A DNA stretch of 64,000 bases from Apoderus coryli (taxonomy: Eukaryota > Arthropoda > Insecta > Coleoptera > Attelabidae): positions 1,550,001 through 1,614,000 of the forward strand of contig OU452204.1 of assembly GCA_911728435.2 (NCBI GenBank), read 5' to 3'. Both the position numbers and the translations under genes were made by a program. This document shows positions 1-64,000 of the stretch, one piece after another. The notes beneath the pieces were generated by a model. It was not told the origin of the DNA, did no database searches, and worked only from the letters and a program-made list of their open reading frames with translations. The stretch's first letter is position 1. Every line of letters begins with the position of its first letter.

Positions 1-590
1 GTTTTAGTTTGTCAGTTTCAAAACCATGAGACGCTTATTTCATGCATCAAAGAGTGTCTTTCCTAATAGTATACAATGTGTCCAGAAACTAATGGACTAA
101 GCGAAAGCCACAAATTCTAGAGCAGATTTCATGGCAATTCAACGCCAAACTTCTAATGCGAAATTGTTTCCGAAAGAAGTTATAGTTTTTAAAAGATGGT
201 GGCTTAGCATAGGTTTTTTAAAGGTATCGCGAAACCGCCTTTAGCCATTGGAGTGAAAGGTGACAAAGATATTTCCCTAAATAGAAGCATTCGTTAGCCA
301 TACACTGCTGAATTAAATTGCGAACTTAGGCGTCTAAACGGGTATCAACGGACATTTTTAATAAAAACTTCTTTTTCACTAACTTTTGGAGAATTCTGAC
401 ATCATTCTTAGGAAATATGAGGTATTCTTATCTCAATATGATAGAATGCTGCATTTTCGAGAAAAATTAAGTTTTAGTTTAATATGCGGTTTAACATAGT
501 ACCTATCTATTTGATTTACGATTGGTACAGTGATCATTTTAACAGTAAAAATTTTTGAAATTAAGTAGGGTATTAGGTATTGTGAGTCTA
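1..590. other. unassigned AT-rich flank
   Basis: No coding frame, RNA gene or terminal repeat could be supported here. It is the outer flank of the Tc1-type element that begins with CAGGG at 593. Confidence 0.5.
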
Positions 591-1161
591 TACAGGGTGT
601 CCCAAATATAAGTAATGAACCATAGTTGTGTTTTTTTTAAATGGAATGCCCTGTATATGAATATATTTTTAGATTCCCCGTTCAAAATAAACCTAAGTTT
701 CACTAAAGTACATCTCACCTAAACCTGACAGTTTTTTAAATATTTAAATTTTTATAAAAATGTACATAATATGAATGAACAAATTCACACCTATTTGTTT
801 GTTCTTTTTAAGCCAGTCTGGGCTGATAAATATACCCACTCATCACTTGTTACGCCAAATATAAAAAACCCGCAATACTAAATACAGGGTGTCCAATAAT
901 ATAATTTATATGAACGTAAAGTTTAATTCTAAATAACTTGTTTATTTCAAATGGAACACCCAGTATATGAGGTCAAAATTAGATGCATAAAGTAATTATC
1001 TGTCAAATATTATAATATGGATAACTTTTGACGTTTTTGTGGAAAATGCACATATTCATGATATTAGGGGAATTTGAAATTGAATCTCTTAGTTTCATGT
1101 AGACCACCATGTATTTGATGATGCAAAAATTAAAGTTAAATTAAAGTTTTCTTATAGATAT

Positions 1162-1879
1162 TGTCACGAGTATAGATTCCAAAATTATTAATAAATAAAT
1201 ATAAATTATAAATCAATAACAAACCCCAGATATTCGATGGAAAAATACAAACATATTATTTTCCTGTTTATTCTAGTTTATCTAGATGAGTCACTATTTC
1301 TCGATAATCAGGAGCCCTGCCTCTTACCCTCCGCTTTCAAGGGTAGTCATACTGAAAAATGCAGCGTCAGCTATTCTGACCACCACCATCTAAATAAACG
1401 CGACGTAATATAATTATTATGTTAATAACCAATTAGCATAGAGAAATCAGGAAACCATCTTTGATTCAATCCAACCTCCCTCATTATCATTGGTCACACA
1501 GGGAGGATTTAGGCGCAAAATTGTTTAAGAGAGGGATAACTCTTTTATTATAAATTCTCCTCTCCAGAGAGATAAGTTTAGTTGTGTCCTGATTTTAAAC
1601 TAATAGTAAGAAAACCTGAAGGCAGTAAAATGTGAACCATAGTGCATCTTGACCGTATGTGGTCTTATATTTTAATGTAAGTAATATTATTTGTATTCTA
1701 TTATTATAACTCTATAGTCTCTAATTTAACTTTCATCATTTTGTAAACTCTTCTCAACTTTCTCAACTTTAACTGTTAATAAACTCAATCTATTTAAACT
1801 TGGTATTCGGTGTTTCATCTTTTAGATAAGGTCCTTATTTTCAATGCCCTCGTAGTTCACGTTAAACCTGAACGTGACA
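1162..1879 (+). mobile_element. solo LTR (718 bp)
   Basis: The segment begins TGTCACG and ends CGTGACA, the short TG...CA inverted termini typical of LTRs. It is flanked by a perfect 4-bp direct repeat ATAT (1158-1161 and 1880-1883). AATAAA-type polyadenylation signals lie near the 3' side (about 1786). No gag/pol sequence adjoins it, so it is best read as the product of recombination between two LTRs of a gypsy-like (4-bp duplication) element that had inserted into the surrounding TIR element. The retrotransposon family is not identified. Confidence 0.7.
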
Positions 1880-2117
1880 ATATGTATACTTATCTTTAAT
1901 TTTGCATGGAAGAGGCACACATATTGGCAATAAGAGGAAGAATTTTCAAAAATATAATATTTATCAAGTCAGCCATGAGAATTTGAGAAGATAGAATACA
2001 TTTCTTTTAATTTGATATTTACTGTCAAATAGTCTGTTGAAAATTCTTACTTAAGGGTTGAGAATTTTTCATAAAACAGTTTTTTATCTGTGACATTTGA
2101 TTTAATTCAATTCAAAC

Positions 2118-2345
2118 ATGCGAACCTATTCCAAAGGAGAAAGAATAGACATGATTTTTATTCTGGGAGAATGGTCCAAAAACGCTTTACTGGCATCGCG
2201 AGTTTACGCTCAAAGGTTCCTGGCGCAAAATCACCCCAAAAAAGTGGTTTTCGAGAGACTGTTAAGGCAGTTTAACGAAAGATACCACCCAAACACAGTG
2301 CAACTGCATCAAGAACTTTTCAATATTGATTTTAAATCGTGTTGA
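2118..2345 (+). pseudogene. HTH (DUF4817-like) transposon protein fragment
   Basis: A 75-residue frame starts at an ATG and reads MRTYSKGERIDMIFILGEW, then an R-Y-A-x-R-F stretch. This resembles the short helix-turn-helix domain (DUF4817-like) at the N-terminus of insect Tc1/mariner-type transposases: a Y-x3-E/K-x2-D-M-x2-I-x-G-E signature followed by A-x2-Y-x2-R-F/Y and H-P. It lies in the middle of the TIR element at 593-3262, where the transposase gene would be. The frame stops right after this domain and no DDE domain follows. The family assignment rests on motif recognition only. Confidence 0.5.
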
Positions 2346-3383
2346 ATTTTGTACATGGGCCAGGAACAAAATCATCGCAAATGAAAACTTTTTTAATAGA
2401 GGAGATGAAGAACCAAATAAATGAAGCGTTTAGAAGCGTTACACCAGGTTAAAGTTGTTGAAGGATTTAAGAAAAGGATTCATATGTCCAATCATTTTGA
2501 ACATTTATTATAAAATTTATGAGTTTTTATGTAGGTATATCTTGTTATTTAATTTAAGTGAAAAATGCATTTATTTATTATGTTATTGTTTAAATTATGG
2601 TTTGTCAAATTCTCATGACCGACTTGACAAATATAATTTTAAAAAATTCTTCCTATTACTACCAATATGTGCTTTTTTCATAAATTAAAAAATATACATA
2701 TCTATAGGAAAACCTTATAGTGATCAATAGATAATTAATTTCATCATCATCAAATACAGGGTGGTCTACATGAAATTAACAGGTTCAATTAAAAATTCGC
2801 ATAGTATTATGAATACGTGCATTTTCCACGAAAACGTCAAGAGTTATCCATAGGAAAGTATTATAATATTTGACAGAGAATTACTCTGTGCATCTAATTT
2901 TTACCTCATATACCGGGTGTTCCATTTGAAATAAACAAGTTATTTAGAATTAAACTTTACGTTCATATAAGTTATATTATTGGACATCCTGTATTTAGTA
3001 TTGGGGATGTTTTTATATTTGGCGTAACAAGTGATGATGCCTAGACTGGCTTAAAAAGAATAAACAAATAGGTGTGAATTTTTTCATTCAAATTATGTCT
3101 ATATTTTTATTAAAATTTAAATATTTAAAAAACTGTCAGGTAGATGTGCTTTAATGAAAGTTAGGTTTATTTTGAACGGGGAATCTAAAAATTTATTCAT
3201 ATACAGGGCATTCCATTTAAAAAACACAACTATGGTTAAGTTCTTATATTTGGGACACCCTGTATAGACTCACAATATTTTTAAAATGTAGCCCTAAATC
3301 ATTTTTATCGAACCCATGAATAAAACTTTAAGGAAATTAAATAGTTTAGCCACAGTATTCCGTGTAGTATGGCGTGAATTGGG

Positions 3384-3460
3384 TCACAATGCCTGCCGAT
3401 CACCACTGATGAGTTGTGGATCAACGAAAGGGCCCGTCTGGTGAATGCATGATGGTGTGA
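3384..3460 (+). ncRNA. hammerhead ribozyme, copy 1 (stem III mutated)
   Basis: The core CTGATGA (3406-3412) is followed by stem-loop II GTTGTGGATCAAC, then GAAA (3426-3429), stem III GGGCCC and the GTC cleavage triplet (3436-3438). Helix I pairs TCACCA before the core with TGGTGA after the cleavage site (6 bp), with outer pairing of TCACA.. to ..TGTGA. In stem III the second position is G instead of the C seen in copy 2, which breaks one pair. Activity may therefore be reduced. Confidence 0.7.
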
Positions 3461-3682
3461 ACCTAATTTCCAACATAACTAAAAGTTTTGTTACTTTATG
3501 TAACAAGCAATTCACAAATCCTCATAGGATATGATGGAGTTTTTGCTTCTCGTCCGGCCATCGTTTGTGAACTGTGTTTCACCGGGCATATTGCCTACTC
3601 ACACTAGATGTCGCCACAAACATCTTGTTGTCAGTCATCTCTCGTGCTAGTATAAGCTCTTTGTAAATGTTGGAAATTTGGG

Positions 3683-3759
3683 TCACACTGCCTGACGATC
3701 ACCGCTGATGAGTTGTGGATCAACGAAACGGCCCGTCTGGTGAAAGCATCGTAGTGTGA
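3683..3759 (+). ncRNA. hammerhead ribozyme, copy 2 (canonical)
   Basis: All invariant hammerhead positions are present: CTGATGA (3705-3711), stem II GTTG/CAAC with loop TGGAT, GAAA (3725-3728), stem III ACGG/CCGT closed by a single C, and cleavage triplet GTC (3735-3737). Helix I pairs TCACCG with TGGTGA (five Watson-Crick pairs plus U-G) and extends through an internal loop to TCACACT/AGTGTGA. This is a type I layout (helix I open-ended) with a very short stem III, as in retrozymes and Penelope-like elements, which often cleave best as dimers. Confidence 0.8.
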
Positions 3760-4019
3760 AACAAATTTCCAACATAACTAAGTCTTGTTACTTTATGTAA
3801 CAAGCAATTCATAAATAAAGCCTCCCGCCAGGGAATTCGGGCGTATCTAGTTTTGGCAATAGGATTTAATGGAGTTGTTACTTCTTGTTCGTTTGCGAAC
3901 TGATTGAGATGGATTTTGACGCACTGAAATTATTACTTCTTCAAGCGTTTGTTGGGTTCGAACAGAGTATAGAGATTTTTTCCAGTAGTCGAGAATCCTA
4001 TCACCTCTAACTCGTTTAT

Positions 4020-4898
4020 TTATTTCAAGCAACTAAGGTGCTCCACACGCCACGCTTTGTGTGGAACCTTTTCATCGCTACTTGGTTTGGGTGTATGTTT
4101 ACGGCTTATATGCAGCATCAGATCAGCATCTGTTTTGCTCTTGTACGAACAGGCATGGCAAGCATACTCTCGTGATTCGATGCGACCATGTACTTCAAGA
4201 TCCGGTTTAGTTGGTAACCTGCAACTGCATTGATCACATGGAAAATCAGTAATGTCCCCATGTTCATTTATAATATGTTGCTCAAGAGAAGCAGCCAAGC
4301 TAGCAGAGTAAGGACAATAAGTACACTTATGTCTGCCGTAGCACTTGTAGCCCTCTATCTTAAAATGTTCATCAAGTACATGATCTATTAATTTAATTTT
4401 TGCATGATCTCTAGCTTTTTTGTTCTGACATATGTCACATTTATGGTGACACTTATACCTTAAATGTTTCAGAACCTCTTTTCGGGAGTAAGCACGCTTA
4501 AGACACGTTTTACATATGTATCTATATCGCTGTTGCTTCGACGTTAATATCTCTTGCTTATGACCTGCTATATGTGATTCATATACCCACAGGAATTTTG
4601 TGGTCAAGTGACATTGGATACAACAATACTTTGAGTTTTTTGTTTGAATTGTGGAATCATTAGATGAATTGTTAACTATTTTGATACAATGTTTTTTAAC
4701 TAATTGACTAGCTGGATTAACACACTGATCTATTTTCCGTTTTATTGTACAATTTGTAGGTTGTAGACTAGAATAACTCTGTCCCTCTTCTTTTACGCCA
4801 TTACTGCTTACTGTTTTATAGGTAATGATAGCTAACATACTATTAATGTGGTCAAAGCAATCTGTGCAAATTACTGGATCTATGCTAACTGTTATGTC
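4020..4898 (-). CDS. ZAD zinc-finger gene, terminal exon
   Basis: Opens after a pyrimidine-rich TTTCAG acceptor (4904-4899) and runs 292 codons to TAA at 4022-4020. It starts with the second C-x2-C of ZAD2 (CTDC), then a ~75-residue polar linker, then C2H2 fingers with approximate residue spans 232-252, 268-290, 293-317, 331-352, 360-376 (degenerate second histidine) and 386-407. Several fingers are linked without the usual TGEKP. A TTG-started frame at 4913 reads through the splice site and is not the true start. Confidence 0.8.
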   Translation of the reverse strand, partial: DITVSIDPVICTDCFDHINSMLAIITYKTVSSNGVKEEGQSYSSLQPTNCTIKRKIDQCVNPASQLVKKHCIKIVNNSSNDSTIQTKNSKYCCIQCHLTTKFLWVYESHIAGHKQEILTSKQQRYRYICKTCLKRAYSRKEVLKHLRYKCHHKCDICQNKKARDHAKIKLIDHVLDEHFKIEGYKCYGRHKCTYCPYSASLAASLEQHIINEHGDITDFPCDQCSCRLPTKPDLEVHGRIESREYACHACSYKSKTDADLMLHISRKHTPKPSSDEKVPHKAWRVEHLSCLK

Positions 4899-7800
4899 CT
4901 GAAACAAAGACAATTAGTTGTTTATCTAATAAGTGTAAAGAATGGTACTTTTTCGCATGCGGTGACAGCTGACTGAACAATTCGTAACGAAGTCGTTCAG
5001 CTGTCAAGGTCGAAGAAGACATTTTCCACCACAAATGTTATATTTTTTCTCTAACGATTATCAACAGTGTATATGCACACAAAATGGAAAAACAAAATAA
5101 AGATTTTAATATAATTATTAAGCGATACACAGAGCCTGTAAAAGGTTCGTTCCAACCCCCTTAAAAACCGTGCAATGTAGGGTCACACTCATGTGCAATA
5201 CGTTAAATGTGTTCCAACGAATCTGATAGTTCACTGTACGATTTCGTTAACGTTAAACCACACCTGTGACTGTTCAAGAACCGGTTTCAGCACCGTCATT
5301 TCGATCACAGGTGAAAAGCGAATACCGTTTTGACTGATCCATGACTGACATGCGCAATGATTTTGACAAAGTGCAAATTATTTTTGACGAATTATGACTT
5401 GGATCAAGTGCTAAATAGAATTGCAGAAATTCCTCAATATTTTTTATGTAATTTGATAGCATAAACCAAAATACCTCCCTAGCGGTATCTTCACCCACAG
5501 CAGTACGCGGGTGACATTGAAGCAAAATGGCCCAATTGGAACTTAGATTTTCTTTTGGGAAAATACATGGAAAATGTCTGGGAATGATATACAACGGACT
5601 AGGACCTTTACTAAACGTCGCGTCGCACAGTGGTACAAAAGTCTAAATAGCTGGCCAAAACCATTAATAAAGTTTTTCTAAAAATGCGAATTTTTACAAT
5701 TACATAAGTTCGGCAACACACTAGAGTATCGCGTAGCGTTAAACATACGTCTCAAGGTCAACGACCTGCCGCGATACGCAGTACGAAAGTGACTCTCGAA
5801 CAAGTGGGATCGTTAAATACGCACGCGCTTAAAAATAGGCTTTAGTTTGCGAGTACGTAAAAAAGTGTAGATTTAATTCATTTTTAATAAAACAAAATGG
5901 CTGAAGTAGGGAAAGGTACGTAGTATTCGAATATGCAAGTAATAATAATTAATTATTTATTACTAATTAATAATTTAAGGACAAAATACAAGAAAAAGTT
6001 AAACCTTTCAAGGGGGAAATTCCACGGAATTCCGCAACAAATCTTGTTAGATATTGATTATTGTTGTCTACTTATTCAAGAAAAGTGACATTTGTCTGCC
6101 ACTAGCTGCCACTCTGCCTTTGGAATTTTTTTTAAAACCTAAATGCACGAAATATCGGAGCATTTCCGCTCTTTTTTTAATAAAGGGCCACTTGATCAAA
6201 ATATCAAGGACATATGTGACATTGTGCAAAACGAAATTAATAGAAAATATAAGTGCAATTTTGAATTAACAGAGTGATAAAACTAATTTACGTAATACCG
6301 TAAAACAATAAAAATGAAACATGAAGTTTGCAGGAAGTGCACCGAACCGAGGATAAGTTAGGCAAATTTCAAAACTGGCTAAACGAAATGACTATTGTGA
6401 TCAATGACGATAAGCAGAAACCAATTTCGAGTACTCCTAGAAGTGGTTGTCCTTCATGCTCTTTTTCCGAATCTAGTGAGAGAACAATGCGGAGAAAAAC
6501 TGAGAAAATTCGTAAAGTAAGAAGTAGCAATGAACTAACGTATGCAACACATATGAAGTTAAGAGCTGAGGGAAAATTGGATTCTGCATATGTTTTACAT
6601 GAAATTACGTTTGTTACACCTACTAAACCGTCCAAGTACAGAAAATCAATTAATGCGGTTCAAGAGAGAACACTTTCTGAGGATGAAGCTTTTTCATTGC
6701 TAATTGAAACAAGACTTTCTAAAAATCAATATCAATTGGTTCGACAAACCAGCCGTGGAAAGAATTGTAAACTTTTTCCTCATTACTTTTACCTATAGGA
6801 GCATGATATATCATTTGAAAAAGTATAGTTCACACTAAGGTCAATTGCGATTACCTACCCTGTAACTAGGCAAAAATATAAAAATCTTTGGGTAATATAT
6901 TATATATAAGTAACCAAATTTTTAGGATGATCGTAAATATGTCTCTTAATAATCGTCGAACCCAACATCAACCATAAATCACCCTGTATATTTTGCCCTC
7001 TCTATTATTATTTTTCAGTTTTGAAATGATTTTTGTTTGTAATTAAATTTAAGTTGTTTAAGCAAGTTTTCTAAAAGTCTCCAGCCATTTCCGCCAAGTC
7101 CGCCATTTTGTTTGTTTTAAATTCACCACTTTTTTTGTAATCTGTAATTATAAAAGCCTATTATACAAAATCTTGTTTAAATCAAGCTGAAATTCAGATT
7201 TTGGCCAGCTTTTCGGGATTTTGTACCACTGTGCGTCGGTTCCGTTGAAAATCGATATTCTGCGTCAGGTTGCACAACTGATTGTGTGAAGAACCCTTAA
7301 AATTAGATATAGTATCATATTTCGTTATTATTGGATTAACCATTATAAAACTATCGTAAAATTATATCTTCCAATCTAGATGGCTGCTCACCCGCTGTTA
7401 AATTACTTATTTTTTAGGCTTACCACTAAACACACTAAACATTATACAAAAAAATCGGGGTGTCACCCCAAAACTTTCCCGACAAATTATAATATAATCA
7501 AAAATATATGACGTGCGTAACGAAACCGAATTTTAATAATATTTTCTTAAATTATACGAAAAACGTAAACAAGAATTTTGAAACTTTTGTAAACTGTTTT
7601 TATTTATTACGGTTAAGCACGACCAGTATAAAATATCACAATACCTTAATCCCAAAAGCGCTAACGCATCACACAATCTCAGCTTTATCGTGGTGAACAA
7701 ATGTTTAGACAAATATAACATTTTGAGTTTGAAATAACTTTTCCTTAATATGTCCGAGAGAAAAGTATCGTCATTTAAATGAAATAATAGACTTACCACC

Positions 7801-10800
7801 TCAGGTACAATCTTCTTTATAATATCCGAAAACTCCTCACATTTTAAATATCCTTCATTCGCATTCGACATGTTCAAACACAAACGACATACTAAATAAT
7901 TCGTAAACTTTTGCATTTCTTCAGGTATTAATACAAACATAAGATCTATTTTTCCTTTGGCATTTTTCACATAATTGAAAAGGCTGTCCTCATTTTCTAA
8001 CCATTTGGATTTTTCATTAAACAATTTGATCACCATTGCAGAACATCTTTTACATGCCCATAATTCTGAGGAGACTCCGGAACCCTAAAATGATACAGCT
8101 AATATACCTACTATGACAAATATGAAGCAGATACGTAATCCTGGTCAGAAAAGTTAACAATCCACAGATTAAGTTAAAACTATACAAGGTGTTACAAACT
8201 AATAGACCAATCCAATAAACAGATTCTGTGTGCGAAAAGAAATGGTATATTTTCATGTTGCCACATATTATCATTTGAGGTATTATACTCGTATAAACTA
8301 GGCGGCAAAATGTTACAAGAAAAATAAACATACATAAACAATTAATTCTAGAAAATAAAGAAGTTTACCGTACACAAAAAAAAAATGTATAACCAATTTC
8401 TCCCATCGGTTTTCTGTCAAAAAATTTTCGAGTATCAAGTTTCACTAGGTACTCAATAACTAATCAAACACTGATACCTGATGTCTCGACTTCACCACTC
8501 TGCTTATTTACGTATTTCTTCTCGATTTATACGAATTTCTTATTCACTTCTGTTTGTAACTTTCTTGCTGATTTATGGTTATTGTTCTTGAGCATTAATT
8601 ATCAGGTCTTATTTTGTTCTGTTTGTGTTTGATGTGGTTCATCCAAGACGCTCAAATAAGGTCACCACGGAGGAAACCATCAACATGACATTCTGCTGAA
8701 AGGACGCAGATTTATGTTGACATGTGGATTCTCTCCATATTCCCTAGAACTGGCCCCATCCAACTTTCTTCCAAACCCAAACATATGAAAACAAGGCGTA
8801 AGCGTTTTACGTCGCCTGAAGAAACCATATTGACCACGGATGAGAATTTTGCAGGTTTAATGATATTCTGGAGGCACGTTGGGAAAAGTTTATCGCCCTA
8901 TAATGGCGCTATTTTCGAAAACAAAATAATCAAAACCAATACTACCCTCGTATACAAGTTTTCAAACATGATGGTTTCGGACAAAACAAATTATAGAAGC
9001 AGTCACAAAAATAACTTACTTAATTAGTGATATTCTGTATGAAAAAACATAAAATGATATGCCGCAGATTGTGAGCAATCAATTTAAGACTGATCCTCGT
9101 AGGTTTTGGTCATTCTTGCAGGGTAGGAGTGTTCCTGGTTCTATGATTGGAGAGGTTTCATCGCAGGGAGTCGCAAGGTCTTTGAGATTGTTCTCTACGC
9201 TAAAATATATCCTATTGTCCTTTCTGTTGACCAGCATGGATTTATGAGTCGTCGATCGTGTGCTCTCTGAACAGATCTGCTCCGCTATTGATGGCTGTCG
9301 ACGTGGTCGACACTGATTTTCAAATGGCGTTTAATCGCATTGATTATTTTATTTTACTCAACAAGCTTGACTATTCTGGTTTCTCAGAAAGGCTGGTTAA
9401 ACTTTTTTATCATACCTTTTTGATCGAACCCAGTTTGTTAAACATGCTTTAAATTTTACCAACTTAAATATTTCTCATTAAACGGTTAGTTTTAGGTACG
9501 TATAGGGATTATAGCGGCAACTACACTTTATTTGACTCAAAAAATATAAATATTGTAATAGGAAATAAAAGTCTGACTCCACAAAATCAATTTAATACGT
9601 TACACTCAATGTGTTACATCCAAACATGTTTCGAAGCTCACTAGCTTCATCATCAGTGGTAAAATTCGAGAGAAAATTGTATTTGCAAATATTACATATG
9701 ACTAGGTTGAGAGTAATGTGTTGAAGTCTGAAAAAGGACCTTTTTGTTATAATGTAGTTACGTTGTTGTAATTAAATAACTCACCATTTTGAGGAAAATT
9801 TTTCTTAATATTATTAAAAAATAAAATTATGTTAATACATATTATTTATGGTTTTCTTTTTTGTGATCATTTTAAAGAATAGAATTTTACAAATTAATGG
9901 TCTGTCTTTCTACGCAGTACCTGATAGACAAAATGGTTGATATTTCGATTGTTAATAATAATATTCAAAATTGGTGGTGTGTATGTTGTTCCCTCTAGTG
10001 GGTGGAGGTATAATTAAATTGAATAGATAAATTATAGGAATTTGTTGTTTTGAGCGCTGTCTCATTTTGCAGACTTCAACATTAACAATATGTATATTAT
10101 TGTATATGTTATCTAGAAAACTACAATCCACACAGGAAGCACAAGTTTATATATAGGATAACTGTAATAACAAATATAAACTTGTGCTTCCTGTGTGGAT
10201 TGTAGTTTTCTAGATAACATATACAATGAGTTATTTAATTACAACAACGTAACTACATTATAACAAAAAGGTCCTTTTTCAGACTTCAACACATTACTCT
10301 CAACCTAGTCATATGTAATATTTGCAAATACAATTTTCTCTCGAATTTTACCACTGATGATGAAGCTAGTGAGCTTCGAAACATGTTTGGATGTAACACA
10401 TTGAGTGTAACGTATTAAATTGATTTTGTGGAGTCAGACTTTTATTTCCTATTACAATACATTCACTCCACTTCAGAATGGACTACTTCTTTAAAATAAA
10501 TATAAATATGCCATAATATAAATAACAATAATAACAACAGCAAAGCCAATTACAGGACAAAAAAAAACAAAATATATATATACAAATGCAAAAAATAAAT
10601 ATTAATTCTAGTTTATTTAACATTCCCTACTTTAGATGAGATAATGCATAGTCAATTAGTTCCTTTTTTTTGTTTGAGGGTTCGTACGACCTAACTCCCC
10701 GGTTTCACTGCAGCCTCATGGGCTTATTGTGAAACAATTAATTCCTTAATCTGACATGAGAAAATGTCACAATCATTACAAATTTGATTATAGTTCTTAG

Positions 10801-11489
10801 TACAAACAAAAATTGGAGACCTCAACCCAATATTCGTTCTCGCACACGGATTATAAAAGGTGATACCGGATCTAGTATTCAATCGTGGCACATTCAAATT
10901 TACTCTTGAAAGCAAGTATGAACAATCTATACTTGAGTGTAACAAGTATAAAGAAATCGCAGAGAATTCAATCTTCTTCTCAACTCCAAGCTTGGTATCT
11001 GAAACCTATCCGTCATTAATTTGTAATCAGTACCCCCTAGAGGGTACTGCCCATCTATCTTAAACATTAGATATTTCAGAAACCTACACTGTACTTTTTC
11101 AACTGAGTTTTGATGTGTTGTATGAAAAGGACACCATATTAGTGATCCATATTCCAGCTTGGAGCGTACATAAGTGAAATGCAGTGCTTTTAGAGTATCG
11201 ATATTTCTAAATCCTCTGCAATTCCTAACTACCTAATAGATAATATGATATGCTAAGAAGTGTAGCATAAAATATTTTACAAATTTAATTTTTGGTCATA
11301 AGCAACCCACGCAAATTAGCGGATTAGTCTATTAATTTAATTATTTAGAATACAACATACCCACTCTGGCGCAATAACTTCTAACATATCCATTTGTAAC
11401 CCTTGCATTTTTTCACAATGTTTCATTTTCATTCGACATAAGGAACAAAGGTGTGTACTAGTGTTTCGTGACTTAATTTTTTCTTCCAT
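4020..11489 (-). CDS. double-ZAD C2H2 zinc-finger protein, 3 exons
   Basis: Join of 11489-11361, 8084-7797 and 4898-4020 on the minus strand, 431 codons plus stop, all junctions in phase 0 with consensus splice sites (GTATGT/TTTTAG and GTAAGT/TTTCAG). The predicted protein has two zinc-binding ZAD units: C15/C18 with C54/C57, and C109/C112 with C150/C153. A linker follows, then about six C2H2 fingers (residues 232-407). Proteins of this class are nuclear DNA-binding factors in which ZAD mediates dimerisation. Both introns fall at the equivalent place inside each ZAD, after I-x-P-E-x, which suggests internal duplication of a ZAD exon pair. Introns of 3.3 and 2.9 kb are filled with transposon debris. 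Unlike its neighbours it has no stops or frameshifts, so it is the best candidate host gene here. Expression is not proven. Confidence 0.72.
5274..5594. other. open frame without support (inside intron 2)
   Basis: A 106-codon minus-strand frame lies here with no recognisable domain, inside intron 2 of the ZAD gene and next to the Transib end. It is probably chance. Confidence 0.3.
5626..7233 (+). mobile_element. Transib element, truncated
   Basis: The termini are inverted: CACAGTGGTACAAAA at 5626-5640 pairs with TTTTGTACCACTGTG ending at 7233, and a further GCTGGCC/GGCCAGC match lies inside. A perfect 5-bp duplication CGTCG flanks the element (5621-5625 and 7234-7238). Transib transposons have ends resembling the V(D)J RSS heptamer CACAGTG and make GC-rich 5-bp duplications, so both ends and target fit. 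The interior (1.6 kb) keeps only an N-terminal coding remnant at 6328-6798. It sits in intron 2 of the ZAD gene. Confidence 0.78.
6328..6798 (+). pseudogene. Transib transposase N-terminal fragment
   Basis: A ~156-codon frame opens after a TTTGCAG splice-acceptor-like site, so the first true codon is GAA and the apparent TTG start is not real. Near its end is the stretch SEDEAFSLLIETRLSKNQYQ followed by K-N-C-K-L-F-P-H-Y. This resembles the conserved N-terminal part of insect Transib transposases (E-A-L-S-L..LSK-Q-Y-x2-L/I-R..LYP-Y). It fits its position inside a Transib element. The RAG1-like catalytic core is missing. An ATG-led mini-exon at 5896 followed by GTACGT may have been the first exon, but its phase does not fit cleanly. 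Confidence 0.6.
7533..7740 (-). pseudogene. LINE ORF2 C-terminal fragment
   Basis: Minus-strand residues include KLRLCDALALLGLRYCDI followed by Q-K-F-Q-N-S-C-L-R-F. This parallels the post-RT thumb region of the LINE at 46.5-47.5 kb (KLCETLVLSYLNYCDI..Q-R-R-Q-N-S-C-L-R). It fuses by chance with exon 2 of the ZAD gene in one reading frame, but lies downstream of that exon's splice donor, within the intron. Confidence 0.6.
7797..8084 (-). CDS. ZAD zinc-finger gene, exon 2
   Basis: Opens after a TTTTAG acceptor at 8085-8086 and closes before GTAAGT at 7796-7791: 96 codons, phase 0 at both ends. It completes ZAD1 (CKRC, residues 54-57, then a helix-like V-I-K-L-F stretch) and begins ZAD2 (CRLC, residues 109-112). 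An ATG-initiated frame from 8036 also exists, but it would lose the CKRC pair that ZAD1 needs. Confidence 0.7.
8085..8640. other. intron sequence, nothing recognised
   Basis: Part of intron 1 of the ZAD gene between exon 2 and a mariner relic. Short open frames have no supporting features. Confidence 0.5.
8641..8850 (+). pseudogene. mariner transposase C-terminal relic
   Basis: Frames around 8730-8840 encode PYSLELAPSNFLP and, after a frame change, KHMKTRRKRFTSPEET. Together these mirror the C-terminal catalytic neighbourhood of mariner transposases (Y-S-P-D-L-A-P-S-D..L-F..L-K..G-x-R-F-x-S..E-E). Stops and frameshifts make it a dead fragment of about 200 bp. No terminal repeats were found. 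Confidence 0.5.
9059..9452 (+). pseudogene. LINE reverse-transcriptase fragment
   Basis: Two frames carry typical LINE segments. One is FKTDPRRFWSFLQGR with the following V-P-G-S/M-I region from the linker before RT. The other is VDVVDTDFQMAFNRIDYFIL, matching the RT palm motif (D-F-x-K-A-F-D..I-D-H). Catalytic FADD is absent, and a frameshift near 9250 separates the parts. It lies inside intron 1 of the ZAD gene on the opposite strand. Confidence 0.65.
9618..9662 (-). ncRNA. hammerhead-like motif
   Basis: On the minus strand CCA-CTGATGA is followed by a GAAGCT/AGCTTC stem, then GAAACATGTTTGG. The palindromic ACATGT would form a short stem III in a dimer, and TGG pairs with CCA as helix I. 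One extra T sits between the core and stem II, so the fold is imperfect. Confidence 0.4.
9785..10103. other. insertion in the left arm of the 9.5-10.5 kb palindrome
   Basis: In the right arm, GAGTTATTT is continuous with ATATACAA. In the left arm ~319 bp separate the equivalent bases. No clear terminal repeats were seen, so it could be an insertion here or a deletion in the other arm. Confidence 0.5.
10348..10392 (+). ncRNA. hammerhead-like motif
   Basis: Mirror copy of the 9618-9662 motif in the right arm of the palindrome: CTGATGA at 10354-10360, stem GAAGCT/AGCTTC, then GAAACATGTTTGG. It has the same one-base bulge before stem II. Confidence 0.4.
10640..11230 (-). pseudogene. LINE ORF2 C-terminus and 3' tail
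   Basis: Minus-strand translation gives, in pieces, SKLEYGSLIWCPFH, FLKYLMFKIDGQYP, and then L-H-S-S-I-D-C..VPRLNTRS..RTNIGLRSPI. This is the conserved C-terminal region after RT in CR1/Jockey-group LINEs, and it aligns with the element at 36.3-36.7 kb. Several frameshifts and stops interrupt it. It ends with a 3' tail carrying CACAATAAGCCCATGAGGCT (minus strand), which recurs at 41.04 and 61.49 kb. Confidence 0.7.
11361..11489 (-). CDS. ZAD zinc-finger gene, exon 1
   Basis: Begins with ATG at 11489-11487 and encodes 43 residues with one C-x2-C pair (CSLC, residues 15-18), the first half of ZAD1. It ends ..APEW, directly followed by a GTATGT donor. The start was chosen because it is the first ATG in frame and the next upstream sequence has no supporting coding signal. 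No promoter motif was identified. Confidence 0.65.
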
Positions 11490-11499
11490 CGCTGTAAAT

Positions 11500-12130
11500 T
11501 ATGATTAATTAGTTAATCTAATAAACGAGAGTAAGAGATGAAGATATTTGAGATATACACTTTTTAGGCAAAACCCCATGTCTAGAAGTCCCGCTGCTGT
11601 ACCATAATTTTTTACCACAAATTTCGAGACCGTAGCGGGAACATGAAACATCAATTTCATCAAAACTTTTATAACATGGTTTTAACTAATACGGAAATAA
11701 ATAAATTACCTTGGTTTCCTACAATTTACTAGTATCTCATATAAACTATATTCTGGGACTCCTTGTCAATAAAAGCACTTTACGCACTTCCAGAGATTGA
11801 GTTCCAGATAGGAATTTTAAAAAATCGTAGTTTCATAAAAATATATTATAAAACAATCCAAACTTGGATATGTTCGGCTCGCATCATCACTGGCAAAAAT
11901 TTAATAGAAATATAATATTAAAAAAATTGAAAATGGTTAATTCGAAAACATTGATATATTAACCAATAAGATATAACTATTTAATATATAAAATTATTCT
12001 TCTATGTTTTTTTAAGTATGGGCCACCCTACCAAAGACTACAGAATACATATAGTATTTAGTAATATTTCCCTAGACTCTATAGGCACAGAATAACCAAT
12101 CTGTGCTATAGGCATGGTACACAAACTCTC
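11500..12130. other. unassigned; one degenerate hammerhead-like motif
   Basis: No gene is supported. On the minus strand near 11870-11905 the string CCA-GTGATGATG..GAACATATCC resembles a mutated copy of the hammerhead-like motif (C3 changed to G). ATG-proximal promoter sequence of the ZAD gene would lie at the left of this interval, but no motif was identified. Confidence 0.35.
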
Positions 12131-12134
12131 TAGG

Positions 12135-12455
12135 TAGGATATAGACCGGTTCAGAATAAGTAAGAGTTCGCGCAGTGACGTCATCTGTGCCAAGAGAATA
12201 CTTGCATGACATGCGCAGTATGGTATATGAGGCTTGGATTCTATAACCAAATAATTATTTTTAACTTGTAGCACTAAAAAGAATAGAATAGACTTATTGC
12301 CGTCACCACTGTTGGTTCTTTACAAGTTAAAAATAATTGTTTGGTTATCGAATCCACGCCTCATATGCAATACAGTGCATGTCATGCAAGTATTCGCTTG
12401 GCACAGATGACGTCACTGCGCGAACTCTACTTATTTTGAACCGGTCGATATCCTA
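12135..12455. mobile_element. hairpin MITE
   Basis: Two ~140 bp inverted arms (12135-12275 and 12318-12455) start TAGGATATAGACCGGTTC and include GCGCGAACTCT, TGACGTCA and CTTGCATGACATG on both sides. A short loop is centred near 12296. The left arm's outer sequence (CTCTCTAGGTAGGATA) recurs at 28.9-29.0 kb, so this is a repeat family. It is non-coding. Confidence 0.65.
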
Positions 12456-12844
12456 TTATTAAATAAACATTTAAAAACATGTAAATACTACACTTTATTG
12501 TCTAACAGGTGGAAACCCAAGACAAGACAAAAAATAAATACAATATTCAAGTAATAATTAAACAATGATTACAATAAACAAACTATCTATTAGTATGAAC
12601 AAAATGCACAAAGTGAATTACCGCAACCAATGATCACAACACAGATACAGCTGTATAAAAATAAAATAATCAAAATTAGCCAAAACTCTCAGCGCATAGA
12701 TGCAGCGATAGAGCATGTTTAAAAATACAGATCTTAACATCGAAGAAATCAATATTTTCGACTCCCAAGGAATTGCAATCGTTGCAAGCTCGCCATAAGG
12801 GTGTTCTGGATTCGTAGTTAGTACCAAATGTGCAAAATACATTT
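12456..12844. other. nothing recognised
   Basis: AT-rich sequence between the hairpin MITE and the large palindrome. Short open frames have no support. Confidence 0.5.
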
Positions 12845-13088
12845 ACTTATAGCAAAGATTAATCTACACAATAGATATTCAGCGTATATGGGAAATAAAA
12901 CAAAAATTGAAACTGTCTCGACACGAGCTACATCTATTAGAAAAACATGCAACCATGGAAATTATGGAAATTGTAGATGGCGTTATATTTATTGTGTTGA
13001 AATAAAATAATCATATGGGCAATGTTAGACAAGGACGAGTATACTTTCCCCTACGAGGTGGGAGTTTGTTTTTATATTATAGGTATCA
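12845..13088 (+). repeat. module U, left copy (~240 bp)
   Basis: This block is repeated almost unchanged in inverted orientation at 23216-23450. Both copies carry TATGGGAAATAAAAC, TGTCTCGACACGAGC and CCCCTACGAGGTGGG, and start with the AAAGATTAATCTACAC edge motif. Confidence 0.75.
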
Positions 13089-15124
13089 TCAAAGATTAAT
13101 CTACACAATAGATAGTCAGCCCAATGCATTAAAATCAGAACATCTCTAAGTATGCCTGCCACTACGTGGCGTAGACTAGCGTGTAAAGCATAGAGCAGTA
13201 TTGTCACAGCCAGAAACCGTTTTGTAGTTTATTAATATCAAAAACAAAACGCAACGTATAACAATTATTTAGATCATTTGCAACAGATATGCACCGCCAA
13301 TGCTGTATTGTCAGAGAGAGAAATTGATGAAATTCTGTATTAATCTGGAGGGGATACGCAGGGAGGGTAGAAAAAAAACAAGCGAATGTGGTGTGTGTCG
13401 TGCTGTTGCCAATTCGTCGGTAAAAGAAACACACAGGGTGATTTATTACAAGTACAGTATTGAAATAAAAGCCTAATCTCTATGAATTAAATTTAATATA
13501 ATAATATTTAATCCATGTCATACATGTTTCAAGACTAGACCAGTCCCATGATCAGTGGCGAACAATCGTTAAATGAAAAGCTTTTAGATAGAAACATACT
13601 TTTGACTAAATATTTCACGTAGACAATGTGGCAAAGATGTAACAAGATTGTTGTAAATCTTATAATACCTATAATAAAAAAATTATCAGTGCTACCTATA
13701 TTATATTAGGTATACCTATTATAATAGTCTGTCTCTTCATCAGGTATAAGTTCCACTTTATCGGTTTAAATTTTACTTCTTTTTAATGTTTCTTCGGGTA
13801 AATAATAAGTTCGGTAGGAATAGGGCTTTGGGTATGAAACAAAAAAGATAGAAAATAGAAATTTGATATAGGGGTAGTTCTAAGCATTTACAAGTTTGTG
13901 ACGTGTAGCGATTTTCGATGCCGCCCCCGGAGGTATACATGAGGGCGGCGCAATGCCGTTTTAAATATCTCGTTTCGCTTTCTTGGAAAATAAAAAATTA
14001 TAACTGATAACTGAAACTTAGTACTTAATACGTGGGCGTAAGAGGTAAGCTCACTTCACAGGTCTCTATTAATGAAAGAAAGTTAACATTTTGAGCATCT
14101 GCGTAAAATTAAATGTATCCGTTTGGTGGGTAGTTTTGATTACAATAAGTCGGTGCCAAGCCCAAGCCCGAAACAAAATAAATCTATATTTACCTACTAC
14201 TTATTTGGCTTGGTACCGACTATTATGTGCATTGTTGTCTTTTGAATGATATTTGTATTTTGTTATTTTTCGTATTTTTTATTAGTTCTTTTGACAGCTC
14301 TGGTGTCATCAATACACCTGTATCCCGAATTGCACCAAATTGCGATGCTATTGAACAAGCATATAATCCTAAATATAATATTCTTTTTGAACTACCTGTA
14401 TCTCGAAAACCAAGCCGTAGCGGACCCATGTACATATGAAATTTGTATCTTAAAATTAGTCAAAGAATCACCCTTTAAAGTTTGTACAAGTACTTATGCA
14501 ACACCCTGTATACATAGATACTTTGATTTGCAATTTGCAAATCTGTCAAACTAGGTAATGCTGTTTTTTTTTATTTACTTTCAAATATGGTGTTATGTAA
14601 TTGTATTCAAATTAAATGTTTGGGGATGATATTTACGAGTTTTATTTTTTTATATAGAGAAACTGTTATTCAGTTTTTAAGGATCAATCTGAAGCAGACG
14701 ATTGTACTTGTTAAAACATGAAAAAAGTTATTGTCGTGATACTTTTAACACCCTGTTGGTGGGTTTTTAAAGCTTTTTACGAAACGTGTTAACAATACAA
14801 TCTACATAAATCGTTAGTTTTTTAAAGTTTTATGATCATTGCACAAAAACCAATATTAGGGAGACTGTAAGTTTTTTTTCAATTCGGCGTTGCAGAATTT
14901 GAACCTAATTGTGATAATTGTGTTATTTTACTAGTATAGATATTTTTGAGTAAATTAATTCGGTTATAATCGATGAGTAGAATCTTTGGAGTAAAATACA
15001 TTTCACAAAAACCCTGAACCATATTTCTCAATAGATTTAAATTTTCATTAAAAACAGATTAAAAATTCTAATTTTTTACATCCTGCATTTCGAAACCGTA
15101 TTTTTTTAAATAATTATTGTCATG
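13089..15124 (+). repeat. palindrome left arm, outer part
   Basis: Pairs in inverted orientation with about 24048-25502 and 26387-26950. A ~34 bp stretch near 13204-13238 is missing from the right arm. Near 13512-13556 (minus strand) lies a degenerate hammerhead-like motif reading CTGATCA..GAAACATGTATG. Mirror-image open frames near 14.22-14.55 and 24.62-24.95 kb are by-products of the palindrome and are not treated as genes. Confidence 0.75.
15121..15124. repeat. target site duplication CATG (5')
   Basis: CATG directly precedes the 5' LTR and is repeated after the 3' LTR at 22609-22612. The intact target is present once at 24048-24051 in the other palindrome arm. Confidence 0.9.
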
Positions 15125-15330
15125 AGTTATATGATGGTCCACTCCGTATAAATGCTGACCAAGCGAGATCAAATGACACCGCAGTAAACATTATATATAG
15201 GAAGAAGACGCTATTTTTCAAGTTCAGTTATAATAATTTTATTTGTTAATATAAACCAGAAATATTGTAATTTTGTATTTTGAAAATAAAGTTTTTTAAA
15301 AAGGGAAACTCCGGGCTAAGAAAATTAATT
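15125..15330 (+). repeat. 5' LTR of errantivirus
   Basis: 206 bp, AGTTATATG...ATTAATT. It contains TATATATA at 15192-15199 as a likely TATA element and AATAAA at 15285-15290 as a likely polyadenylation signal. Confidence 0.93.
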
Positions 15331-15347
15331 GGCGCAGTCAGTAGGAT
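15330..15347 (+). promoter_or_regulatory. primer binding site (tRNA-Ser type)
   Basis: TGGCGCAGTCAGTAGGA begins at the last base of the LTR. It is complementary to the 3' end of serine tRNA (..TGCGCCA), the primer used by 17.6/297-type errantiviruses. Confidence 0.8.
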
Positions 15348-15610
15348 TTTCGGAAGTGTGCGAATCAATCGTATTGCTTTTTCGTGTCAACGGATTTACC
15401 GAAAATACGAACCTTTGTTGTGACGTTGGTGCGAGGGTGTTTTATAGAAGGGACTTTCTGGACATCGAAAAATCCCAATCTATCGCAGAACTATAAAGTG
15501 CTCTTGAACAATCGATCATCGGTCGATATAATCAATATTGTCTATCGTCGCAAGGACTAAGTGATTGAGAAGGACCATCATCGCCTAATCAAGACTTGGA
15601 ACTTATAGTA

Positions 15611-15641
15611 ATGGCCAGAGCGAACCTGATTGTATTAGTGT
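15611..15641 (+). promoter_or_regulatory. env leader exon and 5' splice donor
   Basis: An ATG at 15611 opens a 29-nt coding stretch that ends at 15639, just before GTAAGT. Splicing from here to the acceptor at 20701-20702 keeps the env frame (29 + 1681 nt is divisible by three). The leader codons are hydrophobic, as expected for the start of a signal peptide. The donor lies 15 nt before the gag ATG, so gag and env share one leader, as in gypsy-group elements. Confidence 0.65.
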
Positions 15642-15655
15642 AAGTGATAAATGTA

Positions 15656-16969
15656 ATGTCAATCAATAATCTTATCGAAAATTTAGAAAATCTCTCATTG
15701 CAAACTCCTTCAACTGACTCTGCTATTTACGACCAAAACTTAGAAGTCAATATTAAAGATAATTTGAATGAAATTATTGCTTTAGATAATAGTAATAGCA
15801 AAATGGCAAATACTTTTAAACCTGAATATCTAAACTGTGTTCCTACCTTCGACGGTAACGCTAATGATTTAAACAGATATTTATCTACTTGCCAAACTTT
15901 GATTGATTCTTTTTACGACATAGCTAACCCAAATAATTTTCACAATATATACCTATTAAATTCTTTAATTGGCAAACTTAGTGGTCATGCTAAATTAGTT
16001 GTAAACATCCAAAATGTTAACACCTGGAATGAACTTAAGGACACCTTAAGACGTAATTTTGCCGATCAAAGAGACGAAACTTGTTTAAATAGGGATCTGG
16101 TTATGATGAGACAAGCACCTAATGAAAAACCTAGTCAATTTTACGACAGGATTTTACACATACTAAATCTTTTATGTTCTTTTGTTGATGCGCACGAATT
16201 ATCAGTTGCTGGTAAAACATTAAAAAGAAATTTGTATAACGACCTTGCCTTGAAAACATTCCTATCGGGATTAAAAGAGCCTCTGGGAACTACAATCAGA
16301 TGTATGCGTCCCGCTACTCTAATGCAAGCACTACAATTTGTTTCACAAGAGGATAATATTCATTATTTTCAAAACCAAAATAAACCTAATATATCCTTTA
16401 AAAATAATACTCAAAATTTTAGGCCCATGCAACAAAACCTATATACGCGACCCTTTCAAACTAACTTTTCACAAAGACCTTTTAATTATCAAACTTCAAA
16501 CAATGCTTTTCGAACGAATTTTTCTCCACAGTCGGTTAATATTCGACCTCGTTTTAACGGAACAAGATTCCCCACAAACTCGCAAGTTTTTGGCAGACCA
16601 AATAACAATGGAACTAATGTTTTTAAACCTCAAAATGTAAAACAACCTACACCCACACCCATGTCTGGCATAGAAACTTCTCAATTTAAACCCTTTACAA
16701 ATCAACCTAATAATAATTATAACCCACCTAAATTCACTTTTGAAGAACTATACAATGTAGAATCACATGACCTACCTCAACAAGACTATTATTACGATGA
16801 GAGCCAGTACAATGAACCTAACCAATATCAAGATTTCTACTCTGCATATCCTAACCAATACGAACACTCCTGCGATGACCTACCTCAACAAGAACAACCA
16901 GTTAATAATCAGCCTGTAGAAAATGCTTCAAATTTTCGACAGGACGGCCAGGAAACCCCGAACGGTTAG
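15656..16969 (+). CDS. gag: errantivirus Gag
   Basis: 437 codons from the ATG at 15656; the frame also extends to a GTG at 15644, which is not needed. It encodes the structural polyprotein that packages element RNA. An N-terminal ~230 residues are capsid-like (a W-N-E-L-K-D-T-L-R-R-N-F-A-D-Q-R segment typical of retrotransposon Gag). A long Asn/Gln/Pro/Phe-rich C-terminal tail has repeated N-x-R-P and FRT/NFS motifs. No CCHC zinc knuckle is present, as is usual in errantiviruses. The end overlaps the pol frame by 61 nt. Confidence 0.92.
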   Translation: MSINNLIENLENLSLQTPSTDSAIYDQNLEVNIKDNLNEIIALDNSNSKMANTFKPEYLNCVPTFDGNANDLNRYLSTCQTLIDSFYDIANPNNFHNIYLLNSLIGKLSGHAKLVVNIQNVNTWNELKDTLRRNFADQRDETCLNRDLVMMRQAPNEKPSQFYDRILHILNLLCSFVDAHELSVAGKTLKRNLYNDLALKTFLSGLKEPLGTTIRCMRPATLMQALQFVSQEDNIHYFQNQNKPNISFKNNTQNFRPMQQNLYTRPFQTNFSQRPFNYQTSNNAFRTNFSPQSVNIRPRFNGTRFPTNSQVFGRPNNNGTNVFKPQNVKQPTPTPMSGIETSQFKPFTNQPNNNYNPPKFTFEELYNVESHDLPQQDYYYDESQYNEPNQYQDFYSAYPNQYEHSCDDLPQQEQPVNNQPVENASNFRQDGQETPNG

Positions 16970-19900
16970 AAACACCTACAATATCTTTTAATATGTCCAA
17001 CCCTAACGAATTATCATACATTATATTTCCAGAAAATAACCTTAAAATTTTGATAGATTCCGGTTCAAGTAATTCATTTTTGGACCCGATTCTTGCCAAA
17101 AAGTTATTTCCGAATAAAATAATAGACGATCCATTCGTTGTGTCTACAGTATATCAGAAATCAGCTCATAGACATAGTGTTCTTATGCCTGCTTCAAAAT
17201 TATTTAATTTACCCGAAAATAAAGATTTAAAATTCTACCTATTTAAATTTCATAATATTTTTGATGGACTTTTAGGTTTAGATAATTTAAAATTATTGCA
17301 AGCAACTTTAGACTACAATAACAACTATTTAGTTACACCGTACACGCATATTAAGTTACAATTCCAGAAAACAAGATGTGAACTAAACAATATAACGATC
17401 CCACCGCGTGTCGAACAAGTAATTATGATTAGGACTTCCATAAAAAATGGTGATATTATAATACCACATCAAAAATTTCATAACTGTGAAATCCCAGAAT
17501 CACTATCAACTGCAAAAAAAGGCTTTGCACTCACAACTATTTTAAACAATACCTGTGAATCCATTACGTTAGACCTATCAGAACCCATAGGCGTAGAACA
17601 ATTCAATTCTAAGGTAATGTCGGAAATAAATTTAAACAATATTGACGAATCCCCAAAATTTTCAAATAAACTTGACCTTTCCAAATTTCGTACAGACCAT
17701 CTAAATGAAGAAGAAAAAATAAAAATTTTAAATTTAATTAGAAATTATTCAGACATTTTTTATAATGAAAATGATCAACTGACGTTTACAAGTAAAATCA
17801 AACATCGCATAAGAACTACGGACGAAATCCCCGTTTATACCAAATCATACCGTTACCCAACTATCCATAAGGAAGAAGTCCAAAAACAAATAACTAAAAT
17901 GTTAGACCAACAAATCATCCAACCAAGCACCTCGCCTTGGAGTTCACCAATCTGGGTAGTACCCAAAAAGGCAGACGCTTCCGGCCAACAAAAATGGCGT
18001 GTTGTAGTAGACTTCAGAGGACTTAATGCTAAAACCTTAGACGATAGGTACCCACTGCCTAATATCACGGATATACTGGACAAATTGGGCAAATGCCAAT
18101 ATTTTACCACATTGGATCTGGCTAGTGGCTTCCACCAGATACAAATGCACGAACAAGATATCGAAAAAACTGCATTTAGTACAGAACGTGGACATTATGA
18201 ATTTTTAAGAATGCCATTTGGGCTGAAGAACGCTCCAGCGACCTTCCAAAGAATTATGGATAATATCCTTCGTGGCATCCAAAATGAGAAATGCCTGGTG
18301 TACCTGGATGACATAATTTTGTTCTCCACCTCACTCCAAGAGCATTTAGACGCGCTCAAAGACGTTTTCCAAAGACTTCGAAACTCCAATTTCAAGATAC
18401 AGTTGGACAAAAGCGAATTCTTACGTAAAGAAGTTGCCTATTTTGGACATATTGTAAAACCAGACGGCGTTAGGCCAAACCCTGACAAAATAATAAGTAT
18501 AAAGAAATATCCCATTCCAAAAACTACCAAACAAATTAAAGGATTCCTCGGATTGCTCGGATACTACAGGAGATTCATTAAGGACTTTGCTAAGATCACC
18601 AAACCACTAACGAAATGTCTAAAAAAGGGAGCAACAATTAAACACGACAAAGAATTTGTGGAGTGCTTTGAACTTTGTAAGAACTTACTGACAAACGAAC
18701 CTATCTTACAATATCCGGACTTCTCACAGCCATTCAACCTTACAACAGATGCAAGCAATGTAGCTTTAGGCGCAATTCTTTCACAAGGTCCCATAGGACA
18801 AGACCTCCCGGTAGCATACGCCTCACGTACACTCAACGACTCAGAAAGAAACTATTCCACCACAGAAAAGGAACTTTTAGCTTTGGTATGGGCAACCAAA
18901 TATTTTAGGCCTTACATTTTTGGAAGGAAATTAAATTTAATTACCGACCATAAACCCCTCCAATGGCTTTTCTCGGCTAAAGACCTCGGATCGAAATTGT
19001 TAAGATGGCGCATAAAACTAGATGAATATTTCCCCGAAATAAAGTACAAAAAAGGTAGATTAAATACTAATGCTGACGCGTTGTCACGCATCGAAATTCA
19101 CACTAAAGAAACGCACGAAAAATTTTCCCTAAAAGATTATATCGAAGACTTTAATAAACAACTAGAAAACGAAACAGCTGACCACAACACCGACCAAATT
19201 TCAACTATTGCCCAAGTGGACGACACTGACAACACTCGATACAACGACATAGAACTCCCAGTACCTAATGATGATGCAGCGAACAACGATAACATGACTA
19301 TACATACAAACGTAAACGAAGACCCCATAGTCGACATTCCAATACATGATATTCCTGTAAACTACGGTGCGAATCAAATAATTATACAACAAGTACTACA
19401 TTCCCCTGCAAAACCAAAATTGACAATCTTATTTGAAAAGAAACGCCGCTATATCATCCAAATTTCCAAAAGTAATTTTGATGTCGATATTTTAAATACA
19501 TTTAAAGAAATTATCGTGCCTGATAAGCAATATTATCTTTATTTTGAAAAATCAGATATTTACGAACCATTTTGTGAAGTTATAAGAAAAACATTCAAAT
19601 GGCCTTCACTAAAGTTAAGACGTTGTTTAAAGAAATTAATAGACGTTACCGATAAAACTGAAATTTGTGACATCATAAAAATGTATCATGAATCAAAAAA
19701 TAATCATAGAGGCATCGACGAAACCCTCGAAAGAATTAAACAAAAATATTATTGGCCAAACCAAAAAGACTCTGTACAAACCTATATAAACAATTGTGAA
19801 ATTTGTCAAAGAAGTAAATACGAACGTCACCCTATAAATATGCAAATGAACGTCACACCTACTGCTTCCCGTCCTTTTCAAATAATTCATATAGACGTAT

Positions 19901-20682
19901 ACACTTTAGAAAAAACCAAATTCCTTACAATAATCGACAGCTTTTCAAAATATGCGCAAGCATATGGCCTTCAGTCACTTGCAGCTTCAGAAATTGTTGA
20001 CAAACTATTAATTTTCTTTTCTCATCATAGTGTCCCAGAACAAATTATATTAGATAATGGAACTGAATTCAAAAATACGGTTGTAACTGAAATGCTAAAC
20101 CTCCATAAAATTAAAATTCATTTTTGCTCTCCGTATCACTCACAATCTAACGGGCAAGTTGAAAGACTCCATTCCACTTTAAGCGAACACATTCGCCTCC
20201 TTAATAATCAAGAGTTTTCAAAATCTCCAATAAGTCAAAAAATGGTTTACGCCATTTTAGCATATAATAACTCAATACATTCTGTTACGAAATTTAAACC
20301 TATAGACGTTATTAACGGCCATATTTCTGATAATGATCCATTCGATATAAAATTAGACCAAATGTTACTAACTGACTATATTAATAATCACAAAGAAAAG
20401 GCTCGTCTTTTATACTCTAATATAAATGAAAAACTAATTGGAAATAAAGAGAAGGTTATTTCTAAAATTAACGAAAACCGAGATAAACCCGATATTTTCA
20501 CAGAAAACCAAAAAGTCTACCCTAAGAAACACATAAGACAAAAACTTACAGACAAATTCCTAAAACCCACCAAAATCCTCTCAGTAAATGAAAACCGTAA
20601 AACCGTTTCTACAGAATCACAAACTAAAGTTCATATGGACAATTTAAAACGCCCCCTCAGGCAAACATACAGCTTTGACTAA
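16909..20682 (+). CDS. pol: errantivirus Pol polyprotein
   Basis: The frame is open from 16909 in the gag overlap; the first ATG is at 16993 (1229 codons from there). From that ATG: aspartic protease ILIDSGSSNSF at residues ~16-26; RT with TTLDLASGFHQI near 373 and the catalytic CLVYLDDIILFS near 433-444; RNase H with LTTDASNVALGAIL near 581; then integrase. The integrase has an HHCC finger (H..H near 897-903, C-E-I-C near 935) and a DD35E core with Asp near 967 and 1021 and Glu near 1057. All catalytic residues are present with no stop. Pol is most likely made as Gag-Pol by -1 frameshifting. Confidence 0.94.
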   Translation, partial: SACRKCFKFSTGRPGNPERLETPTISFNMSNPNELSYIIFPENNLKILIDSGSSNSFLDPILAKKLFPNKIIDDPFVVSTVYQKSAHRHSVLMPASKLFNLPENKDLKFYLFKFHNIFDGLLGLDNLKLLQATLDYNNNYLVTPYTHIKLQFQKTRCELNNITIPPRVEQVIMIRTSIKNGDIIIPHQKFHNCEIPESLSTAKKGFALTTILNNTCESITLDLSEPIGVEQFNSKVMSEINLNNIDESPKFSNKLDLSKFRTDHLNEEEKIKILNLIRNYSDIFYNENDQLTFTSKIKHRIRTTDEIPVYTKSYRYPTIHKEEVQKQITKMLDQQIIQPSTSPWSSPIWVVPKKADASGQQKWRVVVDFRGLNAKTLDDRYPLPNITDILDKLGKCQYFTTLDLASGFHQIQMHEQDIEKTAFSTERGHYEFLRMPFGLKNAPATFQRIMDNILRGIQNEKCLVYLDDIILFSTSLQEHLDALKDVFQRLRNSNFKIQLDKSEFLRKEVAYFGHIVKPDGVRPNPDKIISIKKYPIPKTTKQIKGFLGLLGYYRRFIKDFAKITKPLTKCLKKGATIKHDKEFVECFELCKNLLTNEPILQYPDFSQPFNLTTDASNVALGAILSQGPIGQDLPVAYASRTLNDSERNYSTTEKELLALVWATKYFRPYIFGRKLNLITDHKPLQWLFSAKDLGSKLLRWRIKLDEYFPEIKYKKGRLNTNADALSRIEIHTKETHEKFSLKDYIEDFNKQLENETADHNTDQISTIAQVDDTDNTRYNDIELPVPNDDAANNDNMTIHTNVNEDPIVDIPIHDIPVNYGANQIIIQQVLHSPAKPKLTILFEKKRRYIIQISKSNFDVDILNTFKEIIVPDKQYYLYFEKSDIYEPFCEVIRKTFKWPSLKLRRCLKKLIDVTDKTEICDIIKMYHESKNNHRGIDETLERIKQKYYWPNQKDSVQTYINNCEICQRSKYERHPINMQMNVTPTASRPFQIIHIDVYTLEKTKFLTIIDSFSKYAQAYGLQSLAASEIVDKLLIFFSHHSVPEQIILDNGTEFKNTVVTEMLNLHKIKIHFCSPYHSQSNGQVERLHSTLSEHIRLLNNQEFSKSPISQKMVYAILAYNNSIHSVTKFKPIDVINGHISDNDPFDIKLDQMLLTDYINNHKEKARLLYSNINEKLIGNKEKVISKINENRDKPDIFTENQKVYPKKHIRQKLTDKFLKPTKILSVNENRKTVSTESQTKVHMDNLKRPLRQTYSFD
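16930..16936 (+). promoter_or_regulatory. candidate -1 frameshift site
   Basis: AAATTTT lies in the gag/pol overlap (16909-16969), in the phase A AAT TTT that fits the X XXY YYZ slippery rule for the gag frame. Pol is in the -1 frame. A downstream pseudoknot was not established. Confidence 0.5.
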
Positions 20683-20702
20683 AAACCAAAATTTTATTTC
20701 AG

Positions 20703-22383
20703 GCTCGCCGCCACAATTTACGCAGAAGACAAAATAGTACTTAGGCAACTGGACGATAACCCTGGCATACTACCTCTTAAACTTGGACAAGCAAAACTCG
20801 TACAATACACCTTTACTCTAATACATTACTTCGACTTAAATCCCATTATAACGGAGGTTAACAAATTACATTTCAGAACCAAAAACATAACCAATTCTTT
20901 AAATAAACATAATGAATATTTTAACGAAACATCTAACTATATAAAAATTCTTAATTTAATTCAAGAAAGAGTTGAAACCAAAATCAAAAATTTGATACCT
21001 CACCCCCAAAGGACCAAAAGAGGACTTATTAATGCAGCAGGCTCAGTTTTCAAACTCATAACTGGTAACCTCGATGCGTCGGATGGCGAACGCTACGAAA
21101 AACTCATCAATAATTTAGAAACCAATCAAAATAACTTGGCAACAATTATCAAAAACCAGAATTCAATTTCAACAAGCATAATCCAGAATTTCAACAATAC
21201 TGTTCAACAAATTAATCAAAATGAAAAGCTAATAGAAAAAAGAATTAATCAAATTGGGCTAATTGTGCAAAGAACTACAATTCCCGAAAACTATAATTTT
21301 ATTAAAGACATTATCAATCAAATAATCAGTTTCTATGAAATAATTGACTCTATGCTCCAAGACTTAGAAAATTCAATAACTTTTGCTAGACTCAAAACTA
21401 TGCACCCTAGCATAATTAAAACAAATAACCTTTTAACCGAACTAAAGAAGTTGGAACACATTGTAGGTCCTAATTCATTGCCTTTACCTATTAACTTAGA
21501 AAACATATTTTTGTTCGAAAAACTCATTGAAATAGATTGCTTTATTTATAAAAATAAAATCACCTTTTTATTACACATTCCTGTAACATATCCAAATAAA
21601 TTCGACTATTACCATTTATATTCTCTACCAGTCAAACATCAGAGTCTGTTTAAGGTAGTCATTCCGCGTAATACATATCTAGTAAAAAGTCAGTTACACT
21701 ATTCACATTTTGGAACGCCTTGTACAATCGTACGTCCACAAACATTCCTCTGCTACAAACCAATGCTGAAAGAAATCGAAGAAAACAGCCCTTGTGAAGT
21801 ACAACTACTAGGATCGACCAAAAACACCCCCACCTGTCAACAAACAGATATCACAGCAACAAAACCAATCATAAATCAACTAGACCAATCAGATAAATGG
21901 ATTTTAGTACTACCAAAGGAAACTATCGTACAATTAAAATGCCATTTTCAAGAAGAAAACCAAAGGTTGTTAGGAAGTTACTTAACGACAATACCAACTG
22001 GGTGCCAAATAAAGACCGAAGATAAAATAATAATCAATAACCAAAAGGAAACCAATTCCAGTCAACAGCCAATCATTTTCCCAGATTTTAACGAAACCAA
22101 AGAGTACCTTCCACTCCTTAATTTAAGTATCCATCTGCAAGAGATAAATTTAGACAGTCTACACGAGTTACAAAATAAAATCACGAAAAATCAGCCATAT
22201 ACAATTTTTGACAGCATTTCAAAATTTCCGAGTCTATGGACAATTTTGATCTATATGTTAGTGTTTGGAATATGCTCATATATGATATATAAGTGCATTA
22301 TAGGACGAAAACTCAATGGAAAGAAGACCAACTTGGAAACTCAGACATACCAACATATCCAACTACCCCTAAACCAGGTGTAG
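20703..22383 (+). CDS. env: errantivirus Env (spliced; main exon)
   Basis: An open frame follows the TTTATTTCAG acceptor (20701-20702) and runs to TAG at 22381-22383. With the leader exon at 15611-15639 it totals 570 codons including the stop. It is a membrane glycoprotein related to baculovirus F proteins. Visible features: a furin-type site RTKR followed by GLIN and a conserved K-x3-G-x-L-D segment near 21008-21080; a coiled-coil-like Asn/Gln-rich region; several N-glycosylation sites; paired cysteines; and one membrane segment near 22225-22300 with a short cytoplasmic tail. A TTG-initiated start at 20992 would remove the signal peptide and is unlikely. The frame is undamaged. Whether it is infectious cannot be told from sequence. 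Confidence 0.85.
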
Positions 22384-22392
22384 TTTTATTCT

Positions 22393-22403
22393 AAGGAGGG
22401 AGG
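22393..22403 (+). promoter_or_regulatory. polypurine tract
   Basis: AAGGAGGGAGG lies immediately before the AGTTA start of the 3' LTR, in the position of the plus-strand primer. Confidence 0.85.
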
Positions 22404-22608
22404 AGTTATATGATGGTCCACTCCGTATAAATGCTGACCAAGCGAGATCAAATGACACCGCAGTAAACATTATATATAGGAAGAAGACGCTATTTTTCAA
22501 GTTCAGTTATAATAATTTTATTTGTTAATATAAACCAGAAATATTGTAATTTTCTATTTTGAAAATAAAGTTTTTAAAAAGGGAAACTCCGGGCTAAGAA
22601 AGTTAATT
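22404..22608 (+). repeat. 3' LTR of errantivirus
   Basis: 205 bp, matching the 5' LTR except for G/C and A/G substitutions and one fewer T. It is followed by CATG (22609-22612), the second copy of the target duplication. Confidence 0.93.
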
Positions 22609-22612
22609 CATG

Positions 22613-23215
22613 CTGGAAATTTCAAACCTTATTTACTTCAGCAACTTGTAAAAAGCACAGCCTTTTTAATATTAACATTTCTTAAAATCGATATTACGCG
22701 ATAACGATGACTTTCTATCAATATCACAGAAGGATACATTTATTACGTATATAATTTGTTAGATTTTACATCTCCGAATTGAAACACACGCAAAAAATGT
22801 GCATAAAAAAGTTAGGGTAGCATTTCACGCCTGTATGCCCCTTTAATTTACCCGCCTCTGAGATTTATTTTTTCATAATGTTAACGACAAGTTGAATCTG
22901 CTGTTTGAGTTTGATCCTTAAAACTGAATCAGGTAGTAACCGGGAGTCCTATCTATAACGCCAAATTTCGTTAATTTAAATATAACTTTTTGATGCATCC
23001 TTATATCCGAAATTTAAAATTAAATGACTAAAATAATATTATTTTAGTCATTTAAAATTATTGTCTAAAACATTTAATAAACCAGCCCTGTATATTTATA
23101 CTATTATAGTAATTTCTTTTATTTTCGTCCATACACATTAATCTTTGCGTAGATAGGTATACGTATACCATATAATTTTAAACAAAAAACACTGCTGCAC
23201 AGTAGTACATATATG
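22613..23215 (+). repeat. palindrome left arm, inner part
   Basis: Continues the left arm past the errantivirus and pairs with 23451-24047. It contains the self-complementary AAATGACTAAAATAATATT block that occurs on both sides of the centre. Confidence 0.75.
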
Positions 23216-23450
23216 ATACCTATAATATAAAAACAAACTCCCACCTCGTAGGGGAAAGTATACTCGTCCTTGTCTAACATTGCCCATATGATTATTTTAT
23301 TTCAACACAATACATATAACGCCATCTACAATTTCCATGGTTGCATGTTTTTCTAATAGATGTAGCTCGTGTCGAGACAGTTTCAATTTTTGTTTTATTT
23401 CCCATATACGCTGACTATCTATCGTGTAGATTAATCTTTGGTATCATATA
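23216..23450 (-). repeat. module U, central inverted copy
   Basis: Reverse complement of 12845-13088 apart from a few changes and a ~10 bp gap near GGAAATT. It forms the spacer of the palindrome. Confidence 0.75.
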
Positions 23451-25761
23451 TGTACTACTGTGCAGCAGTGTTTTTTGTTTAAAATTATATGGTATACGTA
23501 TACCTATCTACGCAAAGATTAATGTGTATGGACGAAAATAAAAGAAATTACTATAATAGTATAAATATACAGGGCTGGTTTATTAAATGTTTTAGACAAT
23601 AATTTTAAATGACTAAAATAATATTATTTTAGTCATTTAATTTTAAATTTCGGATATAAGGATGCATCAAAAAGTTATATTTAAATTAACGAAATTTGGC
23701 GTTATAGATAGGACTTCCGGTTATTACCTGATTCAGTTTTAAGGATCAAACTCAAACAGCAGATTCAACTTGTCGTTAACATTATGAAAAAATAAATCTC
23801 AGAGGCGGGTAAATTAAAGGGGCATACAGGCGTGAAATGCTACCTTAACTTTTTTATGCACATTTTTTGCGTGTGTTTCAATTCGGAGATGTAAAATCTA
23901 ACAAATTATATACGTAATAAATGTATCCTTCTGTGATATTGATAGAAAGTCATCGTTATCGCGTAATATCGATTTTAAGAAATGTTAATATTAAAAAGGC
24001 TGTGCTTTTTACAAGTTGCTGAAGTAAATAAGGTTTGAAATTTCCAGCATGACAATAATTATTTAAAAAAATACGGTTTCGAAATGCAGGATGTAAAAAA
24101 TTAGAATTTTTAATCTGTTTTTAATGAAAATTTAAATCTATTGAGAAATATGGTTCAGGGTTTTTGTGAAATGTATTTTACTCCAAAGATTCTACTCATC
24201 GATTATAACCGAATTAATTTACTCAAAAATATCTATACTAGTAAAATAACACAATTATCACAATTAGGTTCAAATTCTGCAACGCCGAATTGAAAAAAAA
24301 CTTACAGTCTCCCTAATATTGGTTTTTGTGCAATGATCATAAAACTTTAAAAAACTAACGATTTATGTAGATTGTATTGTTAACACGTTTCGTAAAAAGC
24401 TTTAAAAACCCACCAACAGGGTGTTAAAAGTATCACGACAATAACTTTTTTCATGTTTTAACAAGTACAATCGTCTGCTTCAGATTGATCCTTAAAAACT
24501 GAATAACAGTTTCTCTATATAAAAAAATAAAACTCGTAAATATCATCCCCAAACATTTAATTTGAATACAATTACATAACACCATATTTGAAAGTAAATA
24601 AAAAAAAACAGCATTACCTAGTTTGACAGATTTGCAAATTGCAAATCAAAGTATCTATGTATACAGGGTGTTGCATAAGTACTTGTACAAACTTTAAAGG
24701 GTGATTCTTTGACTAATTTTAAGATACAAATTTCATATGTACATGGGTCCGCTACGGCTTGGTTTTCGAGATACAGGTAGTTCAAAAATAATATTATATT
24801 TAGGATTATATGCTTGTTCAATAGCATCGCAATTTGGTGCAATTCGGGATACAGGTGTATTGATGACACCAGAGCTGTCAAAAGAACTAATAAAAAATAC
24901 GAAAAATAACAAAATACAAATATCATTCAAAAGACAACAATGCACATAATAGTCGGTACCAAGCCAAATAGGTAGTAGGTAAATATAGATTTATTTTGTT
25001 TCGGGCTTGGGCTTGGCACCGACTTATTGTAATCAAAACTACCCACCAAACGGATACATTTAATTTTACGCAGATGCTCAAAATGTTAACTTTCTTTCAT
25101 TAATAGAGACCTGTGAAGTGACCTTACCTCTTACGCCCACGTATTAAGTACTAAGTTTCAGTTACCAGTTACAATTTTTTATTTTCCAAGAAAGCGATAC
25201 GAGATATTTAAAACGGCATTGCGCCGCCCTCATGTATACCTCCGGGGGCGGCATCGAAAATCGCTACACGTCACAAACTTGTAAATGCTTAGAACTACCC
25301 CTATATCAAATTTCTATTTTCTATATTTTTTGTTTCATACCCAAAGCCCTATTCCTACCGAACTTATTATTTACCCGAAGAAACATTAAAAAGAAGTAAA
25401 ATTTAAGTACCTAAACCGATAAAGTGGAACTTATACCTGATGAAGAGACAGACTATTATAATAGGTATACCTAATATAATATAGGTAGCACTGATAATTT
25501 TTTTTCTGCCGACACTATGAGAAAATTGAATTTTACTGCTTCCATAGGGACAGAAAGTATGCGTTTCTAAGGCTAGCGCTACAAAACACTCAAAAATGGC
25601 TAGACAAGAAAATTATTTTTATGTATTTGTAATAGATGGCGGCACAATAATACAAGCTATTAACAATGATGACAGTCCAATGTGACAGTGGTTGTCAAAA
25701 ATCGAGCGCGTCTTAAAATATTCAATTTGAATTTGATTCATCATTTATAGGTATAATAAGC

Positions 25762-26225
25762 ATGGAATCTCTGATTTATCGTAGTGACGAGGAAATTGTA
25801 CCCCGCCTGAAATTCACGAGAAAGCGAACGAAGTTTCGATGAATTTGCTGCCGGAAAAATCAAGTACCACATATGAACTTCAGTATAAACTGTTTATGAG
25901 TTGGTGTAGTGCTAAAAACGTTAAAAACTATAGTGAAAATGTGATATTGACGTATTTATCGGATCTTTCACACAAATATCAATCTTCAACACTATGGTCA
26001 ATTCATTCCATGTTAAAATCTACGCTATTAGTTAAAAATATCGTAAACATTAGAAATTTTAAAAAAGTGACTGCTTTTTTAAAGAAGAAATCTGTTGGCC
26101 ACATTGCTAAAAAATCAAAAATTTTCGACCAACCGGATATTGAAAAATTTCTTGAAACTGTACCGGATGAAATACATTTAATGACAAAGGAAAGCAATCA
26201 TATTTTCTTTTCTTTTTTGTATTAA
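25762..26225 (+). pseudogene. Crypton-like tyrosine recombinase, N-terminal part
   Basis: An ATG at 25762 starts a frame with SDEEIVP; a frameshift near 25805-25815 leads into the main frame (128 codons from 25839). It contains S-S-T-T-Y-E-L-Q-Y-K-L-F-M-S-W-C, ENVILTYLSDLSHKYQSSTL and KKSKIFDQPDIEKFLE. These match the SAM-like core-binding domain at the N-terminus of Crypton-type recombinases and related invertebrate proteins. The catalytic R..H-x2-R..Y domain is missing: the frame ends about where the first catalytic Arg would be expected. It is a dead fragment. Confidence 0.6.
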
Positions 26226-26267
26226 CTACAATTGTACGGTGCCGGCAGAAAAATAATGTGTAAACCA

Positions 26268-26371
26268 TGGCGGTAAAGTGATTTTTTCAGGCTTCAAGAA
26301 GTGTCCGGGCTCGCTGAAGCTCGCCCGTACAATTCTTCTTTCAGCCTTAAAAAATGACACTTTACCGCCTA
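26268..26371. repeat. GGCGGTAAAG hairpin element
   Basis: GGCGGTAAAGTG at one end pairs with CACTTTACCGCC at the other, with further pairing of TTTTTTCAGGCT to AGCCTTAAAAAA. The loop region holds GGCTCGCTGAAGCTCGCC. The same terminal word occurs at 50.4 and 51.0-51.1 kb. Confidence 0.6.
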
Positions 26372-26996
26372 GGAATACAATATACTATTATTATAGGTAT
26401 TATAAGATCTACATCAATCTTGTTACATCTTTGCCACATTGTCTACGTGAAATATTTAGTCAAAAGTATGTTTCTATCTAAAAGCTTTTCATTTAACGAT
26501 TGTTCGCCACTGATCATGGGACTGGTCTAGTCTTGAAACATGTATGACATGGATTAAATATTATTATATTAAATTTAATTCATAGAGATTAGGCTTTTAT
26601 TTCAATACTGTACTTGTAATAAATCACCCTGTGTGTTTCTTTTACCGACGAATTGGCAACAGCACGACACACACCACATTCGCTTGTTTTTTTTTCTACC
26701 CTCCCTGCGTATCCCCTCCAGATTAATACAGAATTTCATCAATTTCTCTCTCTGACAATACAGCATTGCCGGTGCATATCTGTTACAAATGATCTAAATA
26801 ATTGTTATACGTTGCGTTTTGTTTTTGATATTGACAATACTGCTCTATGCTTTACACGCTAGTCTACGCCACGTAGTGGCAGGCATACTTAGAGATGTTC
26901 TGATTTTAATGCATTGGGCTGACTATCTATTGTGTAGATTAATCTTTGCTTATAGTAAACTTCATTGACATCGTTCCTTTGATTCTTGTCTGTTCT

Positions 26997-27190
26997 TTAC
27001 TCTTTTCCTCCGATCAGTACTTCCTGAGTTTGACATGGTAAATATATTAATTCATGTTCCAAATCTCTTTCAAAATCACTTCGGTCGAAATGTTTGGAGC
27101 AGACATGGGAATTAGAAATATTAAATTGATCCGTACGACAATAAACATCCCTCAATTCACTATCGCGGGGGAAAAAAAAAAAGAACTTTG
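26997..27190 (-). pseudogene. THAP-domain fragment
   Basis: Minus-strand residues FPRDSELRD..DQFNISNSHVCSKHFDRSDF and E-R-D-L-E-H-E-L-I-Y-L-P match the C-terminal half of a THAP zinc finger, including the C-S-K-H-F signature and the terminal L-x-P box. The first C-x2-C pair is absent. THAP domains occur in P-element-type transposases and derived host proteins. It lies just outside the palindrome. Confidence 0.65.
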
Positions 27191-27373
27191 TCAAATACAG
27201 CGCACCTCATTCTAATTATTTATTTACGAACAATGTCCATAATTACAATACGAAAATAATTACAAAAAAAGCGTGACAAATGTTTAGATATCTAACTAAA
27301 CTAATTACAATATTATGATATCACAAGCCCAAACCAATGCTCAATACTAATCGCAAAGCAGTTGTGAAATCTA

Positions 27374-28136
27374 TTAAGAAAAGCCGCCCTCTCGGGAGGC
27401 CCGAGTCAGGTGGCCCAGGACACCGCGAATCCTATAACACTTGAGATCATCAGAAAACATCTTGACCTCACTATATAGAAAGCATTGCTCTATGTCGGTA
27501 ATTAATAGGTTGAACAATAGTGGGCCCAAGTGGGATCCCTGAGGAACACCAAAAGTGACCTTCACCGACCGAGAATGAAACTCATTAAGTCGAACAACCT
27601 GAGTCCTACCTGCCAGGTAGCCCCTCAACCAGGAAAGCAGGGAATCTCCACCCCGGCACCCTCAAGCACCCGTAGATTTGTAACGCTTAGGGGAATGCTT
27701 TTTTGCAAAGATGAGTGAGTTAAATTCATATGAATACCAACGCGGAAAGAGTTTCGTAGAACATTTCTTTTTAGGTACAAATATCTCAAAAGCGTCATAA
27801 ATAACTTGATAAAACTGCTCAACCATATCATTCACCGGTAACCCTTCAAATATCAATTTCCAGTTAATGTACGCCAGATAGTCGTTCAAAATATTCAAGT
27901 TGGCGTTCTTAAAATCATATCTTTCTGACTGAGGACAATGGGTATACCTGCGAAACGCCCGTCTCGGTATCGAAGGCCAATGGCGGATGATAAGTATCTT
28001 GACGGATAATAAAATCCTCCGCCTCAACCACAGTGGTATTAATCTCATGGGTGAGCAACAAGTCGAGCGAACGGCCACTACGGCCAGGTATCCGATTCAA
28101 CTGAAACCAATTATGAAAATTACAGATACCCGTAAG
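27374..28136 (-). pseudogene. LINE fragment (endonuclease end joined to RT)
   Basis: On the minus strand: endonuclease C-terminus WFQLNRIPGRSGRSLDLL and Q-D-T-Y-H-P-P-L; then a linker NWKLIFEGLPVNDMVEQFYQ; then RT with RGYLAGRTQ, FGVPQGSHLGPLLFNLLI and F-S-D-D in place of F-A-D-D. RT motifs before the finger region are missing, so an internal deletion joined the parts near 27.65 kb. It resembles the CR1/Jockey group. About 170 bp of likely 3' UTR follows at 27200-27373. Confidence 0.75.
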
Positions 28137-28708
28137 GTCTCTGCCCACTATACAGTGCCCTACTATGACCGTGCTATAAACGTATCAGGCACAAAAACCT
28201 TGATAACGCCCACTAGATTTATCAACACCGTTTTGTGCCCGTATCTAACGCGTTCAATGGCTGGACCATACTCGGTGCATAAGTTCACGTTGTCCGGTTG
28301 TAGAAACAACTATTTTAATTATTATTTTCCAACGTTAACGTTGGGAAAGACTCGTCTTCCATTTTTTTTAACATGTGCAATGTGTACCCATTCGCATTCG
28401 GATACAAAGAACTAAAATAAATGATACATCAACTTATACAGCAACACGTTTCAAACGGTGAGCATCTCCGTTTGTACACCGGATTGGTAATACATCGTGT
28501 GTCATGGAATGAACGTGTTTCCACCTGCAAAATATTCTCTCCGAGAATTTATTGTCGGTCCGCTCATAGAACGCTATGCTGTTGGTACGTAACCGAACGG
28601 TCTAGTGGACGTTGTGTCATTATTACCTATATAAAGAATACTTTTTTTCAGGTGCCGGAACGGTTACGGTCATACTATGGCACGGTGTAGTGGGCAGAGA
28701 CCTTTATC
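28136..28708. mobile_element. small TIR element (~570 bp)
   Basis: Inverted ends of ~45 bp: AAGGTCTCTGCCCACTA at the left matches TAGTGGGCAGAGACCTT at the right, with TATGACCGT/ACGGTCATA inside. It interrupts sequence flanking the minus-strand LINE fragment. No convincing coding frame is present and the duplication could not be fixed. Confidence 0.65.
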
Positions 28709-28914
28709 GCCGTCAATACCTCAGCATTACGCGGATAAATTACCTCGTCAGGGAGTACTGAGGACAGCGAGACAAAAATTTTCATAAAATAAAAACGCTA
28801 ACACAGAATAAATACGAAACACTACTATAAATTATAGAAAATAAATCACAAATATTAAAAATACAGGCATAACACCAGAAAATAATACGTGTTATTATAC
28901 TTATAAATGACTTT

Positions 28915-29035
28915 TTACCACGCAATGGCACAGACGACGTCACACTCCCCCACGGACTTGCGCACAACCGAACCGAGGCAATATCCTACCTAGAGAGTTA
29001 TTGTACCATGCTCTATAGGTCTGCGCGCTGGCAAA
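28915..29035. repeat. partial copy of the 12.1 kb hairpin MITE
   Basis: Shares GCACAGACGACGTCAC, AATATCCTACCTAGAGAG and GTACCATGC..TATAGG with the MITE and its outer flank at 12.07-12.46 kb. Confidence 0.55.
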
Positions 29036-29314
29036 ATTTTTAGGAGTTTTAGTCTGATTTGAATACAGTTTGTTCTTTACTCATATTGAAGAGGAAATTA
29101 TATATAACTTTTAATTTAATGCTTATAAAATATACTACCATCACTGAATTAATATATTTCTCATTACGTGCGAGATATTTAATGAAGAAAATAATAGTTT
29201 TATCTCATGTAAAAGGTTATAAGATAACTTTTTTTAAGAAACTATTTCAGTTATTACCTCCAAAAAATAATAATTGCTCGTGCCAAATATTTGGCTTTAT
29301 ATGCTTCACGATTT

Positions 29315-30010
29315 GAATACAGATGAAGTAAGATTCCAACATCAGTTCTCAAAGATTTTGAATGGTGGTCTCGCAATATTAACTCTGCCTGTCCAATTCG
29401 ACAATAGGTACTCGTTTATTCTAAAAATCCATACCGATGCATCACGAACAGCGTGGGTGGCTGTTTGTGGAGTAAAACGAACTTATGGTCATTGGAGTTT
29501 GAAGTAGATTAGAGAGTAAATGTCATACATTTTTTTAGAATTGGCAGCCTTCTTTCGATTAAACTGTTTTGCAGGACATCTCTCTAATTGTGAGATGTTA
29601 TTGCGAATTCATAATACCACAGCAATCTCGTTTATTAGGCGTATGGGAGGAATGAAATATCCAAAATTGAATAATTTTTCTCTGAATATTTGGCAGTGGT
29701 GTGAGGGGATTGCCAGTCGAAACTGAATGGAAGTTAGCAAATTCTTCCTTTACAAAGCTTAATATTTTATTGGGTACACTTCTATCGATCTATTTGCATC
29801 CCGGATTAACGCAAAGTGTCAGTCATTGGTTTCAAGGCAAGCGCATCCTATTACTACTACTTGGAATATGTTTTTTATGCATTTCCGCCTTTTTCATTAT
29901 CAATAAAAGTTCTCCAAAATATTCGAAATGCTAAAGATGGGGTATTGTGGTGGTTCCTCATTGGACTACCCAACCATGGTTTCCGTTTGTTAATAGCCTC
30001 TTAGGTTCAG
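29315..30010 (+). pseudogene. DIRS-like RT/RNase H fragment
   Basis: Three overlapping frames encode, in order: TDASRTAWVAVCG and GHWSLK; FLELAAFFRLNCFAGHL; LLRIHNTTAISFIRRMGGMK..LNIWQWCE; VETEWKLANSSF; YAFPPFSL; and a D-G-V-L motif before a W-x3-P-W-F-P-like segment. This is the RNase H region of DIRS retrotransposons (N-N-T-T-A-I-S-x-I-x-x-M-G, I-W-Q-W-C-E, F-Y-A-F-P-P-F-S-L). Frames shift repeatedly, so it is dead. No DIRS recombinase was found downstream before the LINE at 30.5 kb. Confidence 0.75.
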
Positions 30011-30629
30011 AACTTTAAATTTATTAATTTTTTTTAACAGTTCTCCACATCCGCTATGGAAGTCCCTTACTCTGGAGGCAGGAATCTTATCCTTCAAAGT
30101 TTCAGACTAAAGTCGACGTCAGCTGCAACATCAGAAATATTGTTATCATCAAACCACTTTAAAATAATACAATTTAGCGGGCTTTGTGTAATTTTGCTTA
30201 AGTAATAAACTAAATTGTTTCAATATATATTTCAAAATTTCTAACGGAAAATATGATAAAGGGTTGTCTTATGGATCTTTAAATTAAACAATTTCAATAT
30301 ACGAGTATTTAAATTTATTTCTTGGGTGTGGATGTGTTAAGTTGATGTGCTGTTTAAAATCGAATTTTATACCACTAAATCCATACAGTTTTCCTCGTGG
30401 AATATAGTGTTTTGTTCGTTAAAAAATCTACTATCCGGTAAGATTATGTAGACTGTCCCTACATCAAAATTGAATGACATATTAATTAATTAATCATTCA
30501 TCAGTCTAAGACATTAGTGATATTTATTTTTATTTTCACTTCTATCAATCTATATCGGTACTACCTACTGTGCACTGATAAGCTTTTTTGCCGGTACGTC
30601 TATTTACATACGAGGACAATTTGGAAACA

Positions 30630-31382
30630 ATGAATACGAAGTTGTGTTCATGTTGCTCCAGGGTGGTCGATGGTCATGTTGCTCTCACTTGCTCTATTTG
30701 TATTAAGGTGTTTGCGAATAACTGTGTTGGAGTTTCAACATCAGAAGTTCGAATTATTAACTCCAAGAAAAGTATATCCTGGAGCTGCCGTCAGTGTGAA
30801 GCTCTTGGTAATAACATTAATTCTTTGAAATCTATTATTGTGTCTTTGCAAAATGACATCAGGGAGTTGAAGTCTGCTGTGTCGCAATGCAAATCTGATC
30901 TTGCCATTTCTGAGGATGTGTTCGAGGAGATGCTTGGAGAGATGCAGGAACGGGATAGAAGAAAGTCTAACATAATCATTTACGGCTTAAAAGAACAGCC
31001 GAACAATCTCGGTGCGGGTGATCGAGTTCTTCGTGAGACGGCGGAGGTGCATGAGATTATTGAATATATATCACCATCAGTGTCTGTTGAGCACATTGAT
31101 GTTCGTAGATTGGGAAAGTTCAGTGTCGAGAACAATAGGCCGCGCCTGTTAAGAGTACGACTAGAGAATGACATATGTGTTAGAGATATTCGTAAAAAAT
31201 CTACCAAATTGAAGGGTTCTGACTCCTTTAAACATTTGTCCGTATCCTCCGACAGAACTCCTAGGCAACTGGCCAACTATAGATCTTTAAAACAAGAATT
31301 GGAAAAAAGAATATCAAAAGGCGAGAACAACATTGGTATAAGGCACGTTCGTGGAATTACAAAGATCGTTTCGTTAAACTAG
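30630..31382 (+). CDS. LINE ORF1 protein (PHD-like finger)
   Basis: Begins at ATG 30630; the upstream TTG at 30588 is not needed. Cysteines in C-S-C-C..C-S-I-C-I-K..N-N-C-V-G..C-R-Q-C form a PHD-like finger at residues ~5-55. A coiled-coil-like stretch follows (INSLKSIIVSLQNDIRELKS). An RRM-like region has KSNIIIYGLKEQ and VRRLGK..RPRLLRVRL, and then a C-terminal domain. This architecture is common in CR1/Jockey-group ORF1 proteins, which bind element RNA. The frame is uninterrupted, although ORF2 is damaged. Confidence 0.8.
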   Translation: MNTKLCSCCSRVVDGHVALTCSICIKVFANNCVGVSTSEVRIINSKKSISWSCRQCEALGNNINSLKSIIVSLQNDIRELKSAVSQCKSDLAISEDVFEEMLGEMQERDRRKSNIIIYGLKEQPNNLGAGDRVLRETAEVHEIIEYISPSVSVEHIDVRRLGKFSVENNRPRLLRVRLENDICVRDIRKKSTKLKGSDSFKHLSVSSDRTPRQLANYRSLKQELEKRISKGENNIGIRHVRGITKIVSLN

Positions 31383-31385
31383 ATC

Positions 31386-32740
31386 AGCCCAATTGCAGTC
31401 ATCCCTTCACTGACGCAGGTCAATTTAGTTGTTATTACCAAAATGTCCGAGGATTAAAATCGAAAACTGATACATCTTACGATCCTGTTCCTAGTGGAAA
31501 CTTTCATCTTATCGTCTTTACTGAGACTTGGCTTGATGATGGAGTTATGAACGGTGAACTATTTTCGGACGTATATGATGTTCATCGAAGTGACAGGGGT
31601 GGCGGTGTTTTGATAGCATCAAAAAGTGATTCTTGTTTTAGTACAAACATTAATTTGCCCTTTTCATCATATATTTCTCCACCTATAGATGTATTGTGTT
31701 GTAAATTAGTTATAGATTACTTTGTTTTTTATGCATTTTCTATTTATATGCCACCAACAGTATCAATAGATGAATTTGAAGTGTTTTTTGATGCCTTAAT
31801 GTTATGTGATATTATACTTAAGAATAAAGTCATTATGCTGGGAGATTTTAATGCACCGGGTTTTATTCTTGGGTCACATACGGATAAAAAAAACACGACT
31901 ATTAATCACTTTTGTGAAGTTACTGGTTTAAAACAGGTCAGTAAAGTTAAGAATAGGTTAGGCCGACAATTGGACTTAATATTTACAAATATTGACTGCA
32001 CAGTTTCTGAAAACACCTTTCCGTTTGTGCCTATTGATGTCTACCACCCAGCTATTGAAGTGAATCTGTTAACTACCAATGCCCGTTCGAAACAGTTAAA
32101 AATTGACGGATCTTTGCGCGAAACATTCAATTTCCGGAAAGCCTGTATTGTATGAGAGAATTCTTAATGCTACTTGGAGGCGTGTTTTACTTGAGACTAC
32201 AGCTGAGAGTTCCTGTAAGGTTTCGTATGACGAACTGTCAAATATCTTTCAAACATGCATTCCATTTAAGCTAGAGAGAAAGCGGCGATTTCCATGTTGA
32301 TACGATAACTCTATAATTCAGAATATTTATAAAAAGGAAAAAGCTTACTATAGCTATAAAAAATACCGCTCTGAGTATTATAGATCTCGATACGACCATT
32401 TGAGGCATTTAATTAAGCAGCGGACTAGGGATGCTTACCGGCGATACTTAGTGAATGTGGAACGGGAGATTCAGAGCGATCCAACTAGATTTTGGTCCCA
32501 TATACAAGCAAAAAAAGGAACCTCTCAAGTCCCCGGAATGATGACTGACGGGGATAAGGTATTCCGGGGACATAAAGAAATAGTCACGGCTTTTGCGGAG
32601 TATTTTGAGAGTGTGTACGTACGTGGAAGTTACGTGATTAACTTCCACGTACGTATATATGTACTGATGGCCTACTTCCTAACAATAATTTAATTACCAT
32701 CAATTGTATAACGAAGGAACAGATTATCAGGGCAAGTAAA
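31386..32740 (+). pseudogene. LINE ORF2, endonuclease and linker
   Basis: An apurinic-type endonuclease is recognisable from YYQNVRGLKSK, FTETWLDDGV, SDRGGGVLI, MLGDFNAPGF and R-Q-L-D-L-I-F-T-N to D-V-Y-H-P-A-I. A frameshift near 32140 and a stop near 32298 break the linker, which then reads DPTRFWSHIQAKKG and FAEYFESVYV. A 40-bp hairpin (32616-32655) adds non-homologous codons. The frame is cut by the repeat inserted at 32751. Confidence 0.8.
32616..32655. repeat. perfect 17-bp-arm hairpin in LINE ORF2
   Basis: Arms TACGTACGTGGAAGTTA (32616-32632) and its exact reverse complement (32639-32655) are separated by 6 nt. It looks like a local snap-back or template-switch scar. Confidence 0.85.
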
Positions 32741-32750
32741 AAATAAAATA

Positions 32751-35020
32751 AACTGTTGCCCTCGAGGCACGAATAGCTCTCCATATTTAAATATAAAAGT
32801 AATAATTTTATGACCTTTTTGTCACTTATCTAAATTTAATAAATTTTTGTTTTGTTTTAGACATCGGCTATTTTTTTTAAGTATCGAGTTATTATTTATA
32901 CGTACATATTTTATATTTCAGATCTTCTAGGCCAAGTTCTTGTACGCAAAATAATGAATTTTTTTTAGTTTTATTATAAAATTTATGTTGCCCCCTTTTC
33001 TACCATTTACGAACCCCTATGTAAACAAAATTATTATGCTACATGTTGTAGGTTATCTTGTATCAAAGTATATATAAGTAGCCAATTTTTCTGTTATATT
33101 TGGAAAAACATTTTTTTTTTCGTTTTTGACCCTTTTTCGAACGCCTGTGTAAACCAATTCTTTTAGGCAACATTTTTTAGGCTATAATCTATCACAACTA
33201 TGAAAAATTATTCAATATTTCGCAAAGTTTAAGAACTATGATTTTTTAAATTTTTGAACCCTCTTTGAAACCCCTTGCCTACGCTCAATGTTAATCACCA
33301 CCTATAAATATCCTGTAGTATTTTCGTACCAAATGTGGTTAAAATCCTTAAAAATGGTTTTTAAGCTATCACGGATACAAATTTTTTCTGACCCTTTTAT
33401 AGAATTTTCACGGACGCCTATGGAACATTAATTTTTGTCGTGTATTTTTAACACCAATTCAACTAGTTCAATATAAAATTTTTTACATTTTAATTTTTTT
33501 TTATTTTACCCCTTTTTCTACTATTTACGAACGCCTATTTAAATAAAAATTCAAAAAAATCAAAACTATATATAATTTAACACCAATTCAACTAGTTAAA
33601 TATAAATTTTTTTACATTTTAATTTTTTTTATTTTACCCCTTTTTCTACTATTTACGAACGCCTATTTAAATAAAAATTCAAAAAAATCAAAACTATATA
33701 TAATTAGCCAATTTTTCTGGTATATTTGGGAAACATTTTTTTTTTCGTTTTGACCCTTTTTTTAAGACTATTTTCGAACGCCTGTGTGAACCAATTCTTT
33801 TATGTAACATTTTTTAGGTTATACGAGTATTCTATCACAACTATGAAAAATTATTCAATATTTCGCAAAGTTTAAGAACTATGACTTTTTAAATTTTTAA
33901 ACCCTCTTTGAAACCCCTTGGCTACGATCAATGTTAATCACCACCTATAAATATCCTGTAGTATTTTCGTACCAAATGTGGTTAGAATCCTTAAAAATGG
34001 TTTTTGAGCTATCACGGATACAAATTTTTTCTGACCCTTTTATAGAATTTTCACGGACGCCTATGGTACATTAATTTTTGTCGTGTATTTTTAAAACCAA
34101 TTCAACTAGTTAAATATAAAAAAATTTACATTTTAATTATTTTTTATTTTACCCCTTTTTCTACTATTGACGAACGCCTATGTCAATAAAAATTTTATGC
34201 TGCATTTTTTAGGTTATCTTATATCAAAGCTATATATAATTAGCCAATTTTTCTGGTATATTTGAGAAACATTTTTTTTTCGTTTTTGACCCTTTTTTTA
34301 TACTATTTTCGAACGCCTGTGTGAACCAATTCTTTTATGTAACATTTTTTAGGTTATATTCTATCACAACTATGAAAAATTATTCCATATTTCGAATAAG
34401 TTTAGAAAATATATATTTTTTATGTTTTGACCCCTTTTCCACCATTTACGAACGCCTATGAAAGTAAGTTATTTATGACACATTTTATAGGTTATATTCT
34501 ATTAAAGCTATAAATAATTAGTTAATATTTCTGCTATGTTTAAGAAGTACGGTTTTTTTAAATATTTTTTACCCCATTTTACACTATATTCGTACGCCCA
34601 TGTGGTCTAATATTTTATGTTCAATATTTTAGGTTATATTCTATTAAATGCGTAAAAAATTATGCAGTATTTCGGATAAGTTTAAGAACTATGAATTTTT
34701 TTAATTTTTGAACCCTCTTTTAAACCTCTTGCCTACGCTCAATGTTTCCCAAAATCTAATCAGCTCCTTGCCATGTCCTATAGTATTTTTGTACCAAATT
34801 TGGTTAAAATCTGTTAAGTGGTTTTTGCGTTTTCGTGCATACAGACAGACAGACAGACAGACAGACAGACTAACAGACAGACAGACATTTTTTTAAAACT
34901 ACTTATTTATGTATAAAATGACCAAAAACAAGTATTTCCGGTGAAATTAAAAAAAATTTTTTTTTCATGAAACTAATAGTCTCCATATATACATATATTA
35001 CATATATGATATGGAGAGCT
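32751..35020 (+). mobile_element. 2.3 kb non-autonomous repeat, copy 1 (HINE-like?)
   Basis: The left end is AAACTGTTGCCCTCGAGG followed by AGCTCTCCATAT; the right end is a hairpin CTCCATAT..ATATGGAG followed by AGCTAA. The interior is degenerate tandem units (anchors TTTACGAACGCCTATG, TTCGAACGCCTGTG, TTCACGGACGCCTATGG), then an (ACAG)n microsatellite at 34847-34888. There is no coding capacity. Subterminal inverted words, internal tandem units, a microsatellite, a 3' hairpin and a CTAA-like end recall Helentron-associated elements (HINE/DINE-1 type), but that class is an inference. It interrupts LINE ORF2: K-E-Q-I-I-R-A-S-K before and K-N-K-R-T-S-G-V-D-G after. Confidence 0.8.
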
Positions 35021-36815
35021 AAAAATAAACGTACATCCGGAGTTGATGGCATTCCGAGTTTCCTCGTGAAAGACTGTATTGTTCCCTTATCGGAACCACT
35101 GTGTTATATTTTTAATTTAATATTAGAATCAAGTGACTTCCGGAGAATTGGAAAAAGGCCAAAATAATTCCTATATTAAAAAAGGGAACTGCCGATCCTA
35201 TAAACAACTATAGGCCAATTTCTATTTTATGCAATTTTTCGAAGTTATTCGAGATAATTGTTTATGAACAGATTTTTAGTCAGATACAGGGACTCATTTG
35301 TGAAGAACAACACGGCTTTTTTCCCAAGCGAAGCTGTGATACAAATTTAGCCACATTTTCTCAATTTACTTGCGAGGTGCTGGACGACCGTGGACAGGTG
35401 GATGTTTTGTATACAGATTTCCGCAAAGCCTTTGATCAGGTGGATCACAATATCCTGCTTCCTAAGTTGGAGCGCGATGGATTTTCCACAGAGCTGAGGG
35501 CTCTGTTTGCTTCCTACCTCACAGGTCGCCTTCAGTTCGTTCAAAGAGAACACATGTTCCGATAAATTTGTTGTTAAATCGGGAGTACCACAGGGATCGA
35601 ATCTGGGCCCTCTTTTAACAATAATTTTTATAAATGACATCACAAACGCTGTGCACTGTCATAGGCTTCTTTTTGCAGATGACTCTAAAATGTACACTCG
35701 TATTCACACATCGGAGGATTGTCTATTATTGCAGAGCGGTTTGATAAAATTGTGTGAGTGGTGTGACAATAACAGGCTCCACTTGAATGTTCATAAGTGT
35801 CATGTTGTGTCATATACTAGGCGGGACAGTCCAATTACATATAATTACAGGTTGATTGATGCTTATATAGGGAGACTTGATATAATAACTAACCTTGGTC
35901 ATCTTTGATAGTAAGTTTTCTTTTAGTCTTCATGTAGAGCGTTTATCATTCACCTGTACTAGGACGTTGGGATTTATATATAGGACTTGCAGATCGTTTG
36001 GAAATCTTAGCACTTTAAAATTGTTGTATTGTGCTTGAATGTTCATAAGTGTCATGTTGTGTCATATACTAGGCGGGACAGTCCAATTACATATAATTAC
36101 AGGTTGATTGATGCTTATATAGGGAGACTTGATATAATAACTAACCTTGGTCATCTTTGATAGTAAGTTTTCTTTTAGTCTTCATGTAGAGCGTTTATCA
36201 TTCACCTGTACTAGGACGTTGGGATTTATATATAGGACTTGCAGATCGTTTGGAAATCTTAGCACTTTAAAATTGTTGTATTGTGCGTTCGTTCGTTCAA
36301 GACTGGAATACTGTCAAATTATATGGCACCCGGTATATGACTGTCACTCTCATACGCTGAATAGTGTTCAGAGAAAGTTCCTCAAATATCTTTGTTTTAA
36401 GCAAGATCATACATATCCTCCTCGAGGTATTGAGACTGAAATTATGTTGGAACGGTTTGGGGAGCTTTCATTGGAGAGTCGAAGGGCTTTAGTGTCAATC
36501 AAATTTTTATTCAAATTACTACATGGCCTGATAGACAGCCCTTACTTAATATCTAAAATTAATTATTTGGTACCGAGGTTGTCAAGTCGTCATCGGCCGA
36601 CAATTTATTTCCCGCCTTGGCGTACGAATATCGGTGCAAGGAGTCCTGTATGTTTCATGTGTCGCAATTTTGACAGAATTTCTACTGATTGCGATATTCA
36701 CCACTCACCGCTAAGTCAAATTATTAGTGCTTACACTGCTCTGTTATCGTCGATGCAAGCAGACCTTTCTTTTTTTTTATTGTTTTTGTTATTATTATTG
36801 TTATTATCATTATAA
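35021..36815 (+). pseudogene. LINE ORF2, reverse transcriptase and C-terminus
   Basis: RT motifs in order: RTSGVDGIPSFLVKD, NNYRPISILCNFSKLFE, E-E-Q-H-G-F, VLYTDFRKAFDQVDHN, SGVPQGSNLGPLL and LLFADDSKMY (FADD intact). The C-terminal region is R-L-E-Y-C-Q-I-I-W to RTNIGARSPV. Frameshifts occur near 35150, 35550 and 35900. A 252-bp tandem duplication lies within the segment after FADD. The final residues are non-homologous low-complexity Phe/Leu encoded by (TTN) repeats. Confidence 0.82.
35783..36286 (+). repeat. 252-bp perfect tandem duplication
   Basis: 35783-36034 and 36035-36286 appear identical, beginning TTGAATGTTCATAAGTG and ending TTGTATTGTGC. The unit length is a multiple of three, but both copies carry the same one-base frameshift. 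Confidence 0.85.
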
Positions 36816-36820
36816 TTTTT

Positions 36821-39137
36821 AGCTCTCCATATCATATATGTAATTTATGGAGACTATTAGTTTCATGAAAAAAAAAATTTTTTTAATTTCACCGGAAATA
36901 CTTCTTTTTGGCCATTTTATACATAAATAAGTAGTTTTAAAAAAATGTCTGTCTGTCTGTCTGTCTGTTTGTCTATCTGTATCCACGAAAACGCAAAAAC
37001 CGCTTAACAGATTTTAACCAAATTTGGTACAAAAATACTATTGGACATGGCAAGGAGCTGATTAGATTTTGGGAAACATTGAGCGTAGGCAAAGGGTTTA
37101 AAAGAGGGTTCAAAAATTAAAAAAATTCATAGTTCTTAAACTTATCCGAAATACTGCATAATTTTTTACGCATTTAATTGAATATAACCTAAAAATTTTT
37201 CTTAAAAATAGCAGAAATATTAACTAGTTATTGATAGTTTTGATAGAATATAACCTATAAAATGTGTCATGAATAACTTACTTTCATAGGCGTTCGTAAA
37301 TAGTGGAAAAGGGGTCAAAACATAAAAAATATATATTTCCTAAACTTATTCGAAATATGGAATAATTTTTCATAGTTGTGATACAATATAAGCTAAAAAA
37401 TATTCCATAAAAGAATTGGTTCACACAGGCGTTCGAAAATAGTTTAAAAAAGGGTCAAAAACGAAAAAAAAAAACGTTTCCCAAATATACCAGAAAAATT
37501 GGCTAATTATATATAGCTTTGATATAAGATAACCTAAAAAATGCAGCATAAAATTTTTATTCACATAGGCGTTCGTAAATAGTAGAAAAAGGGGTAAAAT
37601 AAAAAAAAATTAAAATGTAAAAAATTTTATATTTGACTAGATGAATTGGTGTTAAAAATACACGACAAAAATTAATGTACCATAGGCGTCCGTAAAAATT
37701 CTATAAAAGGGTCAGAAAAAATTTGTATCCGTGATAACTCAAAAACCACTTAACGGATTTTAACCACATTTGGTACGAAAATACTACAGGATAATTATAG
37801 GTGGTGATTAACATTGAGCGTAGGCAACGGGTTTAAAAGAGGTTTCAAAAATTTAAAAAATCATAGTTCTTAAACTTATCCGAAATATTGAATAATTTTT
37901 TATAGTTGTGATAGAATATAACCTAAAAAATGTTACATAAAAGAATTAGTTCACACAGGCGTTCGAAAATAGTGTTAAAAAAGGGTCAAAAACGAAAAAA
38001 AAATGTTTCCCAAATATACCAGAAAAATTGGCTAATTATATATAGCTTTGATATAAGATAACCTAAAAAATGCAGCATAAAATTTTTATTTACATAGGCG
38101 TTCGTAAATAGTAGAAAAAGGGGTAAAATAAAAAAAATTAAAATGTAAAAATTTTTATATTTAACTAGTTGAGTTGGTGTTAAAAATACACGACACAAAT
38201 TAATGTTCCATAGGCGTCCGTGAAAATTCTATAAAAGGGTCAGTAAAAATTTGTATCCGTGATAACTCAAAAACCACTTAACGGATTTTAACCACATTTG
38301 GTACGCAAATACTACAGGCTATTTATAGGTGGTGATTAACATTGAGCGTAGGCAAGGGGTTTAAAAGAGGGTTCAAAAATTATAGTTCTTAAACTTATCC
38401 GAAATATTGAATAATTTTTTATAGGTGTGATAGAATATAACCTAAAAAATGTTACATAAAAGAATTAGTTCACACAGGCGTTCGAAAATAGTCTTAAAAA
38501 AAGAGTCAAAAACGAAAAAAAAATGTTTCCCAAATATACCAGAAAAATTGGCTAATTATATATAGCTTTCATATAAGATAACCTAAAAAATGCAGCATAA
38601 AATTTTTATTTACATAGGCGTTCGTAAATACTAAAAAAAAGGGGTAAAATGAAAAAAAAAATAAAATGTAAAAAATTTTATATTTAACTAGTTGAATTGG
38701 TGTTAAAAATACACGACAAAAATTAATGTTCCATAGGCGTCCGTGAAAATTCTATAAAAGGGTCAGGAAAAACTTGTATCCGTGATAACTCAAAAACCAC
38801 TTAACGGATAACCTACAACATGCAGCATAATAATTTTGTTTACATAGGCGTTCGTAAATAGTAGAAAAGGGGGCAAAATAAATTTTATAATAAAACTAAA
38901 AAAAAATCAATTATTTTGCGTACAAGAATTTGGCCTAGATCTGAAATATAAAATATCTGCGTATAAATAGTGCCTCCAAAGAGAAGAAAAAGGCACAAAA
39001 CCCGATACAAAAAAAAAAAAATAGCTGATGTCTAAAACAAAACAAAAATTTAGATAAATGACAAAAAGGTCATAAAATTATTACTTTTACACTTAAATAT
39101 GGAGAGCTATTCGTGCCTCGAGGGCAACAGCTAGTTT
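36821..39137 (-). mobile_element. 2.3 kb non-autonomous repeat, copy 2
   Basis: Inverted relative to copy 1: starts AGCTCTCCATATCATATATG and ends GGGCAACAGCTAGTTT. It carries the same tandem units and a (CTGT)n tract near 36945-36975. It sits in the LINE between the end of ORF2 and the 3' UTR. Copies 1 and 2 form a long inverted pair of ~2.2 kb arms around 1.8 kb of LINE. Confidence 0.82.
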
Positions 39138-39352
39138 CTATTTGATATTGTTGGCATTTGTACTATTTTTATTGGTATGATTGGTATTATTTAATTTATT
39201 TATTAGTTTTGTTATGGTGAGATCACCTTTAAGTATAAATATTATTTTTTTGTAGTTAAGTTCTGTTTAGTTTTGAAGTTCCTTATCATTTGATTTGTAT
39301 TTAATTTATAATTTTTTTCCTGTAATTGGGCTATGCCTGTTGGAAATAAAGA

Positions 39353-39371
39353 TCTTATTATTATTATTATT
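39353..39371 (+). repeat. (TTA)n LINE tail
   Basis: TTATTATTATTATTATTA follows AATAAAGATC and marks the LINE 3' terminus. Confidence 0.75.
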
Positions 39372-39372
39372 A

Positions 39373-39775
39373 AGGATCTTAAAAAACAACAACAAAAATA
39401 AGCTACTGTTCAAACTTTAAGTCTTTGCGTTAAAATATCCTTAAATAAAAGTGGTATTTATACCAACATTTTTTACAGCACATAGTACTAGACACGCATC
39501 GACTTGTAAGGCCTTCAGAAAAGCCATTACTCTAGATACTATTCGAAATGTGTTTGCTTTATATTATAATACGAATACGTAAACCATTATAGAATCAATC
39601 TGCTTTGCTCATGCAGTTATAAATTAGACGTTCAGTTTTATCTTGATGCATTGTTTTGAACTTCTAGTTCACTATCATTATGTACTTAACGGTTTGTGTT
39701 ACTTTAATAAAGATTGTAATTTATTAAGAGTTGTTTTATGTTGCAAGTTTAGGCCTTGAACAACTACATATTTCA
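39373..39775. other. nothing recognised
   Basis: Non-coding AT-rich sequence between the LINE tail and a hairpin MITE. Confidence 0.5.
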
Positions 39776-39777
39776 GA

Positions 39778-40083
39778 TCAGAAGATCAAACGAACGTACC
39801 TGAAGGTTCGATCTTGATTATATCCAATGCCTCGTCCGAATGATCATTCCCACCCTTTCCCTGCCCTATAAAGGCTTCCCGTAGTAAGTTGCAACCAGCA
39901 GTTCACGTTAATGATGAATACAGGTTGTCTGGTAGCTTGCATATGCTTGTTTTTTCTTTAAATTTTGTAGCGTCATCTAGCGATGAGAAGAGGTACTACA
40001 TATATGATCATTCGGAAGAGGCATTGGATATAATCAAGATCCAACTTCACTGCAGGTAAGTTCTTTTGGTCTTACGATCACAT
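39778..40083. mobile_element. hairpin MITE (~306 bp)
   Basis: Arms of ~70 bp: 39778-39850 (with CGATCTTGATTATATCCAATGCCTC) pairs with 40000-40083 (GAGGCATTGGATATAATCAAGATC). The loop holds TATAAAG and no open frame. The family is unknown. Confidence 0.6.
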
Positions 40084-41040
40084 ATCAAATCAAAGAATAC
40101 GGAATAACAAAAGACTACAAAATAAATATTTAATTGGTCATTCAATAATTTGAATTTGAATTTGAGAAAATATTGTTATTACCACGGCCTTCTTTAGACA
40201 AGCCATGAAACTGTATATTTGGCAAAGTCGAGGTCCCGGTCATTTATTTGTGTTTACATTATTACATTGTAGCACGCAGTCTAATTAACTCAGTGCTTAC
40301 TGAGCTTAATTAATACAGTTTTTTTTATAAAACTAGAAGTTAAATTTGATCGGCGGTAAAAATGGCGGGATTCCTATAGGGATACTAATTGGGTTTATTT
40401 TTGGGTCGTGAAGAGCCTTCTTTTTATAAAACTAGTAGTGGTGTATATAAATACAACGTATTGTATTGTGTAAGTTATAATACCGGAGAAACTGTTTGTT
40501 AATAAAATAAAGTGATTTGTTTATTACTCTTGTACCGGCACGGCATAGTGTGTGTCGTATAACTAAGCGGTGGAAGTGTCTTTTATACGAGGGTTTGTAT
40601 GTATATTTAAGAATTACTATTAATCTTAAATTCAGCTTTAGGTAAGTACCTGGTTTTTTATTTTTGATCCGTAGTCAACGTGCTGTATACCTGTATGTAA
40701 ATGCAATTATAATAGCGCATTAAAACAAGAGCAAAATGGCAAACTAATAACAGGATTTTTTATTACCCAAAAATGATAATTTAAAACAGAAATATTTACA
40801 GGCATTACTAACCGTAGTGCGATGTTGCCAGTGTTAGCTGGTCTAAAGTGGGCAAGTGTTATTACCTACAAACTTTGGATCTATATTAATACAATTTTAA
40901 ATCATTCCATATTCTTAAAGTAGTTAGTCGCTAAACAGATTCATAAGAGCCCGTATTTTAACAGGCAAGAGCATTTGAAGTCTGCAAGTGTTTGTGACCT
41001 TTGTGTTGTGTCAATTACCTTCCTCGTAAGAGTCTTGGTA
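40084..41040. other. unassigned; TATA and polyadenylation-like words
   Basis: TATATAAATACAACG near 40443 and AATAAAATAAAG near 40502 are arranged as in an LTR, but no partner repeat or TG..CA boundary was found. No gene is supported. Confidence 0.35.
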
Positions 41041-41081
41041 TTTCACAATAAGCCCATGGGGTGGTAGTGAAACCGGGGGCT
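41041..41081 (+). repeat. LINE 3' tail motif
   Basis: CACAATAAGCCCATGGGGTG followed by AGTGAAACCGGG is the same 3'-tail word seen at 10.70 (minus) and 61.49 kb (plus). The LINE body is missing here. Confidence 0.55.
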
Positions 41082-41084
41082 CCT

Positions 41085-41330
41085 TTTCCACTATTTACGT
41101 ACGCCTGCCTACATAAGCAAATTTTTTTATGATACATTCCTTAGGTTATAGTATATAAAAGCTATAAATAAATAGTCAATATTTCTGCTGTTTAGAAAAT
41201 ATGTTTTTTAGTGTGTGTTTACACTATTTTCGAACGCCAATGTGTATTTTTTTTGTTAAATTTGTTATATGATATTCTATTAAATCTATAACAGTTATTC
41301 AATATTTGAATATTATCAAGTTCAGGTGAT
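41085..41330 (+). repeat. fragment of the 2.3 kb repeat
   Basis: CTTTTCCACTATTTACGTACGCC and TTTCGAACGCCAATGTG units, with the intervening TTAGGTTATA and TCAATATTTCTGCT words, match the interior of the repeat's right half. No ends are present. Confidence 0.6.
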
Positions 41331-42845
41331 TGGTGATTAGGTATTTATTAATTATGTCGAGTATTTATTGTTTATTAAGCATTTTAGATTGCTCAAAATC
41401 ACAATTCTTGTGGTTCATTCAAAGCAAACAGCGGAAGTCAAAAACTTGAGACAAGTTATCAATCTTCTATATTTACCTTTATCGATACGTTTCACCCAAT
41501 TTTCTCTTGATTTAGACTTTTCTTTTTCAACTTTATTTCGCAATTTCAACCTTCTTGCCCGTTGAAGCTCGCATTTCCTTTTCTACTCGTCTCTCGTATT
41601 TCTCGACATGTCTATAAAAATAAAATACATTTCAAACAAAAAAGTTTAGAAAACAAAGTAGCAACTGAACATCGAGCAGGCTGGTTTTATGTCTTTAATG
41701 ACCGAATAAGTACAAGTTGACTCTTGCCATTTTCGTGTAAATTTGTGAGATTTAATATTGTCAAAAGGAGTTTAGTTAATATGTTAACATTTTAGTTTCA
41801 TGAATTTTTACGAGTACAGATCGATTTGGTCATGAGACCTCATGCTTCTTCAGCACTTGGTAATGGGGGTGCCGCCACTGTGTTCTCACACGAAAACTCT
41901 TATCGTTACTAACTAACGTTGCAACGAGTGTGTTTCACTTTGACTTATACTATAAAATCTGAATGATTGCACGACTGTTGGCTTGCCCTGTATTCATCGA
42001 TATTCAGAGTTCTACGGGCTACATTAAAGAAATAATATTGAGGATTAAAAAGAAAAAAAGTACATTCAATAAGATAAGGGGAATTATTTGAAAATTTACT
42101 GAAAGTACACATTTTAATTCATTTGGGAATAAAGAACTTTCTTAAGAATAAAGTTATAATATATACGAGTATGTCTGATTTGATAATAGTGGGATAATTA
42201 TTGATATTAATAATAAAGTAATTTTACCCTTGCCATACTTATGCCAAACGGACATTGTCACGGTTGTATGGGTAAGATTTCTCATCAAATAAGAATTTCT
42301 GATTGTTATTAAGGATAGCTAGTAAACTGATTTTAATTAATTGTAGCAAGAAGTTATTATATATATATGTATGTATTATGCAATACCACATACCACAAGT
42401 AACCGAGGATGTTAATAAGACAAATGGATATACAATGTATTACGTAGATGTTTATGAAAAATAAATGTGGAAGAATGTTTGTTCAAAATTGGTGAGTCCG
42501 TTCCACTTAAGTTGTGTGACATGAACTTTGTGTTTTTTTTTAAAGACTTAGTCAATTGCGTGGTTTCGTTTAAATAAGTATAGAGTTTATGATTGTTATT
42601 TATTGTGTCATATTTATATATATATTTACATGTTTAAGTTAATATCCCTGGCCCGGGTTTTTGATTGCATATTAGATATTGTAAAATTTGTAATTTCTTT
42701 CGTTGAATAATATTAATAATAAAGTTAAGATTTGTAAGATTACGAGTTTTATCCAGAACCGTTACAACGTTACTTAAGACAATCGACTATAATAAAAACT
42801 ATCACTACGAGGGGACGTATAACTCTTATTAAACTATATGGTGTT
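41331..42845. other. nothing recognised
   Basis: About 1.5 kb of AT-rich non-coding sequence. Small open frames lack any domain signature. Confidence 0.5.
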
Positions 42846-42849
42846 GTAC

Positions 42850-43040
42850 ATTCTTTATACTTGTTGATTAAGTTAATATACAAGTTACCTAAATTAAGCG
42901 TGTCTGTCCTCAAATGAACTGTTTCATGAAGTGTAATATGTATCATCTCACTGATATTACGGTTTTAAAATTGGTTTATTTATCCAGAATATTGACATCG
43001 TACAGAAATTCATGTGAGTGTGGAAAGTACTATAGAGGAC
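42850..43040 (-). pseudogene. Penelope-like element GIY-YIG tail (decayed)
   Basis: On the minus strand, ISEMIHITLHETV and D-T-L-N-L-G-N-L-Y-I-N-L match the plus-strand fragment at 47472-47696. This is the end of the GIY-YIG endonuclease domain of Penelope-like elements (E-x-I-H-I..V-N..D..L-S-x-x-Y). Stops and frameshifts are present upstream. Confidence 0.55.
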
Positions 43041-43054
43041 AGCCCAAACAATAT

Positions 43055-43090
43055 TTAATAATAATAATAATAAAGGCCTTTATTTTTTTT
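43055..43090. repeat. (TAA)n tract and AATAAAGGCCTTTATT palindrome
   Basis: The microsatellite next to a small palindrome resembles an inverted LINE 3' end. No LINE ORF could be joined to it with confidence. Confidence 0.4.
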
Positions 43091-44895
43091 TTATATTGGG
43101 CGAGTCTCAGTTCAATCATGGCCAATGGCTATAATTGTCTGTTTAGTTAACCCAATAAATACTAAAATTACAAACATACAACACTATCAAAATCCTTACT
43201 TCATTAGCATTCTTATAACACCTACTACCAGATCAGATACAATAAATGTAGCAAACAAAATAAATACAATAAACAATAATAATATAATAAATAAGTGTAT
43301 CGCGGGGTTTGATATAAAAAAAAAGAAAAACGGCAGTTTCTTATTCATATATTCGCAGTGTTCTGGACGGAGAGCAAACCGCCATAAAGTTTTTATTTAA
43401 ACTGTAACTTAGACAAATTCTTACACTCAGCAGGCAACTCATTGAGACACCCAAGTAACAAAATATAGTTCTAGGAAGGTTGTATATTGGTTCTAGAACC
43501 ACTTTATGGATTTTGTTTACATATGCCATTAGGTACAAAACAACCTCCTCTAGCCGGCTACACAAACTCCTGGTGACAAAAAGGGCCACGCTACAGAACC
43601 TCCTGCTAACCTAAAAGTTGTCGACATTTCAGAACCTTAAGGTTAAATATTGAATATTTGTGCAGCCATAATCTAACCTTTATATATCCTTACTAGCCAA
43701 TATATAACTGAATTATAACCTATGAATGACGGGTTTAAAGTTCTATTTTAACCACTAAAAGGTTCTAACTAGCTCCTTGCGAATTATCAACTACAACCTA
43801 TTAGTAAATAGTTGATCTGCGGAAAGCAGTCTTAAAACTATTAAGTAAAATATATTATAGACTGCTTCTAATTTTTGGATTCATTGGTTAATATACGGTA
43901 TTATTTCTAGTATTTAAATAACTCTTTGGTAGGTAATATTGTAATGGTAAATTATGATAATTATTTATCATTCAATATACGTGATATAAAACTGCATGAA
44001 ATAGCGGACACAAATTGCTGATTTTAATGCACCTTCAATTTTACTGTCAAAATATTATATAAAAGTAGCATAAAATTCACGGCTATCGATATTAATAGTA
44101 TAAATATTTTTTTTAGTTATATTTAAAATACAAGGGAAATATTTTGTTTTTAAAAGTAGTCGAAACTCTAATATACGGAAACCTATGAATATAAAATTAT
44201 GAAAAAATGTGTTTCCCGAACCTAAAACTACGCAGATTTACATATATTTTCAAAAATATTTTGTTATTTAACTATGTCCTAATCTTAAAATGGCCGATAG
44301 GAAACAAATGCTTATGAGCTTTTGGAATAACCAAAATATAACCTAAGTTGCTTGAAAGTCTGAAAATATGCTAAAATATAACCTTAAGATCAAATTCGTA
44401 ACCTAAATAATGCTAAATAACACATTTCAGAACTAATAATTGCCTTTATACAACTCAAGCTTAAAAGTGGCATCATCGCAACTTTCTAACGACCTGTTTA
44501 GTATTGTTTTGGATGTGTAGTTGTGATCACGTGCCAGCTTTTGTCCATATTTATTATACAGTGTGTCTTTTAATTGAAACGGTAAGTACAAAGTAATAAT
44601 TGCTGAGAAGCTGAAAATGTTCTTAGTTCTCTTGTTCCAATAAGATGACATTAGGGATTGGTTTGTGCCAAATAAATGCAAATTGAACGCTAATAATATC
44701 TAATAAAGTATTAATTTTTATAGTTCTTTTTTAGTTTTTACTAAACGGGATTTTTCTTGTATTGGTGTTTCAGGAATGTTAAACGTATTTTTAAAATGTT
44801 CAAACAACAAAAAATCAGACTTTTGTATTTCATAAATAGGTACAATAAAAATTTGATAATACTGTGCTATTTAATATTTTGTTGTTGTTTTTTTT

Positions 44896-45177
44896 TCAAG
44901 ATATGCCTCAAAGTGGTACAAACCATTGAAGAGGGAAAAATCTGTCTCTCAGTTATTTCAAGCATGTGGAAAAGTCCATGACGAATTATATGTAGCTGGC
45001 AAAGGTTGGAAAACATATACCTGCATAGTTAAAAGCATGTTTTCTTCGTACAAGGATGCTTGTGGAGAGCAGGAAAGAATGCAAGATCTTGCTGATACGG
45101 ATGGAGAAAGCGATAGTGTTGGTAGTTACCAACCTACCTCCGATCCTGCAGATTTCAATAATTTGCAACTCCTGTAA
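44896..45177 (+). CDS. hypothetical exon in the AACCT module
   Basis: An open stretch after a TTTTTTTTCAAG acceptor-like site encodes S-K-W-Y-K-P-L-K-R, then VSQLFQACGKVHDEL and GWKTYTCIVKSMFSSYKDAC with an acidic tail. It is lysine/aromatic-rich and could be a DNA-binding N-terminal exon, but I do not recognise the family. No initiator ATG lies in frame at the start. Confidence 0.3.
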   Translation, partial: SRYASKWYKPLKREKSVSQLFQACGKVHDELYVAGKGWKTYTCIVKSMFSSYKDACGEQERMQDLADTDGESDSVGSYQPTSDPADFNNLQLL

Positions 45178-45393
45178 ATTGAAATTGAATGTAAAAAAAA
45201 AACTAAGTACTTGTTCTCTTTAGGTCAAATAGACACTATGTTCTTTAAATGAAGAAGAAGAAATCTTGAGCGACTCTTTAAATATTTAACTGCTTTTGTG
45301 AACTTTATTACTAAATTGAAGCAAGTATATAATCTAGCGACAAAAACTTAGAGAAAAGTTATTCTAAAGAGAAGATCCTCAATGGACTGCATA

Positions 45394-45831
45394 TTAGCTG
45401 TAGGATGTTATATATATTTTTTGTATGCTTCCAACATTCTCACCTTTAATAAATGCCATTGCTGGTGAATCACATATAAAACTTTTAAGGGATACATTTA
45501 CTTTATATTTTCCAATGCAGGCGCAATCTTTCAGAACTACCAGAAGCTCTTCAACAAATTTTGACAAATATTCATTAATGTCATTAGGCTTGCCTTTACC
45601 ATAATACAAACCAATCACCATGGGTTGAGTATTTAGTTCATTTATGTTGAAGAGAATAGGCCAAAATTCATACTTGGAAGATTTAAAAATCGGAAGATCA
45701 TATATTAATCGAAATCTTAAATTTGTTTTTGTATTTTGGTCACACTCTTTAATACATTCTTGTAAACCATTGTGCCAGTACCACCCTCCAGCAATTTCAT
45801 CAACTTCAATTTTTGTATCCGGTGTAGCCAA
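45394..45831 (-). pseudogene. unclassified transposon-protein fragment (CDxPA motif)
   Basis: 145 codons with Y-D-L-P-I-F-K-S-S-K-Y-E-F-W-P-I-L, a V-I-G-L-Y-Y-G-K-G-K-P-x-D-I-N motif and FICDSPAMAFIKG. This trio (D-G-L-P-L-x-K-S-S-x-x-Q-F-W-P-I, G-x-x-K-P-x-D-x-N, C-D-A-P-A-R-x-F) is characteristic of a multicopy transposon-associated protein seen across invertebrates. I cannot assign its superfamily. The frame is truncated after the CD-PA motif, where a zinc-binding segment would follow. Confidence 0.55.
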
Positions 45832-46507
45832 TAAGGTTCGAGGGTCCTTAGGCAGCCCGAAATTACGGTTTTTATTTAAAATATTTTGAAAATTGAAATT
45901 TGCCTGACCTGCTCATTAGCAATTCGTTGAAAGTTTTGTCGCACCTTTCTTTTAAAATTTCCACTACGAACTAGCTTTTCGTGAGACATTCTGTATAGAT
46001 TCAGGAGACGTTGATGTTACCTTATGTCTAGTCGAAAACGAGACTAAAAGATAATTTTAGTGACCAAATAGATTTTAAATAAGGGAAGTAGTAGTGCGTT
46101 ATGCCAGAAAGCTTATTTAGTAACCTATAACGCATCGCTTCAACTAAATAGTCTTTAATTAGTTTTAAAATGGGAAAAGTTGTTTAAATGACTTAAAGGC
46201 ACAAAAAATGCGAAGTTATAATTAGGTTCTAAAATAGCAGCAAAAAAAACTTATAAGTCTTATTTCGGCATTCAAGTGACTAAAAATGCCTTATTTATAA
46301 CCATTTCAAAACCTTAAGGTTTTAGAACTACTAGGTCCTAAAACTCCTCATATACTTATATAGTTGATTTAACGTTTTTCAAACATGTTTCAAGCTGTAT
46401 GTATGATTTCATAGTTCTAAGACCAACAAGCACAATATATTACCTATGTATAGTTTTTAAGCTTAAGAAAAAGGTACACATTACCCATTTATAACCTTAA
46501 GGCAATT

Positions 46508-47488
46508 TTAAAGTCTTCCTCCTTTAGCTATCCGATAGGAGAACGACCTTTTAAACAATTCCGTAGAATGGGCAGGAATAGATATTGCATCTCTACGACG
46601 AATATTAATACTGTGAATGTCAGTTCTAAATCTCAGTTTTCTATATAAGTAAGGTGGAGTTTTGTGTCGCAGTATGCTGTAATAACGGCAGGCTGAGTGC
46701 AGATATCTTCTGTTCTCCATATTGAGCCAGTTCACGTAGGAGAGAGTGTGAATAATTCTTTGAGATCTTCTTACACCAAAGATCAGTCTCAAGCATGAAT
46801 TCTGCCGTCTCTGCACCCGCAATTTCATTGCATTTGTAAGGCAAGGAGAGTAAACTATATCACAATAATTTAGGTAGGAGAGAACAAGAGTTTCACATAA
46901 CTTTGTTTTTAATTTTCTAGTGAGAACGTGGCGATGTTGAAAAATCAATATCAGATTCATAAATCCCATCCGTGTGCATCGATTCACATGATCAACAAAT
47001 CTAAATTCTGTGTCCAAGAGCAATCCGAGGGTCTTTACGGTAGTCTTAAAGTGCAAAGGAGTACCTTCAATGACAAGTGAGGCCCGATATTCACGTAAAA
47101 ACTGAGATCTGTCATTTCGCCGTCCAAACACAATAGCACCCGATTTATTAGGATTAAGTTTCAAACAATGGTCCCTGGAAAAATCAGACAAGGCCTGCAA
47201 GTCCGCATTGATTGCAGATACCGCCTGTAAGGCATCGCTTGGCTGAAAGGAGAGACACAACTGCGTATCGTCAGCATAGTAATGCTGGTTACATGAAACA
47301 AAGGCAGCCGGAAAATTAGATGTGTAAGCAATAAACAGCAGCAGCTGTGATAAAACAGAACCTTGTGGAACACCTCTAACTAATGGTTTATAATTCGAAA
47401 CACTTCCTCGACAGTTCACCGCCTGATGTCTGGAAGGAACAGAATTAAACAACATAAGTCTGACTGTAGAAATGTCAATCAATTTCAA
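46508..47488 (-). pseudogene. LINE RT fragment (5'-truncated)
   Basis: 326 open codons: VRGVPQGSVLSQLLL, HYYADDTQLCLSF (YADD catalytic pair intact), LKLNPNKSGAIVFGRR, V-K-T-L-G-L-L-L-D, YLNYCDIVYSPCL and Q-R-R-Q-N-S-C-L-R. This is the second half of an RT and the thumb/C-terminal region of a CR1/L2-Jockey-like LINE. It starts without an ATG-led domain and lacks the palm A motif, endonuclease and ORF1. The longest uninterrupted LINE frame in the window, it abuts a Penelope-like fragment on the opposite strand. Confidence 0.8.
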
Positions 47489-47696
47489 ACTGAATGAGCA
47501 CTACTTTGACAATGGACATCGTTTCAATTTTCACGATATCAAAATTCTGGATAAAGATATAAATTTTAAAAAAGGCAACATCAGTGAGATGATACATATT
47601 ACACTTCATGAAACAGTTAATTGGAGTACTGGGACACTTAATTTAAGTAACTTGTATATTAACTTAAGCACTTGGTCGATTTCATATCCTAACTAG
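47472..47696 (+). pseudogene. Penelope-like element GIY-YIG endonuclease tail
   Basis: Residues include NEHYFDNGHRFNFHDIKIL, ISEMIHITLHETVN and LNLSNLYINLS. These match the C-terminal half of the GIY-YIG domain in Penelope-like retroelements (E-H..GH-x-F-x-F-x-x-x-K-I-L..E-x-I-x-I..V-N..L-S-x-x-Y). The GIY-YIG core, RT and N-terminus are missing. It supports the presence of Penelope-type elements, the class known to carry hammerhead ribozymes. Confidence 0.6.
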
Positions 47697-49518
47697 TATG
47701 GATATGAAATTATATTCGTTCAGTTCACTGGGATGGCATACATATACATTCTACATATGGTTCAAAAAAGAGCAAAAAATATCCATGTAGGAGTAGAAAC
47801 TAGCTGTTGCCCTCGAGGCACGAATAGCTCTCCATATTTAAGTGGAAAAGTAATAATTTTATGACCTTTTTGTCATTTATCTACATTTAATAAATTTTTG
47901 TTTTGTTTTAGACATCAGCTATTTTTTTTTTTGTATCGGGTTTTGTGCCTTTTTCTTCTCTTTGAAGGCACTATTTATACGCAGATATTTTATATTTCAG
48001 ATCTAGGCCAAATTCTTGTACGCAAAATAATTGATTTTTTTTTAGTTTTATTATAAAATTTATTTTGTCCCCTTTTCTACTATTTACGAACGCCTATGTA
48101 AACAAAATTGTTATGCTGCATGTTGTAGGTTATCCGTTAAGTGGTTTTTGAGTTATCACGGATACAATTTTTTTCTGACCCTTTTATAGAATTTTCACGG
48201 ACGCCTATGGAACATTAATTTTTGTCGTGTATTTTTAACACCAATTCATCTAGTTAAATATAAAAATTTTTACATTTTAATTTTTTTTCATTTTACCCCT
48301 TTTTTTTAATATTTACGAACGCCTATGTAAATAAAAATTTTATGCTGCATTTTTTAGGTTATCTTATATCAAAGCTATATATAATTAGCCAATTTTTCTG
48401 GTATATTTGGGAAACATTTTTTTTTCGTTTTTGACCCTTTTTTTAACACTATTTTCGAACGCCTGTGTGAACTAATTTTTTTATGTAACATTTTTTAGGT
48501 TATATTCTATCACAACTATAAAAAATTATTCAATATTTCGGATAAGTTTAAGAACTATGATTTTTTAAATTTTTGAACCCTCTTTTAAACCCCTTGCCTA
48601 CGCTCAATGTTAATCACCACCTATAAATATCCTGTAGTATTTTCGTACCAAATGTGGTTAAAATCCGTTAAGTGGTTTTTGAGTTATCACGGATAAAAAA
48701 AAATTCTGACCCTTTTATAGAATTTTCACGGACGCCTATGATACATTAATTTTTGTCGTGTATTTTTAACACCAATTCATCTAGTTAAATATAAAAATTT
48801 TTACATTTTAATTTTTTTTTATTTTACCCCTTTTTCTACTATTTACGAACGCCTATGTGAATAAAAATTTTATGCTGCATTTTTTAGGTTATCTTATATC
48901 AAAGCTATATATAATTAGCCAATTTTTCTGCTATATTTGGGAAACGTTTTTTTTTTTCGTTTTTGACCCTCTTTTTAAACTATTTTCGAACGCCTGTGTG
49001 AACCAATTCTTTTATGGAATATTTTTTGGCTTATATTGTATCACAGCTATGAAAAATTATTCCATATTTCGAATAAGTTTAGGAAATATATTTTTTTTAT
49101 GTTTTGACCCCTTTTCCACTATTTACGAACGCCTATGAAAGTAAGTTATTCATGACACATTTTATAGGTTATATTCTATCAAAACTATAAATAACTAGTT
49201 AATATTTCTGCTATTTTTAAGGAATACGTTTTTTTTTTAATCTTTTTTACCCCATTTTACACTATTTTCGGACGCCAATGTGGTTTAATATTTTATGTTC
49301 AATATTTTAGGTTATATTCAATTAAATGCGTAAAAAATTATGCAGTATTTCGGATAAGTTTAAGAACTATGAATTTTTTTAATTTTTGAACCCTCTTTTA
49401 AACCCTTTGCCTACGCTCAATGTTTCCCAAAATCTAATCAGCTCCTTGCCATGTCCAATAGTATTTTTGTACCAAATTTGGTTAAAATCTGTTAAGCGGT
49501 TTTTGCGTTTTCGTGGAT

Positions 49519-49549
<31 letters not shown>

Positions 49550-50391
49550 TTTTTTTAAAACTACTTATTTATGTATAAAATGACCAAAAACAAGTATTTC
49601 CGGTGAAATTAAAAAAAATTTTTTTTTCATGAAACTAATAGTCTCCATATATACATATATTACATACAGGGTGTCCTACGGTGGCAACCCATTAGATTAT
49701 TTCAGAAACTACTTCGAATTGAATTTGGAAAATTTCAGTGTCTAAATTGTCAAATATGCTCTACTCAAATAATATAATAGCAACGGTATAGCACTTCCGG
49801 TTATACCGGAAGTTGATGGCAACATTGTTATTTTAAACGGAACACCCTATATATTATTACATTTTTGGATTCTAAATAAGATTTCAGACATATTTTATGT
49901 GTCATGTCCTATACCTAACGTCAGTCGTTTTTGACTTATATCAAGATTTATGTCAAAATTGACAGTTTAGGGCTCCATAAAAAATCCGTTTTTTCCTTGT
50001 AAATCAGTATTTAATAATTATTTTGCAGGTATTTTCTTATCAGGTGGGATCTTCTTTTTCGAACTGACAAGACATTTTCTGATTCGTTTATACAGGGTGG
50101 TCAAAAAATTATATTGAAAACGGTTTAAGAAAAACAGTTGAAAGTCAATTTTTTCAAATGGAATGGGTATATTATTATTATTTTATCTTCCGTAGCATTA
50201 AAAAATAATGCAATTTTGTAATAGGTTATCATTTTCTAAAATGCATAGTTTTCGAAATATCGTCATTTTAAATTTTTCTACAGCGCTTACCGTTGTCTCT
50301 CTGGAAGCTAGCTAATTAATTTAGTTAGCCATGAAATTATTGTCATTTTAACGTCAAACTAAACGTCAAATTAATAAAAATGAAAAATACT

Positions 50392-50975
50392 TTTTCGCCT
50401 GCCTGCACTTAAACAGAGCTTTACCGCCCGCATATGCGGGCGGTAAATGACCAGTTAGCGACCGCTCTTTTTAATTTTTTTTCATAGATGGTGCTTCTGT
50501 TAGATTTCCAATAATAACGTTAACATCAGTAGTTTTCACTCACTTAACTTAATGTGCGTTCCATCTAGAGGATAAGTTGACAATTAATTGAGAAAGTTTA
50601 CTTAGGAAGTCGTCTGTCATTCCGCTAAACTCATTTAATTATTTAAAATTGTCCATTATTAATTAGTAATCACTTTTTAATTATTATTGTAGTAACGAAA
50701 TATACCTAAGATTCTAAAATCAAATTTCTATAGCCTACACGCTCAGATAATAATTTGACAGTTTCTTTCTTTATTTGAAATACTCAATATTGACATGTGA
50801 GCCTGTCACATACGTTTATCTGATCTGAGTTTGTCAAAGGATAACGTCTATTATCATGTACGTCAAAAAATACTCCCATTAATTACTGTCAAAAACTCTC
50901 AGTTCATAACAGTAATAATTAATTATTAAAATAAAGTTCTTTTGGTTTAATATTGTAGTATGAAGAGGCAGGCGA
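50392..50975. mobile_element. nested element with TTTTTCGCCTGCCT ends
   Basis: TTTTTCGCCTGCCT near 50392 is matched by AGGCAGGCGAAAAA near 50962-50975. Inside it, a perfect 28-bp palindrome at 50420-50447 has half-site TTTACCGCCCGCAT. It contains no gene. Its end words resemble the TTTTTCTGCCG ends of the recombinase-bearing insert at 25.5 kb. Confidence 0.45.
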
Positions 50976-51005
50976 AAAACAGTTGTAAGCACCACTGGCG
51001 GTAAA

Positions 51006-51095
51006 GCTGCTGCAGCCCTTCGCTGTATAGCTGCCCTCGCTCGCTTCGCTCACTCGTGCGTCTATACAGCGGCGGGCTGCAACGAATGCTTTACC
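51006..51095. repeat. GGCGGTAAAG hairpin element, second copy
   Basis: GGCGGTAAAG pairs with CTTTACCGCC. Inner pairing of GCAGCCC to GGGCTGC and CGCTGTATA to TATACAGCG encloses a loop with CTCGCTCGCTTCGCTCACTCG-type repeats. Same terminal word as at 26268-26371. Confidence 0.6.
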
Positions 51096-52110
51096 GCCCT
51101 TTATACTTAATATACTATATTGATATTATAAATCTATTATTAATTCATGGAGAATAAAATAAAGTGATTAATATCACCTGTAGAGTATTTAACGAGAGAA
51201 ACCCCCTTTTGCTAACGATGACTAGAGAAATTAGGAAGAATTTTGAGAAATCATTTAGAGCAGGTTGGGTGGTATACAAATCAAGTATTACAACGAACTA
51301 AGATTAAAATTTAAAATAATACAGCAGAAATGAACAGAAGATTAAACTAAATAAATTTTCACCTAAAAAAAGTTAATCAACTAACGATAACAAAACTAAT
51401 TTAATTGTTCGATATGACCCCCATTTAGTCTTAACTAAATTAATTAGCTAGCTTCCAGAGAGACAAAGGTAGGCGCTGCAGAATAATTTAAAAGGACGAT
51501 ATTTCGAGAACTATGCATTTTAGAAAATGATAACCTATAACAAAATTGCTTTATTTTTTAATGCTAAGGAAGATAAAAAAATAATAATATACCCATTCCA
51601 TTTGAAAAAATTGACTTTCAACTGTTTTTCTTGAACCGTTTTCAATATAATTTTTTCACCACCCTGTATAAACGAATCAGAAAATGTCTTGTCAGTTCGA
51701 AAAAGAAGATCCCACCTGATAAGAAAATACCTGCAAAATAATTATTAAATACTGATTTACAAGGAAAAAACGGAATTCTTATGGAGCCCTAAACTGTCAA
51801 TTTTGACATAAATCTTGATATAAGTTAAAAACGACTGACGTTAGGTATAGGACATGATACATGAAATATGTCTGAAATCTTATTTAGAATCCAAAAATGT
51901 ACTAATATATAGGGTGTTACATTTAAAATAAGAAAGTTGCCATCAACTTCCGGTATAACCGGAGGTGCTATGCCGTTGCTATTATATTATTTGAGTAGAG
52001 CATATTTGACAATATAGACACTGAAATTTTCAAAATTCAATTCGAAGTAGGTTCTGAAATAATCTAATGGGTTGCCACCGTAGGACACCCTGTATATGAT
52101 ATGGAGAGCT

Positions 52111-52918
52111 AAAAATACTTATTATGTCACCTCAGACTTACTGTCTGTATCATCATGGTCTTCTATATTATTTTTGATATCAGTATAATTAACCAAATTG
52201 TTCTTGTCCTCCTTATTGCTTTCAAATGTATCTTCAACAATAGTGATTTCTCTCGGAAGAATTTCATAGAACTAACTATCACAACTGTTATGAATACCAC
52301 TTTTAAGATAGAAGACTTAAAAGTAATTAACTAAGAATACTTTTTGAGGAAAAGGTTTAGGTTTGTAACTTCCGGTACCTACCTACTAGTTTTAATCTAC
52401 TGCGAAAAACCAACAACAAATATAAAGCAAATATACAAAATAAACATAAACCTTCCATTAAACCAGAACGTACAAAACACACTAAAACCACAAAGTAACA
52501 AAAATGTTATAATATAGGCAGTATTATCTTTTTATTAAGCTTCGGCGACGCTCAACGTCCAAAGCATACCAGTATAATCCGTTCTCTCTAGCGCCCTATA
52601 AAAAAAACATACATCAGTGGCAAACAGGGGGGCGAATCGAATTGACTGTATAAGTACCTAATTATTGTTATATATTATATATATTAAAAAATATTTAAAT
52701 TCAACTTTAGCAACGTACTTATTGCGACCCTCTGCTAGCCATAACCTGCCTTCTAGTTGCTGGTCCCCCACAAAAATGAGGGTTGCCGTAGTCGTGGTAA
52801 ATCAAAAATCACTCTTAAACCACTAGGTACTAATTTTGCTTAATATTACTTTTATGGTCACAAATTACTTACACAAATACACTACTAAAATAAAGAGTGA
52901 ATGTAAATAGTAAACAAG
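52111..52918. other. nothing recognised
   Basis: Non-coding sequence between the split repeat and the hAT MITE. Confidence 0.5.
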
Positions 52919-52926
52919 ACCGCAGC

Positions 52927-53357
52927 TAGGGATGCTAAAAAAGTATCGATACTCTCAAAGTATCGATACTTTTGCTGCAGTATCGAGTATTTTTGGTATC
53001 GATACTTTTAGAACGATACGAAGTTGGTATCGATACTTTCGTAGCAGTATCGGTATCGAAAATAATTATCGTACATTATACTGCCACCACGATTTCTAAA
53101 TTATTTTCTTCAGTGTTTTTTTTTTTTTTTTGGTGAACAATACATTCAGAAGGTTGCCGACCACTGTCCTATGTTATGTAACACAAAATCTAAAATACAT
53201 TCAACAGTTTTATTGTTAAAAGTGTTGTGTACAGTTTCGATACCGATACCTAAGAGTATCGATACTTTTTAGACAAGTATCGGTAGGAATCGATACTTGG
53301 CAAAAAGTATCGGAATTGGTATCGGTATCGATACTTTTTATTTTTTTAGCATCCCTA
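52927..53357. mobile_element. hAT-type MITE packed with TATCGATA sites
   Basis: The ends are inverted (TAGGGATGCTAAAAAA and TTTTTTTAGCATCCCTA) and flanked by a perfect 8-bp duplication ACCGCAGC (52919-52926 and 53358-53365), diagnostic for hAT. Length 431 bp, no coding. It holds at least six GTATCGATAC palindromes plus variants on both sides of an AT-rich middle. TATCGATA is the DRE core bound by DREF in Drosophila. Confidence 0.88.
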
Positions 53358-53439
53358 ACCGCAGCAGGCATTAACCATAACCACAACCATAACCACAGAA
53401 ATCTTATATTATATTATATATAATATACAGGGTTGCCAA

Positions 53440-54930
53440 CACCTCCGAAAGAAGATCTACTAAATGAGATTATCGAATCTACTAGAAATCTACTATACCA
53501 GAAATACATTGAGGTGGGGGGAGACGCTCTAACGTGGCCAAAAGCGGGTGCAGGTACGCCATATTGGTATACGATATCTATCATTTGTCGTGCTTTCAAG
53601 TTTATAGTGTTATTTACGAGTATTTTACAAGTTTACTTAAGTTTTTCGTGTTTTTTTGGACGGTTATTTGACAATATACTATAATGGTGTCCTGTGCTGT
53701 GCGTAGTTGCAGTAGTAGAAGTGAAATCGACCAGAAAATATCAGGATTAACGTTTCATAGGTATGTACCAAATATTGTAAACATTGTACATGGACGTATT
53801 TAGGGTTTTTTTAGGCGAACTTATTAAAACACATTATTATAGGAGTGGTAGCATTCTCTTTCTGCACTGAACAATTGATACGTGCATTGTAGTTTATTTT
53901 TTTTTTTTACAAATTCTTTTACTTGATTTCTACTCTCAAACTCTCTACTTTTTCATCACTTTCTAGCAAAAAAGACCCCTAAATGTGTGTTAAAAACATA
54001 TTCTGGTTTTTAGATTTCCTAAAGATCCTCCTGGTAGACATATCTGGACAGAATATGTGTCTCGAATTAATTGGATACCAACGAGAAATGTACACAAATA
54101 TAATTTATCCAGATCATGATTATCTTCCTGGACCATTTTCTGAATTTTCGAAATTCATTATTGTTTATATTGCTGGATTGTTGTTTTTAGTTTAAAGAAG
54201 CAAATTATTTGCAGAGAATGTCGAGATGCATTAATAAGTGTTATTCTTTTATTAAAATGAAGGCAAAAAAAGGATTTACAAATTCCTTCAAAAGATGTTT
54301 TAGACGTTTGCTTCCAATCCGAAAAGATCATAAAAAATCATGTAGTAGCTACTAATGAAAAGTTGTCCGCAGGATTCATAATAAACCTTGTTTTAAAGGA
54401 ATTTGTAAATAGTAATATTTTTCCTAATTTAGTTGTGCACGGTTTTGATCAAATCAGTGTTTGATAACCATATACATTTACTGATCAAATCTATTGCGAC
54501 TAAATATGTTAATACCAGGATGTATTATTTAAGTAAAAATAAAGTGGATAAGCATAGCGCAACATTTAAATAAAATTGTTATGTTTAAGGGGTATTAATA
54601 TATAATTTATAAAGTACTAAGGTCTTTTATTCGTGTATTTAGGTATTAAATATCAATAATTACCTATATTTAAGTATTTTGTACACTGCATAATATTTGA
54701 AAATAAAGTATAAACCCAAGCTGCAAATTAAAAGCAAAAACGTCAACAAAAATAGTTAATGCGGCTCTGGAGAATCCGCCATATTGGTATGCGCTTACGC
54801 CCCACCCAATGCACCCGTTTCTGTATAATGTAAAATAATGCTTATAGCGTCTCCTTATATCTCAATGATATAAGAAAGCTACGTAGTTTTCTTATTCTAT
54901 GTCGAAATTTCATAAAATCCAAACACTTGA
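53440..54930 (+). mobile_element. P-element-type transposon relic
   Basis: Decayed inverted repeats flank a THAP/transposase remnant: 53507-53552 (CATTGAGG..GGAGACGCT..GCGGGTGCA) pairs with 54810-54867 (TGCACCCG..AGCGTCTCC..CTCAATG). Outer flanks match more weakly. Termini and duplication could not be fixed. Internal sequence is deleted relative to a full P-type transposase. Confidence 0.5.
53684..54580 (+). pseudogene. P-element/THAP9-like transposase, internally deleted
   Basis: Exon 1 (53684-53760) encodes MVSCAVRSCSSRSEIDQKIS..F-H-R, the THAP start with its C-x4-C pair; GTATGT follows. Exon 2 opens after TTTTTAG at 54014 with FPKDPPGRHIWTEYVSRINW, and loses frame before the THAP C-x2-H. 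The next part has S-K-F-I-I-V-Y-I-A-G, C-R-E-C-R-D-A-L, IPSKDVLDVCFQSEKIIKNH and, after one more frameshift, IKSIATKYVNTRMYYLSK. This tail matches the C-terminal region of P-element and THAP9-type transposases. The RNase H-like catalytic core between the parts is missing. Confidence 0.62.
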
Positions 54931-55915
54931 TTGGTTGATCTCTATAAAGATAACTGGCAACGTAGCGAGTGAGTGCATCTTTTGCGTGCACGCAAGTAGG
55001 GATGCACACGTTTAAGAGGGGAATCTGAAACGGTTAGTTACAAAAATGGCCGCTAGTATGGTTGTATTCTTGGTTGCCTAAGGCTGTATTCATTTAAAAA
55101 TATCCATTTCTTAAATTATAACATATTTTAATATATTCTTCTCCTCACTAGGTGGCGCCAAAACTAATACATAGTGACCCTAAAATGTAATATTTCTATT
55201 TTGGGTAATCATTATTTTTATTCTTTTTTGTGCATATATTCGTTTGTAATACAGACTGTAAGTATAATATATTATTGGTACCTAGGTATTATATCTATAT
55301 ACAAGATATAAGCAAGTTATGTTCGATATACCTATAAGGTTGTTAGTTGGATTTTGATCTTTTTTTATTTAATTCGGTACTTTTTTATTTCAATAGGTAG
55401 GTACCCACCTACTTTGATTTTAACTTTGTTTTCAGGAAATAATTTTTGATTTATGATTCAAATCTTTTTGAATAGTATCTTTGATTTTTTACTAAAAAAT
55501 TAAGATTTAAATCTTTTCAAAATAATTTATATTTTTAAAAATGTTTATATTTATAGGTAAGGTGTATTTATTATATCCAAATAAAATATTTATTTTATAT
55601 TAGACATGAGGCACTACTTATAGGTACATAATATAGGTATTTTATTCTATATCAGATAAATAAAACAAATAGTTATATAATTCATTTATTATGAAATCAT
55701 TCTCACTACAATCAATTACAAATAGGTATAAAATCAATTATAATGATAGTAACAATCTCAACAAAAGGTAAGAGTTTGGCTGGAAGCCATTCTTTCACTC
55801 TCCCTAAGAAAAATAACACACTACAGTGTGTCCTCGGATCGGTGAAACGGCTCATGTAAAAGACAAAAAATCATACGAGTTTAACATATTTTTTTTTTAT
55901 TATTCTTGAACCGCT
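54931..55915. other. nothing recognised
   Basis: AT-rich sequence with scattered TAGGTA words and no supported gene or repeat boundary. Confidence 0.5.
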
Positions 55916-55917
55916 AT

Positions 55918-56288
55918 TCTAATTTTTTTCAGGTTACTTTTTTCTTGGGGTGTTCGGTTCTTATAAAAATTCCTCTTTACACAACTTCTCTACATAAAAA
56001 TATTCATATTTATTTTCGTCACTATCAAACTAAAATCATACGACGTTTCGTTACTAATTAGTAACTTCCTCAGGTTGAAACAACATTTTTTTCCCTTTCC
56101 TTTCTAACACAAATTCCAATACGTCAATATCAATAAAATAACAAACAATTTTCATTATATTTACAAACACATTTAATACATTCAAACATAATAAAATACA
56201 TTTTTATTTAAAAAGATGAAACTATTGCCTGATATGTTGTGTTGACAACACACCCCAAGAAAAAAGTAAACTGAAAAAAATTAGAGTT
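55918..56288. repeat. inverted-repeat element with hammerhead-like motif
   Basis: AATTTTTTTCAGGTTAC and TTCTTGGGGTGTT near 55918-55953 pair with AACACACCCCAAG and GTAAACTGAAAAAAATT near 56247-56288. Inside, on the minus strand at about 56044-56083, CCTGAGGA-A-GTTAC..GTAAC-GAAACGTCG has a hammerhead-like core (CTGANGA, stem II, GAAA) with one bulged A. Confidence 0.45.
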
Positions 56289-56341
56289 TAACTTTGATCT
56301 AGCCCTGCTTGGTGTGAAACTAATTTAAGACAATCAGTTAA

Positions 56342-56725
56342 AATTACGACAAAATGTGATTAAGAAAAATTATTCCGAATGAAAAACTACTGAGTAACTG
56401 TGCGAACATCTTAGACCTACTTTGAATTTTTGCTTTTTTTCTCTTTTTTTCCTTTCTGATAGCAGATAGTACAAAATGTTTTGAAGAAAGTTGTTCAGAA
56501 AGAGATAATAAATAAAACACTATTTATTATAAATGGGTATTTAAATTAAACATGAAATATTCAAGGATTTTTTTTCAAACAAGAAAAAAGAAAAGGATCA
56601 AATTCAAAATATGGACAGACGGCTTTCAAATTTTACTTTGAAATTTCGTACTGTTACTCAGTTTTTCATTTTGAATAAATTTTCTTAATAACATAACATA
56701 ACATAATTTTGTCGTAACCGAAAGA
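56342..56725. mobile_element. foldback MITE-like repeat
   Basis: TACGACAAAATGTGATTAAG..ACTGAGTAAC near 56342-56405 pairs with GTTACTCAG..CTTAATAAC..ATTTTGTCGTAA near 56650-56718. It has ~65 bp imperfect arms and ~250 bp spacer without coding content. Confidence 0.55.
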
Positions 56726-56744
56726 ACACCAGCTCAATTAAAAC

Positions 56745-57055
56745 AAACTGTTGCCCTCGAGGCACGAATACCTCTCCATATTTCAATGTAAAAGTAATAT
56801 TTCTGTGAGCTTTTTGTCAATAGTTGTTCTCTCTACACGCTTTATTTCTAAATAAAATATTATTTTTTTTATTGCAGACTTCAGCTATGTTTTTTTTTCA
56901 CGGACGCCCATGGTACATACATTTTTTCAGTATAATAGAAAAATAGGAACCGATTATGTGTGAAAACTGATTTTTCTAAAAAAATCATCCAACTGTTTTA
57001 GACTTATAGACAGACAGACACACACACACCATCACACAAACACTTTTCCAAAAAC
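56745..57055 (+). mobile_element. 2.3 kb repeat, copy 4 (internally deleted)
   Basis: Starts AAACTGTTGCCCTCGAGGC like copy 1, keeps the first ~120 bp and one TTCACGGACGCCCATGG unit, then the ACAGACAGACACAC microsatellite (57007-57035). The 3' hairpin end is missing. Confidence 0.7.
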
Positions 57056-57056
57056 A

Positions 57057-57660
57057 TTATATTCGCAATAAAGTTAGAGAGGTTTCGCGAGTTCTTCTTT
57101 TTTTTTGCCTTTGTGCTTCTATTGATATCAAAATAAATTCTGGGTCAATACATCGTGTCCCTTTTCCAATTCTGTCTCTAACTATCTCAGGAGCTATACA
57201 ATCACCATAAAATGTTTTTAATTTTGGCAACCTCTTTCCAAAAATACTCATCTCGGAAAATTTCTTCAATAAAGAGGTCTATTGTATCATTTATGTATAC
57301 AACTCATTTTCAATATTCTAAAATAAAGAAGGAGTCATTGTAGGTATATCCATACAACTAAAAAGTTCACTCGTATGAGAATACGTACTACCCGAAGCCA
57401 TAGTACCCCACACTGTACCAATATTTATATCTGACTTTTCCTTTTCAGGATTTTCGGTGTCATACTGGTAAATATTTTTGCATGAATTGCAAGAAAACAC
57501 AATCGTGCTGGTTAGCCCTTTGCCTCGTGATTTTTCTCCAGCTATTTGCAATTTTCCTAGAGTGCACTTTTTGGAGTGCCTTTAATTATGTACTCATCTT
57601 GACTTTCCTTTTCTACAGTCAGTGGACAAGTGTTAATGCTAAAATGTAATTAAAAATACG
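57057..57660 (-). pseudogene. Mutator-like transposase fragment
   Basis: Minus-strand pieces: N-T-C-P-L-T-V-E-K-E (about 57600-57640); KGLTSTIVFSCNSCKNIYQY and ELFSCMDIPTMTPSLF (57318-57551); DRIGKGTRCIDPEF (57057-57269). The C-x2-C..L-D-I-P-x-M series resembles the N-terminal domain of a large Mutator-like transposase family in arthropods, in which a C-x2-C motif precedes a F-C-x-x-M-x-x-P/L-D-I-P motif. Frames are discontinuous and no catalytic domain is visible. Confidence 0.5.
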
Positions 57661-57918
57661 TTGTTTTAATCACATGAAATTGCAGTATTAAGTACATGAT
57701 ATATAATCTTTCATATTCATCTGATGAAATACTCCCCGCTTCCTTTTTGTCATGCTTTTCATCCGTAAAAGCATAAGATCTTAAATCATAACTTTCAGAT
57801 CTAAAAAAAATAATATATATATTATTTTCAGACCTTTTTTTGCGTTTCATTAATATTGTTATTTATATTATTTTCATTCAGCCCAGGTCTAGAATGAATT
57901 TTATTTATATAACATATA

Positions 57919-58778
57919 CAGGGTCTCCTATGGTGACGACACATTAGAATATTTCAGAGACTACCTTGAATTGAATTTCAAAAATTTCGGCATCTAAATA
58001 TGGTCTACTCAAATCACATAATATCAACTGCATAACACCTTCGGTTCTGCCAGAAGTTGATGGCGACTTTGTTGTTTTAAATAGAACGTTCTATATTTTA
58101 TTACATTTTTAGATTCTACGTGAGTTTGTAGACATGTTTCCTGTATCATGTTGTATGCCTAATTCCAATGAAAAGGATGTTAGAAAAACAGTTGAAAAGT
58201 TTATCTTACTTATCATTAAAAATGAGGGCAATTTTGTAACAGGTGTTCGATGATAAGTAAGATAAAATTAGAAAAATATATGTACCATTTGAAAAAATTG
58301 ATTTTCAAACGTACTTTCTAACATCCATTTGTATGTATGTATCTATACTTTTTTGACGACCTCGTATGAATAAATCTGAAAATATCTTATGGAATCGGAG
58401 ACCTTACTTTCTAAGAAAACACATATAAAATAATTAACAGAGACGTCCTTATGAGAAAAAATTAATATTATTTGGTCCTAAAATGTAAATTTTGACATAA
58501 ATCTTGATAAAAGCACGTCAGAAACGACTGAAATTAGGCATACAACATGATACAGGAAACATGTCTACAATCTTACGTAGAATCCAAAAATGTAATAAAA
58601 TATAGGATGTTCTATTTAAAATAACAAAGTCGCCATCAACTTCTGGTAGAACCGGAGGTGTATACAGTTGCTATTGTGTTATTTGAGTAGACCAAATTTA
58701 GATGCCTAAATTTTTGAAATTCAATTCAAGGTATAATCTCTGAAATATTCTAATGGGTCGGCACCATAGGACACTCTG
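57919..58778. mobile_element. Tc1/mariner-type TIR element, short (860 bp)
   Basis: CAGGGTCTCCTATGGTG..GACACATTAGAATATTTCAG pairs with CTGAAATATTCTAATGGG..CACCATAGGACACTCTG. TA flanks both ends (57917-57918 and 58779-58780). The arms match those of the 49667-52092 element in order and content (about 250 bp plus), with a short centre. It is non-coding. Confidence 0.78.
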
Positions 58779-58780
58779 TA

Positions 58781-59930
58781 TATAACTTTAGAAAATGAGT
58801 TTGACAAAATACCCAGTGACATTAAAAAAAAATTGTCTCTGATTGAACCTATATTTCGCATAGAAATAAACATTTTTATATACCTACTTACCTTTGAGAA
58901 TTTAAATGTATAGGACTTCCCTCCGAAAAATCTTCAAGTACATTATTTCCATTAGTTTCGCTGTAAATTTTTTAAATATGAAACTAAGGAAAAAAAATGG
59001 TGTCGTCATATTGCCCAAATATTCCTTTTCCAATATATTTTTTTTAAAATGTTAGGCAACTTAACTAATTTGCGTAAAAATTAGTATCTCTTAATGGCAT
59101 GTTATTGTATTTTCTTAAATCTGAGTTTAACTGTAATTAATTTGGTTATTAAAATAATTGACATCATCTGACTAACATTTTTGATTTGAGGAAATCAAGT
59201 TACACTCATTTATATGACGATAAATCTTGGATACTAATTCTGAACACGCTGTATAACTTAAAAGAAGAGTATCAATAAGTTAAATGTAAACTGGTTATCA
59301 CCAACGTAAACAGTTTTTCTTGAAATTTACTATATACTCGAAAATATTATGTAAATCGGTACTGGGTTATTCTACGTAAATAACAAACTGCCCAATTGGT
59401 TCGTAAATAATTTTACTTATAAAAAAAAACTAATACTACAAATAATACGAAATAACACAAAACTAGGTCTTCGCTTATCATCTGGTTATAGTTACAATAA
59501 TTAGGTATACGTACATAAAAGGGATGAATGAAAGATAGAAATAGATATTATATTTATGGTGTATGTGAAAAACTGGTTCTATTGTCCTCGGTGGTAAGTA
59601 TATCGATTATTGCGGAATGTTTTAGATATTGTCAACAGATTATTTTTGTCTTGCTGTGTATAAATTGAAAAAAAAGTGAACTGTAAGCGGCGCCCATAGC
59701 GGCATCTCTTCAATGCTGTCCCAACTACAAACAAAATGTTCGGTGCCTATATTTATAAAGAAATTATAAGAAAATGGCGGATATTTGAAGGGAAATATGA
59801 GATATTTTTTTATATATGGATATTGTCTAATACAGAAAGTTTTCACGTACAATTTTAATTACAAGTGATTGTTAAATATATAAATTAGGTAATAAAGCAA
59901 TATTATCATTATTAAATATTAGAATCATAG
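58781..59930. other. nothing recognised
   Basis: AT-rich non-coding sequence. A 70-codon minus-strand frame near 59.64-59.85 kb has no supporting features. Confidence 0.5.
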
Positions 59931-59934
59931 CACA

Positions 59935-60460
59935 AAATGAGGAAAAAGTTGCTGACTTTGAACTCAATTTATTAAGTAATTATTTATTGTTGTAGCCTCA
60001 AAATACCTTATTACCTAATCCAAACCTTAGTCTTTAAAACCCTATTAAAATTTTTGCTACCAGATACGTATTAGTGGAGATTTCCATCCACAAAAATATA
60101 TCTGTAAATTTGAAAAAATTACCCATGTTTGAACTCAATTTATGAGTTAACTATTTAATCTTTCCGCTTGAAAATACTTCATTACCTAATCCCATCTTTT
60201 GTCTTTAAAACCCAATAAAAATTTTTGCTAGCAGATACGTCTTAGTAGCGACTACCATGCGCAAAATTATGCCTGCAAAGCGAAATATGATGATTTTCTA
60301 ACTCTGTTTTTGAACTAACTATCCAATATTTCAACTTCAAAATACTTCAATACCTAATCCCATCTTTACTCTTTAACTCACTATCAAAATTTTTGCTACC
60401 AGATACGTATTAGTGGAGTCTACCATGCGCAAAAATAGGTCTGCAAACGATTGTATTCAA
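59935..60460 (+). repeat. ~170 bp tandem repeat, three units
   Basis: The anchor CAGATACGTATTAGTGG occurs at 60061, 60232 and 60400 (periods 171 and 168). Each unit also has AATACTTCATTACCTAATCC and AAAATTTTTGCTACC. Units are diverged by roughly 10-20% by eye. The length is close to a nucleosome repeat, as in many satellites. Confidence 0.75.
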
Positions 60461-61110
60461 ACGCCCCTCTTTTAATCGCAATTTCAAATAAAGCTAGGTA
60501 TTCGCCCAAAACAAGTTGTGCATACGAACAAATTAACGCAACTTTGCATGCACGTAAATATTTGCGATCGATTCAAATAAAGCCCCCCTGATTATACTGA
60601 ACTGAATATTTGGCGAAACCGAAAGATCATCTTTTTTGTGATTGTATTTCACTTAACCTCGAAAACTTGTGAAAACAACCAAATCTGCTCTGAAAACTGG
60701 AAAATTATTTCGTCCATGATATTATTATCCATGTTTTAAACTTTTACAATTTATTGGTTTGATTCGAAATCATATGCCAATTCTTATCTCTCAATATTCA
60801 ATACTTTTAGAGGTTAACTGTTAACTTAACTGAACGAACTAACCGGTACCAAGAGGTTGATCAGTAAGCGGTAAGGGGGGTAGGAATTTTAATCAGTTTG
60901 GTAGAAGTGACCGATGTCGAAAGAATACACACAATCGTGAATGAACTGACAATTTTCAGATTGTTCACTTAGTTCAGTACGAAAGAATAACCCTATAGTC
61001 GGCCAAATTATACCAAATTAGGTATCCCAAATCATTTGTTGTTAGAAAATTACACACAGTGACCTCAAAATATCGCAAAACGGTGTAATTACACCCGAAT
61101 TGGGAACACT
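60461..61110. other. nothing recognised
   Basis: Non-coding interval between the tandem repeat and a LINE tail. Confidence 0.5.
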
Positions 61111-61532
61111 GATTGTATGTGGTCTTGTCCATTCTTCGCTGGAATACGCTATCGTGATATATGGTCGCCTTATTATCAGAGATGCCTGAGTGGGGGTACA
61201 AATGACTGAGTAGAGTATCATAGGTCGGCATAAGGGATATGTTAAATTTGGATACTCTTGACAAGCATAGAGTGTTAAAAGATTTATGTTTTATTTTTAA
61301 TATATTGTGCTGCAATTTTGCAAAGGATCTGATTTAATGTTCCAGCGAGTAATTTGTGACACTCAGATACTTTCTTTTTACCTACAAGAAGAAATAACTA
61401 TACTTATTTTTCACAAGTGGATAGAACTCTTCGTATTCTAAATGAGAAATTACAGGGTTGTTGGATTGGGTGGCATAAAATACGGAGACTTGTCACAATA
61501 AGCCCATGAGGCTGCAGTGAAACCGGGAACTC
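61111..61532 (+). pseudogene. LINE ORF2 C-terminal relic with 3' tail
   Basis: Plus-strand fragments S-S-L-E-Y-A-I-V-I-Y-G-R-L and DTLDKHRVLKDLCFIFNIL resemble the post-RT region of LINE ORF2, with many stops. It ends with CACAATAAGCCCATGAGGCT followed by GCAGTGAAACCGGG, shared with the tails at 10.7 and 41.04 kb. Confidence 0.5.
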
Positions 61533-62040
61533 ATGTCAAACCAAAGACCTTAATAACACAGGAGACCACATTGTTTACGTTTTCAGGGTTAGCAAACATC
61601 GTCCCTTCCTCTATTTATCCTAATACAAGCATTGCCAGACTTACAAATGTATTTGGAATATCTTTAAATTTTTGTCACAACAAATAAAAAATGAGCGATG
61701 TAAATAATTACTTGTAACTAAGATGTTAATAAAAAATTTTATTACTATACTTAGGTTATAAATTAGTACATTTTAAGATTAAATTGTACAAAACGGGATA
61801 ATTATTTTATTTTAGGAATTATTCTCATAGTAAAATAAAAGCGCACTACGGCAACATCGTTTACAACTTTACGCTTCTTGTACGACAGAACACGGCGTAA
61901 TGAATGAAATTATAATTTGCGACGTTGACGTTGAGAAACACTCATGTCATTAGCGCTTTTCATCGTTTTTTGAAGTATTTTCCTGTTTTGCGATATTCTT
62001 GTGTGTGTTTTTTTAAACTTTAAATATTTATTGAATAACT
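61533..62040. other. upstream region of the THAP pseudogene
   Basis: No gene is recognised. It is the 5' flank of the THAP pseudogene; no clear promoter motif was identified. Confidence 0.4.
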
Positions 62041-62766
62041 ATGGATCGTGGTTGTGTAGTTTGTGGAAAAGTGGATAGTTGATTTCCAGATTTAACTTTT
62101 CACAGGTAAGTGTGGTTATGTTTGGAAATTTGTTTGTGTTTGGTGTTAGTTTACACAGTGGCGGGGTTTGTTTGATATGATAAATTTGTTACATTTTGAA
62201 TTTTTATTTCTATTAAATTATTAGTAACAAAACCAAACAGATACTTTCTGAAAATAATGTTGGTTCATTTACGCCCAACAATGTAACCGCTTAGTAATTC
62301 AAAGCAGCATTAAAGAAGTAAGTAGTAAATCTACGTAGGATATTACCTCCCTAGCTCTGGAGTATAAGGCTGATTATAGCCTTTTTACATTAGGTACTTA
62401 TATTGTATTTTTTAAATTAGGTTTCCTCAGGAACCGGAAAAACAAAAACTCTGGTTTTCTTTAGTTGGCATTGCTAAAGGACCACTTTTGCCAAAAAATC
62501 CATGGTTATGCTCGGATCATTTTTTCCCAGAGGATCTGGTAACGAAATCTAAGGGAGCATGATTCGTTAGAAAGGGTGCAAATCTTCGACGGTGTGAAGG
62601 TGTTTTATTTTTGGATGATGCATCCACTAGGTAAAAAATATTTATAATTATATTTATTATATTATAATAATAATTTATATTCTTCTAGCTCTGACTCAAC
62701 CACAGATGTTAGGTCTGTGGACTCATCTGTTTTTGGAACACCTCCAATACCGAAAGAATATCCTAA
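62041..62766 (+). pseudogene. THAP-domain gene, three exons, two stops
   Basis: Exon 1 (62041-62105) starts ATG and encodes MDRGCVVCGKVDS, then a TGA (62080-62082), then F-P-D-L-T-F-H; GTAAGT follows. Exon 2 (62421-62630) follows an AAATTAG acceptor and encodes RFPQEPEKQKLWFSLVGIAK and W-L-C-S-D-H-F, completing the C-x2-C..C-x2-H THAP finger, with a second TGA at 62560-62562 inside K-G-A..F-V-R-K-G-A. Exon 3 (62689-62766) after TTCTAG is Ser/Asp-rich and ends at a GTAAGT donor, so more exons followed. Splice sites and frame are preserved but two nonsense changes disable it. It could be a host THAP gene or a P-type transposase 5' end. Confidence 0.68.
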
Positions 62767-63323
62767 GTAAGTTCTGTTATTATTATTTTTTGGATACAAT
62801 TAAACTAGCTAAGTAGATATGTGCATTAACCGCATTTATATCCATTTTTAGGATTGCTCAGCTATTCTTAGAATTAATTAATTAATTATATATTATGTAT
62901 TGTATACATAGTTCAAAAGCAGTCAGCGATCAGTACGCCACTGGCTGCAGAACGCATACCGGAGATTACAACGTTGCCAATGAGCAACTTGAAGGCGACA
63001 AGGACAAGTCTTTCTCTCTCTTACACATTACTTGTTTACAAGTAATGTTGGCTCGTGTTTGAAAGCACGTTATCAATGAAATATTTTGTATCCTGTGTTA
63101 CTAAGGTCTTTGTGTCAAACCGACCCTGACAAAAAATGAGAAATTATGTTTTTTGTGGTTCAATTTTGAAGTTTAAGCGTCAATTTAATTGTATTGAATG
63201 AAATATGTGATTTGTTTTTATTTGAAATTATGTAATGTGAAATTATCGCTAAGTAATTATACTTGTTTTACCAAATTTGTTAACTTTATTGTACTTTCCC
63301 GACCCATACGGCGTGTATTGTGA
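62767..63323. other. nothing firmly recognised
   Basis: A further THAP-gene exon might begin near 62920, but no homology supports it. The junction with gypsy sequence lies around 63324. Confidence 0.35.
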
Positions 63324-64000
63324 CGCGGTAAAAAAATTGAGACAAAGACGGATATAACCATTTTGAAGTTCGATTTAATAGTGATCCCAAAAATTATGCG
63401 ATCAGAAATTCTTGGTAGACTACATTATAATCATTTAGGAATAGAAAAAACTATTCTACGAGCTAGAGACCATGTTTATTGGCCATTTATTAGTAAGGAA
63501 ATAACAGATGTTAAAAATTGTCCAGCATGCCTGAGATATCAAAATTCTAATCAGAAAGAAACACTCATAAATAGAGAAATCCCTAAACGTCCATGGGAAA
63601 TAGTCGCGGCGGATTTATTTTATTTTAATGAAAAGCAATATTTGTTAATTGTAGACAGTTTCTCTAAATACCCTGAGGTATGTTGTTTAAATCGTGATAC
63701 TACTCATATTAATATCATTCACAATTTTAAAGCAGTGTTTGCCCGACATGGCAAGCCTGATATTTTGTATTCGGACAACGGTCCTCAATTTGTAAACTTT
63801 CAGTTTCAACAGTTTCTTCGTGAATGGGAAATTACCCATAAAACAAGCACACCCAGATATGCTCAATCTAACGGGTTTATCGAGCGACATGTCCAGACTA
63901 TTAAAAAAACGTTAAAAAAGGCTTTATATGATAATAAAGACATGTATATTTCACTTCTAGAACTTAGAAATACTCCATTCGATGGGAATGTTCCATCCCC
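63324..64000 (+). CDS. Ty3/gypsy integrase, partial (runs off window)
   Basis: The frame is open from after the TGA at 63321 to the last base (~225 codons, no stop); the first ATG is at 63396. It encodes D-L-I-V-I-P-K-I-M-R then an HHCC finger (LHYNHLGIEKT, then C-P-A-C). The catalytic core has Asp in VAADLFYF, Asp in YSDNGPQF and Glu in SNGFIERHVQ, with 35 residues between the last two (DD35E). This is the integrase part of a gypsy-group Pol, distinct from the errantivirus at 15-22 kb. No RT, RNase H or LTR precedes it, so the element is 5'-truncated or the integrase stands alone. Confidence 0.82.

What the first reader, a model, noticed from the sequence alone, without database searches (positions are those of the whole stretch)
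3372..3905. Tandem retrozyme with canonical hammerhead ribozymes
Two type I hammerheads 299 nt apart define a complete monomer (3439-3737). Copy 2 has every invariant base and an extended helix I; copy 1 differs by one stem III base. This is the architecture of retrozymes, which yield circular RNAs, and no protein gene is involved. A third diverged unit follows.
Basis: partly seen in the sequence, partly recalled or inferred. Interest (0 to 1): 0.9.

Follow-up and report, generated by a model that had tools for sequence, protein, structure and literature searches.

The report
Hammerhead retrozyme relic, Penelope-type insertion scars
The window holds a decayed copy of a non-coding jumping element whose RNA carries a self-cutting hammerhead ribozyme; younger copies elsewhere in the same genome bear insertion scars like those of resident Penelope-type retrotransposons, which points to the machinery that may move such elements.

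Summary
Rfam scores only copy 2, below its cut-off (26.9 vs 34 bits). The window copy is an old, truncated relic: family units are 336-337 nt (66 of 72 spacings between 325 and 345), the 299-nt spacing reflects about 38 lost nt seen in none of 11 other old loci, and no third hammerhead follows.

Sixty loci (39 + 20 + window) show the family. Of 37 head-to-head insertions (minus units, then plus units), 31 start one arm near unit position 115 and the other near 269. Many sit in ~12-bp target duplications. Within a young insertion, units of both arms are nearly identical, as if one circular RNA had been copied repeatedly. Both start sites lie in one predicted loop of the circle. Resident Penelope-like elements (PLEs) leave the same footprint.

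Best reading: an animal non-LTR retrozyme moved by PLE machinery, both target strands priming on one circRNA. Cleavage, circles and the partner protein are untested.

The parts
3376..3902 (+). Retrozyme relic, about 1.5 units, old subfamily
   Evidence: Aligns to the 336-nt family consensus from about u307 through two ribozymes to about u191-u215, 83% identity; no target duplication found
3384..3460 (+). Hammerhead copy 1 with outer helix I; predicted cut after 3438
   Evidence: Core 3401-3443 read from the sequence; stem III C to G change; no Rfam hammerhead hit
3683..3759 (+). Hammerhead copy 2 with outer helix I; predicted cut after 3737
   Evidence: Rfam Hammerhead_1 at 3699-3743, 26.9 bits, below the cut-off of 34; core 3700-3742 complete
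3439..3737 (+). Cut-to-cut interval of 299 nt; lacks about 38 nt of the native unit, near 3515-3524
   Evidence: Alignment to consensus and to the second unit
3805..3820 (+). Counterpart of start site A (u104-u119)
   Evidence: Position by alignment; site defined from outer ends of younger copies
3618..3645 (+). Counterpart of start site B (u252-u279)
   Evidence: Position by alignment; site defined from outer ends of younger copies

Best explanation
A relic of an animal non-LTR retrozyme family. Tandem units are transcribed; hammerheads cut after GUC into 336-nt monomers (perhaps as dimers, since the young helix III ACGGCCGU is self-complementary); a ligase closes them into circles. A PLE-type reverse transcriptase with GIY-YIG endonuclease nicks both strands of an AT-rich target about 12 bp apart. 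The two DNA 3' ends prime on the circle, one at site A (u~115), the other at site B (u~269). Each cDNA runs round the circle for part of a turn up to several turns, stops at a variable point, and the two are joined in the middle, leaving head-to-head arrays inside a ~12-bp duplication. Shown: the units, ribozyme conservation, duplications, uninserted relatives, the A/B ends, near-identity of units across both arms, and the same footprint in resident PLEs. Inferred: cleavage, circularisation, and that a PLE protein does the work.
For: Hammerhead: and pair counts with one two-sided change between subfamilies. Head-to-head arrays with A/B ends in 31 of 37 bidirectional insertions. Junction matches of 10 nt or more in 19 of 40 loci against 14 of 1560 cross-pairs and 13 of 20 against 2 of 380 in a second set. 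Relatives without the insertion align across the junction for L016, L018, L019 and L058, of 26 tried. Variants fixed in all copies of both arms: L012 G89A 7 of 7 (fixed in no other of 23 insertions), L019 C128T 6 of 6, and the lineage variant T92C in all copies of L016, L022, L024 and L025. Sites A and B in the same loop in 599 of 1000 sampled circular folds against 4.6% background. PLEs: 19 of 19 neighbouring GIY-YIG pairs within 8 kb are minus-then-plus; 4 of 4 examined insertions of one PLE family have one plain end, one end with a tail of about 34 nt and a 12-14 nt duplication; L069 the same by eye. Literature: a purified PLE extends both strands from two internal start sites (PMC11167929, parts 1-2 of 4 read).
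Against: No sequence homology between retrozyme and the PLE loci looked at, L068, L069 and L076. Rfam listed no hammerhead in L068 or L069 at E up to 1; those were found by pattern. In PMC11167929 the start sites did not differ between the two strands and did not match the cut DNA, whereas here A and B are kept apart and about 4 nt of the duplication also match the unit end on each side. The same paper found that ribozyme mutants still inserted in vitro. L046 is A/A (with palindromic flanks); L014, L057 and L063 have one non-standard end; L009 units are heterogeneous. No RNA evidence.
Confidence: 0.8

Rival explanations
1. Retrozyme moved by PLE machinery, but the template is a linear multimeric transcript rather than a circle.
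For: Also gives tandem cDNA. PMC11167929 reports unprocessed RNA as the dominant substrate in vitro. L009 is heterogeneous between units.
Against: Near-identity of up to 11 units in both arms, including variants fixed in all copies, would need a homogeneous multimer each time.
Confidence: 0.2
2. Retrozyme moved by a LINE through twin priming.
For: Twin priming gives head-to-head insertions (general knowledge); LINE pieces occur in the window.
Against: Two fixed internal start sites, near-constant 12-13 bp duplications (20 of 26) and the plain/tail rule match the resident PLEs. The planned LINE control did not complete, so this is not excluded.
Confidence: 0.1
3. Head-to-head structure arises by self-priming (snap-back) of one cDNA, as PMC3846280 (passages) suggests for rotifer PLEs.
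For: L015 inner ends meet at the same position (u31/u31) and L021 at u317/u327.
Against: Most other inner ends differ widely (e.g. L012 211/135, L018 311/204, L025 322/102), and both outer ends are at fixed, different start sites.
Confidence: 0.08
4. Ordinary satellite or foldback DNA repeat with a chance or vestigial hammerhead.
For: Tandem, non-coding, inverted arrangement.
Against: Target duplications, uninserted relatives, dispersed near-identical insertions, variable centres, no shared terminal inverted repeat between ends A and B, compensated stem II.
Confidence: 0.02

Closest known systems
Metazoan non-LTR retrozymes with type I hammerheads (Cervera and de la Pena 2020, PMC7229834: abstract, results part 1 of 3, discussion and passages seen)
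   Same: Type I hammerhead in non-coding tandem repeats of 150-450 bp, GC below 50%, duplications longer than 4 bp when present, no LTR
   Different: Head-to-head arrays with two fixed start sites and a PLE-like footprint were not described in the parts read; circRNA is shown there, not here
Penelope-like elements (PMC3846280 passages; PMC11167929 parts 1-2 of 4)
   Same: Head-to-head copies, plain end and tail end, 8-10 bp (rotifer) or 12-14 bp (here) duplications, AT-rich targets, two internal start sites
   Different: Retrozyme has no protein; its start sites are 154 nt apart rather than about 34; no sequence homology found
Plant LTR retrozymes (PMC7761336 passages)
   Same: Hammerhead-bounded non-coding retroelement proposed to spread through circRNA
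   Different: Type III hammerheads, LTRs, PBS, PPT and 4-bp duplications there

Membership tests
Metazoan non-LTR retrozyme | Type I hammerhead in each unit | tested here: met
   (sub-threshold Rfam); 40 distinct rows kept of 51 distinct (134 matches), nine lost to trimming and two chimeric rows dropped
Metazoan non-LTR retrozyme | Non-coding tandem units of a few hundred nt, GC below 50% | tested here: met
   336-nt unit, GC 0.44, longest stop-free stretch 50 codons
Metazoan non-LTR retrozyme | Target duplication longer than 4 bp | tested here: met
   for the family; not met by the window copy
Metazoan non-LTR retrozyme | No LTR, primer binding site or polypurine tract | tested here: inconclusive
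   Arrays abut the flanks with no LTR seen; only one 12-mer primer-site check was run
Metazoan non-LTR retrozyme | Self-cleavage and circular RNA | not testable with these tools
   Sequence only
Penelope-like element | Encodes PLE reverse transcriptase | tested here: not met
   No long frame in the unit
Works like a PLE insertion | Head-to-head, two alternative ends, ~12-bp duplication | tested here: met
   Retrozyme; PLE
Plant LTR retrozyme | Type III hammerhead, 4-bp duplications | tested here: not met
   Helix I is open, so type I; duplications 11-16 nt in 26 chosen loci

The most novel reading that the evidence does not exclude
One retrozyme circle serves as template for both strands of one target at once: a PLE enzyme, likely a dimer, holds the loop where sites A and B face each other, cuts a symmetric AAC-N12-GTT site, and extends each DNA end from its own start site, so that one strand gets A and the other B. 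The same rule would explain the plain-end/tail-end structure of PLEs themselves.
Probability: 0.5. Interest if true: 0.75.

Novelty: new member of a known kind. Interest (0 to 1): 0.58.

Why it matters
Which enzyme moves animal retrozymes is open: a 2020 review (PMC7761336, passages) names PLEs as likely candidates but says the repeats show no conserved motif from which the partner could be deduced. Here the insertion scars point to PLEs and give exact RNA positions and a target motif to test. Variants shared by every unit of both arms are genomic evidence that one small RNA sequence was copied several times from both sides of a target.

Tried and rejected
Rfam at gathering threshold gave nothing over the window. 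A separate mobile 299-nt monomer was rejected: none of 11 other old loci shows the deletion, though L030 has an overlapping 22-nt one. Homology between retrozyme and PLE loci was sought and not found. The many-copy GIY-YIG family sampled in L076 (1001 bases) showed no hammerhead core by pattern. Pol III A and B boxes by two simple patterns: none in the unit. microRNA-like Rfam hits on L068 and L069 look like artefacts of their inverted arms. PF26215 is not in the library. Two scripts failed and were repeated in corrected form (39 then 41; 70 then 71). The LINE control (PF14529) and the genome-wide hammerhead count (RF00163) did not complete.

Literature: head-to-head, two-start-site retrozyme insertions were not seen in the listings or in the parts of papers read; the library holds open-licence papers only.

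In mending it I corrected the variant claims (T92C and A314G are shared by several insertions, not private), stated the 325-345 selection behind the unit length, and added, the contrary PLE results and the rows dropped.

Full report
What was checked. Copy 2 has the full hammerhead core; copy 1 has a stem III change. Rfam's type I model finds copy 2 only, at 26.9 bits against a cut-off of 34, and nothing at gathering threshold over the window.

The family. The window lies in a 428-Mb genome. A DNA search with the window repeat returned 124 matches (5677 candidates, 40 scored), one with a younger unit 149 (1385 candidates, 40 scored), so copy numbers are lower bounds. I grouped matches by hand and fetched 39 loci as a first set and 20 of 22 new places as a second set. 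Of 72 ribozyme-to-ribozyme spacings between 325 and 345 nt, 54 are 336 and 12 are 337; other spacings exist (e.g. 314 in L030, 301 in L047).

The window copy. It aligns from about u307 to u191-u215 at 83% identity to the young consensus. Its two units are 90.4% identical over 187 columns, and the first lacks about 38 nt. The longest junction match is 4 nt. It belongs to an older subfamily with stem II GUUG/CAAC and helix III ACGGCCCGU; the young subfamily has GUCG/CGAC and ACGGCCGU.

The ribozyme. One search found 134 matches, 51 distinct; trimming kept 42, and two chimeric-junction rows were dropped, leaving 40. Helix I pairs hold in 37-39 of 40, helix II in 38-39, helix III in 36-40; stem II pair 3 is C-G in 23, U-A in 15, C-A in 1 and U-G in 1. 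This is one two-sided change separating two subfamilies. Energy models prefer another fold for the monomer (young -14.6 against -5.9 for the hammerhead); a double hammerhead of two strands scores -30.7, a two-strand alternative -36.7. So the models do not by themselves favour the hammerhead. Dimer action is reported for vertebrate retrozymes such as those of the axolotl (PMC7229834 abstract), and a paper on PLE hammerheads cleaving as dimers was seen only in a reference list.

Insertion anatomy. Arms diverge: minus-strand units, then plus-strand units, with a variable centre. Outer ends fall near u115 (A) or u269 (B). Of 60 loci, 37 are bidirectional. Of these, 31 are A/B: L009, L010, L012, L013, L015-L019, L021, L022, L024-L026, L029, L035, L039, L041, L044 (first set, 19) and L049-L052, L054, L056, L058, L059, L061, L062, L065, L067 (second set, 12). 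The other six are L014, L057 and L063 (one non-standard end), L027 and L032 (decayed), and L046 (A/A, with palindromic flanks). None is B/B. The remaining 23, the window included, are one-directional or decayed. Ends of L026 and L050 were judged by eye from the printed flanks, and for L056 a further fragment at 1595-2007 was set aside.

Duplications. Exact junction matches of at least 10 nt: 19 of 40 against 14 of 1560 cross-pairs, then 13 of 20 against 2 of 380. In 26 A/B loci chosen for clear duplications, the longest matches are 11 (1), 12 (13), 13 (7), 14 (4) and 16 (1) nt, 88% AT; they include about 4 nt on each side that also match the unit end. They sit in a symmetric site AAC-[12]-GTT: A at -3 in 23 of 26, A at -2 in 19, T at +2 in 17, T at +3 in 20; position -1 is A in 10 and C in 10, +1 is G in 11 and T in 9. 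Relatives without the insertion align across the junction for L016 (including two in the window, 764-1097 and 2771-3100), L018, L019 and L058, some with mismatches in the target; one relative of L018 (L076) lacks the target stretch.

One template per insertion. In 23 insertions examined, young ones show almost no variation between units. L012 carries G89A in 7 of 7 copies in both arms and is the only one fixed for it; L019 carries C128T in 6 of 6 (also seen in 1 of 3 units of L011); the lineage variant T92C is fixed in both arms of L016 (11), L022 (7), L024 (11) and L025 (5) and in L023 (3, one arm). Against: L016 C217A is in 10 of 11, and L009 and several older insertions are heterogeneous. 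A monomeric circle copied repeatedly from both target ends explains this most simply.

Start sites in the RNA. The circular fold of the young consensus has energy -110.6, z -5.4 against 100 dinucleotide shuffles. Sites A and B are unpaired with mean probability 0.82 and 0.91 against 0.39 overall, and lie in the same loop in 599 of 1000 samples against 4.6% background at that spacing. This is a prediction on one consensus.

Resident PLEs. GIY-YIG matches: 150 scored of 1260 candidates. All 19 neighbouring pairs within 8 kb are minus-then-plus; the other 112 matches are unpaired at that distance. L068 and L069 are head-to-head, with 2405-nt arms at 100% and 2126-nt arms at 99%. L068 encodes RVT_1 and GIY-YIG; L069's frame gave no Pfam match at 0.001, though its GIY-YIG was over the cut-off. 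Both show a minimal hammerhead core near the 3' end by pattern, but Rfam listed no hammerhead there at E up to 1. L069 shows the same by eye. Published work found two internal start sites bounding the tail and extension of both target strands, with no difference in start site between strands (PMC11167929, parts 1-2 of 4), and head-to-head copies with a tail on one end, read there as self-priming (PMC3846280, passages).

Verdict. An old, probably inactive retrozyme copy; a new family of a known kind; and an insertion footprint that ties such elements to PLE machinery. That footprint, not the window copy, is the interesting result.

Noticed in passing
window 15644-22383: Three adjacent long open frames with gag, pol (RT, RNase H, integrase) and Baculo_F-type envelope matches: an errantivirus-like Ty3/Gypsy element.
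   Followed up: no
window 31283-32155 and 46508-47500: LINE-type endonuclease and reverse transcriptase fragments; the second is just under the Pfam cut-off.
   Followed up: no
window 4020-4913: Zinc-finger-like open frame on the minus strand, judged by eye from the translation, just downstream of the relic.
   Followed up: no
window 764-1097 and 2771-3100: Two copies of a dispersed repeat in opposite orientation on either side of 1100-2770; both are uninserted relatives of the L016 target.
   Followed up: partly
L076 1-1001: A many-copy GIY-YIG family with short frames, followed by ~130-nt degenerate tandem repeats that are also the target of the L018 insertion.
   Followed up: partly
L046 1538-2709: Insertion whose flanks are also a near-perfect palindrome: a real inverted duplication or an assembly artefact.
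   Followed up: no
L009-L047 inner ends: Several arms end at u134-u138, just 3' of a predicted hairpin at u122-u135, as if reverse transcription stopped there.
   Followed up: no
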